NCBI RefSeq assembly: GCF_025024155.1
Contig: NW_026251822.1
Span: 1-64,000, forward strand
Direction of reading: 5' to 3'
DNA: 64,000 bases
Origin: Gamsiella multidivaricata
Taxonomy: Eukaryota; Mortierellomycota; Mortierellomycetes; Mortierellales; Mortierellaceae
Part shown: in pieces, positions 1 through 64,000 of the stretch
How positions within the stretch are numbered: position 1 is the stretch's first letter
Layout: every line of letters starts with the position of its first letter
Made by a program: the position numbers and the translations under genes
Notes under the pieces: model-generated
Database searches by the model: none
What the model was told of the DNA's origin: nothing
Seen by the model: only the letters and a program-made list of their open reading frames with translations

Positions 1-90
1 AAGTTATGTGTCGTTGCGCAAGTGCATGGACTGTTGAAAATTTACTTTATTATGTACACATCCCCAACGGATAGACGGATTAGAAGGGGA

Positions 91-691
91 CTAAATCATT
101 TTGGCAAACTCCTCGCGGTCGACCTTGTTGTCGTTGTTCTTATCTGCAGCCTTGATCATATCATCAATCTCGCTCTCGGAGGGCTTGTCACCCTGAGCAG
201 CCAAGGCCTCGCGCAACTCTTTCGCCGTGATGGAGCCATCGCCGTCGCGATCAAAGTTACGGAAGATGGCATCGACCTCCTTGGCGCTCTTCTTCGAAGG
301 CTGGCCAGAGACAGGGAGATCCTTGCCAAGTCCAAGATTTTGGCAGGCATCTGCGAATTCGTTAAAAGTGATCTTGCCGTCCCTGTTCTTGTCAGCCTCG
401 GAAAAGAACTTTTGGATATCGTAGTCCTCCGGGTTACGATTGGTGTTCTTGAGGGTCTCAAGGAACTCGGACTCGCTAATGAGGCCATCGCCGTCCTTGT
501 CCATGGCGACGAACTGCTGCTTGATGTTGACGAGCTGGGATTCTGAGAAGCTGGGGTTGGTCTAGATACCCATCAAATGACAGTGATGATATTCATGTTA
601 GCAAGTGATAGCAGAGGATAGCAGTTCGCATTGAGACGGTCTGGACACAAAAAAGAGAAAAAGAAAGAAGAAGAGATGGCACACTTACCAT
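91..691 (-). CDS. Calmodulin-like four-EF-hand protein
   Basis: Predicted 157-residue cytosolic Ca2+-binding protein. Coding exons are 689-691 and 91-561. Exon 1 contributes only the ATG; a GTAAGT donor follows immediately and the acceptor is CTAG at 562-565. Exon 2 continues in phase 0. Four canonical EF-hand loops are visible: DKDGDGLISESE, DKNRDGKITFNE, DRDGDGSITAKE and DKNNDNKVDREE. The two pairs are separated by a Lys/Ser-rich linker (about residues 85-95), so the layout is calmodulin/troponin-C-like, but the linker and spacing differ from true calmodulin (148 residues). The Ca2+-sensor role is inferred from the family; no target can be named. An alternative start at Met 504 would lose the first helix and is less likely. 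Confidence 0.9.
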
Positions 692-778
692 GGTATCGAT
701 CTGGTTGATTGTGAAGGTGTGTTTGAGTGTGAGTGGGAAAGAATGGATGAAAAGAAATGCATTTTGGTCGCGGGCCTC

Positions 779-786
779 TTTTTATA
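779..786 (-). promoter_or_regulatory. TATA box of the EF-hand gene
   Basis: TATAAAAA on the minus strand, 88 nt upstream of the ATG at 691. The spacing suits a 50-60 nt leader. Confidence 0.55.
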
Positions 787-1029
787 CCACATGCTGGATA
801 CCGTCATGATGATATTTGAGAGTCCAACTGTCATTCATTTTTAAGGACAGGCCTCTGCAGCAGCCAACAGGACCCTCTTTCCCTTGCACGATCCTTCTCA
901 GCGTTCCATTTCCTCTCTTTCTTTGTTTATGGTGATGACAGCAGCAGACCCACCAACCAACTGGTCCAGGCGGGCGCACTTCCTTCCAGCCCACAATAGA
1001 TATTAAAGGATAAGGTAAGATGAATTCCA

Positions 1030-1960
1030 AATATTTATATCATATTTAAGAGACTTAGCACTGTCATCAGCTGCGAGACCATGTTCTCTCACACCTCCTC
1101 CGCATTCTCTCATCCTTTCAACTGCCGCACTCATGTCCTCCTCTGCAGCTGCAACATCTTCCTCTATTTCATCCGCTGATCCAAGAAGGCCCGATCACAT
1201 CGTCGAGTACAAACCAGAGGTCAAGCGCATCGAGGATGATGACCCTGACGTCCATGGATTCGTCGCTCTTGTTGCAGGTTGGTGTGCTACAGACTTTGTG
1301 CATGCGTATGTTCCCTAGACGCGCCGTTATTTCTCCAAGGACCCGATATTAACCTGAGTTATTGACCTGTTTCCGTGTCACCCATGTTGCCTCGACAGCT
1401 GTGGTTGGCTTGATGATTAGGGCAAGTAGATTATCACGCAGCATTCTTACAATGGATTCAGAAGGAGCAATTGCACTACAGAGGGTGGTATTCGACACTG
1501 CAGGAGCCCAAAAACAGGGCTCATGGAATCAAAGCAGAGACTGGACCTTGGATTGTGGTTCCCAATGTTACTGAAGGACTTGAACGAGGCCTTGACAGCA
1601 ACGTGAACATAATTGGGCAGTGCCTAACATGGTTTCCCCCTTACTCACTTTCGCGCGGATTATAGAATCGGACCTGTCTATGGGTTGGAATGATCTTCTC
1701 TGTAGAATCATACTTGAACCAGCGTGCAAGCGAGGGTGGACTCATGGGATCGCCAACTGCGACTATCTTGTACGTCTTGTCTTCGCACAGTGGTTATCGA
1801 TACCAAGTCTTCATCCACGCTGTCAAGTACCAACTAACATCAATATGTGGGCACATTAGGTTTTCAATCTCTTCGTTGATAATGAATTATATGCCTGAGA
1901 TTCTCGCTCTGTACGCCGGAGTAAAGGCTTAATAACGCTCACGCTCGATATCAACGCATC
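1030..1960 (+). other. Unresolved spliced or degenerate gene
   Basis: A short open stretch starting with ATG at 1133 runs for 61 codons (Ser/Ala-rich start, then an acidic segment and a hydrophobic end). Three further open fragments in different frames follow, at about 1380-1574, 1471-1665 and 1690-1932. A possible donor lies near 1278 and an acceptor near 1400, but I could not join the fragments into one protein. A short Tyr-Arg-Gly-Trp-Tyr motif near 1480 faintly recalls small polytopic membrane families such as TspO/MBR. That resemblance is too weak to name the gene. It is either a spliced gene I cannot resolve or a relic. Confidence 0.25.
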
Positions 1961-2426
1961 GATTCAATACCAGGAAACAATATCCAACCACCATAACTAG
2001 CCGATACACCACGGCCGCGATGTAGTTGCTATTACTCGCCGTCAATAAAATGGAGTTGCAGTTCTCCAGGGATGTCAGTCACATTAGGCCTCATATTTTC
2101 TATAATCGCTTGTAAAGCAAGAGACTTTAATTCATGTGGAGACGCTTTTTTACTGTACTGGAATTACCGGATAGCATTTACTACACTGGTTTTTACTTGA
2201 CGGCGCTAATTCGTTCGGTTTGAAGGCTAAGCCGTGATAACGGCACCTTCAACTTTCTTGCACCGCAATAACAACTACAAATTTTACAGATGAACGTCAA
2301 GGATACGGCTATCAAACCCCAACTAACAATGATCTACTGTAGTTGGCCATTCCGCAAAGTAATCCCTTTTTTTTGAGAACCCTCAAAGACATAACCGTGA
2401 TCTGAAGAATTCCACCAAAGAAGGTC
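1961..2426. other. Intergenic, nothing recognised
   Basis: AT-rich sequence without a supported coding frame, RNA gene or repeat other than short A/T runs. Confidence 0.5.
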
Positions 2427-2615
2427 CTTTTTTTTTTTTTTTTATTCACAAGAATCCACCTGTGCAACTAGACGCGTGGTCCGCGAAAGCCCCTTTAGAG
2501 CCCATATGCCTTCCACACACAGCAGAGCTGTATCCCTACCAATTCGTTGACTTGAGGTGCCTTGGTTTCACAACACAAATAGCATGGCAAGTCTAAGCTG
2601 TACCCTACGTGACCT
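2427..2615 (-). repeat. SINE-like retroposon, diverged copy A
   Basis: Read on the minus strand this ends in a run of about 17 A (poly-T at 2427-2443 on the plus strand). The body aligns over roughly 170 bp with copy B at 3031-3212. Shared blocks include gtggtccgc/atggtccgc, tgccttccac/tgccttccat and ccctaccaa. By eye the two copies are about 70% identical. No clear target-site duplication is left, which fits an older insertion. It appears non-coding. Confidence 0.6.
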
Positions 2616-2639
2616 GTCGCATTAACAGGGGTCTTCAAC

Positions 2640-3012
2640 GATTTTTTTTTATTAACGATATTGGGAGGGGTTTTTTTGCCACCAATTCTCTTTTTATTTT
2701 TTTTATAACAACTTGTCTCTCAAGTCAATTGACTCTGCGAATCTATCAGACTAACTAGCAAAGATCTACTATTGTTGTCCTCACCACCAAAGCGAAACCA
2801 ATCCACAGTCGCCAAAAGACAGGTCACATTCCCCGGGCCTGCCCCTAGGGCCTGCGCAACAATTGCCACATCTCATCAGTGTGTTAAAAGCTGAAAACAC
2901 CTTGTTACAAGAAGGGTATCTTCCCCATCCCCTCCATAGTTGTCAACCGCCTCCTCCCTTGCAGGCAATCCAGCAGCGTCCGATCCGCTGCGTCTGGGTC
3001 AAGCATGGGGCC
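2640..3012. other. Intergenic between the two SINE-like copies
   Basis: T-rich tracts (2640-2650, 2693-2704) and GC-rich fragments. A 13-bp string (tgccaccaattctc-like) near 2678 recurs near 3243, just past copy B, suggesting that older repeat fragments surround both insertions. No gene is supported. Confidence 0.4.
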
Positions 3013-3030
3013 AGGGCAGCTCCCGTTTAC

Positions 3031-3212
3031 TTTTTTTTTTTTTTTTTATTAACATAAATCCCCATGAGCACAAGACGCATGGTCCGCAAAGGCCTTGAAG
3101 CCATAGATGCCTTCCATGCACGGCAGAGCCGCATCCCCTACCAACTATGTTGGCTTGAGGCGTCAAATTCATAACCCATGTCGCATAGCTAGCCTAACCT
3201 AACTCCTGCGTG
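3031..3212 (-). mobile_element. SINE-like retroposon, copy B, with target-site duplication
   Basis: A 182-bp insertion with a terminal poly(A) of 17 on the minus strand. It is flanked by perfect 18-bp direct repeats at 3013-3030 and 3213-3230 (agggcagctcccgtttac). A poly(A) tail plus a long target-site duplication is the signature of LINE-mediated retroposition. The minus-strand body contains AGTTGGTAGGG, resembling a tRNA D-arm/A box, and GGCTTCAAGGCC about 45 nt further on, resembling a B box. A tRNA-derived SINE is therefore plausible. A 5'-truncated LINE tail is the alternative. No open frame is present. Confidence 0.75.
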
Positions 3213-3350
3213 AGGGCAGCTCCCGTTTACATGGTCAGCGAATGCCACCAATTCTCGGCCAAAAAGCAGTCACACTGTGGCACGTGATGCAAAATTATTT
3301 TAATTAATATAAAATCATTCGACTTTTTCCTTTTTCAAGGGAATGAATCT

Positions 3351-3424
3351 GTTTGTATGGTGTAGTTGGTTATCACGTCTGTCTAACACACAGACGGTCC
3401 TCGGTTCAAGTCCGAGTACAAACA
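3351..3424 (+). tRNA. tRNA-Val (anticodon AAC)
   Basis: A complete 74-nt cloverleaf. The acceptor stem GTTTGTA pairs with TACAAAC, followed by discriminator A. The D arm GTG...CAC has the TAGTTGG loop. The anticodon stem TCTGT/ACAGA carries loop CTAACAC, giving anticodon AAC. The T stem CTCGG/CCGAG carries loop TTCAAGT. There is no intron. CCA is not encoded, as expected in a eukaryote. An A box and a B box (GGTTCAAGTCC) are present. Confidence 0.96.
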
Positions 3425-3425
3425 C

Positions 3426-3429
3426 TTTT
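3426..3429 (+). terminator. RNA polymerase III T-tract
   Basis: Four T residues begin two nucleotides after the tRNA-Val 3' end, a minimal Pol III terminator. Confidence 0.6.
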
Positions 3430-5860
3430 GCATTTCTTTTCCTCGGGATAACCACCCTACAGAAAATCCATGTACAATACTTGATGCATTTCAGGGTAAA
3501 CGATCTACATAGATTTCCGTTTGGACTGTCAAACAGATTATTTCTTTTTGAAACGCACTGAATCAAGGAAAGACATACTGTTGCAATCTATGTTATCTTT
3601 GTAGGCATGTAGACCTACAAAAAACTTACATACGATCTCCCTTATTTTCATGAGCCCTTGCAAGTGAAGTCGGTGGCGATGCGGCTGCGCTGGTTTGTTT
3701 GGTTTGTTAGCTTTGCTGTTTGCTTGTGGCAAAAAATCGTGCCTTCCTCTCCATCTGGTGTTGGCGTTCATTGGCCCCCAGCCTTTGAGAACTATGCTGA
3801 CAAGCACGCTTTACCCCTTTCTGTTTGCCTGCCAATAAGAGGCCCTTGAAACAGGACTTGGACGTCGCACAGAATATTTTTATGATGATCTACAAGCTCA
3901 CACAGATGAGCAGGTGTTTCGAGTTATCGTTAGATTAGTCTGGGCCATTTCTTGTTTCCACGCGCCACATGCTCCATACGAGTCAAGCCCTAGCCTATTG
4001 TAGGCTACTTGTACGATTTAAAACGGCGAGAGCCCAGATCGCATAAAATAAATAATCCCCCCACTAGAAAAAGCCCTTTTCCAATTTAATTTTCAACGAG
4101 CGATTGGAGCGAATAGGAATTTGAGTACTGTAGATGCGCAAGTATAATTAGCGGATGAGGGCTTCCCGGGAGATGGTTCATTAATACCCCGAATGGGTCA
4201 GCATTGGGTGGACCCTGTTCGGTTCATGCATGCGACGGAGGATCTTGTCAACAAAAAAGCAAGGACGGCTATACTCAGCACGGGCATTTCGCACATATTT
4301 CGATCGGATGGAGGCCAATTGTTCTAGTCCAGTGGGACTCTGCGAAAACAAAGGAGTGCCGACAGTGACGACAGTCAGACTATGATCTGGTAACGATGAA
4401 AGGTGACCAGGAAAATAGTCAACGGTGTCAGACCGGGCCCCGATCAGGGTCAATTAAGACGTTTTTCTGCGAGACCTTCTTCAGGTCGTTAGTTAGGTTA
4501 GACTAGTATTCTTTCTGTCTGCAGAAGGTTTGGTAAATGTGCGCTGACATGCATCCACGGGAATAAAATGACACGCACAAGCAGACTCCCTGATAGTCTA
4601 TAGTGCGAATGGGTTGGAATTAGGGGAATTAGGGGACAAAAAGAAGACCGATGGGTGGAGCGCATGAGTCAAAGTAGCGCTCTAGTCCTTTACTGGGATT
4701 CCAATAGGCATCCAGAAAAAAAAAAAGGGTCTGTTTCGGGTGTGTTCTTGTGTAAATTGAGGGGCTAGATGATTGGCTGACGATAGGCGATATGGCCAGG
4801 CGTTTTGTAAAGAGAGAGTCCTGTAACAGAATGATGTATTTCTTATACGGAGTCGGATGGAATTAGAGCCTATGACCCCGAAGACCCCGAAGAAAGTGTG
4901 CATGGGCATCTGGGGGGAGGGAGCTGTTCTATGCAAAGCACATAGGTATGTTTTCATGGTAAACAAAGAAAACCACGCGTCGTTGAGTTTGTTCCCGCAA
5001 GTTTTGAGGAGAGAGTAGACTAGTAGACTGGCGAGGGGGTTGTGCATGGCTAAAGGGAGAGTTTTCTTTGTTTTGCATGGGTGTGCACACTCGTATGTAC
5101 GCGCATGCTGTAGGGACAGAGGGACACAGGGGGAGGGTACAGTGATATAATCTAGGGATGGGTGGATAAATGCTATCAAGGAAGAAGGAGGAGAAGAAGA
5201 AGGGGGAGCCCTAGGGCCCTAGGCGAGAGACGCGTCAAAGCGGGTGCCCATGTCCAAGTTTGTACATGGAAGGCCTGTACGCATGTGCGTGTACATCCCT
5301 GTACTAATGACCCCTGGACTGGCTGAAGACTCTTTCTCCTTACTTTATTCTTGCGCACGTAATGTAGCATTCAAATAATACCCCGCGTCATGTACCGTAC
5401 TACAGCATAACAGGGGGCACATGGCAGCCTCTTTAGTTTATTCCCTTATTCCCTTATTCCCTCGGTCTCAGTGATTGTCATGATTGTCATCCACAGATTG
5501 TAGTCTATCTCATGGAGTCGTAATCAGCAGAAGCGGTGCTTGAATGCCACCCTCTACAGTCCAGTACCCTGGCTGGCTGAGGGTCGTTTGGGGTGGTTTA
5601 GTTTTGGGTTGGGTCTGGTTTGGGATGTTTGGGGCTGGGCAGGAGCTGGAGTGTTGGTTCGATTGCACAAGACGCAGGGTTAGGGTCGGGCAGGCACGAC
5701 GCATGCACAAATAACAGAACACGCTCACCCACGTCGGGGTGAATGAGGTATGTCGGAAATGTACTGTATGTCGAATTAAATTAGAGGCCATTCTATGTAT
5801 ATCATAATAAAGGCATAGAGGCATAGAGGCATTGGGCCGAGTGTGTACGTGTAAGCGGTC
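3430..5860. other. Gene-poor stretch with one unexplained minus-strand frame
   Basis: No gene is confidently recognised. A 90-codon open frame on the minus strand (4181-4453) ends in a basic, Tyr-containing segment (RSKYVRNARAEYSR) that looks protein-like. It may be a fragment of a mobile-element protein, but I cannot assign it. Other open frames (4682-5179 minus, 5510-5824 minus) have low-quality composition and read as chance. Confidence 0.35.
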
Positions 5861-5865
5861 GGACT

Positions 5866-5898
5866 AGAGAGAGAGGGAGAGAGAGAGAGAGAGAGAGC
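5866..5898. repeat. (GA)n microsatellite
   Basis: An almost uninterrupted GA dinucleotide run of about 30 bp. Confidence 0.85.
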
Positions 5899-7029
5899 GC
5901 AAGATGCATGAAGGCCATGATCGGTTGTTGGATTTAGTCCGCTCGGTCAGAATTGGGTGCGTGCTGTTTAAAATAGCATGGCCGAAGTCAATCGGCCGAG
6001 GCAGACTATGGATGGGACTATTTCAGCAGGCAGCTGTAGACTAGACTAGGCTGCAGTAGTCTACTATTGAGCGAGAGTACTGTAAGCATCAATATGACAC
6101 ATTGAGTGCGTGCGTGAGTGAGTGAGTGAGCGCGCGTGTGTGCGTGGAGAGATGGGAGGGCGGACAGAATGAGACAAGAGGACTGCGAGAATATTTTTTT
6201 GCTGTCGTTGTTGGTCGAACCGCATTGGCTGCGACTCTTTTCGGAAAAAGGGAAAAGGGAAAAGGGAGAGGGTGGACGGGTGTCATCCAGAAGCAGCACC
6301 ATGAAAGGGGCGGGCTCTGATTTTTTTTTTTTTTTTTTTTGTTGCTGCTGCTGTATTGCATGAGCAACCCAGCCAGCCAGCCAACCAGGCCAGCCCAGCT
6401 GTCCAGCCCAGTCAGGCAGGCAGGGCACTTCAGCCAAACCTTTTCGAGCAGGCAAAGGGCGGACAAAAGTGAAATACAGATGTCATCGGCCCAGAGTAAC
6501 GAGAGATAAACAAACATCCGAGCCTTGGTTGGCTGGACCAGCCCACAGACAAACACACACACATACATACACACATACAAACAGGTCTTTTTTGTAATGC
6601 GGGCGAGTTCTATTGGTGGGATATTATTTCATACAGCACATGGATCTTAAACTCCTCTCTTCATCTTTCGCTTGTCCTCCTTCTCTGCCCAGAGCGAATA
6701 ACAAAAAAGAATCGAGCTCAGCTCAGCTCAGAGCTCAGACGCAGCAGGCAAGGACGCGCGCAGTATGGGTGCAAGTACGATCGAGAGTGGGAGCAGGTTC
6801 TTGTGCTCCGTTGGATGCTTCATATCCCCATCCCATTTCTTAATATACGGGAATATAAATAATAGAGTACAGCGTATTTCACTTGACGGCGCGACGCGGT
6901 GTGGTGCTCTCCCCTTTAAACAAGACCGAACGTGAACCTAAAAGCGCCCGACCTGTTGGAGTGCGCGTGCGTGCGGTGTGCAGAGGAGCAGAGGAAGACG
7001 AGGGTGGCATGCAGCGCTGCTTAGACTAG
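5899..7029. other. Intergenic, simple-repeat rich
   Basis: Contains short (GTGA)n near 6110-6130, a poly-T of 18 at 6321-6338, a CCAG/CCAGC-type degenerate run at 6365-6425 and CA-rich sequence at 6550-6585. Open frames through these repeats are low-complexity and are not accepted as genes. Confidence 0.5.
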
Positions 7030-7110
7030 ACAGGTTTAAGTATGTAAGTAGACTATATAGGTAGACTATATAGGAATATAGGTATATTAGGTAGACTATA
7101 TAGGTATATC
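7030..7110. repeat. Degenerate tandem repeat (tagactatatagg units)
   Basis: Four imperfect units of a 13-16 bp TA-rich motif, GTAGACTATATAGG, in tandem. It lies about 720 bp upstream of the next gene. No function is assigned. Confidence 0.7.
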
Positions 7111-7763
7111 GTTGTCATTGTGGGCATTGAATCGATTGCTTATTGATAGCCTCGCACAAGGTCTCTCACCGCCCTTTGCTTGTGTTTGTCTCTGTCCAAT
7201 CTCCGCAACACACGCTCCCCTTTCTTTTCTTCCTTCCTCGTTCTTCTGGCCCTTTCCGCCCTAACCGTTGTCTGATGACATTATACAATGCAGGATTCAG
7301 TCCAGTCGAGGCTATTCAGTCCCGACATAATACTCTGCTCCGATAACTTGAATCAAATTATATCAGACTGAGTATGCGCCCTATTCACTTCAATTCATTC
7401 ACTAGGCCCATTTCCGAAATCGTATATATACCAGACGATGTTTTCCCTTGTTCCCATTTCTTTCCTCTTTCCTGTCGCTGTTCTCTTCTCTCTTTCTCTT
7501 TTGTTTCTCCCTCCCTTTTCTCATTCCGTCATTCCTCTTCTTTTTTTCTCCCGTCGTCCCACAGCCCTTTCCACGGGTGATTTACCTGCCGTAAACAAAC
7601 AGATCCCCAACCGCACCGCCCCCTCCTCCCTCCCATTCACTGCACGTGATACCAGTCCCCTCCCTCTCGTCTCGCTTCTCCACACGTACACACACAGACT
7701 CCTTCTCCTCCCATACCCGTACATCTAGAGACTCTCTTGCTGCATTGCACAGCACAGCATAAT

Positions 7764-7793
7764 TCATACATACACATACACACACACACACAC
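7764..7793 (+). repeat. (CA)n run in presumed 5' leader
   Basis: A CACA repeat of about 25 bp, 35-60 nt upstream of the start codon of the following gene, inside a pyrimidine-rich leader. Confidence 0.7.
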
Positions 7794-7827
7794 GTACACA
7801 CGCTCCCACGTACACATCCGCACAGCC

Positions 7828-8565
7828 ATGGCCATGTCCCTGTCTCCCGCCCTTTCTCTGTCCTCCTCCCCTTGCCCCAAGACTCGCTATCACCACCATC
7901 ACAGCTCCACCACCACTGGTGCCTATCACTCCAGGACAAACAGCGAGTCCCTGCTCTTCACACCCCCACTGTCCCCAACGGAGGAGCAGCTCCTGGCCTT
8001 CTTGATTCCCGATATCGAGCCCTCGGAACTTGCTGCATATCTTTCCGCCCCAGCGACTCCCATCCTCTCTGACGTCTCTTGTCTGATTGGAAGGAGTCTT
8101 CCCGTCGCTGACGACCACCACTCCTCCGACGCCTCCAGCCCTCATGCCGAGGCTGTCTATCCTAGCCCTGTCTGCGCCGCTGCCGCAGCTACCGTCGTTG
8201 CCCTCGACCGACTCGACAGCTGTATTTATCCCTCGCTGCCATGCCCTCCCGAGGACCACTCGAACTCCGTGGCCCACTACAAGAAGAAGCGCTGTTCTAC
8301 CTACGCCTTCATGGGCTCTGATGACGAGGAGGAAGAGGAGCGCGAGGAGCCCTTGGATTTTTTGTGCAGTCCTGTTTATGTGATGTCTAGCAGAAATACC
8401 CGCAAGCGTCTTATGCTAGAGCAGGCCTTCGTCAGCCCCGATGATGAAGAGGACTGTAGCAGCCAGAATTGCTACGCTCAGATCTTCCAGGGCGCCTCTT
8501 CCGAGGAAGTCGATTCGGCCTCTGACCTTTTCAGCACCCTGGCCTTTGACCTCGTCATGGCCTAG
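7828..8565 (+). CDS. Orphan acidic/Ser-rich protein
   Basis: A single-exon 245-residue protein with an unrecognised fold. The N-terminus is Ser/Pro-rich with a His-tract and the dipeptide-rich segment FTPPLSPTEEQLLAF (two SP/TP sites). A very acidic stretch (DDEEEEEREE) sits near residue 170. A basic patch (RNTRKRL) near 190 could act as a nuclear-localisation signal. A second acidic/Ser region precedes the C-terminus. Disordered ends, phospho-acceptor-like SP/TP sites and acidic patches suggest a regulatory protein, but that is inference only. Two ATGs (7828, 7834) lie in frame and the first is used. Codon use is GC-rich like the neighbouring genes, supporting real coding. Confidence 0.7.
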   Translation: MAMSLSPALSLSSSPCPKTRYHHHHSSTTTGAYHSRTNSESLLFTPPLSPTEEQLLAFLIPDIEPSELAAYLSAPATPILSDVSCLIGRSLPVADDHHSSDASSPHAEAVYPSPVCAAAAATVVALDRLDSCIYPSLPCPPEDHSNSVAHYKKKRCSTYAFMGSDDEEEEEREEPLDFLCSPVYVMSSRNTRKRLMLEQAFVSPDDEEDCSSQNCYAQIFQGASSEEVDSASDLFSTLAFDLVMA

Positions 8566-9300
8566 GCGCATTTTTTCTTTCTCTCTCTTTCTTCAGTTCT
8601 TTCTTTGTCTCTTTGTACAGTTCCTGTCACCAACAGCATCATTGTCTGTCTGTCTTCAGTTTTACTACCCAGCATTTCATTCCACGTTGTCGTATTTTCT
8701 TTCTCTGTCCTTTTGTATATGATTGCTGTACAATAGCCCTTTCCTGCTTTCCTTTTTCCTCCTGTAGCTGTACAACTGTAACATCTTTGTCCGTCTTCCT
8801 TTCACCATTGTAGCAGTATCAGTTTTGACAACATTAGCCAAACACTAAACCATTGTAACCATACAACATAAAAACATCTGCGAAAGAAAAAAAAAAAAAA
8901 AAAAAAAAAAAAGAGCTGAAACAATTTCCGCTTCTTTTTTTTTTTTTTATTTTTTTTATTTCTTTGCATCATTCAACCATCTAAAAGTCGTGTTCAAAAC
9001 GCAATGCCATATCTATATTGTCGCGTAAAATGAAATACATTTGTAGTCTAGTTATTGTTGTTTGTCGCGTCCTCACGAGAGAGATATCGGCCTACTATCC
9101 TAAACCGCACTCATGCGCGTAACTACCATATTCTTTGTCGCGTCCAAAAGCTATATTTATTATTGGTTCTATGCAATCCTGAGTGTTTCCTGAATGTACA
9201 GTCTGGTCTCGTCCGGAAGATCGTCCACTAAAAGACAGTGGACAATAATGAAAGGTTATATCAGCCATATATTCCTTGCGCATGGTATGTTTGCCAACCA
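8566..9300. other. 3' flank, convergent intergenic space
   Basis: T/C-rich 3' UTR-like sequence after the orphan gene, then an A-run (about 8885-8911) and T-runs (8936-8960). The short frames here are not supported as genes. Confidence 0.5.
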
Positions 9301-12300
9301 TCATAACCTCTGCACCTCACATTCCCTACCTTGACAACACAACTTGACCGCTGCTAGCAGAGGTGCATTCTTGACCGCGAGGGCATCCTTCTTCTTCTGA
9401 GACACGGTGTTCTCACCAAAAAAAGGATCAGCAGCTAATACGCCCGAGTAAAACACAATCTCAATAGCTCGTCTCTGCAGCGACGCAGGCAGCTTCACAA
9501 AGGGTCCCATCACCGTCCGCTTCCCACCTTGGCCATCCTTGTTAGCGACCGTGACACAGAAGAAGAGGGCCATGTAGCTCTGCAGCGTCTTCAGGAACTG
9601 CACCCGTTCCTTCTCGCGCTCCGCCTCTACATGATTGTCCCCTGCGATCACGGTCACCCACGCCAAAAGATCAAGCACAGTCTGGCTGGTCTCGATTCTC
9701 TCCGTACCAAGGTCCCACAACAACTTCGGCAATTTCAGTAAGCTAGACGCAAGAAGACCGGACATCTTTCTGATCGAGCCCTGCTGTTCTCTCCGACTCT
9801 TCTTCGACAGTCCCGACAAAGCCCTTCGGACCACCGTGGCACGGGCTCCCGGTATGGTCACAGTAAAAGATCCGGTGTAGTGGGGGTGCGATTGCAACTG
9901 GTCGAGAGGGAACAATGTCGGTCGTCAGTACACCGATGAAGATATCCAATTACATAAACAGCTAAAGCAGAGTTACCTCATATCATACCTTGATAACCAA
10001 AGCTAGAAACTGGAGCACAATGTTCTTGGCGCCGCTCTGTACATGGACATTATCAAAGTACGTTATGAGGGCCTCAAACACCCACTCTCTCCGTTGGATT
10101 TCCAGGCAATTCAACAAAGTCCAGAGTGTGGGAAGGAGGGCCACCAGATGCTGAGACTTAAAGTCTGTGGAAAGGCTGCTCATAATGGGCGTTTGACTGA
10201 GACCTGCATCGACGTCCTTCTGACCCTCCGGAGTGACCCATCCGAGGGTATCGAGAACAAAATCGACAACTTGGTCTGCCCATGCTGGTGTCTCCACTCG
10301 GATAGAGACCATATCATCATTTTTATGGATCCAACCCTGTGGTGCGTTTTCATCCGCCTCGCTGTCATAATCTGATGAAGAAGATATTAATGGCTCGTCC
10401 TCCATTGCCGCCATGCGCTTCTTCGCGTGTTTGTTGGAGGGTCTGTACGAGGTTTTCAACGCTTTTTTGGCCCTGGTCTGAGAGACGCTCGTAGTCGATT
10501 TCTTCAAATTATCTTTGTGTACGCTTCGCACCCTTCCAATGCCGGACCCCAGCAGGAACAGAGACGTCAATTCGCAATATGTGGTATTCATCTCTTGCAG
10601 GATGGAGGCTACCTATGTGTACCAGAGAATAAATATGAGTAAGTGTTAATGACACCACTAGAAACAGTTTCAACACACTGGCACACTCAGTCTCAAGTCT
10701 TTACCTTTGAGTCCATCATCGCTACGGTATCCTTGCCGAACGGAAAGTAGATCAGGACATGTCGGAGCAAACCCTGCAGATATTCCTCCAGCCATCGCTC
10801 TTCCTCTCTCTCCAGCTCGATTTCCTCCTCAGTCTCTGCATTCTTCTTTGGCCGGGCCAGGGCTGCCCTCCAAAGAATACCCCAAATTCTTAGTACCAGG
10901 TGAACGATCGTCAGAGCATGGTTGGCGTGGATAGTCGTGGTTGAAGCAAAAACTGTCGGCGCAGTATCCAACCACATTGAGAGTAACAATGGGTGCAAAG
11001 TTGAAATCAAAGGCTTGATCTGGGAGAGCCGACCCTGAGCTCCACCAAGGCTATCGTCGGCGCTTTTGCCACTACCACTCGCACCGGCATTGGCTCCCAC
11101 GCCAGACGCTGCTGCTCCTCCTTGCTGCGGGAAGACCTTAATAGGAATGCTGGTAGCCTCAGCAAAGTCGCTACCCGAGTTTTGAGTTTGGCCAAAAATA
11201 GCGAGGATCATTGAAGAGCGAGCAGTGGAAGGGTGGATCGGGAAAATGGCAGGTGCTTGATAATGCCTGGTAGCATGACTGAATGAAACGACAGGCGTAG
11301 GGTCGAACAGCAACGATCCTGCTTGTTCTGCTTCCTTCTCATCAGCAGAATCCTCAGTTTGAAGCGATTCGCCATCCGTATCGCTTTGCTCTTCACTGCT
11401 CTTCTCGTCGTCCTCACTTGACTCATCACTTGAAAGGGCTCTTTTGCGGGTGGAGCGTCCTAGGGTGCGATCCTTTGCGCTGTGTTGTGATGCCTTCCGC
11501 TTCTTTGCGTCTGATACTTTGGACTGCCCATCATGACTTCCAAAATGTGTCCTGGCTGTGTTGAACGACTTGCGGGCGTGAGCGGTTGCCAAAAAGTTCC
11601 TCAAAAACCAGTACGGGTCCTTCTCGCTTTCTTTTCCTCCCAGACCTTCTTGTAAAAATCCAGCCAAGCTTTGCAGGACATCGCTCTTGGCTTTCAGTGA
11701 GCCCGGTGCGTTCTTGCCTGTGATGGCTCCAGCTACTGTCTTTGAGGTAGAAAGCGTCGATCCTACTCCACCAACCATCCCCGATGCTGCTGAGGCTGAA
11801 AAAGACATTGCACTTGATAGCTTTGAAGCGTTCGTGGCATTTGAGTCCGATGTTAAGAGCGAGACATAGTTGGGAATGATCTATGAGAGAAAATGATGAT
11901 CGTCTCGTGAATTTGCTGTACAAAACTACAGGGGGCGCAATGGACGTATAGTCATTACCAAACAATGGCATACCTTATCCCAAAAGCCATTGACAGCGAT
12001 CTGACCTCCAACTGCAACCCAGAGATCCATGAACTTAAGGGCGTCATCGCGGATATCTTCCAAAATATGGGTCATGGCGGAGCAAGTGTATACGATTAGG
12101 AGCGGCAAAAACGGGTGAACGTCTCGAGGGTGGAGCATTGGGATAAATTCCCCAAGGAATGATTGTAAAGCCTTGCGCACAATGCTCGACTAGAAGGGAG
12201 AAAAAAATGGTGAATGACAGCGGTTAGACAGACGAGCATATCGACTAGACCGAACCCTTTCTTCTATGGCAAGTCCGGGACATGAAACATACATCGTCAA

Positions 12301-12891
12301 TCAAAAGCCGGACCACGGTGTTGACAAGGACACCGAGGTGAAGGGGTAACAGATGCGGATGGCGATGAAAAAGATCTCGCATACCCAAGAGCGCGTCCTT
12401 GCGAGTGCTAGGACTATAGTGCTTCAATTGGGTTATGAGTTCTGCGAAGGTGGTATTGCGGGAATTCGTCAGGAGAGCGGTCTTGTCATGGCTGATGGAT
12501 TGGCTAGGAAGCGAGATGGCTGCAGAGTGAAATAGGGGAGTGTAAGTTGTTTTCAAACAGTTTCAACAAGACGGATCGAGGTTTGTTAAGGATGAAGCTG
12601 CGAGGTCTAGCCTTTGTCTCGTACCCCTTGATTTGAAGGACGTGTCCGTAAAGCTGTCGGCAATGGCCTTTTTCTTCCCGACCTTCAGTTTGGTTTTCTA
12701 TGGTTGCATAAGGAGCGCAAAATGCAGCCGTGTCAGCGTACAGATCGTGGACTCACAGTAATGCCACTGAGACGTGTGTCGAGGAGAAGAGACCCGTCCA
12801 GTCCAGTCCAGTCCTGTCTGGTCTATGTTTACTGCTATACCTTGAAGTCGGCATTCTTTTCCTTTTTCCGCTTGCTGCTTGACTTTGGCAT
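9301..12891 (-). CDS. TEX10/Ipi1-like pre-60S ribosome assembly factor
   Basis: Predicted 987-residue nuclear protein of the Rix1/PELP1 complex family, which acts with Rea1 in late 60S maturation and ITS2 processing. Seven exons close in phase: 12841-12891, 12625-12697, 12293-12519, 11974-12189, 10705-11880, 9989-10612 and 9301-9897. The N-terminus is Lys/Ser-rich (MPKSSSKRKKEKNADFK), typical of this family. It is followed by the conserved Ipi1/TEX10 block TTFAELITQLKHYSPSTRKD with DALLGMRDLF. HEAT-like helices follow, then a long acidic Ser/Glu/Asp region (about residues 290-360). The length matches animal TEX10 rather than the short yeast Ipi1 (about 330). Assignment rests on the N-terminal block; the C-terminal half is called only by continuity. 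Confidence 0.85.
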
Positions 12892-13859
12892 CGTAGGGGG
12901 GAGGAGGCGGCGGGGGTGGTGGATGTGATGACTGAGGTGGGTCGATGAAGAAGGATAGGGGCCTGCCTGCCACTGTAACTGTATTAAACTGAGGAAAAAA
13001 GAAAGTGGACTGGTAAACAGCGCAGCCACAAACAACAGCTCCAAAAAAGAGAAAGTCGTCCCTTCGTGCTTCGCCCCATCGAGCCTCAACCCTCTCGGTG
13101 TATCCCATTACCACTCTGGCTGCAAAAACACCCATGCTATGGCGCATCCTTCCAATATACCAGGTACTCTGCAGCACATTCATTTTCCTCACACGGAAAG
13201 GGGGGGGGGGGGTAGAGACCGATCAGCCAGTTGACCGCTCTTGTTTCTTTTGCTGTCGTTTTTTAATGAGTGTACACACACTGAGGCGAGCACAAGGCGT
13301 GGCCGTTGGGTGATACGGCTCTTGTCAACTCGACCGTGAACCTGGTACATCAGCCTGCAAGAGGTATTTCATCACATAGCAGCTACATAAAGGAGTCAGC
13401 GAGGCCGCCAATACCACTCCATCTGCGAGGATAAAAATGTATGCTATGTAGTTGTTGTAGTTATAATATGTAAAATGGCTCTTGGTTGCGCATGTGGAGA
13501 CTCCTGCACTGCGATTACTGCCTCAACCACGTCGAACGAGGACCAGGTCCCAGGGTTGAGAATCTGATTCAAGCAGCTGTACAGGACGTACTTTGTTTAT
13601 TGACAATTTCTTTTTTCTCAAAAGCTTCCTAATTCAATAAATTACAATTGCGTTTGCAAGACTATCTCTACTGTGAAAATGGGAAGTGTAATTTTCTATA
13701 AAGGCATTACAGATTGAAGTCGTTGGATCGGTGGATTTATACATCGATATGTAGTTGACTGATCTGAAGGGACCATGTCATCTACAACACGGTATCTTTA
13801 TCGCATCAAACCCGAAAAAGAAAAAAAAAAAGAGCGAGAAGTAACCCTCGTCGTCGGGC
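12892..13859. other. Intergenic, 5' of the TEX10/Ipi1 gene
   Basis: Holds a poly-G run at 13201-13212 and A/T runs. It is the promoter side of the minus-strand TEX10/Ipi1 gene. No gene is supported. Confidence 0.4.
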
Positions 13860-14136
13860 TTACTTGTCCATCTGGATAACACGTGAAGAACCGGGAGGAG
13901 GGGTGCATGTGGACCGTGGGAAGGAAGCAGCGACAGGAAGAAGAAAGGGTGGCATTCCTGATGCACTTGCATTAATAGCAGGAGCAGTGTGCTCGAATGG
14001 CGACACAGGAGCATGATACGCCCTACTGCAGTCGCCTGTCAAGATAGCAGCTTTTAGATGTCTATTTCTTCGCGTTGTAATTTGATCCGACAGGTTGAAA
14101 GAGACAGCAGGAAGCGGGTCGTTCTGGGAAGTAACC
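13860..14136 (-). other. Possible terminal exon of an unrecognised minus-strand gene
   Basis: From a TTTTAG acceptor at 14137-14139, one minus-strand frame stays open for about 92 codons to a TAA. It passes through LPAVSFNLSDQITTRRN and a Pro/Ser-rich tail ending SSRVIQMDK. Upstream exons may lie at 14225-14430, where a second frame is open, but I could not join them. No family is recognised. Confidence 0.3.
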
Positions 14137-14139
14137 CTA

Positions 14140-14736
14140 AAATAAAAACAGGGTTCTAGTCGCTATTTTCTCATTTGCACATGGACTACGGCACAGAATT
14201 CAAAAAGCCAGCCGGGGAACAAAAAAAAAAGAAAATGGAGTATTCTTGCCGGTCTTCCGTTGCTGCAAGTGTCCCCAGAGAGCGATGTCCCTTTGCGACC
14301 CACAGGCGTATAGACGATGAAGATGCAGATACGGACTTGGTGTCAGTCTTCAGGACTAGTTACAGTGCTTGCTGTCGTACAGACGTGTACTGTGCACTTG
14401 CACAGCCGATGGAGTGTTTGCTGAGCCATGGGTAGAAGTGCGCGAGTGTGAGTGTGAGTGTGAGCGCGAGTTGAGGATGTGTGCCTTGTTGTTTCTTTAA
14501 AGAGGTATCCCCCCGCAAAACCCCGCAAGCCGGTGAAGCAATATTGTCTTCTGCGGTCCCCCCCGTCCCTGCCTGCCCCGCATTATTCTCAGCACACCAC
14601 ACACAACATACACAAAAGCGACAAGCGTATAGTGCCTTCTCTCCTTTTCTCTCCCTCTCCCTCTTCCTCTTCCTCTTCCTCTTCCTCTTCCCTCACTCCT
14701 CCCCTTGCACATTCCATACCTACACCACACACCACC
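14140..14736. other. Upstream region of the aspartate aminotransferase gene
   Basis: Pyrimidine-rich leader (14636-14710, TCTTCC-type repeats) before the ATG at 14737. No TATA box is apparent. Confidence 0.4.
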
Positions 14737-16875
14737 ATGTTGGCTGCCCACTCCAGATCCCTCGCTCGCGTCGCCCTGACTCGCGCCACCATTCGCCCCA
14801 CCGCTGCCATCGGCATCCGTTTCTCATCCGTCTGGGCCAATGTTCCCATGGGTATGTTTGTCCACTTGCCTATCTCCCATACTTCAGATGGTCATGTTAG
14901 TGCCAAAACCGACAAAGCCTCAAGGGACACGCAACTCCAAAGCACGAACAAAAAACATGAACGTGGACATGAACGTGAACAAGAACCAAAGGGAAGACAT
15001 ATCAGCAACAGGAGCGCGCAAGAGCCCCCAAACCACTGAAGCAGGACCCTGTTCTGCGCAGGAAACGACATTGATCAGCATCAATATCCTTCTCCAGAGT
15101 AAAGACACGACTTAAACTGGATCTTGGGACTAGCAATATTGCAATTGCTCGATTGCTCTGCGAATGTGTCCGACAAAAATAAAAGGACCTGGATCCAGGA
15201 CGAGAAAGATTTACGAGGATCGATCGGATGAGATTTTTGACCCATGTTATCAAAGAAAACAAAAGAAATGACTCTCGATACTGACGAATCCCCCCCCCCC
15301 CCCCCCCACCTATTCCATCTCTTAGGCCCTCCCGACGCCATTCTCGGTGTCACCGAGGCATTCAAGAAGGATACCGACCCGCGCAAGATGAACCTCGGTG
15401 TTGGTGCCTACCGTGATGATGCAGGAAAGCCCTTTGTCCTGAACTGTGTCCGCAAGGTACAGTGTCCAATGATACATACGTCCTACCCCTCTTCATGTGA
15501 CAAGGCCGTTGTTTGTTTGTTTGTTCTGAAAAGACTGACGCTTATTCTGGCATGCATTTTGGGTTTCGTTCGATCCATAGGCCGAGAACAAGATCATGAA
15601 GGATCTGCTCGACAAGGAGTATGCCGGCATCACCGGTGTCCCAGAGTTCAACAAAGGCGCTGCTCTTCTTGCCTATGGTGCCGACAGTGCTCCTTTGAAG
15701 GAGGGTCGCGTAAGTTCGTGATCTATTTCAAGATTTTGTGCCTTTTAAGAAAGTGCGCATTGAATGACTAATGTTTACCGCGGCTTTTTTTTTTTTTTTT
15801 TTTTTTTTTTTATACCTTCTTCTTTCTGATACCTGATACATAACCCTCTTGTAGATCGCTATCACCCAGACCATCTCCGGCACTGGTGCTCTCCGTATTG
15901 GAGGTGAATTCCTTGCCAGATGGCTTCCTACTACCAAGAAGATCTTCGTTCCCACCCCCACCTGGGGCAACCACATCCCAATCTTCAAGGACTCTGGCCT
16001 GGAGGTTAACCACTACAAGTACTTTGACAAGAAGACAAACGGATTGGACTTCGAAGGCATGGTCAACGACATCAAGGTAAATACAACGCGTCGACATGGC
16101 CAAATGGGGGCGATCTGTTCAGTGGTTCTGTCCAAGAGTGTGCTGACAAGTTGGTTCTTCGCTTTGCACTTTATAGAACGCTCCTAAGGGCTCCGTCATT
16201 TTGCTTCACGCCTGCGCCCACAATCCCACTGGTGTTGACCCAACCCAGGCTCAGTGGGACGAACTTTCAAAGGTGGTCAAGGAGGCTGGCCACTTCCCCT
16301 TCTTTGATATGGCTTATCAGGGCTTTGCCTCTGGAAGCACTGATAAGGATGCCTATGCTCTCCGCAAGTTTGTCAAGGATGGCCACCTTGTTGCCCTCTC
16401 TCAGTCGTTTGCCAAGAATATGGGTCTCTATGGAGAGCGCACTGGTTCGTTCAGTTTGGTGACATCCTCGCCCGAGGAGAAGGCCCGTGTCGACTCTCAG
16501 ATCAAGATTGTTGTTCGCCCCATGTACTCGAACCCCCCTGTGAACGGAGCTCGCATCGTCTCCGCGGTCTTGGACACGCCCGAGTTGAACGCCGAGTGGT
16601 TGAAGGAGGTTAAGCTGATGGCTGATCGCATCATCACCATGCGCACTCAGCTCAAGGACCACCTCGTGAACGAGTACAAGTCCAAGCTGAACTGGGATCA
16701 CATCACAAACCAGATCGGTATGTTCTGCTACACAGGCTTGACGCCCGAGCAGGTCGAGAAACTGAAGACGGAGCACCATGTCTACCTGACCAAGGATGGC
16801 CGTATCTCCGTTGCCGGTATCTCGAGCAAGAACGTTGGCTACCTCGCCAAGGCCATCCACGAGGTCACCAAGTAA
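14737..16875 (+). CDS. AAT1: Aspartate aminotransferase, mitochondrial
   Basis: A PLP-dependent transaminase interconverting aspartate + 2-oxoglutarate and oxaloacetate + glutamate, part of the malate-aspartate shuttle. Five exons: 14737-14851, 15326-15456, 15581-15709, 15855-16076 and 16177-16875, giving 431 residues, the usual length for the mitochondrial isoform. The first 30 residues are Arg/Ala/Ser-rich without acids ([20 protein letters not shown]), a matrix-targeting presequence. Family blocks include [28 protein letters not shown] and [14 protein letters not shown], whose Lys (about 279) is the PLP-binding lysine. The C-terminal Arg that binds the distal carboxylate lies in GRISVAGI. 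Intron 1 contains a 19-C run. Together with the glutamate carrier at 33-36 kb it points to mitochondrial amino-acid shuttling. Confidence 0.97.
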
Positions 16876-17407
16876 ACGTTTCTCTCTTTCTATAGTTGTC
16901 TATGTCTAGTCTAAAATATGTTGCATACATATACGCTCTTGCTTTCTCCCATTTTCTCTTTGCTCTTTTCTTGTTCATAAACTTTGCCGCCGATACACGA
17001 ATTGACATGGACGTGGATCCATTGATGACGTACTGAGGTGGTAACGAGAGATAAAGACCAATGGGCAAGCTGTGCTGTTTCACGCGTTACATAGTTTGAC
17101 ATCGTGGAGGAGGGTCCCATTGGGGGTTCAATGAAATGAACGCGAGACACATTTTTTTTTTCCGTCACTCATCGAGCGTGGATGTATGGGTGTGCGAGTC
17201 AGTGGTAAACTGAGACGAAGAAAGAGAAGAAAGAAGCAGCAGCAGTGGCAGTAGCTACCAATTTCACAACCAAAAAGACCTTCTTTGCTGTTTTCTTTTT
17301 CTCTTTCTCTTCAACCAAAACACTTCGTACCAGCACATTCCTCTGTTCTCTGCTCTTCTTACTAACAATCTCACCTCGTCAATCAATCATCTTCATCACT
17401 CTCCAAC
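16876..17407. other. Intergenic, 3' UTR and promoter
   Basis: 3' flank of the aminotransferase gene followed by a T/C-rich leader for the next plus-strand gene. Nothing else is recognised. Confidence 0.4.
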
Positions 17408-18501
17408 ATGGCTCAAGGCGCTTCGCTTTTCCGATTGCTGAACCTCATCGTCGGTAAGGGGCGACGAGCGGCTGAAATAGCTGCTATCATGCATCTCCAC
17501 AGTCTAATATAACCAGTGATAGCCATCGACATTTGACCTGCATACTGACGATGGATATGAATCTATCAATCCTACCGTCTTATCTCATTCCATCCCATTC
17601 TGTCGCATTGCGACTACAAAATAACCCCTGTTCGAAGCGGTCCTTATCATCCTCGGCGGTATCCTGCTCTTTGTCCATATCGGATCATGGAACTCGGGCA
17701 TCCTTGGTGTGTTCCTTTGGTAAGCATCAACATCTGCTTGGTCTGTGCACCCCCCCCTCTCCCCCCTTGCGCATGCCCACATGGATTTGTGATGGTTACA
17801 CCTAATCGTTAGACTAACGCATTCTTCGTTGGTGATACACACACGTTCCAGCATCTTTGGATTGTTGACATTCGCATTGGAGTTCACCATCCCCGAGTCG
17901 ATGGTCTATAACTTGGGCTTCATGTTCTCGCTCCTCGGACGAGGCATTTGTAAGTTGTGTCGTGGCGGTGGTATTTTTTTTTTTTTTTTTTACTTGACTT
18001 TGTCTCATATCTTTGGATGAGAGCTAATCATTTTTCTTCATATGAATCATTGTGTTTTTTTTTTTTTTTTTTTTTTTTTTCGCCCGATGCAGTCTATGTC
18101 AGGCAAGTCTACATTTTCGTGCCAAAAGAACGAAGAGTCTTCATGGATGTGAAAGAAGACGGAGAGAAAAAGAAAAGAGAAAGAATGCTCTAACCTTGAG
18201 CTTTGCTTCCTTCCGATATAGCATGGGCCTGTTGACGCTGTCATGGAGGTGGTTCAACATCCTGGTCGGATGCATCATTATGGCCGTCGGGCTCTTTTAC
18301 ATCGCCATGCACTTTGTCGGCGCCACGCCTTCGCCCTCCATGTCGGCCGTGCCCAACACTTCGTCCACGAACCTTAACCCCAACTACAACAGTTCCCAGA
18401 GCTACACCAATCCCTCTGGTGAACAGCCTAGCATGACCCAGACCTATCAGAGCCCCGACCCCAATAACGCTGCTCACTACGACACCCCCTCGCGCGCCTA
18501 A
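17408..18501 (+). CDS. COPI-associated family tetraspan membrane protein
   Basis: Predicted 171-residue membrane protein of the COPI-associated/Tvp family, likely Golgi. Five exons: 17408-17453, 17638-17719, 17852-17949, 18093-18102 and 18222-18501. The fourth is a 10-nt micro-exon that ends at a GC donor (gcaagt). With it the frame reads RGIFYVSMGLLTLSW, matching the family pattern of a Gly-Arg-Gly-hydrophobic turn into the last membrane helix. Four hydrophobic segments are visible: residues about 7-25 (LLNLIVAVLIILGGILLFV), 33-58, 66-85 and 95-118. A Ser/Asn/Pro-rich hydrophilic tail of about 55 residues follows. Molecular function is not established; Golgi location is by family analogy. 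Confidence 0.8.
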
Positions 18502-18867
18502 GTCGAAGCACCGACACGCACCCATTCATCGTATCGCAAAAGTGCACTTTCGCACTTCTTTTTCTGTGCATAACTCTTTAATCCTTGTAGGGCGCCTTGT
18601 ATCTGAGAATAGCGCCATTTTTTTTTTTTTTCTTATTCTCCATCTTTATTCTTTAATCATCAGTCTTTGACTAGAAAGCCTGAGGCGCAGAGCAGTCGTT
18701 TTCATCTTCAATTCTCGTGTAGTGTTTACGAATAACCATATTCTATGGACAAATAAAAGCAGTGCTATTGCTTCCTCTGTTTCTGCTGCAAGGACTCCAA
18801 TGCTGAGTGTGCTCATGAATCTAATTTTATTCTCCTACACCTTGTCCGCAACGCTCCGTATAACATT
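18502..18867. other. Convergent 3' flanks
   Basis: 3' ends of the COPI-associated gene (+) and the mutase gene (-). A T-run lies at 18620-18632. Confidence 0.5.
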
Positions 18868-21800
18868 CTACACCTTCAGCTTCTCCTCAATCTTGTTCAC
18901 AACCTCCTGTGCTGCAACGGGGATGCGTGTTCCAGGACCGAACACAGAGGTCACACCAGCATCAAACAAAAACTGGTAGTCCTGCTGAGGGATCACTCCG
19001 CCGCAGATGACCAGCTTGTCGCCAGCACCCTGCTTCTTGAGTTCCGCAATCAGCTGTGGGACCAGTGTCTTGTGGCCCGCAGCCTGGGACGAAACACCAA
19101 CAACGTGCACATCAGCATCGATGGCCTGGCGAGCAACCTCCGCTGGTGTCTGGAAGAGAGGTCCGACATCCACGTCAAAGCCGAGATCCGCAAAGCCAGA
19201 CGCAATGACCTTCGCACCACGGTCGTGTCCATCCTGACCCATCTTGGCTACCAGCAGACGTGGCCGTCTTCCCTGAGCCTTCAAAAACTTCTCAACCAAT
19301 GAAATGGTGTCGCTCACATCGCTGCTGTCACCGTACTCGGACTTGTATGCACCAGAGACCACACGGATTGTGGGTGAGTGACGGCCCCAAATCTTTTCCA
19401 GCGCATCCGAAATCTCGCCCACAGAGCACCTCTCTTTCGCTGCCTCGACTGCAAGGCCGAGCAAGTTACCCTTTCCTGTCTTGGCACACTCTGTCAGCGC
19501 CTCTAGACATGCAGCAGCCTTTTCTGCGTTTCTGGTCTTTCTCATGTTCTCCAAGCGCCTGGTCTGACCCAGTCTGACAGCAGTGTTATCGATAGCCAGA
19601 ACATCGATCGGATCCTCCTTGGCCAATCTATACTTGTTGACACCAACAATCGTGTCTATTATCGCGAACAAAAATAAGAGTACAAGATCATGAGATGAAC
19701 GTCCAAGGTCAACGCTCGTTTTCGCGCATCGCATATCAATGTACGACTGAAAACACGAGTCGATAGCTCACCTTGACCAGAATCAATGCGAGCTTGCTTT
19801 TTGGCTGCTGATTCTTCGATTCGCAGCTTGGGCATGCCACTGGCCACGGCCTTGGCCATGCCTCCCATGGCCTCGACCTCCTCAACAATCTGCTTCGCAG
19901 CGTCGTACATGTCATTAGTCATGGACTCCATCATGTACGACCCACCCCAAGGATCGGCGACCTTTGGAATGAAGGCCTCTTCCTGCAGAATTAGCTGGGT
20001 ATTACGGGCAATGCGTGCACTGAATTCGGTAGGCAATCCAATGGCCTCATCGAATGCGTTTGTATGAAGGGATTGAGTGCCTCCAAGAGTGGCAGCCATG
20101 GCCTCGACAGTGGTGCGGATGACATTATTGTAGGGATCCTATTGTAGTAGCGACTGATGAGTGGGAAAGCAGGAGAAAAGTGGGATACTAATATCAAGCA
20201 GCTTTGCCTACACAACGTACCTGCTCCGTCAGGGACCATCCAGAGGTCTGGCAATGTGTTCGCAGCAGCAAACTCTTTTCACTCTTGGGCTGGAACTTCT
20301 CCTTGACGAGGACAGCCCAGAGACGACGGGCGGCCCTCATCTTTGCGATCTCCATGTAAAAGTTCATGCCAATGGCCCAGAAGAAGGAGAGACGGGGGGC
20401 GAATTGGTCGACGGTCATGCCCGCCTTGAGTCCCGTGCGAATGTACTCTAATCCATCCGCAATTGTAAAAGCCATCTCGAGAACATTGTCGGCTCCTGCT
20501 TCCTGCATGTGGTATCCAGAAATCGAGATCGAGTTGTACTTGGGCATGTTTTCAGAGGTGTAGGAAAAGATATCGCCAATGATTTTCATGGATGGCTCTG
20601 GGGGATAGATGAATGTGTTGCGCACCATAAACTCTTTCAAAATATCGTTCTGGATCGTTCCTGACAATTCTGCCAATTTGGCGCCCTATTTACACCAGTA
20701 ATGTTGTTTGTAATAGAAAGGACAGGAATGAGAGGCGTGTTTTAAAAGATAATGAAGCTATAAGAAAGCATGTAGGGTACATAAAAGACAAAGACAAACT
20801 TGCCTGTTCCAGTCCCGCAACGATGAACATGGCGAGAATTGGCAGCACCGCACCGTTCATTGTCATTGAGACGGACATTTTGTTAAGCGGGATCCCATCA
20901 AAAAGAATCTAGTGTGCCGAAAAGCGAAAGAAAGACGAAGGCAACAGATCAGATTAGTCGTTCTCGTCCAAGAGATTGCAACATTCAAAGCAAGCAATTC
21001 GAAGAAAAAGGACTTTATGAGGTCAATTGCTTACATACCTTCGTATCCTCGACCGAGTCGATAGCGACTCCAGCCATACCGACATCTCCAACAGCTCTTG
21101 GATGGTCAGAGTCATATCTATGTAATCCGGATACAAATAGTGTCGGAAGTCAATGTTGTGTTCTTTCAGCTTGAACCTATGCTTTCAAAGCAGGCATATT
21201 CCTGCCAACTTATTACCCTCGATGGGTGGCGAGATCAAAGGCAACACTGAGACCCTGCTGACCCGCAGCCAAGTTCTTGCGGTAAAACTTGTTGGATTCC
21301 TCGACGGTACTGAATCCGGCATACTAGATGGAGCCACGGGTGAACGATGGTAACATTTGTTAGATCAAAATAAGTTTTTGTGTTTTTGTTTTTTCTCATA
21401 AAGTAGAACAAAGTCTTCCGGTAAATCGGGACCCAGCCAAGCACACGCAGCAACCGCGCGAGTCCACGTACCTGGCGGACAGTCCACGGTCTGGCAGTGT
21501 ACATGGAAGCGTATGGACCACGGGTGAAGGGAAATGCGCCGGGGATCTCGTCAGGAATGCTCTTGGTATCGGCCTGGGTGTAGACAGGCTTGACATTCAA
21601 TCCCTCTGCGGTTCGCCAGGTAAGGACCTCTTCAGGGCTCTTACCCTTGAGTTCCTTTGTAGCCAGCTTGGCCCATTGCTCGTGCAGCGGCTGGCGCGTT
21701 CGCTCGGTTGTATAGGCCTGTATCACCACAGAATGCATAACAAAAGATAAATAAAAAAATAATAATAAGAAGAATTAATGGACAAGCCAAAAGGATTCAG

Positions 21801-22042
21801 GCACTCAAACAAGAGCAGGCAAGTCGGTCTTTGACAGATCGGGTTAAGGAGAGGGAAAAAAGCGATCAGAGAGATGTGATTAGAGTGTTTTTGATTGGTG
21901 GAGGAGATTCGATCTGATTGATTGGGTCCATGGGGAGGAGGCGAAGAAGACGAGATTCCTTTGGGGACTGTACCTTGTTCAGGGGCAGACCAGGCCGCGC
22001 CCAGCGGGAGACAGGTCTGTGGATGTTTCTGAGGGACAGCAT
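18868..22042 (-). CDS. MMUT: Methylmalonyl-CoA mutase, mitochondrial (B12-dependent)
   Basis: Isomerises (R)-methylmalonyl-CoA to succinyl-CoA using adenosylcobalamin, the last step of propionyl-CoA breakdown. Eight exons close in phase to 741 residues (human enzyme 750): 21974-22042, 21472-21717, 21217-21323, 21039-21117, 20804-20908, 20221-20685, 19772-20138 and 18868-19655. The Arg-rich N-terminus is a mitochondrial presequence. Substrate-barrel blocks seen are [34 protein letters not shown] and [13 protein letters not shown]. The C-terminal B12 domain has the base-off DxHxxG motif (GQDGHDRG, His about 623) and the Ser and Gly-rich segments binding the nucleotide tail. Exon 5 ends at a GC donor (gcaagt). 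All key motifs are intact, so the gene looks functional and implies cobalamin uptake. Confidence 0.97.
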
Positions 22043-22542
22043 TGGAGAAGAAAATAGGCGGTGTTGGTGTTCCTCTGCGGGTAAGAAGAGTAGCAAAGTG
22101 GAGCTGTACAGTTACAGAGGAGCCTCAGGAGTGAGCGAAAGAGAGGAGGGCGACCAGGACAGGCACGGGCCGATAGAGAACGCGGGGGGGAAGGGTGAGT
22201 GGGGAGGGAAGCGCGGAAGAAAGGAAAAGAAGAAGAAAGAAGGGAGAAAAAAGAAAAAGAAAAAGAAAAAGAAAAAGAAAAAGAAAAGAAAGAAAGAAAG
22301 AAAAAGAAAAGGGATGAAGGAGTTCTTGCTCGGACGAGAGAGTAAGAAAGAGAGTAAGAGAGTAAGGGAGTAAGAGAGTCAGAGAGTAAGAGAGTCAGGA
22401 AACAAAGAGGAAAGGAACCGAGGGGGGGAAAGAGCGTGAGAAGAAAAATGGCGCTCTCTTCTGATTGGCTGCAGGCGGCACCCACTTCTCCATCCTCCTC
22501 AGCTCCAAGAGTGGACAAAGGCGTTCCTTTCTTCCTTCCTTC

Positions 22543-22585
<43 letters not shown>

Positions 22586-22656
22586 TATTACACCGCATCC
22601 CTTCATCCTCTGCACTCCACCTTCATCATCTACCTATGCCCTCCTAATCTCCCTTC
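22043..22656. repeat. Low-complexity purine/pyrimidine region with (TTTC)n
   Basis: 5' region of the mutase gene. A purine tract (22200-22440: GAAAAA and GTAAGAGA-type repeats) is followed by a (TTTC)n microsatellite at about 22537-22585. Frames through it are low-complexity. Confidence 0.8.
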
Positions 22657-25600
22657 CTACGGTGCATGCCCTCCGCCCACCCCCAGCGACAACAGCCTTT
22701 CCTTCACTACCGTCAGCTCCTCGTCTTGTTCTGCAAGGCAGATCAACAAGTCCTCATGCTCCCTCTCAAGGGCCGTGTGCCGCGCTTCGCTCTCGCGCAG
22801 CTTCTCCCGCATTTCTGCTAGTTCACGTTCGTATTCCTGACGTTCATGGGCCTGAACACAAGCATTAGTTTTGAATTCGACAAAAGGAAGCATAGCATGT
22901 GAATGAGAAAACACCCCAGATAAAAATATACGGATGCCACCGCCTTCATCGCATACACATACCTGCTGAGCTAGCATGCGCTGAGACTCATCCAGTGCCG
23001 CCCGTAGCTCTTCCATCTCTGCGTTCTGTGTCGTCACCTTGGACTGCATTGACGCCAGCTGGATCTCAATCTCGGCATTGGTAGTTTGCGATGATGTCTG
23101 CTGCGACTGCCTGTTGTCTGGCGATAGTGTTATCGATTTCTGTGTCCGCTCTATACTCAAGTAAAAGAGAACAGTGTCTCTATATATCAGTATCGTTGTT
23201 TTCCATGCCTGCTTTGAAGAATACACGAGCAGCCGCGAAACGTACCAAATGTCCTCTTCATGAACTCAACAAACGAATAGTCGAAATAGAGTCCCGGCAA
23301 TCTTCCCTCGCTCTCCTCCGACGGAAGAACTACCATAAACGGCACCGCAGCGTTGAATGGCTTCGACTCACGGACACGAGTGATGCAGGCCGCAAAGTGA
23401 TCCAGCCCAATACGGCTCAGGATAATCGGCTGAATAGTCGCCCGGCTGATAAGAGCATCCTGTTCCCAATTGAATTCATAGCAGATCCCCAACAAGAACG
23501 CCGCCAAACCCTGAACCATCAAGTCTTCCTTGGACGATGGACTAATTAGCTCGATCAACTGTAAGAACAACAGCAAAACCAATTAAGTAGTACCGAGTCA
23601 GCACAACTCGCACGACACGAAGCAGAGACAACAGGATATTCAATCCACCCATCTTAGAGTGCCAAAAGATAACCAGACTTACAAATTGGAGATGGGCGCC
23701 TTCGGACAAAAAGTCTTTGATGCTTTTGGGGCTGTCGTAGCACCATACGCAGAGCAGAGCGAGATATCCTAGTGCCACCCGAACGTCTGCCCGTCCTTTG
23801 ACAGCTACCATCAAAGCTGCTGCTATGGCGTGGATCAACGACACTGGGTCTTCACCTTCAAGAATAACAGCAACAATACACCGTGATTAGATGAGATCAA
23901 ATTACCCATGCGCACAATCACCAAAAAATAATAATAATAATAATGAAGAAAGTGTCACGTAGATCTTTCAGTCGAACGCACCATGTTCTTCGTCGCCAAA
24001 GGTAATGGCGAGTGCGATGGCCTTTGCGCGAGCATTGTTTTGTAGAATATGAGAAAACAACACGGTTGCAAACCAACTGTTGTACGGGTCCGTAGATGCC
24101 GTTTCCGCATCGTCCTGCCAGCCCTGCAGTGCGCCCAACAGCAGCGTCCCTGGAGACCGTGGTTTTTCTATATGAAATCGTCATACAAAAAAAGACATCC
24201 GTCAATGTTTATTTACATGGGGTGCTACATGCAGCGAATATGCGCAGAAATGAATTCACGGCTTACCATTAGAAGCAGTATTTGGGTTGTCTTCAGGCGG
24301 AGGGTTCAAAGTTGTAGCGAGCACCATTTGTGTATCGGGATTCTCCAAAACGAAGGTCTAAGATAACAGTCAAAATCATCAATAGGTCAAGCACGCTCTT
24401 TCATGCTCGTTTGCTTATTGAAAGCTTGGCAGCACCCGATAGACATGCGTACCTGGAAAAGACAAGTTGCTGCGGCCCTCACAGAGTACGTGCATCCTGG
24501 GTATTGTCCCACTGCTATGGCGACCACCTCCACTATTGCCGGGCAGCGTTCACGAGGTTCTAGGTGGCGATAGCCGTGAGGAAACCGGTCGCCCTGCGCA
24601 GAGCCGCGTCCGGATTGAAAAGAAGAGCGGGATAGTTGAGCTGATGATCGACCAGGAGGTGTTAGTGATGACGAGAGGTTTTCAGAGGGCGCAAGTGGCG
24701 GATGCGCAGGTGTAATGACGGCTTTGGACAGCGCATCCTGGTTGACCTTGTTCAGCCGGATTAGCTCTGCCAAGGCATAGAACGCACTGGCTTTCACCCT
24801 TTGCGGAGCACTGGATGCCAATGAGAGGTCGATTAGGAGTTGAAGGATCCCGCATTGATACATCGATTTCTGAACACAGCAGTCAATAGACAGCGGTAGA
24901 TAGTCAGCTCTGTTCCGTTTCAGAACATCTAGGACAGACTTCAAATGAGATACCAGCATAATCGGTTTACCTGGTTGGGAATGGTATTTGAGTGGTCTGG
25001 AACAACGAGGACACGGATCAGCTCCAGGACCATGATCATGTTGTTGCCTTTTTGATCCGACCATACATCTTTCCCAGCGTAGTTGTGCCTTCCACTGTCA
25101 TCTATCGTCTCCTCCTCGAACAAGGCAGGAATCCGCTGAATGCAGCTCGTCTCACGGAAGTAGTTCTTTAGGCGGGTAAATAAGGGTGGACAAGTTGGAA
25201 GGATGCTATAAGCAAAACAATGCATATCTGTAATGTGCTTCTTTCCCCAACTCTTCGTAAGCCCACAGCACTGTACCTGATTTGAGACATTGTATCTCAG
25301 AAGATTCTGCACTAGTTGCAGACAGTCTTGGACAATGATGCCGCCCGAAATGGCTCCTTCGTCGTCAATGATGGCCAGTAAGCGTTCGAACGCGTTTTCA
25401 AAGGCAACGATTTTTTGCAAATCTGCATTCGACTCTGTAAGCGAGATCAACAGTAAAAGCCCCTCTATTCATGCAGACAAAATGCGAGGCTCGTTAGAAA
25501 TGTATTCCAGACCGTCTGATATAGCAGATGAAACATGCAGCATGTCGTCCTACCGTTGCGAATAATCTCACGCCGGTCGTCTAGAAGAGCCATCAGCCTC

Positions 25601-26447
25601 GACATGCCCATGGGTGAGGTGAGAACGCACTCCTGCAGGCGCGGCGTGTTGTTCAGTACGAGTACCGACATCAACGATACCACATGGAACCGCACGTAGA
25701 AATCGCTTTCCTCGAGCATATCCAGAAGAATAGCAACGTTGCCTGCATCCTGTGGTGCCGATACCATGTCCAAAATTCAGATAAATAATTTTGGTTAGCC
25801 CTATACAGATGATGTTCGACAGCAGTTCAAGATGCTTACCTGAAGAAACGCATTTGACATTTCCAGCGCAAACTCCCGAGATTCTTCATGATCCTAAAAG
25901 CAAGATAGAGAGCATACGGCTGCTAAGCATGAAGATCTTTTTGCATTGAAATGCTGCGTTTTTCGACAGCCCAATATATCGCTATAGAAAACCCAAAGGC
26001 TTACCGAGTCAGGCTGGCAAAGCACTGTTAGGGTTTCCAGAACTGCCTTGCTAATGTCGATATCCATGGAGTCCTGTCGGAGGACCTTGCACAGTACAAG
26101 GACACCGCGCGTTGCAATATCCTAAGTTATGTGCATATGAAGATATCCCCGCAGAGTCAGCGCCGGTGCATTCATTCCCAACTGCTGAGGGTCATCCAGT
26201 CATTCCTGACACTCTCATTCATTCATTCATTCATTCTCATCGAGTCTCAATCATTGAGGCCTGAGGTCATGCATACTCTTTTGTGCTCTCTGGCGCAAGC
26301 TTTGAGGGCAAGGACGGACGCGCGTCGATCCTCGAGAAGAGTTCCATGTTCGATTCTTTCGCATAGTCTGTCCACTGTCTCGGATCCTGTTTGGTGCTGG
26401 CCCTTTTGGCCCCGCAGAGCATTAAGACCACTCGCGAAGAAGTCCAT
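22657..26447 (-). CDS. USO1: Uso1/p115 vesicle-tethering protein
   Basis: Peripheral Golgi/ER tether that captures COPI/COPII vesicles with Rab1/Ypt1 and SNAREs. Thirteen exons close in phase to 827 residues: 26277-26447, 26005-26121, 25840-25893, 25554-25749, 25277-25464, 24971-25165, 24453-24869, 24267-24357, 23982-24167, 23683-23855, 23246-23558, 22963-23150 and 22657-22851. The N-terminal signature is SETVDRLCERIEHGTLLEDRR, followed by the armadillo head with TSPMGMSRLMALLDDRREIIRN and DLQKIVAFENAFERLLAIID. The C-terminal coiled coil (about residues 690-815) ends in the family motif EDLLICLAEQDEEL. The coiled coil is much shorter than in animal p115 (962) or yeast Uso1 (1790). The final acidic tail of animal p115 is missing. 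Confidence 0.93.
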
Positions 26448-26665
26448 GATCTTTTATTTTTATCAGAGGAATGCTGTATTCACAGCGCTGCCAATCGCTT
26501 GTTTCTGGGTTGCCAATGTTCTGCTCGTCTTTTGATGTTTATTGATTATTGGTCGCTGCTGATGAGGATGATGGATGAGAAAAATGTTGTGTTGGAACAA
26601 AAGGGGTTGACTTGGCCTGCATGCCACGTATATCAATTGAAATATTATATAGAGCTTTATTATCT
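26448..26665. other. Short intergenic gap
   Basis: Separates the USO1 start from the Ima1 stop on the same strand and presumably holds the USO1 promoter. A (CATT)n-like run near 26216-26236 lies just downstream, inside the first USO1 intron. Confidence 0.4.
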
Positions 26666-29600
26666 TTAACGAGCGTGGGACTTTGCTGTGTGCAGGCCGG
26701 CCCCAAAGGCCATTAAGACGACCAGTAATACTATTGTCAGACCATCCTGCACCCATCCTGCTTGCAATGCGAGCATTCGAACTGCGTCCTGACTCCTGAT
26801 CCATGGGGCTATCCAATGCACAATCCTTGGTGACCAGTCCATCACGTCCAGTTTTGCTGCAGCATCTCGTGTCGTATCAACATGATTATCCAGTTGGGAC
26901 CAAGGATCTCCAGAGGAAGTATTATGCGACCAGAAAGTATCGCCTAGCATCCAGAAGACGTTCACTATCCGTATCAACAGCAGCAACAACAGGGTGTTCT
27001 AAGAAACAGCGGAATGGAATTGAAGCACGGGGTGTCATGATGCGGGCCGTGGACTGGTGGAAAAGACGTGATTCATATCACTACTGTAACAACAGCAGCA
27101 ATAACAACAACAGAATATCTCTTACTGAGCACACTTTGTCAATGATCCTTGGCTCAAAGGGGTCGGCACTCCCTGGCGCGTTGTTTTTGCCTGCAGATGC
27201 AGGCTTCTTGTCTAAATAGCGACCCACGGTGCGATATTCATCTAGTATCCAGAACGCTGTCGCGTGCAGCATCACTGCAATAAAGAGGGCTTGACGTGCC
27301 CAATCCTGCTGCCATGACCATATCCCCATAGCCTAGTCCAATTAGCATGACAGTCAAAGACGAGATTAGAAGGGCGCAAATTTCAGTCAAAAACATAACA
27401 GAACACCAAGAGAATCAAGTTGATTTGCGCGATGAAGCAGATACATTACCTTCCAGAGCACTTCGCTTCGACAAAGCAACATAAGTGCGAGCCATAGCCG
27501 AGCCATCCGTTTTTTGAGCATGAGATTCCTGCCCACAATACTTCGAGGCTCTGGTGATGGCGGCAAGTAGTCGTCTACAATTTTGACAACACCAAAAAAG
27601 TTGTCCTCTAGTCCTGTCTCCGGCTCGGGTGGGAAGTACCGTTGTGCTGCAAATGCCTCTCGACCATCGACAGCCCAGCCATTCTTTGATGAGTCATTCA
27701 TAGAGCTGCTGCCAAATGACGAAAGATGGTCATTATCGGTCTCAAAGCCAAAGTTCGTGCCTGACAGGCCAGAGGGTATCCTCGAGTTCCGCACTTCGCC
27801 CTCGTCGTCGTCCATATCAACTTCGGCGTTGTCAGAAAATCCTGAATGAAGCGATGGGCGTGAGCGCAGAGGAGAAGAACGGTCTAGTCCGGACGACCCT
27901 GGCTTTGTCGACCTGCGATAGGACCAAGTATCCGATTCCTTCACTCGATGTTGACCTCCAGAGCGATGGGCAAAATGATTTTCTGGTGGTTGGAACGTTG
28001 CAGATGGGAAACCAAACATCTTCCCCAATGAGATGTTGTTCAGACTCATGTTGGTGATGAGAGACGGGTCGGCTAGGGGAGAAGGCTCATACGCACGCGA
28101 GCGAAACTTGTTGTCCATGGCCATAGAGGCGCCACCGAGTACGATGGACTGCTGTGCTTGAAGTGATCCAGCGTGTCCTGCCCAAGTCGTACCTGAGAGC
28201 ATAGAAGTTTCGTCCTGCCTTGCCGTAAGACTCGGGTCCCGATACATACCGAACTGAGCTGGCAGACGTGCAGTCGCTGTGGAAGACGGCTTCTTGGGTG
28301 ACCAATTGATGTCGTTAACGTCCGGCGAGACCGAGCGAGATCCTGCGACGCCGTGAAGCGACATACTACTCGATATGGCGGTATTTGTAGATTGATATGT
28401 CCTAGCGCGGGATGATGTAGGCAAGGCATTTGTCGTCCTTGCTGATATCTATGGTTTCCCAGTAAGAAACAGACACACACATAAAGTCAAAAGAAAAAGT
28501 TGAGGATATGAGTGTTGTATGTTAACAAAAGGCTGGAAGGTGATTCAAATAGATGCAGAATAATAATCAACGGTACCTTGGGACTGTCACTGTCCAAAGC
28601 TTTTGCGGCGAGTGTGTGTGTGACCGAATTGCCCTGTTTGAACGTCAAGGGTTCCTGCAAGTACCGACTATTAATGAATGCTACAACATACAGGAGATGC
28701 GTAACTAGGAGAATGCCGTACGCCCAAAACGGATCCTGTTGCGGTTTCCATGAGAAGAGGCAGTAGTACTGTAGCGCCGAGAGGAGGAGAGCACACATCC
28801 GCATCCAGTGGTAGTACCAGCGAGTCCGGATTCGTATCCATGGCGATTTTTGAACTGTGAATGCCAGGGGATCCCAAAAGAATCCTACGATCGAGAAGAT
28901 CGCCAGGGTCGCCACAATGATCGCGGATTGCTCGTCTTTAGACAGCCTTAGAAACAGTTGTCCAAAGGATGATGACCAAGGCAACATGGCCGACAGATTG
29001 AATCCTGATATTCCTCTTGCTGTATTATGAATAGTGAATGTTCCTGCCGCGCGTACCAGGCGCCTTGAAAGGTCGAAAACCCATAGACTTGGAAGTATAT
29101 CTGAGCCTAATGCACCTATAGCAGCATCGAAGTTGCATAGGATGTGGCAACAAATGTGAGACACCTCATAGTAAAAATGGTGATCGAGACATAACGGTCG
29201 CTGACTGGTATCAGAGTAGAAGATAAAAGCACATACCAACTGCCTCGACGGCCATCAACTCTGCATGTGCAAATGTCCAACTGAATCCTGTCAAGAGCCA
29301 TGGTAGACTCGGGTATTTTCGAGTGGGTCTGATGTGATCTCCTCGACTTTTACTCAGTGTTGAATTCAGTAAGCTTGATTTAATCCGGTAGTTTTGCTGC
29401 GCCAGTTCTTTATGAACTTTATCCAAGCAGTTTGCGCAGGCTAATGGGTATCGTTCCTCCAGTTGTCGCCTGTATGTGTCTGCGTTTCCGTAGTACGTCT
29501 CATAGTTTTCGTCCTTGGAAGAGTGCGTTGAGAAGTTGTTGAATTTGTCAGTATGAATTGCATGGCATGTTCCTAGTTAGCGAGGACAGGCTGGTATTCA

Positions 29601-30667
29601 GAGCGCGCATGGTGTTACTTAAAACGAAGCATGGAGCAGTAAAGAACTTACCTCCTCGTCTGGAATGTAGTTGCTAAGCAGTTGATAGACGATGCGCTGA
29701 TGACCGTTGCACATTTCACAGAAAAAGTTTCCCTGGGACGAGCTGTGTGGGTTACCAGCGCTCGGACGTCTCCGACTTTTCAGGCTACGAGCTGCAAAAA
29801 AAATTATACAAATCGTCCCCAATGTCAGTGATATATCGCCTTGTAAGCTGATCGGCGAGTTACAGATGCTGCTTCCATTCCCATATTTCTCTGACAGCAA
29901 CGATCTGGTCCTATCCTATATAGAACGAAGGATGCCTGCTATCCGCCTGTCCTCGCCTGATATTCTACTCTTTCTCCCAAGCTGAAAGATAAATGCCTGA
30001 AGTTTCCTGATAGTTGAGAGATCTACTTGTTTGGGTGCCAATCGTTTTTGAACACGCAATGACCGTTTATCACGCCGTCTATCACGCTGTCCGTCTGTGA
30101 AGTCCTTTGCCATGTCTAGATGTTCGGTATTGTAGTGCAAAAGAGATTGTCTTACAAATACGGGCCGACACATCCTCGTTCAAAGTGCTGTCGAACATCT
30201 CTGGCACCGGCACAATGGTCCCATCCTACAGGAAGATTCCAAAGCGGGTGAATAGTGGTGAGTGTCGTGGTCGATGGCCGTGCATCCTCGTCTTCTCCCA
30301 AGAAAAAGTCTCAGCTACAGCTCATAGGAAGACCAGGACATACCTTGTCCCGTTTCTGATGGGTCAGGCAGTTCGGACAAGTCCAGTCCAAGGGCGAAGC
30401 GTCGTGTTGGTTGCGATGGAGCCAGGCAGGACGGAGACAGGTCCAGCATTCAACACGGATGGGGCGGTGGATGATGGTTTCCATCCAGGATGGCTGTTGT
30501 TGGATAGGACGCATGGCCTGCGAGCATGCCTGGCGAGTACGCTGCATGAGTCGTGGTTGGTGGTCCTGTTCTTGGCGTTGTATTTTTTTAGGTGGTGATC
30601 GAAGGAAGGTGGAGCTGATGGGGAGAACCCTTTTTGTGGAGGGGAAAGGGAGGACTGCTTTTATCAC
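26666..30667 (-). CDS. Ima1/TMEM201-like inner nuclear membrane protein
   Basis: Predicted integral protein of the inner nuclear envelope, about 950-1000 residues, with an Ima1 N-terminal zinc-binding domain. Supported exons: 30344-30667, 30156-30225, one near 30065-30115, 29652-29791, 29237-29513, 28577-29106, 27450-28448, 27126-27332 and 26666-26998. Motifs: VECWTC...WTCPNC, GNFFCEMCNGHQ with YQLLSNYIPDEE, and LEERYPLACANCLDKV. These give four CxxC-type knuckles as in fission-yeast Ima1 and animal TMEM201/SAMP1. Hydrophobic helices follow (for example LSAMLPW, IIVATLAIFSIVGFFW, YGILLVTHLLYVVAFI). A long Ser/Pro-rich nucleoplasmic loop is next, and the C-terminal anchor is LTIVLLVVLMAFGAG. 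The third exon's 3' end could not be fixed. A basic insertion (RDRRRDKRS) sits between the zinc knuckles. The start is uncertain; downstream in-frame Mets are possible. Confidence 0.78.
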
Positions 30668-30850
30668 GAGCGGGATACGTACATGATGATTGTAAGCTTG
30701 TGTACGTATGCGCCTGTATCACCAACCAGCACGCGCATTACCATTACCCACGCCCTTTGCTTCTTTCCTTCTCTTCTTTATCTTTCTCCTCACTCACCTC
30801 CCCACTCTTTCTGTGATTTATATACTCTTTTCCACAATTATACGAAAGCC
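30668..30850. promoter_or_regulatory. Divergent promoter between Ima1 and NipSnap genes
   Basis: Only 183 bp separate the two divergent start codons, so regulatory DNA is probably shared. The NipSnap side is T/C-rich and has a TATATA-like string at 30818-30824, very close to its ATG. Confidence 0.45.
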
Positions 30851-32964
30851 ATGTCGGTCCTTGCTAGAAGTCCTGCTCGCCTGTTTGGTGCCGCCCCCCT
30901 CAGGAACGCCTACCGCTTCCATGCTCAGCAACCCGCGTCGCCGGCGCAACTGAGAGTTTTCTCGTCCAACAAGAGCCACTCTTCCTCGTCTGACCCCAGT
31001 CAGACACAAGCATCTGCCCAATCTGTCCAAACCAGCACCGATTCGGACAGGGACTCCTCATCTTCCGGCAAACCGCTGGGGAAGGTCAGCGGCATCGTCA
31101 ACAGTATTCTTCATGGGTCAGGGTCGCTCCCGAAAGTCCAGAGCCAGGAGTCTTGGGGGGCTTCCTTGTCTCGTGGTAAATACGTCCATGAGCTGCAGAG
31201 TAAGTGTTTAAACAACTGCCTAACGATAACTCTTTGAGGTCGACGTTCCTACTGAGAATGATTGTGAATAGTACTGACATGGAGGTTATTATTACCACTA
31301 TCTGCTGCCACCAGAGCATCGCATTCGACCTGAGCGCTTCGATGACTATGTTCAATTGGTGTAAGTGACCTCCCAGGCCGTTTTACTACGCAATGCGAAA
31401 CTCCTTCCGATGCGAGGCCATGGTATACTTTAGATTCTTTTTATGTCGACGCAATGCGGGCGAGTAACAACGGGTCACATATTCTGCTGCCATAGATCCG
31501 AGGTCTTCCCTAGACTGGTCAAAGAATCCAACAACAAGTTGCGTTTGACTGGAAGCTGGTTAACGGAAATCGGCGAGCTAGACACTGCGGGCAAGTGCTT
31601 TTATCTTCATGACCAAAATGTGGCTGTTTCAGCTCCCATTGATGTTTTATGTCCGATGCCTATGGGCGAGCTTCCGTATTTATTCATTTCGTACGGACGA
31701 TGCCATGGCGGAATAGTGGTTTGAAGGCTCTGATGCTACTATCGTCGATGTGCTTCTGCAGGACCGAGGGGAGGAGAGAAGCGGAAGGGAGATAAGAGCA
31801 TTGGGGCGAGCCTGTCGTCATGTGGTCACGTTGTGGACAAAAATGGTCGTGCGGAAGTGGAGACGAAGTGGGGCGATGTTGCGGGACAGACGGATCAGAC
31901 GCGCTCATCCAACAGGGTTTTGAGAGCACTGAACTCAAATATGCATAAAAGCAGGGCCCCCCGTATTTATTTCCTACCATATCTGCTGCTCAACTGTTCG
32001 CTGTCGTTAACACTTGCTCACTTTTTTTTTCATGCATTATGTGTACCTATTATTTACATAGTCCATATCTGGGAGTTCGATGGCGGCTATCTGGGCCACA
32101 CTCAAGAAATGAACCGATTGCGAAAGGACCCGGTAAGACGCCTCGCTATCGCCTTCTTCCTTGAAGTCCTTTTTTGTATCAGGGACACCTTCCTTGTCCA
32201 TAATTGTCATATAAATGTACATAGCTAATTCCTCAACTGCTTCAATTGCGCGTAATAGGGCTATCAAAAGTTCTTGAAAGATTTGCGACCCATGTTGCTC
32301 AGTCGCGACAACCAGATTTGTCTCGAGTTTGCGTTCTGGAAATCCAGGCCACCAGTCGATCTCGGAGGAATCTATGAGATGAGAACGTATCTCCTGAAGG
32401 TATATGAAAGAACGTGATCAAGAGGAATATATCATGCTATTCGAAAAGATGAACTTTAACACATTAGCTCCACCCTCGTACCGGAATGATATAGCCTGGC
32501 AATTTGCTTGAATGGGAGACAAACTGGCGCCGAGGACTCGAGTGTCGACGCCAGTTTTGCGAACCTGTCGGTGCTTGGTTCTCCCAGCTCGGAAAGCTGA
32601 ACTATGTCCACCACATGTGGAACTATCCGTAAGTCACCCAGAGCTAGTAAGTCATGTTCGCATCTGATAATCACTCTAACCTTCGCTCTTTTGTCCTTAT
32701 TTAAATGCAACTGTAGTGATCTCGAGACACGCAAGAAGACGCGAGAGCAGGCCTGGAAGGTCGATGGCTGGGCCGAGACTGTGTATAACACTGGTAAGTC
32801 AGAGCAAGACGACACGAAAGCAATGTTTGCTTTTCTTTTTTTCTTTTCGGTTCCTGTGTTGACAATGCGCTCGCGATGTATTTCTTTCTATCCCTATAGT
32901 TCGTTTGATCGACAGCATGGAGGCCAACATCTTGTTGCCTATGGACTTTTCTTCTCTGAAATAA
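30851..32964 (+). CDS. NipSnap family mitochondrial protein
   Basis: Predicted 325-residue protein. Eight exons close in phase: 30851-31199, 31315-31360, 31496-31590, 32062-32132, 32259-32399, 32495-32628, 32717-32793 and 32900-32964. The N-terminus (Arg, Ala, Ser, no acids for 30 residues) is a mitochondrial presequence, followed by a Ser-rich linker. Two NIPSNAP ferredoxin-like repeats are visible. The first has HRIRPERFDDYVQL and AVHIWEFDGGY; the second has LGGIYEMRTYLLKPGNLLEWE and YVHHMWNYPDLETRK. It ends NILLPMDFSSLK, matching the family C-terminus. Exon 3 ends at a GC donor (gcaagt), required to join LDTA to VHIW. Biochemical function is unsettled; animal homologues are matrix proteins exposed during mitophagy. 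Confidence 0.9.
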
Positions 32965-33285
32965 ACGGCAGCGAGTAGAAAACATAGCTGCGGCTGTTGC
33001 AACTATTATTGAGCCAAAAAAAAAAAAAAAAAAAAAAAAGAGCAAGCATCTTCCAGTAGCTTTGTTCAATGCGCGCGTTTCTAATTTTTTTTTTTATTAT
33101 TCTACAAAGAAGTGAGTCGCGTCTATGCTTTAGACGCATGTTCACAACGGGTCTATGTGGGCTAAACAAATAGTACAGAACAAAGAGGGGAGAACTAGAT
33201 GCTTGGAGTATGATGACGGAGTGAGCATGAAGAAATAGTGGAGAATTCAGGAGAGTGCATGGGCGGTATGATCGGCTTCTTTGGT
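32965..33285. other. Convergent 3' flanks
   Basis: Space between the NipSnap and carrier stop codons. Contains an A-run of about 22 (33017-33038) and a T-run (33086-33096). No gene is present. Confidence 0.5.
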
Positions 33286-35609
33286 CTACTTTTTGCCGTC
33301 CAGCATTAGGATAGGTGTGTTTATCGCCGCGTGAGTGGAGCCAAGCTCAATGCTGGATGGTCCCAATAAGCGCTGTTGCAGGTCGTAAACAACGAGGGCG
33401 ATGGCAAACATGGGCTGGATAACAAACAATGAGAGGGAGTGGTGCAGTCAGCAATAGCATTAGATGATTATCTATAAAGCAATGTGTTTCTGTCGAGATC
33501 TTCATGCTGGCATTTGCACTTACGGCAACGATCAGAGATCGAGGAACGACACCCTTGAACAATGCTACGACACCCTCATTCCTGACAATGTGCTGGAAGC
33601 AGTCGGCGATGCCCTTGAAGACAGGCTCACCAGGTTTACGTGCGACCTGGAGTCTGGTTTTGATCACTGTTTAAAGTCAAGGAGGCAAAGAGTGAGTAAC
33701 TCGTTCTGTTCCTGGTTTGTTCCCATTTGCTGTCCTTGCAGTGTTGATTGCGCTGTACCATCTGCTGGGGTGACGGCGGAGGCTGCAACGACACCTGAAG
33801 CGAGACCGGCACCCAATACGACGGAGAATGATGCCTTGCCATCCTTGTCTGCGCCCTGCAGCTTGAGGAATGAATTGAGAGGGAAGAACATGATCGAGAA
33901 TGGCACATCCCTATGCAAAACCACAGTGTCAGCAACTGGATAAGGATATGAGCACTGGATAAAATTCAGGGCCACTTATTGGAGTTTCAGTATACCTCAG
34001 CAGCGTGGCAGGTGTGCCTCTGTACAGACCACGCAGCCCCAGCGAACGGACGATGCCCATGGCAGTGGGACGTTGTTCGCCAGGCGCTAGTTTCTGCGAG
34101 CCAGCAACCTGCATCTGAATCTTGACAATCTCCATGGGGTTGGTAGCGATGACTTGACAGAAACCTGCGGTGGCTCCCGCCAACATGCCATACTTGATCG
34201 CCAGCTGGTCCTCGGAGACATTGGTCTGCGCTGCCCAGTACTCGCGGGAAAAGTCATTGACGGCCAACTTGATGGCCTTTTCGGGGGTGATTCCAACAAG
34301 ATTGGGGACAATGCCCCGGTACAGTCCACGGACACCTTCCTTAGCGACGACCTGGCGAAAGCAATCCAGCCTAGTCAGAAATGACAATTCCATCAGATTC
34401 TTTCCCACGGTGCTGCATAAACATTTGAATATGGCGCGCACGCACAACGCCACCAAAACGGCCACTTTCTGTCCGTTGTCTTTGGCTTTCTGCATCGAAG
34501 GCCGATTATTCATTCCACCAGCCCTGTTGTATGTCCGCTAGCCGTAGCGTGTATCCACTGGCGAAGTGATGTGGTCGCAACAAAGGTGTTTAGACCAGCC
34601 CGTTAGGCTTGGTCCAGCACCCTTTTTTTTTTTTTTTTTTTTTTTTGCAGAGGTTGGTGAGATTGAAGAGACTGTTGTGCCCCATGATTTTCTTTGCCGT
34701 CTTGTCGGCCTTTTATTCCCACGGTTCTCCCTCCTTGTAGGGGCCCCACAGATGAATGGAGATCGAAAGTCAGATAAACAAACGAACAAAAAAAAAAAAA
34801 GCACTCTGGCACGACGCATCTTGCCATAGTCGTCGTTGTGGTCGCTGTCATGAAGGTGGATATTTTTTTGTGGGTTGGATTCCCAATGACGGCAGCCCGC
34901 ACAACAAGTAAAAGATGAGTTGCTGCCTGGGGCGGGTGAGCTACTGTGTATTCCACAAGGGGTCCTACTGTTCATTGGTGGTTGGTGAATGTCTTTGCAC
35001 AATGTTGAGATTGGATATTTTAAGTCGTATTCATCCTAGTACTGATTTTGATCCTCATCCAGACCCAGATCCTGTGGCTGTGCCCGGATCTGGTTCTCAA
35101 TCGTCTACCGTCTGTTGGATGCCCGCTACTGCCCTGACCAAAAATAAAAAAAGAAAAAAAGAAAAAAAAGCCGAGCGCAAAATCCGATCCTCCGCCTTGT
35201 GAATGACTCAGGTCACAACAGCGCCTTCTGTCTAGCGTGGGACTAGAGCGCCTCTTTGTTATCACGATCCGGCGGTTGTGCTTAGTGCTAGCGCAACTGA
35301 ACATTGTTCTTTGTGCTGTCCCTGGTGAGGAAGACTTACCCGCCTCGGTACTGTAGCTTGCCCGCAGCGTCTCGTTTCTGATTCTGTAATCTGTTTTGAA
35401 TTAAGAGATGAGCAAATTGATCGTGTGTAGTCATAGATGAGCATTAAAGACAACAACAACAACAACAACAGCAACAGTAAACAAAAAACAAGAAAAAAAA
35501 ATACGCACCTTGTCTTGACCATGTCCAGGGGATAGACGATCAGTACACCGGTGATACCCGCAACAGCCCCAGCGCCGAGCTTGGAGATGAACCTGAGCAG
35601 TGCAGAGAT

Positions 35610-35672
<63 letters not shown>

Positions 35673-35811
35673 AAGTTGGATTCAGGATTATTGTCATTCA
35701 GCAAGAGGGGTTGATTGGGGAGGACAGGTGTAGGGCGTACTTGCTGCTGGGGGTGGAGGTGGAGTGGGTAGGGAGGTGGGCCGGTTGGTCCTGGTGCTGC
35801 TGCAGAGCCAT
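33286..35811 (-). CDS. Mitochondrial carrier, glutamate carrier-like (SLC25A22/A18 type)
   Basis: An inner-mitochondrial-membrane carrier of 334 residues in seven exons: 35741-35811, 35509-35592, 35340-35390, 33996-34370, 33759-33910, 33524-33666 and 33286-33414. The three carrier signatures, one per repeat, are YPLDMVKTR, NPMEIVKIQ and TPADVIKTR, with the matching matrix motifs EGVRGLYRG, LGLRGLYRG and EGVVALFKG. Between them come IPNLVGITPEKAIKLAVND and FSIMFFPLNSFL, typical of the glutamate/H+ symporters and of the carrier domain of Asp/Glu exchangers. There is no EF-hand extension, so the glutamate carrier subgroup is preferred over the Ca2+-regulated exchanger. Substrate is inferred from subgroup resemblance only. 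Intron 1 contains a (GA)n repeat and the 5' flank a GGGAT array. Confidence 0.88.
34812..35339. other. Interior of the large third intron of the carrier gene
   Basis: Part of the 969-nt intron 34371-35339. It contains T-runs (34622-34646), A-runs and an (ATCC/AGACC)-type short repeat at 35050-35075, with no supported coding sequence. Confidence 0.5.
35613..35671. repeat. (GA)n microsatellite in carrier intron 1
   Basis: About 29 uninterrupted GA units on the plus strand, wholly inside the 148-nt first intron (35593-35740). Confidence 0.95.
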
Positions 35812-35849
35812 GGGGGATGGAAAAGAGGCTGGAGATGGGGATGAAGAAG

Positions 35850-35895
35850 GATGGGATGGGATGGGATGGGATGGGATGGGATGGGATGGGATGGG
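35850..35895 (+). repeat. (GGGAT)9 tandem array
   Basis: Nine near-perfect 5-bp units with GGG every five bases, starting 39 bp upstream of the carrier start codon. Four or more GGG tracts with two-base loops fit a G-quadruplex motif on the plus strand. Confidence 0.95.
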
Positions 35896-35992
35896 AGAGG
35901 AGAGGAGAGAGAGGAGAGAGAGAAGAGAGAGAGGAGAGAAAGAGAGAGAGAAAGAGAGAAAGAGAGAGAGAAAGAGAGAAAGAGAGAGAGAA

Positions 35993-36023
<31 letters not shown>

Positions 36024-36056
36024 AAGAGAGAGAAAGAGAGAGAAAGATAGAAAGAG
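35896..36056 (+). repeat. 160-bp homopurine tract (GAGA/GAAA)
   Basis: An almost pure purine run of GAGAGAAA-type units joined to the GGGAT array. It lies between the divergent carrier gene and the next plus-strand gene. Confidence 0.95.
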
Positions 36057-36392
36057 GAATGTTCCCTTGTTCTCCACACCAGGGAGGTTGTTCCTTTCAG
36101 GGCATTCCCTCCTCTTTATTTCCAGGCCATTGCTGCCCTTCCTTCGGTGTTATTTTTATATTTTTCATGGGTTCAAAGGTTCATGGGTTCATGGGAGCAC
36201 GGCCCTTGTTTCCAGGCACTCGAGCAGCTCCTTCTCGGCCTCCTCCCACAGCAGCAGTCTGCAGAGCAGAGTCACATCCAAGTCATCCAAGTCATCCAAG
36301 CCATAGCCATAGCCATAGCCATAGTCATATGCCGCACGCTTGGATTTGCTTATTTGCTGCAGACTATAGAACTATAGCTTGTAGGGGATTGA

Positions 36393-38621
36393 ATGAATCC
36401 CCTTCGTCATTCTTCTCCGCTCAGACTCACTCCCACACGACAACAAGTCGCCACACTTTCTTCTCCTCCATCGCACACACCCATCGCCCCATCGCACCAT
36501 CGCCCCATCCCTCCATCACTCCATCACATCCAATCCTCTCCTGCCTGCTTGACTCTCGTCTTCGCTCTGTCATACAATCGTGTGCATGTGTCCATGACAG
36601 CCTACATCCATGCCATGTCTGCCTGTCCATCTCCTCCCCCCTCCTCCACTTCCTCGCACTCCACTGCTGCCTCTGCACACACCTATCCTTCCACTCCCTC
36701 CTTCGTTGTTGCCGCATTGGCTGCCCTCCTTGCCAGCAGTCGTCCTGCTGCTGCTGCTGCTGCTGCAACTCCTTCTTCACACAGACACCCTCGTCCCCGT
36801 CCTCAGCGTCGCGCGTCTGCCCTGCCTCCACGGGGCCCGTCCCGCCTTCCTCACCTCTTCCTCACACACTCCCTGCCGCCCGCTGCACTTCCTCCCGTCG
36901 CTTCCTCTTCGTCACAACCGCCATTTCAGCGCCATTACAGGCCATCTCTGCCAGTATCAGTCTCGTCCCCTCCGTCCTCATGCCTTACTCTGAGAAGGCG
37001 ACACCAGAAGCGCGACACACTCGCTCCACATGGCCTCGACGTTGCGCTGGCCTCCACCAAGGATTCGATATTGCATCAGAGTGAGCACTTCATCCACAAC
37101 CAACGTCGTTCTTACACCCTTCTCACCCACACTGAAAGCGAGCCCAACGGCCTGGTCTTCAGCCCAGAATCCTCTGACTCGCTTGCCCGCCTATCCTCGT
37201 CCTCGCATCTTTCAAATATGTCGCCAACTGCCAAGGCCCTGTATATCCTCTTGGGCTTAGTCGTACTTCTAATCCTTGTAGGCTTCGCCGTACTTTGTCT
37301 CCGGAGAAGGAGAAGGAAGCAGAGACAGAGACAAAAGGAGAGGCCCCGCCCTGTCTCCGGCTCAGGCGCTGATTCCTTTCAGAGCACCATGTCTCAGCCT
37401 CAGCTTCAAGTCTACGCTCAATCTTCGCACCTACAGCAGCAGCACCAGCTTGTTGGAGTCCCGTTGCATCAGTCTCCAGAGATCCCGTCCACACTCTCCT
37501 CCTTCACCCGCATATCGTCCGCAACGCCCGAGATGAGCGCCATTCTCGCCATGAGACGATTGCCCAGTACCCAAGCCAGCTCGTCGTCGGGCTTCAGTCT
37601 AGCGCGATTCTTTGGCAAGCAATCCAGCCCAGATGCCACCCGCAAGGGACAACGGGTTCACCAGGACTGGGATCTTTCCCTAGAGAAGACACTCTCGGAT
37701 ACCCCATCTACGCGATCGTCTGCGCACGGCTACTTCTGGGATCGGTCCGACTCTCGAAAGGAGCGCACCCATGACGGCTTCCCGGTGATCACATTGACCT
37801 CGCCCACCAACTCCGAGTCGTCCATACCCATCTCACTTCAGGACCAAACACAGGTCCCCAATATGCACACCACAGATCTAGCCTCATCCTCCCCTTCGTC
37901 CTCTTCGTCGTCCTCTGCATCAACCCCCGTCTCGCACCAGATAACAAACGGTCCTGCAGCTCTATCTCCAGTTTCGTTACCATCATTGCCAAACGCGTCA
38001 ATGTCATCATTACCTCTTTCCCAGCAGGACGAGCAAGGTTCCTCATCGTCCAAGTCGATCAAAGCACAGCCAAGCTTGTACATGCTTCATCAATCAGTAC
38101 CTCAGCACATGCTTCTTCATCCATCGTACACTAATAGCCGACCATTGCACTTTGAGAAGCAGACACCAGTGTCCTCGTCAGAGACTCGTCCTGCAATGAC
38201 GGATTTTCCGCCCACGTACGAGGAGGCTATCGACAGGCCTTGCAAAACCACGACATCGATGGCTGTAGGAACGCATGCTGGACACTGCCTGGGTGGCGAA
38301 GGGTCATCGACTTTGGTTCAGCAAGGACTTTGTGCTTCGCCATTGCCTTCGCTATCGACACCTCTAGCGAGTTCGTCTGATGAGGTTCTACAAAGACCGA
38401 ATGCGCCGCTGTACGATGAAACGATGTGGACAGCCAGGATAGATGACGGTGGTTGGGAAGCTCATGTTGGATCTGGATCTGGAACCGGATCTGGAACCGG
38501 ATCTGGAACTGGATCTGGAACTGGATCTGGAATTGGACATGGACCTGAACCTGACATGGATACTGAAGACGATCCTTTGGCAAGTCTCTCCCTACAGCCC
38601 TTGGAATCTCGAAAATCTTGA
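36393..38621 (+). CDS. Orphan single-pass membrane protein with PY motif
   Basis: An open frame of up to 742 residues; the real start may be a later Met (36597 or 36615). Ser/Pro/Ala-rich throughout. A hydrophobic stretch near residues 107-120 (FVVAALAALLA) could be a signal sequence. One clear transmembrane helix at about residues 282-304 (ALYILLGLVVLLILVGFAVLCL) is followed by a strongly basic stop-transfer segment (RRRRRKQRQRQK). The C-terminal half is a long, Ser-rich cytosolic region with a PPxY motif in DFPPTYEEAID near residue 607, a docking site for WW-domain ubiquitin ligases of the Rsp5/Nedd4 type. Near the end is a Gly-Ser-Gly-Thr repeat. The architecture suggests a cell-surface sensor or a trafficking adaptor. 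No homologue is recognised. Confidence 0.65.
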   Translation: MNPLRHSSPLRLTPTRQQVATLSSPPSHTPIAPSHHRPIPPSLHHIQSSPACLTLVFALSYNRVHVSMTAYIHAMSACPSPPPSSTSSHSTAASAHTYPSTPSFVVAALAALLASSRPAAAAAAATPSSHRHPRPRPQRRASALPPRGPSRLPHLFLTHSLPPAALPPVASSSSQPPFQRHYRPSLPVSVSSPPSSCLTLRRRHQKRDTLAPHGLDVALASTKDSILHQSEHFIHNQRRSYTLLTHTESEPNGLVFSPESSDSLARLSSSSHLSNMSPTAKALYILLGLVVLLILVGFAVLCLRRRRRKQRQRQKERPRPVSGSGADSFQSTMSQPQLQVYAQSSHLQQQHQLVGVPLHQSPEIPSTLSSFTRISSATPEMSAILAMRRLPSTQASSSSGFSLARFFGKQSSPDATRKGQRVHQDWDLSLEKTLSDTPSTRSSAHGYFWDRSDSRKERTHDGFPVITLTSPTNSESSIPISLQDQTQVPNMHTTDLASSSPSSSSSSSASTPVSHQITNGPAALSPVSLPSLPNASMSSLPLSQQDEQGSSSSKSIKAQPSLYMLHQSVPQHMLLHPSYTNSRPLHFEKQTPVSSSETRPAMTDFPPTYEEAIDRPCKTTTSMAVGTHAGHCLGGEGSSTLVQQGLCASPLPSLSTPLASSSDEVLQRPNAPLYDETMWTARIDDGGWEAHVGSGSGTGSGTGSGTGSGTGSGIGHGPEPDMDTEDDPLASLSLQPLESRKS
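38465..38535 (+). repeat. 12-bp coding minisatellite (GSGT)n
   Basis: In-frame tandem units of ggatctggaact/ggatctggaacc, about six copies, inside the orphan membrane protein gene. They encode a Gly-Ser-Gly-Thr repeat. Confidence 0.9.
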
Positions 38622-39997
38622 CTAAAAATGAGATCGTGGTGTCGCGAAGCAAAAAATATGAATCTTTATCAACAGGCCATCCGGCATACTCGGTTTAGTT
38701 AACCATAGGAATGAGAATAAAGCAAGTGCAGTAATGTGGATCTTTGGGTGTTTCATCCCGTTTGCACATTTGCACAATGCAAAATAGAATGCACTTTCCT
38801 GGCTCTCTCAACGAGGTCACTGAGGGCATTCGGTTTACTGCTCTTCTGCATTGAATGCATTCTCAGCGGAACGGATGGATAAAAAAGCAGCATTCCAGCT
38901 AATGGTTTCGACCCTTGGCTCGGTCCGGGCAATATCGTAGCGTAGATCATTGAGGCAGGTTGTAAGGTTGTGCAATTGTTCACTATATATTAGCGTACTT
39001 TCCGCGGCGACAGGGACGGAGACGACGGGGGGAAGGGTTACAAGGACAAAGGAAGATGATTTCCTTGGTACCCAGGAGGGGCAAAGAAGAGTACACTTTC
39101 ATCCTGTCTGCATTGAACTGGGCAATAATGAAAGTGTGTGAACCAGCTCCGAGGTACTAAGGATATTCTGCTCTTTATTTCCGCCCTGTACATTGCTTGA
39201 CTTGGAGTCGGTATCAAGGATGGCCATACCCTTTTTTCCCCTTTCTTCCTTCATTCCTTTTCGTTTTTCCAAAGAGCGGGGCGGGCATTTTCTGTCGTAA
39301 AAATGCCATTATTCCGTTCCTCGTTTTCTTAATCTGCCTTGGGGCACTGCATGGCTCAGTGCACCATTCTCTTTCTCAGTAACTGCATTCTTACTGCGTT
39401 ATCATGAAGTTTGTGAGCTATTTCTCACTAACGTTGGCAGACATTACAAGCACCAAGCAACAATAGCCCATTACCAATCGTTGCAGTAAGAGCAAGGGCA
39501 ACAAGGAGATGAAGTTGTCTTTGCAACAAGAGCGAAGGGAAACAGCAGGAAGCACGGAAGCAAACAGGCTGCCGTTGTAAGTGTAAGTGTGCTCGAAGGA
39601 TTCTGTTCTGTTCTCTGGTTCCTTTTATTTTTTATTTCTTTGCTCCTCTACGTGTTTTCCCCTTGTTTAATGCTACAGTGAATTATTGAATGCATTCTAG
39701 ACTATGCGATACCATCGTTTCCAAACCGCCCGCGTGCTAGTCAGTCCAAATTGCAGTGTATCTCCGCAGCTCGGCCTAGAAGTAAAGCGTACAAACGACA
39801 TATTCAGAAACAAGAACGACTATTCCTCATCGTCATTCAATCACGCTGATCGTCTATACCCAACTTATCGGAGAGCCAACAATCCTCCACTCCCTACCCT
39901 GGCTCCTACACCCAGCTCCTCCTTCCATTCGCTCCATCCTCTCCTTTTAATACGCGTTGCTGGCGGTATCTCACCGCTGGTCAGTGAAAAGAAAAGA
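38622..39997. other. Intergenic, nothing recognised
   Basis: 3' flank of the orphan gene and upstream DNA of the H+-ATPase gene. Short frames only; no RNA gene or transposon signature is seen. Confidence 0.45.
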
Positions 39998-40004
39998 TAT
40001 AAAA
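39998..40004 (+). promoter_or_regulatory. TATA box of the H+-ATPase gene
   Basis: TATAAAA, about 536 nt upstream of the ATG and followed by a long C/T-rich leader (40010-40280). If used, the transcript has a leader of roughly 500 nt or a 5' UTR intron. Confidence 0.5.
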
Positions 40005-40539
40005 GAGGCCACTCTTCGACTCACTTTACTCTCTATTTCTCCATCTCTCTCTCTCTTTTCCATATCCCCTTCATTCCTGTCCCATCCGTTCTTACTGATC
40101 CCTTCATCCTTATACTTCATTTTCTCTTTCCCTCTCACAAAAACATTTATAGCTGCTTCGTGTTTCCTTTCTCCCGCTCATCTTCGCTTTCTTCGTTCCC
40201 GTCCATCGACCCCCCGCTCCTAACGCCTCTGTCACGATCATCCTCTACGCCCTACCTCCCTTCCATCTTTCTCATTCCTTCACAGGTCGACTACATTGCA
40301 GCAGCCAACTCCCTCACCTCCGCATCCTTATCACACCATACCACATTCGTTGTCCTCTTGACACAGCAAAGGTATGAAGGTCCATACCGACCTCTTCATT
40401 ATCATCAAACATGGTCCGACATCAGACAACTTCACCTTCTCATCTTAGCTACATTCGATTACAACATGAGGAGGAACAGTAAACAAGTCCATAGTAACGT
40501 ACTAATGAGCCGCAACGCCTTCTGACTCATCATGCAGCC

Positions 40540-43500
40540 ATGAGTGAAAAGCCAGAGGCCCAGGCGCGCTCTTTACCTCCAATAACACTTCACGACGGTA
40601 GACAGGAAAAGGCCGATCAGATCGAAATCGAAGAGCAGGTCCACCACGAGCACGTCGAAGAGATTTCGGCTGAACTCGAAGCACTACTCCACACGGATCC
40701 CCTCAAAGGCTTGTCTGATGATGAGATTGCTAACCGTCGCGAAACCTTTGGACGCAACGAGTTGATTGAAAAGAAACGGCACCCACTGCTTAAGTTCCTA
40801 AGTTACTTTACAGGCGCCATTGCCTATTTAATTGAAATTGCTGTCATTTGTGCGGCTGTCGTCGGTGTAAGTGGTTCCCATATCGCTAATGGCCTATTAT
40901 GTTGATTTGTAAAGCACACTTATACATTCAAGGGCTCTCAAGAGTATTGAGTGCGCCTTTTTTACGCCTGTTCGATTTCTCTGTGCTTCTACTTTTGCCT
41001 TGAGGCTCTTCACTATTTGAACCTTGCTATTTGCTTCCAGTGGTTCAAATGTCCACGTATCCCAGGTTCAAGGCAGCTCGCCCTTGGATAGTAATTTACG
41101 GCCCTCATATATACCGGGTTTATTTAATAGTCCTGTGTCTCAATGCTTTGTGAACCTTCAGACTGCCCAGTGCTCCTCTCTCTGTTAGCATGCTTCTGAA
41201 TGTTCATACGAATTTATTTTCCCCGCAAAGCTTAATTTAGAGTTGTGGGCGCACGTCCCTTTAGTACGTCTGTGCACAGCTGCTCTACGCGCCCGTCACT
41301 AAACCCTCTTTTCTATAATTCATTCCACCCCTACTAGGACTGGCCAGACTTCGGTATTATTCTGGCCCTCTTGTTCATCAATGCTACCATCGGGTTCGTG
41401 GAGGAGTCCAAGGCCGAGTCTGCCTTGGATGCCCTCAAGCAGACCCTAGCCCTGAAGACCCGCTGCTGGCGTAACGGTCATCTGGTCGAGCTCGATACCT
41501 CTGATCTCGTCCCTGGCGATGTGATTGTCCTTCGACTTGGCGATATCATCCCAGCTGATGGTCGTCTTCTCGGGTTCGGCGCCACTGGTGAGGCCATCGA
41601 GGGTGATCTCCAGGTCGATCAATCTGCCCTTACTGGTGAATCTCTACCTTTGTCCAAGAACAAGGGTGCCACCGTTTACTCATCCTCGATCGTTAAGCAG
41701 GGCCAGCAGATGGCTGTTGTTACCAAGACTGGCGGTAATACATTCATCGGCCGCGCCGCTGGACTTATGGCCGTCGCCACTGAAGAAGGCCACTTCCAAA
41801 AGATCATCAACCGCATCGGCAACTTTTTGATCTTAATCACAGTGGTCCTGGTCGTTATCATCCTGATTTATTTACTGGTAGACAACCGTGGCACGCCCGA
41901 GGGTTCGTTCAAACACGTTCTGGAGCAGGTCCTTGTCCTCACTATCGCTGCTATCCCTGTCGGTCTCCCCACTGTTATGTCTGTCACCATGGCCATGGGT
42001 GCCAAGGAGCTCGCACTTCGCAAGGTTATTGTCAAGCGCCTCACTGCCGTCGAGGAGATGGCTTCTGTCTCTGTTCTCTGCTCCGACAAGACCGGAACAT
42101 TGACCCTGAACGAGTTGACATTTGATGAGCCCTATTTGACCAACAACTACACCTCGGGTGATATTCTCCTGTACTCTTACCTTGCTGCTGAGCCCGGTGC
42201 CAACGATCCCATTGAGTTTGCTGTGCGCACTGCTGCGGAGGAGCAGCTCGAGATCCTCAAGAACCGCACCCACAAACACGAGGTCCCCGGCTTTAAGGTT
42301 ACTTCTTTCTTACCCTTCAACCCCTCAACCAAGCTGACCCAGGCTACCGTTATGGACTTGGAAACCCAGCAGTCCTTCAAGGTCGCCAAGGGCGCCCCCC
42401 AAGTCATTGTCCGCCTCGTCGGTGGTGATGACGAAGCGGCTCGTGCTGTTAATGTGCTTGCCAAACGTGGCCTTCGCGCCCTTGGTGTCGCCCGCACCAA
42501 GCACGGCAGCCTGGAAGAGTATGAGCTAGTCGGGATGATTTCCTTGATTGATCCCCCACGACCCGACTCTGGAGAGACCATACGCCGCTGCAACGACATG
42601 GGAGTCGACGTCAAGATGATCACAGGCGACCAGCAAATCATTGCCAAGGAGGTTGCACATCGTCTTGGTATGGGTCGTGTCATTTTGGATGCAGGCCACT
42701 TGGTCGATCCTGATAAATCCGAGGATGAGATCACTGAGCACTGCATCCGCGCCGATGGGTTCGCCCAGGTCATTCCCGAGCACAAATACCGCGTTGTCGA
42801 GCTACTTCAAAATCGCGGCATCCTTGTCGGAATGACTGGCGATGGTGTCAACGATGCTCCCGCTCTCAAAAAGGCCAACGTCGGCATTGCTGTTCACGGA
42901 TGCACTGATGCCGCCCGCTCTGCTGCTGATATTGTCTTGCTCGCCCCCGGATTGTCGACCATTGTCGATGGCCTGATGACCTCTCGCGCCATTTTTCAGC
43001 GCATGCGATCCTATGCCCTGTACCGTATTACCTCGACTGTCCACTTCTTGATGTTTTTCTTCTGTATCACCATGGCCCTGCAATGGAAGATGAAGCCAAT
43101 TCTGCTCATTTTGATCTGTATCCTTAATGACGCTGCCACTCTGGTCATCTCCGTCGATAACGCCAAAATCTCGGCCCATCCTGACAAGTGGAGAATCGGC
43201 CAGTTGATATTCCTGTCCGTTGTTCTCGGTGCATTGTTGACAGCTCTTTCGTTCGCGCACTTTTTCATTGCCAAGGGTGTCTTCCATGTCTCGCCTGAAC
43301 AGCTCGAGGCCATCATGTATCTGCACATTTCGTCCGCACCTCACTTTGTGATTTTCTCGACGCGTCTGTCCGGTTACTTTTGGGAAAACATGCCCTCGCC
43401 TATCTTCTTTATCGCCGTCATGGGTACCCAGGTCTTTGCGATGTTGATCTGCATCTATGGTGTGATCGTCGGCGAGGCGATCGGCTGGGTCTGGGGTGTA

Positions 43501-43734
43501 GCTGTCATCGGCATCTCCCTAGTCTACTTTATCTTTCTTGACTTTGTCAAGGTCTTTATCTTTAAGCGATGGAACTTTGAGCTCACCACCCAGGCCTGGC
43601 CCACCAAGGCCCGCAAGGAGAAGCTTGCCGCTCGCAAGGTTCGTGCAACCCAGCAGCACCGCGTCTGGTTCTCCGTTGACCAGGTTCGCCAGATCGGCCT
43701 CAAGCTGAAGGTTCTCGAGGCACTGAAGGCGTAA
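40540..43734 (+). CDS. PMA1: Plasma-membrane H+-ATPase (P3A type)
   Basis: Exports protons with ATP, setting the membrane potential that drives nutrient uptake. Two exons (40540-40866, 41338-43734) give 907 residues, normal for P3A pumps. The N-terminal part has LKGLSDDEIANRRETFGRNEL, the cation-ATPase N domain. The actuator TGES lies at residues 208-211 (ALTGESLP). The phosphorylated Asp in CSDKTGTLTLNEL is about residue 359. KGAPQVI marks the nucleotide domain, and the hinge is GMTGDGVNDAPALKKANVGIAV. Ten membrane helices can be placed, ending with a Lys/Arg-rich tail (ARKEKLAARKVRATQQHRVW). That tail is shorter than the yeast autoinhibitory C-terminus. No Na+/K+- or Ca2+-ATPase signature is seen. 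Coding sequence is strongly C-ending in codon choice, as expected for a highly expressed gene. Confidence 0.97.
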
Positions 43735-44094
43735 AATTCCCTCCATGGACTCTTTTTATATTTTATATTTTTATTTTTTCGTTATGTTCCTGCTTTCTTT
43801 AAATGGATTTCACTTGTTCATTTTCTGAAAGGTTGGTTCTTTCTTTTGATGGACCAACTGAAATCGTCTACCTCTGTCTATACAATTGAACTCACTGTAA
43901 TATTTAATAAAATACTATCCATTTGCCAAATCGAACGAAAAAAACTGATCCGGCTTCGCTTTATTGTCTGCATTTTGCGTAAAGGTTTGATGGGCCTCGG
44001 TGAAGTGACTGGAACGAGTATGCTATGCCCTAGTTTCACCGCCATGCTCAATTGTGAGGGATTATCCTGACTGGATAGCAGAGGGACGACGTGT
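43735..44094. other. Convergent 3' flanks
   Basis: T-rich 3' UTR of the H+-ATPase gene (43755-43800) and the 3' end of the CSN6 gene. No gene is present. Confidence 0.5.
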
Positions 44095-45953
44095 TTAGGC
44101 TAGCATCCCGCGTCGAGGACGTCCATGACTTTGATGCGATGAATTGTTCGCAACAACATTGAATTTGTCCACCATCTATGCAAATGTAAAGAGACAGTGA
44201 GGGTCGCGGTTAAAAACTACGTTTATATTCAGAACCATAAAGAAAAGAGTTCAAATAGGCTAGTGCCGCTACTTAATTACCTCACTCATAGCATGCGTGC
44301 CTTTGGTGATGGTAGCCAAGTAAGAGGTCAAAAGGACATCGTTGTACTCCTATGACACAATCCATAGCATTTATTAAAAAGGAAGAAGAATCGTTAGAAT
44401 GATGGGAGTTGTAGTCCAATTCCGGTATCCGTCGCTCCAAATGATCGTGTGCGCACATACCGTCATGAATTCCTCTTCGAATGCCTGCCCGGAAATAGTG
44501 GGCAAACGGTTGCATAAACTTGATATTTGTCGCTCCAGGTCGTGATCTCTGGGAACATGGCCTATGGATGAAATGATATATGATGAGCATGCTTTAATAT
44601 TGTTCTTTCGTCAAAAGACTTCAATGCGGGCAGAATGTCGCGTCGCCCCTGAACACAATGCCACAATACCTTGGACGGAGTCCTGCAGATATTCATGAAG
44701 AAGTTTGATACGGGTGTCGAGCATTTTTATCGCATTCTGTTGTCCAGAGAGATGTGCGACAAGAGAGCTTTCGCCATCCTGATGAGTAGCAGCGTGCGCA
44801 ACATGATCGACAGCGATTCTCTCTGCTTCGCCCGTTTCGACTTTGTAGACAGCCTTAATGAACATTGGCTGGGGCTGATTGTCAACAATATCAACAATAG
44901 ATTCATATACGGTGATGGGAAGAGAGCGCGCTGGTGTCGGGATCTCATTCGGGTCCATCTGCAGGAAGAGAGGACTTTCATTGTAGACCATGAGCTATAA
45001 TTGGTAGACTCATAGGTTAAAAGATGAATACCGTTTTAGGTCTGTGCCTTTTTTGCGAAGTTAGTTAGTGATGGCTTCATTCAGGCAATGGAAGGAGCTC
45101 TACCTGCTGTAGCACGTCGATATCAATCATGGATGGCTTATGTCCGATAGCGTACCATCCCAGGAAATCATAGGCTGGAAACACCTGTCGGACTATTCAG
45201 CACGAAGATGAGGATGCGAAACGTTGTTTTATCAGACGCCGTATCATCCAGACAGACAGTCAGGACAGAGTCGGTAGATAAAGCTTATGGGCTTTGTACG
45301 AATTCATTACATTGCTCCTGCTTTGTGACAAAGTACTCCTCGTGAATTCGAATAGAGCCGTCCGCTTGCAGATTAAACAGCAGTTCATAAGAGTTGAATA
45401 TTTCCACTTCACGTCCAGATTGAATGCCAAGCAAGGCTCCAATGACTATGACCGAAAGAACAGAGAGAGGTAACATTCCGCGTCAATACGTTTATTGGGC
45501 AATCTAATAGGACGCAAGCTTCCTTTGTCTTTAGGTAAGATCATACGACAATGTCTCCTTACCATGAACAGAGCCTCCGTCTGCTTGCTGTATAGCAGTT
45601 CGCGTGTAATGGTCCGAGATATTAAGCAGTGTCAGCGGATGTCTATTTGTCAATAGTAGCGTTCAGTCAGCAAAGAGTACAAGTCCTAAAAGAGCAATGA
45701 GTGCTTTTTGTCCACAAGCAAGGCTAGGGGTGAGAGGCAATTTTGCAGCTGTTGCCGGTCAAAGTGTTCGTGTTCCCACAGTAGACTGCGCCTCTCAGTT
45801 GCTTCATTGGCCTTCCACAACGATAACAGCAAAGTAAAGGCATGTCCTGCACTTTCGGACCGTGTAATGAGTCACATACAAGGCGATGTGCAATCCTGAG
45901 TTGTTGGGCTGGTTGAGAACAACCGTTGTCGTATCCTGGTTGAGTGTGGCCAT
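44095..45953 (-). CDS. CSN6: COP9 signalosome subunit 6
   Basis: MPN-fold scaffold subunit of the COP9 signalosome, which removes Nedd8 from cullins. Eight exons close in phase to 317 residues (human 327): 45880-45953, 45563-45642, 45311-45445, 45104-45192, 44670-44994, 44461-44561, 44281-44349 and 44095-44175. Motifs: LHPLTLLNISDHYTRT, VIGALLGIQSGREVEIFNSYELL, FRQVFPAYDFLGWYAIG, ESPLFLQMDP, GEAERIAVDHVAHAA and LNxRLPTISGQAFEEEF-type C-terminus. The JAMM metal ligands of CSN5 (ExnHxHPx10SxxD) are absent, as expected for the catalytically inactive CSN6. The divergent paralogues eIF3f and Rpn8 fit less well because the AERIxVDHVA block is a CSN6 signature. Confidence 0.92.
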
Positions 45954-46276
45954 GGCGTGCGAAAGCGATGCGTTGTAGAGGAGAGGGATGGAGAGTATGA
46001 ATGTAACCGCCATTTTTCTCTTCCACGCTACACGCGAATCATTTTTTTTTGTGACTGGACAATACTGCACTTTCCACGCGTCTGGTCCTTGTCCAAGCTT
46101 GTGGCAGTTATCAGCATACACGATGGCTACATGAATAGAGAGTCCTTTCAATTGTTTTCAGACGGTGTCTTTATTTGATTCCGCTTAGTCTTCAGGGTCA
46201 CATTTTATTTTCCTGCGTGGCCTATACATTGGCGGCTCCATGTACAGAATGGCTAGGAATGAAATCAGATAGGTTC
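45954..46276. other. Intergenic gap, CSN6 upstream
   Basis: 323 bp between the CSN6 start and the Rho stop on the same strand. It presumably holds the CSN6 promoter; nothing specific is recognised. Confidence 0.4.
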
Positions 46277-47361
46277 TTAAAGGACAAGGCAGTTCTTGCT
46301 GCTGCGATGACTCTTTTTGGGCTTGGCCAGCAACGACGCGCGGGTAGCGCTCTTGAATACCTCGCGAACACCCTCGCCAGTCCTGGCCGAACACTCTAGG
46401 TAGTCCCTAGCCTTGATGTGGCGAGCAATTTCGGCACCCTAAGAGGTGAATTTTACCAATAAGAAAACATAATGTTAATATCCACATGATGGCGGCTCAT
46501 CTCCACAATTGCACAGCAGTCAAGTAGACTCCACTATATGAAGAAGGCGGCGTTGCTTAAGTAGATATGTCCGATGATAATGTTACGTACTCTCTCGGGG
46601 CTCACTGGAGCCTGGTTGCTCCTCCTCAGCTCGTCAATTGTGCGCTGGTCAAATCGGAGGTCTTTCTTGCATGCGACCAAGACGATGGGAAGTCCACCGC
46701 AAAAGTGCTGAACCTCAGAGAACCACTATAAATTTGGCAATTGAGCAGCAAAAAAGATTAATACAAAGTATTTAGTCTTGATGATTTTGTCGTTGTTATT
46801 GTCGTTCTCCTTGTCGTTATCGTTGTTTTTGGGAGAGGGGAGGGGGTCGATTCTTCTTTTACCTTCTCCTGTACGTTCTCCAGTGAATCAGGCGAGTCGA
46901 TCGAAGCAGATGAGAATCACATGCGAACCAGGGTACGAGAGAGGACGAAGACGGTCATAGTCCTCCTGGCCTATTCAGCACAGGACGAGATAGTGTTTAG
47001 AGGCGTGTTGACATTTTTGTTCGTCTAGCAAAGAGGAGGTTGAGGACGGCCAAGGAAGCGAACAGTCTTACCGACAGTGTCCCAAAGCGCGAGTTCGACG
47101 TGCTTGCCATCCACCTCGATATCGACCATATACTTCTCAAAGACCGTGGGGGCGTAAATCTGGTTGCAGGTATAGAAAAGCGTTGAGTAAGTTCGAATGT
47201 AATACTTCTTCGCTGTTGTTTTGCTGTTGCTGTCAGAAAATTGTCGCCGCTGCACTGTGTGATACATCAGGGAAGGTGCCCCTTGATAAGACGATGAGCA
47301 GGCAGGTCTTGCCACAGGCACCATCACCGACGATAACGAGCTTTCGGCGGATTTCAGTCAT
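46277..47361 (-). pseudogene. RHO1: Rho1/RhoA-type small GTPase with a 2-nt frameshift
   Basis: Rho GTPases switch cell-wall synthesis and actin polarity. Exons: 47266-47361, 47072-47159, 46863-46970, 46591-46725 and 46277-46438. Seen: P-loop GDGACGKT, effector loop [10 protein letters not shown], the Rho sequence [34 protein letters not shown], a polybasic tail and a CAAX box CLVL (geranylgeranylated type). Length would be about 196 residues. Exon 3 is two nucleotides short: after HVILICF the frame runs to an early stop, while the next frame continues DSPDSLENVQEK. In addition, switch II reads DTVGQED, where Rho and Ras proteins have DTAGQED. Everything else is well conserved. The break is therefore either a recent inactivation or a sequence error in a live gene. 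Confidence 0.85.
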
Positions 47362-48160
47362 TGTGAAGGGGTGTATGTCTTGGCAGATGTGGAGGAGGGG
47401 AGAGCGACGACTTGGGCTTGGGTTAGTTATATTAAAAGCAGATTTAGCTAAGAAGGAAAAAAAAAGGATGCCGAGGCGGGAGGGAAAGAGAAACACAAGC
47501 GATATAAAGTGAGGATTGTGGCAATTGACAAATGGTAGCAGACGTGACCCTATCCGTCGGTGCGTTCTTTCCCCCCACACCACATCTCCACTGTTGGTCA
47601 GTCAGTTGGTCAGTCAGTCAGTCAGTCAATCGGCTGAGTCCAGTTAAGAGGAAGAAAGAGAGAGAGACATAAAGAAAAAGACATACATTATTAGAGTCGA
47701 CAGGAAAAAGGGACTAGCAAGAGAAGGGGATGGTGGCGAAGGCAGTGGTAGTAGGAGTAGAGCTGATGGTGGCGGTGAGGGGTATGGGAGGGTATTGTTA
47801 TGAAGATAAGACGTTAATTGGGGTTGGGATGACTTGAAGGGGAGTGAATGGGAATTGGGATGACTGAACGAAGAAAAACACCTTTCACGTTTAGTAAATG
47901 ACGATAGGGCGGAATGAACAAAAACGAGTGTTGTCAGATGGACTGTTGCAGGGGCTGCGCTTTGTTCATATGCTTCCATTGATATCACACCCTTACTCTC
48001 CAAGCGACATGTATCGCATGTACTTCTCTTCGTTCCCTCCTTCTTCTTTGTCTTCATCTCACGGTCATATTCATGTAAACGTGGGTTGCAGCAACTAAAA
48101 TGTCAGCATATTTCCGTACAGACGCAAAGCATTTGAGCGGAAAGGCAGGCTAGTAATACA
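47362..48160. other. Intergenic, upstream of the Rho gene
   Basis: Contains a (GTCA)n run at 47596-47628 and G/A-rich leader-like sequence. No gene is supported. The minus-strand frame 47644-48057 is low in complexity. Confidence 0.45.
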
Positions 48161-49138
48161 ATGGTCTGCCATCAAGACAAGGCACTTGTTTCCGTTTCAG
48201 ACCGCGGCCAACGTAGGAAGAAGGAGCGACGCGAGGAGAGAATCGGCCGACAAATTCCGAGCGAGTTGGCCGTAGGTTGGGACGAAGCCTTAGATATGGA
48301 AGATGGCTTCGACGACAACGATATACAAGTTGCCAAAGCCACGTTCTTGTCTGAAGCCCATGCTACTTCGCCGGACAAGTCATCCGCGACAACTTTAAGA
48401 AAACGCCCCTGCATTGATCCTCTTTCCGAAACTCTGTCCAACGATCTGGAAAAAGAGGAAGAGCCAATAGCCTCGGAGACCTTGGAGATGATTGAGAGGC
48501 TGCAGAAGGCCAAGCTATTGCAGAGCCAGATCAGAGAATTGCGAAAGGTCACGCCTCCTAGCAATACGTTCGTTTCAGTCAAACGGCCTTCAGGAAAAAG
48601 GGTGTCTGTAGAGGGGCGTAGAGCAGTACTTCATTGCTACGAGCTTTGCAGGGAGAAAAAGAGAACGCGAAACTTGTTACGACATCGGATTTTTTTTTCA
48701 CGAAAGGCCTATTACATGGGATTCTCACTCAATACCGTCAAGAATATCGTGTTGAAAAAGGATAACGGAGACGCCCGAGGCATGCATCTACGCTATAATC
48801 ACACTCTATCGTTTGCTTCAGATCTTCGATGGGTCGCAACGGAAATGAACATCAAGGGACAAGCTGTTAACGTTAGAGTCCTTTTTAACCGCATCAAGGT
48901 GCTATTTGTGGATCAATTCAAGATTCCAGGCAAGGAAGCGATTCGCTTGTTGATGAAGAAAGTGGGTTTCCGTTATCAGGATGTCAGGAACACTAGGAAT
49001 TTTGTCGAGTCAGAGGATATCAAGGCCAAGAGGCGGCACTACCTTCAAGAGCGACGGTCCGACAAGTATAAGGATGCCATGTTTGTGTATTTGGACGAAC
49101 CCTGCTGTAACCAGAACCATAGAGGATGGCTGTTTTGA
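48161..49138 (+). pseudogene. Truncated Tc1/mariner-type (DDE) transposase
   Basis: A 325-codon frame matching the N-terminal two-thirds of fungal mariner-like transposases. A disordered acidic N-terminus with coiled-coil Leu/Lys repeats is followed by a helix-turn-helix region (AYYMGFSLNTVKNIV). Next comes a second helical domain with FKIPGKEAIRLLMKKVGFRY. The approach to the catalytic core reads FVESEDIKAKRRHYLQERRSDKYKDAMFVYLDEPCCNQNH, in two parts, and supplies the first catalytic Asp (codon at 49094-49096). The protein stops 12 residues later. The second Asp and third acidic residue are missing, so it cannot transpose. It converges on the Fanzor relic. Confidence 0.65.
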
Positions 49139-49871
49139 GCGATCCGTTCCTTTGTTAGGCTCTCTCAGTTTAAAAGATAATGCGACGGAGACAGAAGACG
49201 CGCCAAACTGATTGTTCCGCAGGGTCTATTCTGTGTGCATGAGTAAAAGATTTGACGCTATCAATCACACCTTGTCCTCTTATTTCCCCACATCTATCAA
49301 GATCTGCCGAAACAAAAGGCTTCGTGTTCTTGACAGTGCAGGCATGCGTTCATGCCCATAAAATCTACGCCTTTTGGCAACTCTCCACTGCTCCCTCCCT
49401 TGCAATGCACCTTCATTTCACCAAAGCACACCTTTGACTTTATCAACCCTCCTCCTACGCATCCCCAACTTTCCTTACAGAACCATGCTTCAATGCAAAT
49501 ATAACCTTTATCCCTGACCTAGGGTGGCATACGAAAGCCCTGAAAGTCCCGCAAACCCAAGCCCAACAAGCCCAGCATGCCCAGCTCACACTTTTTTCTA
49601 AGCTACTCCCGGCTCTAGCTACCAGTACCACTACTACCGCCAGTCAGCAAGCACTGGAGTCATCTTCAAACTCTCGACACCCAAGAATGATACCACGGGG
49701 GCCCCCAACGTGAAGAGGGGATTATGGTAGGATGAAGACAAATAAGACAAATATGGAAATACTCGCTCTCGTATTAGTATTGCTAATAGTTCAACTTTAT
49801 CCCTTAGACCGTCTCAACTAGAAAGAGAGACAGCCACCTAGGATAAATTTTAACTGATACGGCCAGTACAG
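49139..49871. other. Gap between transposase relic and Fanzor 3' end
   Basis: No coding sequence is recognised. If the Fanzor relic kept a guide-RNA region, it would lie here (minus strand, just past the stop near 49872). I see no clear conserved hairpin or terminal inverted repeat. Confidence 0.4.
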
Positions 49872-52613
49872 TTATTCTTGCTGGGGCCGGCGGAGGGGCT
49901 CTGGGCGAGACAGGCTACTGATCCATTCGAGACCAATATTAGCCAAATTCTGGGCGCCCACAGTCCCTGTCTAGCCATCTCTGGCACCCATCCTCGAGAC
50001 AGACGAATGCTCGATTCACTGGCTTTGCTATTCTTCGGTCCTTGTTTTGTCGTACACAGCTCGGGCATTTCGATGACGTGAGATACTCATCCGAACAAAC
50101 GACGGTGTACCCGAGCTGTTTGCCTATGTAGCGCAATGGCATGCGGAAACATGGCATCAGTATCGATACTGGATTGAAAACAAGCAAATTGCAACGAATA
50201 TGTTTATAACAACATACTTTGTGGAAAAAATACCTTTTGAAGCTCTCGTGTAGCCTGGTATGGATATTGAACTTTCCTGACCCGTATACAAACATCGCCG
50301 GTCTCGTTGGCCCAGTATGCATCCCGCCTTGTGGGTCCATAGTTCGCAATGCTCCATGCACGGCATGATCCTTCTCAGCCCGGTTCGCCTTTTTGAGCTC
50401 CCACAGCTTTTTTTTCATCGAACGGGATCCGTAAAAATCGCGAAATGGTTGTAGGACATAGCTGAACTGTCGGAGGCCGCGCCGGTGTTCTTCCATGCTT
50501 ACGAATGACGACGACGGTAGCGAGGCTTCCAATTCCGATATGCTAGGCGTCTCGCATGTGTGCCCACTCAGTCCTGCATTGTCTTTGATTGTGACAGTGG
50601 CCCGTTCGCGTTTTTTGGCCTCCAACGCGGCTCTGAATGACAAGCTGGGACTGTAGAGAGCGGAGCTCTGATAGGCAGGTTCGTGACTTGGTTCGGTTTT
50701 CGAGGGTCCAGCGCACAAAATGATGCTGAAACTACTTCACCGGGGTCCATCCTCACAACCATAACATTCTGGAGGTCTTGATCGAAAGCCTTTGCAAGAG
50801 ACCCTTTGTTAAGAGATCACGATGTAATCTCCGGGATCCGCGTCTTAATTTTGTATGACTGCCATCGTCGTCGTATTTCAAATGCCATTAGGTGGAGCTG
50901 GACTCCGTCTGTTCTCATCATATTGCTGATGGCATAGTGCTCCTTGACGCTGTCATTACTTGGGAAGGCAGGGGGCACGGGAGGCTCCGTGCCTTCGGCA
51001 GCTGCTTGCTTCCTAGCCTTGTGGTTTGCAAAGACCCTCTTCATGTACCCATCGAGTGCAGCTTGGCCGTATGTATTTGGATGGTCCTTCAGCAATCGGT
51101 TCATGGTCGTTGTTTTCTTTCCATATGAAGTCTGGTTCTTGAGGGGATCCGCCTTGGTCTCGACCTTGTATCTGATAAATAGTAGTCGGAAAAGCTCCCC
51201 ATACTTCTCTGATGCAAGTTCGTGGGCCATCTCGGAAGAGCAGACTTGAGATTCCATGATATGCCGCGCAGGGCGCGTCTTTGAATTTGTATTGCCCCAA
51301 AGAAGTGAAAGGATGGCAGTCTCAGAGCATAAGATGAAAGAGTCTCCTAACTTCGACACTGGACAGAAAATAGGACGCAACTCTGACGGCACACGGAGAA
51401 AGTACCTCCACCAAGTTTGGATGTGCCCCTTCTTAAATGGCATCTTGTCTTTTTGTTTATCGCCGTCGGAGCTCTCATCATCCTCAAGTGGAGGTATATC
51501 GTCCGTGAATAAACGAGCGCGCTTCAGCTAATAGAAACAAGAAATAAACGTAAATCCACAGTGGAAAAGCAAATCGACGCGAGATATGTCTTATTCCGGA
51601 CATGGAAATGTTACCTTGTTCACGATGAACTTGGGCAGCCTCTGGAAATGTTCCCGAACCGCGGTCCGGACCTCCACCGCCAGTTCCGCCTGGATGACAC
51701 TTAGGGGTATATCTTGGCAGTCCTTTGTCGGTATGCAATCTGAAAGAACGCTCTGGAAATTGTCATAAATTGAGCGCGCAATTGTTTTCGCCTGAGTTGC
51801 CGCCGGGTCTTTAGATGGTCTTCCGCGGGGCGCTACTGGGCCATTCAGAACCAAAGAGATCAAATTTCTGATGATAGTTTCCCCATGTGCCTTGTGCAGA
51901 ATGAGATCAAGTGGGTCCGCGTTCTTGTGCTTCTTGTGCTGGACTTTCGGAGCACTCGCTTGATTGACATCAGTGCCCAAGTTCTGGTTTGGCGCCGGGC
52001 GCGCTTGATCTGAATTGGATGTGGTGGCAGTGCTGACCTCCTTGTAGAGGAAAAGCTCGAGCGCTTTAAACACGAGAATACGAGTTTGGCTCATGATGCG
52101 GACCGCCTCGCTGATGCGTTCCGCGACGATCTTGGTCTGGACTACGTTGAGCTTCGTGGTACGGTGCAGGCATCCTGTGATCGACCCTGCAGTCATTGCG
52201 GTAGTCTTGAAAGCCTCCCCGAACAGGTGCTTAGTCAGGTTAGCTCCAGCTCGCCTCTCCACTTTTTCACCATTCTCCTCGTCCTTCTTGGACTTCGTCT
52301 TGGTTTCACTCGCGGCCTTAGGATTATCATCCATACTTCCGTCCTTCTTCTTCCGCGGGCGCGGTTCCTCGATGGAGATCTTTCCAATGCGACCTTGTCA
52401 ACCGGGCATGACTGGCTGACATCCATGACAACATGAGGGGATAACGAGGGTTGGCATCTCCGTTCCTGCTCTTGTACCTAAGGGACAATCCAAAAATTAA
52501 AAAAAAAAAAAACAATAAGATGATTGTACCGAAGCGACAAAGCTGTAAAAGGTCGTAATGGATTTGAACTCGCTAACAAAGTCATACGACAATCATACCT
52601 GCTTCATCTCCAT
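49872..52613 (-). pseudogene. Fanzor (eukaryotic TnpB-like RNA-guided nuclease) relic
   Basis: Fanzors are RuvC-fold nucleases related to IS605 TnpB and carried by eukaryotic transposons. Order on the minus strand: possible 5-codon start exon 52599-52613; exon from 52477 with a basic segment (PRPRKKKD); helical REC-like region 51615-52334 and 51527 onward (TDGVQLHLMAFEIRRR just before the core). RuvC-I Asp is in VVRMDPGE (50745-50747). FVYGSGKF begins the second core block. RuvC-II Glu is in CSDEYLTSS (50086-50088). A C4 zinc finger CPSC...CLEDGC follows. RuvC-III Asp is in WLDRDC, then AQNLANIGLEW. Breaks: frameshift near 52390, in-frame TGA at 50817-50819, frameshift near 50650-50680, and a one-base shift near 49955-49963. 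A likely intron lies at 50116-50217. All catalytic positions are readable, so decay is recent. Confidence 0.8.
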
Positions 52614-54311
52614 TTTGCCTCCCGGACTTTTTTACGTCTTGTTTTGCCTTTGGGGCGTCGCTTTCTCCGTTGCTGGGCATTCCCTTCCTTACATCTGCGG
52701 CGACGGCGTCGGGCCTGAAGAATCATCTGCTGTCCAGGCGTCTGCAGGCTGTGCTGGGCATGGGAAGAAAACGCCAAGCCTGCGGAAGTGTCGCTGGTGA
52801 GTGCATCGACTGGAGGATTTGTCCGCGAGGCTCGAGTCATATTTCTCCTTCGCAGCTTGCACTTCTCGAGCTTCTGGAGTATGCCCCGTATTTTCTCGTG
52901 GATCGTGCACGATGGCGTAGCGAGTCAAGATAGTCCTCACGCACTTGAACGAAAGCCGAAATGGCGTGAGTGTAATCGTCCACATTCTTGTTCTGTCCTC
53001 CTTTCGCCCGCTGCAAATACTTCTGGATCAGCTCCTTGATAATGCCAGCCTCAGTCCTCTTGGATCCTGGCGCGTCCATTGTCGATCCATCGCCTGCTGC
53101 GGTCTCGGTCCTCAGCTCTCGAATGACCTTGGCGTTTCTTTGGGGGCCGCGCCACGGGAGTGCCTTGGAGTAATCGTTCTTAGTAATGATTGATGCCAGC
53201 AACAGCTCACGGTCACATGCGAGGTCCAAAGACTCGAGCAGGTCAGCCTTCTTGTACGTGATAAGCTCTCGGTACTTTCCGACGGGTATAGTGATTTCTC
53301 TAACACCTTGATATACCATCATATCACTGTCGGCGGTAATGATTGCGAGGTCGTCTTTGTTGTTATCAGCTTGATACAACTCGGCAATGTGCGTGCCTGC
53401 TTGGAAGGGAAATTCGTAGGTGTGCCGCTCCAAGGTCTCCAGCCATTTCTTATGTCTGCCAGCGCTGCCTTGGATGTCTTGTAGGCGTTTCGACATTGCT
53501 TGTACAGGGGGCCCAAAGAGCCGCAGTTTTTTCCTATGGCGTTGTCTACTCGCACCTCCAGAGTCTTGATCCGGTTGCTGAGGGATATGGCCCGATCTTG
53601 TCGCTCCTGGGACTTTTGTATCGAGGCCTCTCCGTCAAAGTGTAGAACCGTGGTTGATTTGCTAAAGTGCTTTGACATGATTTTGTTGAGATCGTGCGCT
53701 ATGTGGCCGTAATTCTGTGACTAGAGATGAGGCAGGACCAAGGGACGAAACAGCAGAACATGTGTCAGCACTTGGTTGCTATGCTGTGCAAGCTGATACG
53801 AAATCATTGGCACATTTAATTACCTGCTCTGTTATTCCAGATCGGTCTGGTGTCAATCGTCCGTTAGGGCCAATGAACAGTGCAGGATGTTGCACGCCGG
53901 CAGCCTGTACCTCGCTTGCATAACTAGGGCAAGCCTTTCCTCGCTTGGATGGAGCCTCGGAGAAACTCAGGGCGGGTTCTTGATGCCGCTTCTCCTGCTA
54001 GTGCTGGCGTCTACAGCAGAAGGCGCGTCTTGCGCTGCTGAGGCTGTGGAGACTGCAGGGGCTGTGGGCACTGCGAGAAAGGTCGCCGTTGCTGTTAGGA
54101 CGGAAGCCGCTGGTACGCTGGTATTTGTCGTAGCCGCTGCCTCAGCTCTCGCTTCTTTGGCGACTCTGTTACACGTCGCTTTGAAGGTCCTTGTTTGCAA
54201 GGATCCAAAGTACAGACTTAAGACATTGACATGAACTTTCTTGCTCTGCAGATCATAAGCTAGCGTTCCTTTGGTGTCTTCTATAGCTTTGAGTAGCCCA
54301 GTGGCTCCCAT
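52604..54311 (-). pseudogene. XPG/FEN1-like PIN-domain nuclease relic
   Basis: Starts MGATGLLKAIEDTKG, the XPG N-terminal signature, followed by KKVHVNVLSLYF where FEN1 relatives have an Asp at the position now Asn. After an Ala/Thr-rich insert and a frameshift near 53970-53978 the frame continues to a donor at 53823 (exon 53824 upward). The next exon from 53720 gives STTVLHFDGEASIQKSQERQ, the conserved FDG...K of the N domain. A second frameshift near 53433-53444 leads into the internal domain: FQAGTHIAEL (acidic residues lost compared with EAEA), then AIITADSDMMVY with both Asp kept. Helices and a Lys/Arg-rich tail end near 52604. The C-terminal frame is also uncertain. It sits head-to-tail directly upstream of Fanzor, same strand. 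Confidence 0.7.
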
Positions 54312-55139
54312 CTGGTACGATAAAGGCCAAATCAAAGTAGACAGCTAATGAGAATCAAATTTGGTGCACGTATCCATTCGCAGAAGCATTCAAGACTCAC
54401 GTTAAGAATATGCGACAGTGCTTGAGGGCCGATAGGGGAGTGGATGAGGAAAGGAGTGGGGTCAAGGATGTGCGGAATGACGTTTCTTTAAAGGCCCCGT
54501 GTTCACACTGATTATTTCATTCGTATCTTGCACTGTTCTCGTAAACCACCTAGACTGGGTCGGCGAAAAACTGCAGTTACTGCAACATAGTGTATTTCGC
54601 GTAAAGGAGGGGGCCGACGAGAAAAAAATGGCGCCAAAGGCTTCTAGACTGGAGTCTCCAAATGACTGTAAACATGTACCCTGGAGGATAGCAATAAGAA
54701 TGGAGGCAATCCTTTATTCGAGTGCGCAAGCTATTTTATTCTAGACAACTGGATTGTTAACAACGTGAATTTCTGCAAAGACCCCTAAAATTTGGCCCTG
54801 TAATTCAGGAACACCCTCTCTTTTTGTTTTTTTGGCCTCCTCAGGCTCAGTGACCAACTGCGCCACCGAATAAAAAAGAGACGTGTGCCCACCGGCTCTG
54901 ATCCCTCTTTCTGCGATTCTCTCCTTCGTCCTAGGACTCAATTCCTTCACTTCTTCAATCTTCACTTTCACCACCATCGAAGACGCTCCACCAAGCAGAC
55001 ACAGGAAGGTGCAGCTCAATCAAGGAAGCCCCCAACAGCGACAAACAGGTCAAAGCACGCGAACGAACAGATCCTCCTAATCCAGCGCGTCGTCGTCCAC
55101 TCATCAACAACGCGCCCTCATTTTCAGTACCCCTAGACA
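54312..55139. other. Intergenic, Nup58 upstream
   Basis: Boundary between the mobile-DNA island and Nup58. T/C-rich leader at 54895-54985. No supported gene. Confidence 0.4.
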
Positions 55140-57319
55140 ATGTCGCTCTTTGGGCAAGTGCAAAACAGAAAACAGGCCGGTGGTAATTTTTCTCTGTCAA
55201 CGATGGACATTTATCCCAGTCTTTGCTAACTAATGGACACGACACTCATCATCAAATAGATTTGGGACTGCCACCTCTACACCGGCTGCCCCTGCAAGCA
55301 CCACGGCGCCTAGTCTCTTTGGTGCCACTGCGCCTACTACCTCCACAGCGGTAAACCCTTTCGGAGGCACCACAGCAAGCCCATTTGGGTCCCTAGGGGC
55401 CACACCAGCATCCTCAGCCGCATCAAACCTTGCTGTAACTACTGCTTTACCAACTGCCGCTCCAACTGCCACCACTACCACGGCTTCGCTCTATCCCACC
55501 CTTGCTGTCTCAACTTCTGCCGCGTCGACCTCAGCTACAGCTGCCCCCAGTCTTTTTGCAGCTGCGCCTGCGGCCCTCTCTACTGGATCGCTCTTTAATA
55601 ATGCCAGCTCGACTGCTGCCTCAAACGCACTCAGTACTGCTGCCCAAAAGAACACCCTCACCGCCTCTTCCTTGACAGCAACACCCGCAGCGTAATAATC
55701 GGTCTAATGACATGAAGCAACATTCGCTTCTCCAGCAGTACTGGTCGACATTGTGTAAGAATAATCAGTGTCGTGTCCTTTTTCATCTTATTCGATATAG
55801 AGCTCTCACGCCTGATACCATTGCTGGATCGACCAAATACACTGAGCTGCCCGTGGATGCGAAAAACATGCTTGATCAGTTTCAGTAAGGCGCCAGGATT
55901 GTGTTTATACATCGACTGTATACAATGGCATGTCTCAGCCTTTCAAATATCAAACAGATTCTGTTACTTAAAACTATTTACTCAGTTCGTTTCTCCAGGG
56001 TCAAATCCACCTCTCTGCAACACTCACTGCACGACCATCTGGGTCGCTTGACAAAATCTCTAAGGACACAGAAGAGCTTTCAAAGGTGTGATTTCTTTTC
56101 TTCACACTATGTGGCATCCCAGCGATTTCTTTTTCTAGGTTGTTGACTAATATGACTTTGATCATACAATACTCTGGACTATGACAGAGATTGGCAACAC
56201 TGAATGATGCGCTGGATCGTGACACAAAGGTGATTCAGGCCTTGCAGGATAATGTTGGACAGGAGCTCAAGCAGGCCGACTCTGCTGGAAGGACTATCGA
56301 GGCATATGCGGACACGTCGCGCGCCAACTTTTTATATGCCGGAGACAATTCTGCAGGACAGTAAGTTACTGGCTACTTGCATACCCTGTCCATTCACAGC
56401 ATGCAACAGTAGATCGACTCACCAACATCCTTCTTATTCGCTCGATATCCAGATACTTTACAGACCGATGCCAGTCATTTGAGGAGCAACTGAGGCAGTT
56501 CCGGAGCACGATTGAGGTAAGCTCTTTTTTCCAAAGCGCAAGGTCTATTTTGCGGACCAGAAAGAGTCCTCAATTGCGCCATAAACAAGCTAACGTAATA
56601 TTTGTTTAAATACATCAATCCCATAGGAAATTGAGCGCCATCTTGCATCCTTTGGGGCCAAGCATCCTCCTATGGCTCAAGGTATACTTCCGCTTTCTCC
56701 ATTTTAAATACTAAAAGCCCAATTACCTTTGATTAATTTAATGTTTTTTTCTCCTTGTTTTTCAGCGCTCCCCGAAGTAATGAGAAACCAACATGGGGCC
56801 TTTTTGACCGTGGCAGGAAGAGTCGCTACTCTGCACGACGAAATCAGGGATAAGGAAAAGGCGTATCTTATGTTCAGACGCAAATACTATGACGATGACT
56901 CGGACCCATTCCAGACAAGTAGCAAACATCGGAAGAAGGACACCAGTCAATACGTACATTCACTTCGGAGCAGCGGATGGACTGTGGACGGTCAAAAGTC
57001 ATTCAGAGAGATTGCAAAGGAGACGCTTCGTCCTGGCAATGCCAATACCGCCAAACCAGCTGTCTCAACAACAGCAGTAGCACCAACAACCACAGGACTC
57101 TTTGGTGCCGCACCTGCAGCCGGTACCAACTTTTTCGGAAGCATGCCTAGCACCACCGCCACCATGACCAGTGCTGCACCTACATTTTCGCTCACAGCGC
57201 CCGCAACCACCATCCCGACCACGGGTTTGTTTGGTGCGCCTGCAACCAGCACGCCGGCCACTGGTCTTTTTGGTGCTCCCGCAGCCGCATCCTTTGGCGG
57301 CTTCAAGATCGGAAAATAG
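55140..57319 (+). CDS. FG nucleoporin Nup58/Nup49 (Nup62 complex)
   Basis: Central-channel nucleoporin, about 495 residues. Exons: 55140 to about 55180, 55260-55691, 55801-55884, 55999-56085, 56190-56360, 56453-56516, 56627-56681 and 56766-57319. It begins MSLFGQVQN, typical of Nup49/58, followed by an Ala/Thr/Ser-rich FG region (SLFGA, NPFGG, SPFGS). Then comes the alpha-helical core that forms coiled coils with Nup62 and Nup54 (LNDALDRDTKVIQALQDNV, YFTDRCQSFEEQLRQF, EEIERHL, RVATLHDEIRDKEKAYLMFRRKYY). It ends with three GLFGA-type repeats and SFGGFKIGK. All later exons close in phase. Exon 1 does not: the obvious GT donors leave one base, while the acceptor at 55259 needs two. Exon 1 or that splice site is therefore uncertain. 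Confidence 0.85.
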
Positions 57320-57480
57320 AGCTCTACGTTGTTGCAAAGAACGCGCATCTCATGGATTGTTCAAGAAAATAAAGAAGGGCGTGGTGCAATAGGTTTAAGT
57401 CTGGGGGTGTGGTTGAGTAGATGTTTATTTGAGGTTCCATCAATTGGCAACGGTGCTCTTAAATAGTTGGTCTTGCTCTA

Positions 57481-57829
57481 CACTCCCTTTTGCCATAAAA
57501 TGCACTTTTCATAGCAAAGACGCATTTTATCGACTTTTGTCAACTGAATTGAAATATATAAGGGGCGTTATTCAATCAGGTGGTGGCGTAGGACGCACAT
57601 TATATCCTCGCATAGTTTGCCTCATATCTGCATCAGCATGCATGCTTGGCGATCGAGTTGCTTGAGGGTGAAGTCGCGAGCCACCGAAAATCAGCACGTG
57701 AGCTGATCCGTATATCCAAACAGAAATAAACTTAATGAATAACGCCCCTTAAATATTGCAATTCAGTTGACAAAAGTCGATAAAATGCACCTTTGCTATG
57801 AAAAGTGCATTTTATGGCAAAAGGGAGTG
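57481..57829. mobile_element. 349-bp TA-flanked MITE (Tc1/mariner type)
   Basis: Two long inverted arms, 57481-57574 and 57736-57829, match as reverse complements with only about five mismatches. Both ends start CACTCCCTTTTGCCATAAAA and are bordered by the dinucleotide TA (57479-57480 and 57830-57831), the duplication made by Tc1/mariner transposases. The 160-bp centre has no coding capacity. The element sits 160 bp past the Nup58 stop. Confidence 0.85.
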
Positions 57830-57831
57830 TA

Positions 57832-58250
57832 GTTCAAACTCGTTGTACGTGGATTTATCCTTAATGACATCAGCGCTGCTATGCATCTGCCATCCATGAA
57901 CCACTCCAGCTCGGGCTCGCTCGCAAGCACCTTGCCGCATATGTGGATTCATTCTCCCAGAGACAGTAAAGTTGAGCCGAATAACCTATCAAGATGCATA
58001 GAAGACGATGATTGAAACGCTTGAGATAAGGCCAACACAAAAAGAGGTCATTTGTGTGCAATGCTTATGATATCGTAGAGTGTCTGGAGCATGCCATAAA
58101 ATATGTGCCCTTGATCGCTGTCATCAATGTCTGTCTTCAGATCTGGTGTGATCCAGCGAACCCTTCCTGCCACTCTACTATATAGTCCAGTACCTCCAGT
58201 GATCTCTAGAGACGATTACTAATAGGGATGGATTTGTCACCACACTCCCC
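57832..58250 (-). other. Probable retroelement-derived relic
   Basis: Minus-strand frame 58062-58180 reads VRWITPDLKTDIDDSDQG, a protein-like segment without a start. It lies downstream of and on the same strand as the 58.25-58.77 kb gene. Source family not recognised. Confidence 0.3.
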
Positions 58251-58766
58251 CTACTGTTTAATGAGACTCTTCAATGCTGGATCCTCGTCCAGTGCGGGTA
58301 GAATAGTGGCATCAGGCGTTCGACCGCTACGCATACGTGTTATGTCGGCCGCGACGACCTGACTGCTCCAATAAGCAGCGTTATACATCGCTTTTCGGTA
58401 ACTTGTGGAGGCATTCTGCCGAGCGGTATCGACCATCTTCCACTCCCTAGGAGTAAGAGCCCAAGCCCGGCACGGCACTTTGGTGGTCAATGCTGACCAC
58501 GAAAGACGAGGCGGTGGCCCAGGAACGGCCAGAAGGTTGTCGAAAGACGATGCTATAGACGATCCGGTGTATTCGTCCTGACTGTATCTCTCGTACTCAG
58601 GGAAGTCGAGGAGTGGACCGACCGGATGAAAGATCTTGATGTCGATCTCAGGGTTGAATCGTACCCATGGAAGGGCACGCGCAATGGTGCTGGTGGCGGT
58701 GCTGGTGCTGTTGCTGGTGCTGTTGCTGGTGCTGTCGCCGATGACGGGTGTGCTTTGCTGAGACAT
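58251..58766 (-). CDS. Unrecognised 171-residue protein, possibly retroelement Gag-like
   Basis: Single-exon frame from MSQQSTPVIGD. The N-terminus has a Ser/Thr/Asn repeat. The middle is Pro/aromatic-rich (IFHPVGPLLDFPEYERYSQDEY), and the C-terminus is helical (SYRKAMYNAAYWSSQVVAADITRM). A TATA-like ATATAT lies near 58829. An upstream in-frame Met would lengthen it to 226 residues, but that part lies in the likely promoter. Because it borders a Ty3/gypsy fragment and lacks a known domain, a Gag-type origin is possible. I see no zinc knuckle (CCHC). It is intact as far as can be read. Confidence 0.45.
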   Translation of the reverse strand: MSQQSTPVIGDSTSNSTSNSTSTATSTIARALPWVRFNPEIDIKIFHPVGPLLDFPEYERYSQDEYTGSSIASSFDNLLAVPGPPPRLSWSALTTKVPCRAWALTPREWKMVDTARQNASTSYRKAMYNAAYWSSQVVAADITRMRSGRTPDATILPALDEDPALKSLIKQ

Positions 58767-58999
58767 GTTTGTAATTGGCTGTTCGAGTGTGTTTGTGTGT
58801 ATGAGCGTGTGTACGTGCCGGTATGAGGATATATGGAGAAAGATGTTTGGCACGGTGGTTGAAGGAGAACCACGGTGAAGAGCATAGTTTAAATCTCTTT
58901 CTTCCATCCTCAGGATCATCCCTATCGCCATCCGAATTTCTTTTCTACCTCACATGCTCAGTCACGATTCTGATTGGAGCTGTCCTGTATTAGATACCT

Positions 59000-60709
59000 G
59001 AAAGCGAAGGGAATCCCAAGAGCATCATTTTTCGCGAGATCGTTGCAGGAGAGAGAAAGGAAGTACTCTGCAACGCAGAGGAGATAGTATTCGCCCTGTG
59101 GGATCATTCTACGTCATTCACGGACCACCGCGCACTGACGTTCATTCATTCTCAGAAGATGAACTCTATACTCACTGGATGGCAAGAGAGTATCCTGGAA
59201 TACACGTTTAAAGTCGTTTACCAACCAGGAGTGCTTAATGAGCCTACGAAGATTTATACCTACATGCATTTTATCCAGGATAATCAAACTCCCAGAGAGG
59301 CGGTGCAGAAGACCGATACCCACGCGCTTGGCCATTTTGGCACTAATGCCATGGTCAATCGTATTTACTCTCTCAACAAAACTTGGTCCTTGATGGCTAA
59401 AGACTGCTTAGAATCTGTTCAGCGCTGTACAGAATGTCAACGCGTAAATATAGGACACAAGGGATATCATCCTCTGTTTGCAATACATGCCCAACTGCCC
59501 GGAGAGCATATGGCGATAGATCTTGCCGGACCTCTCCCAGAAAGTACCAAAGGGAACACCATGTTGCTCATTTCAATAGATGTCTGCATTCGGTTCGTCT
59601 TTCTCGTGCCCATGAAAAACAAGACAGCAACAACCGTAGCGCACAAATTATTTAAGATATTTACCATCCCCACATTTTGTAGTCGGACAATGGAAAAGAG
59701 TTCGTTAATGAGGTTATGAGAGTGATGACCGCAGAGATGGGTGTACAACATCGGTTGGTTACTCCATATCACCGAGAACCATTTTAAGACAGCTGTAAAC
59801 ATTATCCGTAAAGAAATCAAAGCGAAGAAACGCAATCGGGACCGACATGTCACCGTGGCTGAATTAGCCATTTAGCCATGAATATGAGGATTGCTGCATT
59901 GCACAATTCCTCCCCTTTTTCGTTATTTTTTGCCAGACGATTTAACGGTTTTCATAATTTTTCAAACAACAAGGATGAACGATTATCCCATAGCGAATCC
60001 TTGGAGCGACTTCTACACATTACTGAAGTTGACTTCCCAGCTGTGAGCGCCAAGTCCCGTGCCACTCAGAAAAGAATGATTGAGCGATTCAACAGAACGG
60101 TACTGCACAATGAGTTTCCTGATGGAGCCAAGGTCATGACTCTCGATCCTATCCTGGGTGATAAATTGACGCCCAAGTATGAAGGTCCTAACGTTGTTGT
60201 GCGTAGAACTACTGGCGGTGCGTATGTTTTGAAGGGTGGCGCTGGCGATTTACTTCAACGCCAGTACGCCCCATCCCAGCTCAAACTCGTACCAGACGAC
60301 TGCGGCGACACCACTTACAAAGTAGAAGAGATTCTCGAACATCGGGATGATTCTGAGGGGGGGATGGAATATATTTCGTAAGCTGGAAAGGGTATACAGA
60401 GAGGACCCGGATGAAAACTTTATTGAGAGAAAGTGTATTACAGACTACTGGAAGAGCTGCGATCTTCCTGGACCGCATTCTCGACCGCAACCTCGTCAAA
60501 CTTTGAAGAGCCACAGGCGAAGCAGAATCAGCACGAGTCACTTTGACGCAGCGTCCAGAAGCACGTAAAAATAATATGAACAATTCTGCTGATAGTGTAA
60601 CCACCTCGAAACCTAAACGCGGTCGCCCACCAAAGGTCAATATAAGGACGAGATGGGCCACAAAGCAAATCAGCGGGCAGAAAATAGAGGAGTATGAGAA
60701 TGTGTTTTG
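59000..60709 (+). mobile_element. 5'-truncated Ty3/gypsy pol remnant (RNase H, integrase)
   Basis: Read in order: the end of RNase H (VFALWDHSTSFTDHRALTFIHSQK, then YTFKVVYQPGVLNE); the integrase HHCC zinc domain (HALGHFGTN...CTECQRVN); the integrase core with first Asp in MAIDLAGPLPES; after a frameshift near 59685 the second Asp in SDNGKEFVNEV; then a disrupted third-acid region near 59770-59785 (HRE... stop). After another break comes the C-terminal domain ERFNRTVLHNEFPDGAKVMT with a chromatin-binding-like tail. An AT-hook, KPKRGRPPK, precedes the terminal stop at 60707-60709. Reverse transcriptase, protease and Gag are missing on this strand. It is dead in several places. This is a fungal LTR retrotransposon, not a virus. 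Confidence 0.8.
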
Positions 60710-60784
60710 ATGAACTTTCCCCTTGAATCACGACAGAAGTTCTCCTTCAGGGGTTCTCTCGCAAGGCCTTTTTGCTTTTTGCCT

Positions 60785-61060
60785 TGTAGTGATTATTACA
60801 ACTGTCATGTAGAGGTTTTAAACTTTCCCTTGAATTTTATAATTTTATTTACTTGAGGTTTTCAATCGGCCCAACATGAGCTTACGCCTCCTATGGGAGC
60901 GGAGCTGTGCCAAATTGGACAGGCACTTTACTAGGATCAGTTAAATAGAAAAGACCGTCCGGCGACCTATATAATGGGGACCGGACGGTGCTATTAAAGA
61001 TCCCGCTCTTGTCTCGTGTCTAATTGTTATTAGATAGTAAGTGTTAACCTTAATCTATTG
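60785..61060 (+). repeat. Candidate 3' LTR of the Ty3/gypsy remnant
   Basis: Just after the pol stop lies a promoter-like block. A TATATAA box (60968-60974) is bracketed by a 9-bp inverted repeat ACCGTCCGG/CCGGACGGT (60954-60962, 60981-60989), then an AATAAA-like TATTAAAG. The arrangement suits an LTR U3-R. LTR edges and the second copy cannot be located in this window, so the limits are approximate. Confidence 0.4.
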
Positions 61061-62585
61061 CAAGTTTAAGCATGGGGACAAAGTATACAGAGGAACCATC
61101 CACGTTGCTCGTTTAGATGATGCCGGAGTGAAGGCGAGGGCCTGATACGTTTAGCGGACATGATTGAGTGGGTGTACAGGAGAAGAAAGAACGCCGATCT
61201 CTGGGGATTTATTGATCGATCCAGCCATCCTGCACTAGCTCATAAAGAAAAGATACTTGGGAGAATAGAAACTTGTTCTGCCTTGAGGAGTCCACCCCTT
61301 CTCTTCAACGAGAAAACAACACAGCGTGAAACATGTTGTTTAATCCCGCGATCCTTGTTCTTGCGATCCACGAATGTGTGCTTCCGAAAATACGATGCCA
61401 TAATGCTTGTCGATATCTATCAGGCTGCTCACTGGTAGGTGATCCCAGGCTGTTATTGCTGAATCCTTGTGTATGTATTTATCTAAAGATGACTCCAGCT
61501 CCGGAGAAGAGGTAACACGCGTAGAGTCCTTGGCTCTGTAGTTTCGCATCGTGTGCGTATAATTGGGTTTGCCCGTTTTGCATCCAAAGAAGGGATCTGG
61601 GCTTCAAAGTATCCCCCATTCATCCTTTCTTGTACTTTCCCTTGCCATCATTGTGTGTGTATGTTTTTTTTTTTTTTTTTTTTTTGAAACTACGACCACA
61701 CCCTACTGTAACTCTGTCTGATTTTATTTATCAGATCCTTGGATTTACGCCCAATCTGGCCTGGGTGAAGTGAAGTACACACGAATCTGATAAGCGACAG
61801 GACACGATCTCGCATCTTTAGTGTGCGACCATACGCCCATCTGGGGTTTTCAATGTCAGTTTGTTTGCTGACTTGGAAGGAGATCGGCTAATACGGTCTC
61901 TACCGAGTCTAGAGCCAGGGGGTTCTTTCTACCGAACAAACCGAGCCAGGATAGTCTATGGTACGTTACTCTCCAGCGTTGGATGCACAGAGAAAACACT
62001 GAATCCCACGCGGCCGCAGACTAGTGTTGTTCGGTACATGCGCCTTGTACTTTCTCCCTTCGGGGTCTGACAAATTATAGCAGACCACGGATCGAAAACC
62101 AGGCTACTCAAAGAATTTGAGTATGTACACCTACTTCCTATTACAGATCCGTCTGGCACATGCAGGCAAGGATAAGGTCCTAATCCCGGTAAATAGAGCG
62201 ACCGCTGGTATCCAAAGACATCCATGCGGCTGCATCATGACTCGACTGGACTTAATCTAGATCGCTGTTAAAATAACCTCCCCAGCACGAAGCAAAATCG
62301 TCTGGATTGTACCATCGCCGAGATGAATGTATCCCATCTTAGGAAATGATATAAAAGACAACTTCCTTCCCCGCTATGTTCTGATCCTTGCCCAGCCCTT
62401 CACAGTTTCCTACGGTCACCCCCCTCTCGTCCCAAGAAAATTTTTAGCGATTGACCCCGGCAGTCGCTAGCATCCCTCCCTTAGCCACCCCCGCCCTGCT
62501 TCTTCTCTGCTTCCCTGTATTATCGTTCCATTGGTCTTCGTCTTTCATTTTCACACGGATAGGAAAGCACACATTAGCCGCAAAG
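61061..62585. other. Intergenic, nothing recognised
   Basis: A T-run of about 23 at 61664-61686. Short open frames (61160-61438 and others) lack protein-like composition. The last 200 bp are a T/C-rich leader for the next gene. Confidence 0.45.
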
Positions 62586-63099
62586 ATGTACGCATACGCA
62601 TTCTTCTCCCTGTTAGGGATGCTGTTCTTGCTAGCCTTCTGGCTCGGCGACTTCAACATGCTCTGGCACACAAAAGCCGAAGTTGCAGATGTATATCATG
62701 TCGGACTCCGTGACTATTACTTCTGGGGCCTCTGTATCTCCCCCTCGATCGTCAGTCACTTCGTCACAGTCTGGGGCCACTATTACCGTGCAGACTCGAT
62801 TTTCCAGCGGAGCATCAGCCGAGTCTCGTGGCCTGTATCCCAGACCTCCGAGCAAAGGAGAGCCAATTGGTTGAACCAGATCTCAATATGGGAGGAGCAT
62901 GACCCCTGGGTCGGATTCACCTACAAGTACTGGGCGCTTGTTTTTATTGCGACTACTGTAAATCTAGTTTGGTTCTTTCAACCGTGGGTTAACGACATTG
63001 GTGAAGCCCTTGCAGAGGAAGAAGGTCCTCTCGCGATTGTTTGGGGATGTAAGCAATCTTGACAATTGTATTTGTTGCTGTTGATGTTGCTTCTGTTAT

Positions 63100-63142
<43 letters not shown>

Positions 63143-64000
63143 GCTGCTGTTGCATTTTTTCCCTTTTTTTGTTGTCAATACATAATTCATACTAAAAGGC
63201 ATATTTCATATCTCTTACAATGTCATGCATCAACTGATAAACAGCCTATATAGGATACGGAAGTGGTTATGCCGCGATGGGGTCCTGTGGTATGATATTG
63301 TTCCTAGTTCTCCGTCGTTCCATGCTCCACGCTCTCGGCTTCACCTACCAAGATCTCTTGCCTCTCCATCGCGGAATGGGCTTCGCGTTCATTTTTTGGT
63401 CCGTCGTACACACCAGTAAGTGAACGTCCTCAGAATCGCCCCATCCTATCCCTCCTCGCCCAACTTTTAATTTCACGCTTCTCTTTGCGCTAAACTCGTT
63501 TTTTACTTGCTTGATTTCCAGTTGGATACATGGTCCACATCATCGCGGAAGATGCCCTAGCTGAGGAGATTAACTTTGATGGCGAGACTCGAGGACCTCA
63601 AAACATTCTCGGCTTTGTCGCCTTGGTAAGAAGATTTTCTAATACTTCCTTCAATAGCCATACTGCGCCTATTCCTTTCGCCAAGATGGTGGTGACACAC
63701 ACACATTCACTTAAAAGAATCTTGTTAACTAACACGAATCATTTAACCACCAACGGACGCTTCAGGCTGCGGTCATCGCGCTAGGAATTCTTTCGATCCC
63801 ATATATCCGTCGTCGGTTCTACGTCGTTTTCCTGGTCACGCATCGCTACTTGACGGTCATCACATTTGCAGGCACACTCATGCATTACCCATACTTCATG
63901 ACCTGGTATTACGTTATCCCCTCGATGTGTCTTTTCCTTGCGGATCGATTCGTCCCCAAGATTATACAGTCATTCTCGGTAGCCCCCGAGGTAATCTGCA
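62586..64000 (+). CDS. Ferric-reductase/NOX-like transmembrane protein (5' part)
   Basis: The gene is cut by the window end. Exons: 62586-63048, 63245-63415, 63522-63625 and 63766 onward, in phase when exon 2 starts after AACAG at 63241-63244. It begins with a membrane anchor (YAYAFFSLLGMLFLLAFWL). Helices of the ferric-reductase-like domain follow. The candidate haem ligands are His in LLPLHRGMGFAFIFWSVVHTVGYMVHI and in FLVTHRYLTVITFAGTLMHYP. VAPEVIC marks the start of the FAD/NAD region. The family moves electrons across the plasma membrane to Fe3+ or Cu2+ (Fre proteins) or O2 (NOX). The missing C-terminal half would decide which. The N-terminal extension before the haem domain is long. Confidence 0.82.
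63097..63142 (+). repeat. (ACT)n microsatellite in intron
   Basis: About fourteen ACT units followed by GCT units, within the first intron of the ferric-reductase-like gene. Confidence 0.95.

Follow-up and report, generated by a model that had tools for sequence, protein, structure and literature searches.

A decayed Fanzor1 locus of Gamsiella multidivaricata with an N-terminal FEN1-type 5'-nuclease half

Analysis of the window (the whole stretch of 64,000 nucleotides of Gamsiella multidivaricata DNA) supports the presence of a decayed Fanzor1 copy that is fused, at its N-terminus, to a FEN1-type 5'-nuclease. Natural FEN1-Fanzor fusions form a large family, to which this locus belongs as a decayed copy. 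The original prediction, a relic of a Fanzor-type RNA-guided nuclease, was right in its identification of Fanzor1 but overlooked the N-terminal 5'-nuclease half. The range given for it (49872..52613) is incomplete: the gene reaches further upstream and begins near 54311, while the conserved element extends from 49798 to about 54800. The parts of the element are as follows.

49798..54800, minus strand: whole element, a window-family copy of about 5.0 kb; the 3' end at 49798 is sharp and the 5' end (about 54790-54810) approximate
53824..54311, minus strand: exon A, XPG-N-like start (MGATGLLKAIEDTKG... VHVNVLSLYFG), frame broken inside, A/B junction approximate; placed by coordinates and by the counterparts in relatives (MGVAGLAKIVK in P0134, MGIVGLWQFLR in P0019)
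52599..53720, minus strand: exon B, FEN1/EXO1-like 5'-nuclease core and basic linker (52607-52711); frame broken, open in the sister copies L052 and L054
53622-53648, 53305-53346 and 53152-53187, minus strand: exon B motifs HFDG, XPG-I (ITADSDMMVYQG) and TKNDY, respectively
52478..52598, minus strand: intron between the FEN half and the Fanzor half, 121 nt, GTATGA...CCCTTAG
51615..52477, minus strand: exon C, linker and N-terminal REC region of Fanzor
51528..51614, minus strand: intron 2, 87 nt, GTAACA...CTATTAG
50230..51527, minus strand: exon D, REC/WED with the TDG motif (50874-50912) and the RuvC-I Asp (50745-50747); in-frame stop, frame changes, 3' limit approximate
49920..50170, minus strand: exon E, RuvC-II Glu (50086-50088), C4 zinc finger, RuvC-III Asp (49963-49965) and, one frame over, AQNLANIGLEW; 5' limit approximate
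49798..49912, minus strand: candidate omega-RNA 3' scaffold by predicted fold, last stem closing at the element end (UAUCC...GGAUA)

Fanzor1 motifs and element ends

The minus-strand motifs on which the original prediction was built were recovered, namely RuvC-I (MVVRMDPGEVV, with the Asp codon located by counting from the ORF start), RuvC-II (CSDEYLTSSKCPSC, 50056-50097) and RuvC-III (CLEDGCQRWLDRDC, 49960-50001), as well as AQNLANIGLEW at 49923-49955 in the neighbouring frame. Their order is that of the TnpB/Fanzor signature, RuvC D ... [TS][TS]xx-C4 zinc finger ... RD, given for Fanzor1 by Bao and Jurka in the accessible text of PMC3627910. The TDGVQLHLMAF stretch (motif TDGVQLHLMAFEI) is also present, and corresponds to the TDG motif named in the WED of Fanzor1 (PMC10711439, accessible text), but its proposed N-terminal placement was wrong, as it belongs to the mid-protein REC/WED region. 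The window zinc ribbon matches Pfam PF07282 with an E value of 6.2e-5 (23.5 bits, slightly below the cut-off of 26.3), and the genome (37.5 Mb, 180 contigs) contains 109 matches to this profile, the window's own counted. In a protein-level genome search with the segment 49939-50718, three other copies were found at 85-89% protein identity, plus many weaker ones. Because of the PF07282 match, the 109 genome matches and the three close copies, the window motifs are not attributed to chance, and the Fanzor-type identity is borne out as Fanzor1 by the Asp/Glu/Asp order, the TDG motif and the superposition of a relative's model on SpuFz.

The window copy is evidently a relic: when spliced at its two conserved introns, the frame meets 15 stop codons within its initial 700 codons. 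It had been suggested that intact copies may exist elsewhere, and better-preserved ones are indeed found in the same genome, together with full-length annotated relatives in sister genera, but for none of the window-family copies read in G. multidivaricata was an uninterrupted full length established.

The window copy is 92.4-93.3% identical to seven other copies of its family. Its sharp 3' end is illustrated by the 12 of 17 non-self genome matches that stop at query position 161-167; beyond this end the flanking sequence differs among the copies read, and the 5' end varies. In 2 of 12 copies (L056 and L057), direct repeats of 9 and 10 bp set in precisely at the constant 3' end, and 7 and 24 extra bases precede the start of the 5' homology, while candidate target-site repeats in the other 10 copies were no better than those obtained with flanks taken from other copies. 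No defined insertion mechanism is therefore claimed. No inverted repeats were recognised by eye in families A-C and no transposase was seen, by eye, in the element. An ORF at 48161-49138 (plus strand) with DEPCCNQNHRGWLF, which we take to resemble the middle of a Tc1/mariner (IS630-type) transposase and for which a Pfam transposase match is absent, ends about 660 bp past the 3' end of the Fanzor element, and was ruled out as an element part because of its position outside the conserved 3' boundary. Elsewhere in the window, an ORF at 59159-59719 (plus strand) resembles the integrase zinc-binding region and core start of an LTR retrotransposon. Two further copies of the Fanzor element, L049 and L050 (C24:8000-17000 and C24:61500-70500), lie about 50 kb apart in opposite orientation and are 97.7% identical over 4.85 kb.

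The last predicted stem of the candidate omega-RNA closes exactly at the element 3' end in 12 of 15 copies from four families, and 3-8 nt short of it in the other three. The fold z-score of the window copy is weak and not unusual (-1.30), compared with -2.96, -2.59 and -4.66 for the three other families. These predicted folds fit a model in which the element 3' end would yield an omega-RNA with the downstream flank as guide, as in other Fanzors.

The FEN and Fanzor halves read as one spliced gene

The window ORFs at 52837-53678 (minus strand) read as an XPG/FEN1 I-region (TADSDMMVY ... TKNDY), and an XPG match to these pieces is absent in Pfam. When one of them was used as a genome query, 61 matches were obtained, in 51 distinct places; at 40 of these the same strand bears a Fanzor zinc ribbon further downstream. 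With two more queries, 57 of 97 FEN-like loci were paired with 57 of 120 Fanzor loci at a median spacing of 2,988 bp, against control counts of 3 of 97 for the reversed order and 6 of 97 for the opposite strand (the 97 FEN loci were merged from 101, 16 non-overlapping and 2 further FEN rows, the 120 Fanzor loci from the 109 PF07282 matches and 11 extra rows). This leaves 63 of 120 Fanzor loci with no FEN detected upstream and 40 of 97 FEN loci with no Fanzor downstream, the latter being truncated elements or perhaps free-standing genes. Two unpaired loci were inspected: C106 is a Fanzor lacking a FEN in about 3 kb upstream, and C88 stops at a contig end, so that at least this one is unpaired because the contig ends there.

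The two halves are joined in a continuous frame in two different families. Splicing of three L061 exons at their GT-AG borders yields 856 codons with one internal stop, running from MGLKGWYAFLRKKG through the XPG-I region to the Fanzor REC/WED region; the G. multidivaricata protein P0002 is closest to this locus among the loci compared. In the window family, the FEN exon ends in ...KWRRS|R and the next exon begins with YKSRNG..., in frame over an intron of 121-136 nt with a T-rich tract, and splicing leaves an open frame of 1,176 codons in L052, covering three exons, and of 719 in L054. The splice patterns were matched in three of eight window-family copies (the window, L052 and L054), the five others, which lack at least one exact site pattern, being left uncounted. 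By computation, the FEN and Fanzor halves are thus one spliced gene.

Three protein searches returned 135 relatives. Among the first 133, annotated gene models combine both nuclease halves in 78, and contain the RuvC half only in 42 and the FEN half only in 13, as called with profiles built from parts of 10 of these 133 proteins. The fused group of 78 includes 61 of 1000-1360 aa, which come from nine genera. As the proteins from other species are gene predictions, the fusion would extend to at least 10 genera, these nine and Modicella. The window subfamily is represented among the relatives by a single protein, P0134 of Modicella reniformis (1,254 aa, 39% identity over the whole query), which aligns with P0019 from FEN to RuvC at 22% identity (E 3e-18). 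In Pfam, P0134 matches XPG_I only, and weakly (E 0.17), with no TNB, its gene model ending before the zinc finger; the cut-offs for XPG_I and TNB were both passed by three of seven proteins scanned (P0043, P0053 and P0057). Judged from the names listed, the only relative outside the Mortierellaceae is P0129 of Umbelopsis ramanniana, whose model has no FEN half; by eye it seems to retain part of the linker, and the upstream DNA may hold a FEN half. P0075 and P0109, whose public records name a fatty-acid elongase and a tubulin prefoldin subunit, carry the FEN/Fanzor-family nuclease and are probably chimeric gene models or misnamed records.

Folds, catalytic residues and constraint

The predicted model of a relative comprises a 5'-nuclease (residues ~1-300), a basic linker and Fanzor1 REC, WED, RuvC and TNB regions (residues ~440-1120). 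Its C-terminal half has the Fanzor fold and superposes on SpuFz, as the original prediction had anticipated, while fold comparison identifies the N-terminal half as a 5'-nuclease catalytic core of the FEN1/EXO1/XPG superfamily. In a PDB sequence search no Fanzor chain was matched by the single protein P0001 or by the A1 profile, and the assignment of the Fanzor half to known structures is by fold comparison only.

In an alignment (A2) of 50 selected proteins, some of which have no FEN half, and with gaps left out of the counts, the Fanzor catalytic positions line up (D 49/49, E 44/47, D 47/47), as do the zinc-finger cysteines (45/46, 45/47, 46/47 and 46/47). The seven FEN catalytic acids are likewise retained in the large families (29/30, 39/39, 38/38, 39/39, 38/41, 40/41 and 45/45). 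In the window subfamily, one of the seven is replaced: the FEN1 E158-like residue is Gln (PFQAD) in L052 and P0134, the other six catalytic motifs being intact in P0134. As a result of this substitution, the 5'-nuclease of the window subfamily may be weakened, and it is in the other families that dual activity has its best support.

Both halves are under low dN/dS in the one pair of copies tested, L059 and L060, of which at least L059 is broken. The values are 0.18 for FEN (dS 1.3, near saturation), 0.21 for REC, 0.21 for WED and 0.19 for RuvC; the TNB stretch gives 0.82 on 96 codons with few changes. Between the same copies, identity climbs stepwise from 70% in FEN to 97% in RuvC/TNB, which indicates that the elements are mosaics whose 3' half was shared recently. 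Over 844 protein pairs, FEN and RuvC identities correlate with a Pearson coefficient of 0.69 and a Spearman coefficient of 0.45, as would be expected from largely joint inheritance, with a moderate rank value that leaves room for swapped halves.

Proposed role and comparison with known systems

On balance, we consider it probable that the locus is a decayed Mortierellaceae mobile element encoding a FEN-Fanzor1 two-nuclease protein, in which a guided cut together with 5' trimming would bias repair towards copying of the element. The element 3' end would give rise to an omega-RNA with the flanking host sequence as guide, the Fanzor half would cut the guided site on the element-free allele or sister, the fused 5'-nuclease would trim 5' ends or flaps at the cut, and the exposed 3' tails would favour homologous copying of the element over a simple rejoining that restores the target. 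More tentatively, it is a distinct possibility that a self-contained RNA-guided cut-and-resect machine (FEN1-Fanzor1), steering break repair to element copying, evolved in elements of the Mortierellaceae, where it would occur in at least 10 genera and, within a single genome, at 57 paired loci. Mortierella alpina, an industrial oil producer, belongs to the same fungal family.

Of other roles for the fused domain, participation in the element's own insertion, either at integration-junction flaps or in place of a transposase, would suit the constant 3' end and variable 5' joint, the two copies with 9-10 bp direct repeats from the exact 3' end, and an element in which neither transposase nor inverted repeats were seen by eye; with target repeats in only 2 of 12 copies, it is judged unlikely. 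Enzymes of the FEN family process flaps and branched structures, and the candidate omega-RNA is located 3'-terminally in the fusion gene itself, so that the 5'-nuclease might instead trim the guide RNA or its precursor, or clear R-loop strands, rather than process target ends, but no domain of this kind is known to take part in RNA maturation by the Fanzors described so far, and we regard this role as improbable.

The fusion itself could be an artefact of gene predictors mis-joining two adjacent, operon-like genes of one element, since each half is a complete nuclease and some annotated models are single-half (the 42 and 13 of 133 above). This reading is disfavoured by the in-frame GT-AG junctions, continuous in two different families, by the 78 models that join both halves (61 of them tallied, from nine genera), and by the second half of L060, which lacks the ATG present at the same place in L059, and it appears highly improbable. 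A plain Fanzor1 relic, which the originally reported segments alone do resemble, lying beside an unrelated host FEN1-like gene is scarcely conceivable, and an adjacent host gene was rejected because 57 loci repeat the linkage with the same order, strand and spacing, and because an open spliced frame spans both halves.

The preferred reading, of guided cutting followed by end trimming, bears on the biological role of Fanzors, which is stated as unknown in the accessible text of PMC10432273. A second nuclease that is fused to Fanzor and kept under constraint points to end processing after the guided cut, and the cut-and-copy idea becomes directly testable via one catalytic mutant. The fusion also offers a naturally evolved nuclease-exonuclease editor. 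No description of a FEN1-Fanzor fusion was found in the open Fanzor/TnpB literature searched, and the accessible parts of PMC3627910, PMC10432273, PMC11423790, PMC10711439, PMC6338049 and PMC11471210 make no mention of one.

In comparison with Fanzor1 proteins (SpuFz1, PpFz1 and GtFz1), which mostly have 600-700 residues (PMC11423790, accessible text), the fusion is longer (~1,150-1,360 aa) and has an N-terminal 5'-nuclease that Fanzor1 lacks; in PpFz1, the additional domain (FRI) is inserted in RuvC and binds cyclophilin, and is not a nuclease. The FEN half differs from the FEN1/EXO1/XPG/GEN1 5'-nucleases in being fused to Fanzor and shares 15-16% identity with two of these, the window subfamily differing further by the Glu to Gln change at the E158-like site. 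Like MCi-2 of Mucor circinelloides, compared by its description in the accessible text of PMC3627910, the element has a constant 3' part with Fanzor, a variable 5' end and no inverted repeats; MCi-2 has target repeats of 11-12 bp, and a 5'-nuclease is not mentioned in that text. Engineered fusions of 5'-exonucleases to Cas12a or IscB raise editing (PMC11471210, accessible text) and, like the FEN1-Fanzor protein, the Cas12a/IscB-T5 exonuclease fusions join an RNA-guided nuclease to a 5'-exonuclease. Unlike these man-made proteins, the fusion described here is natural and has its 5'-nuclease at the N-terminus, and it would, if the proposed role is true, correspond in nature to the engineered Cas12a-T5 exonuclease editors.
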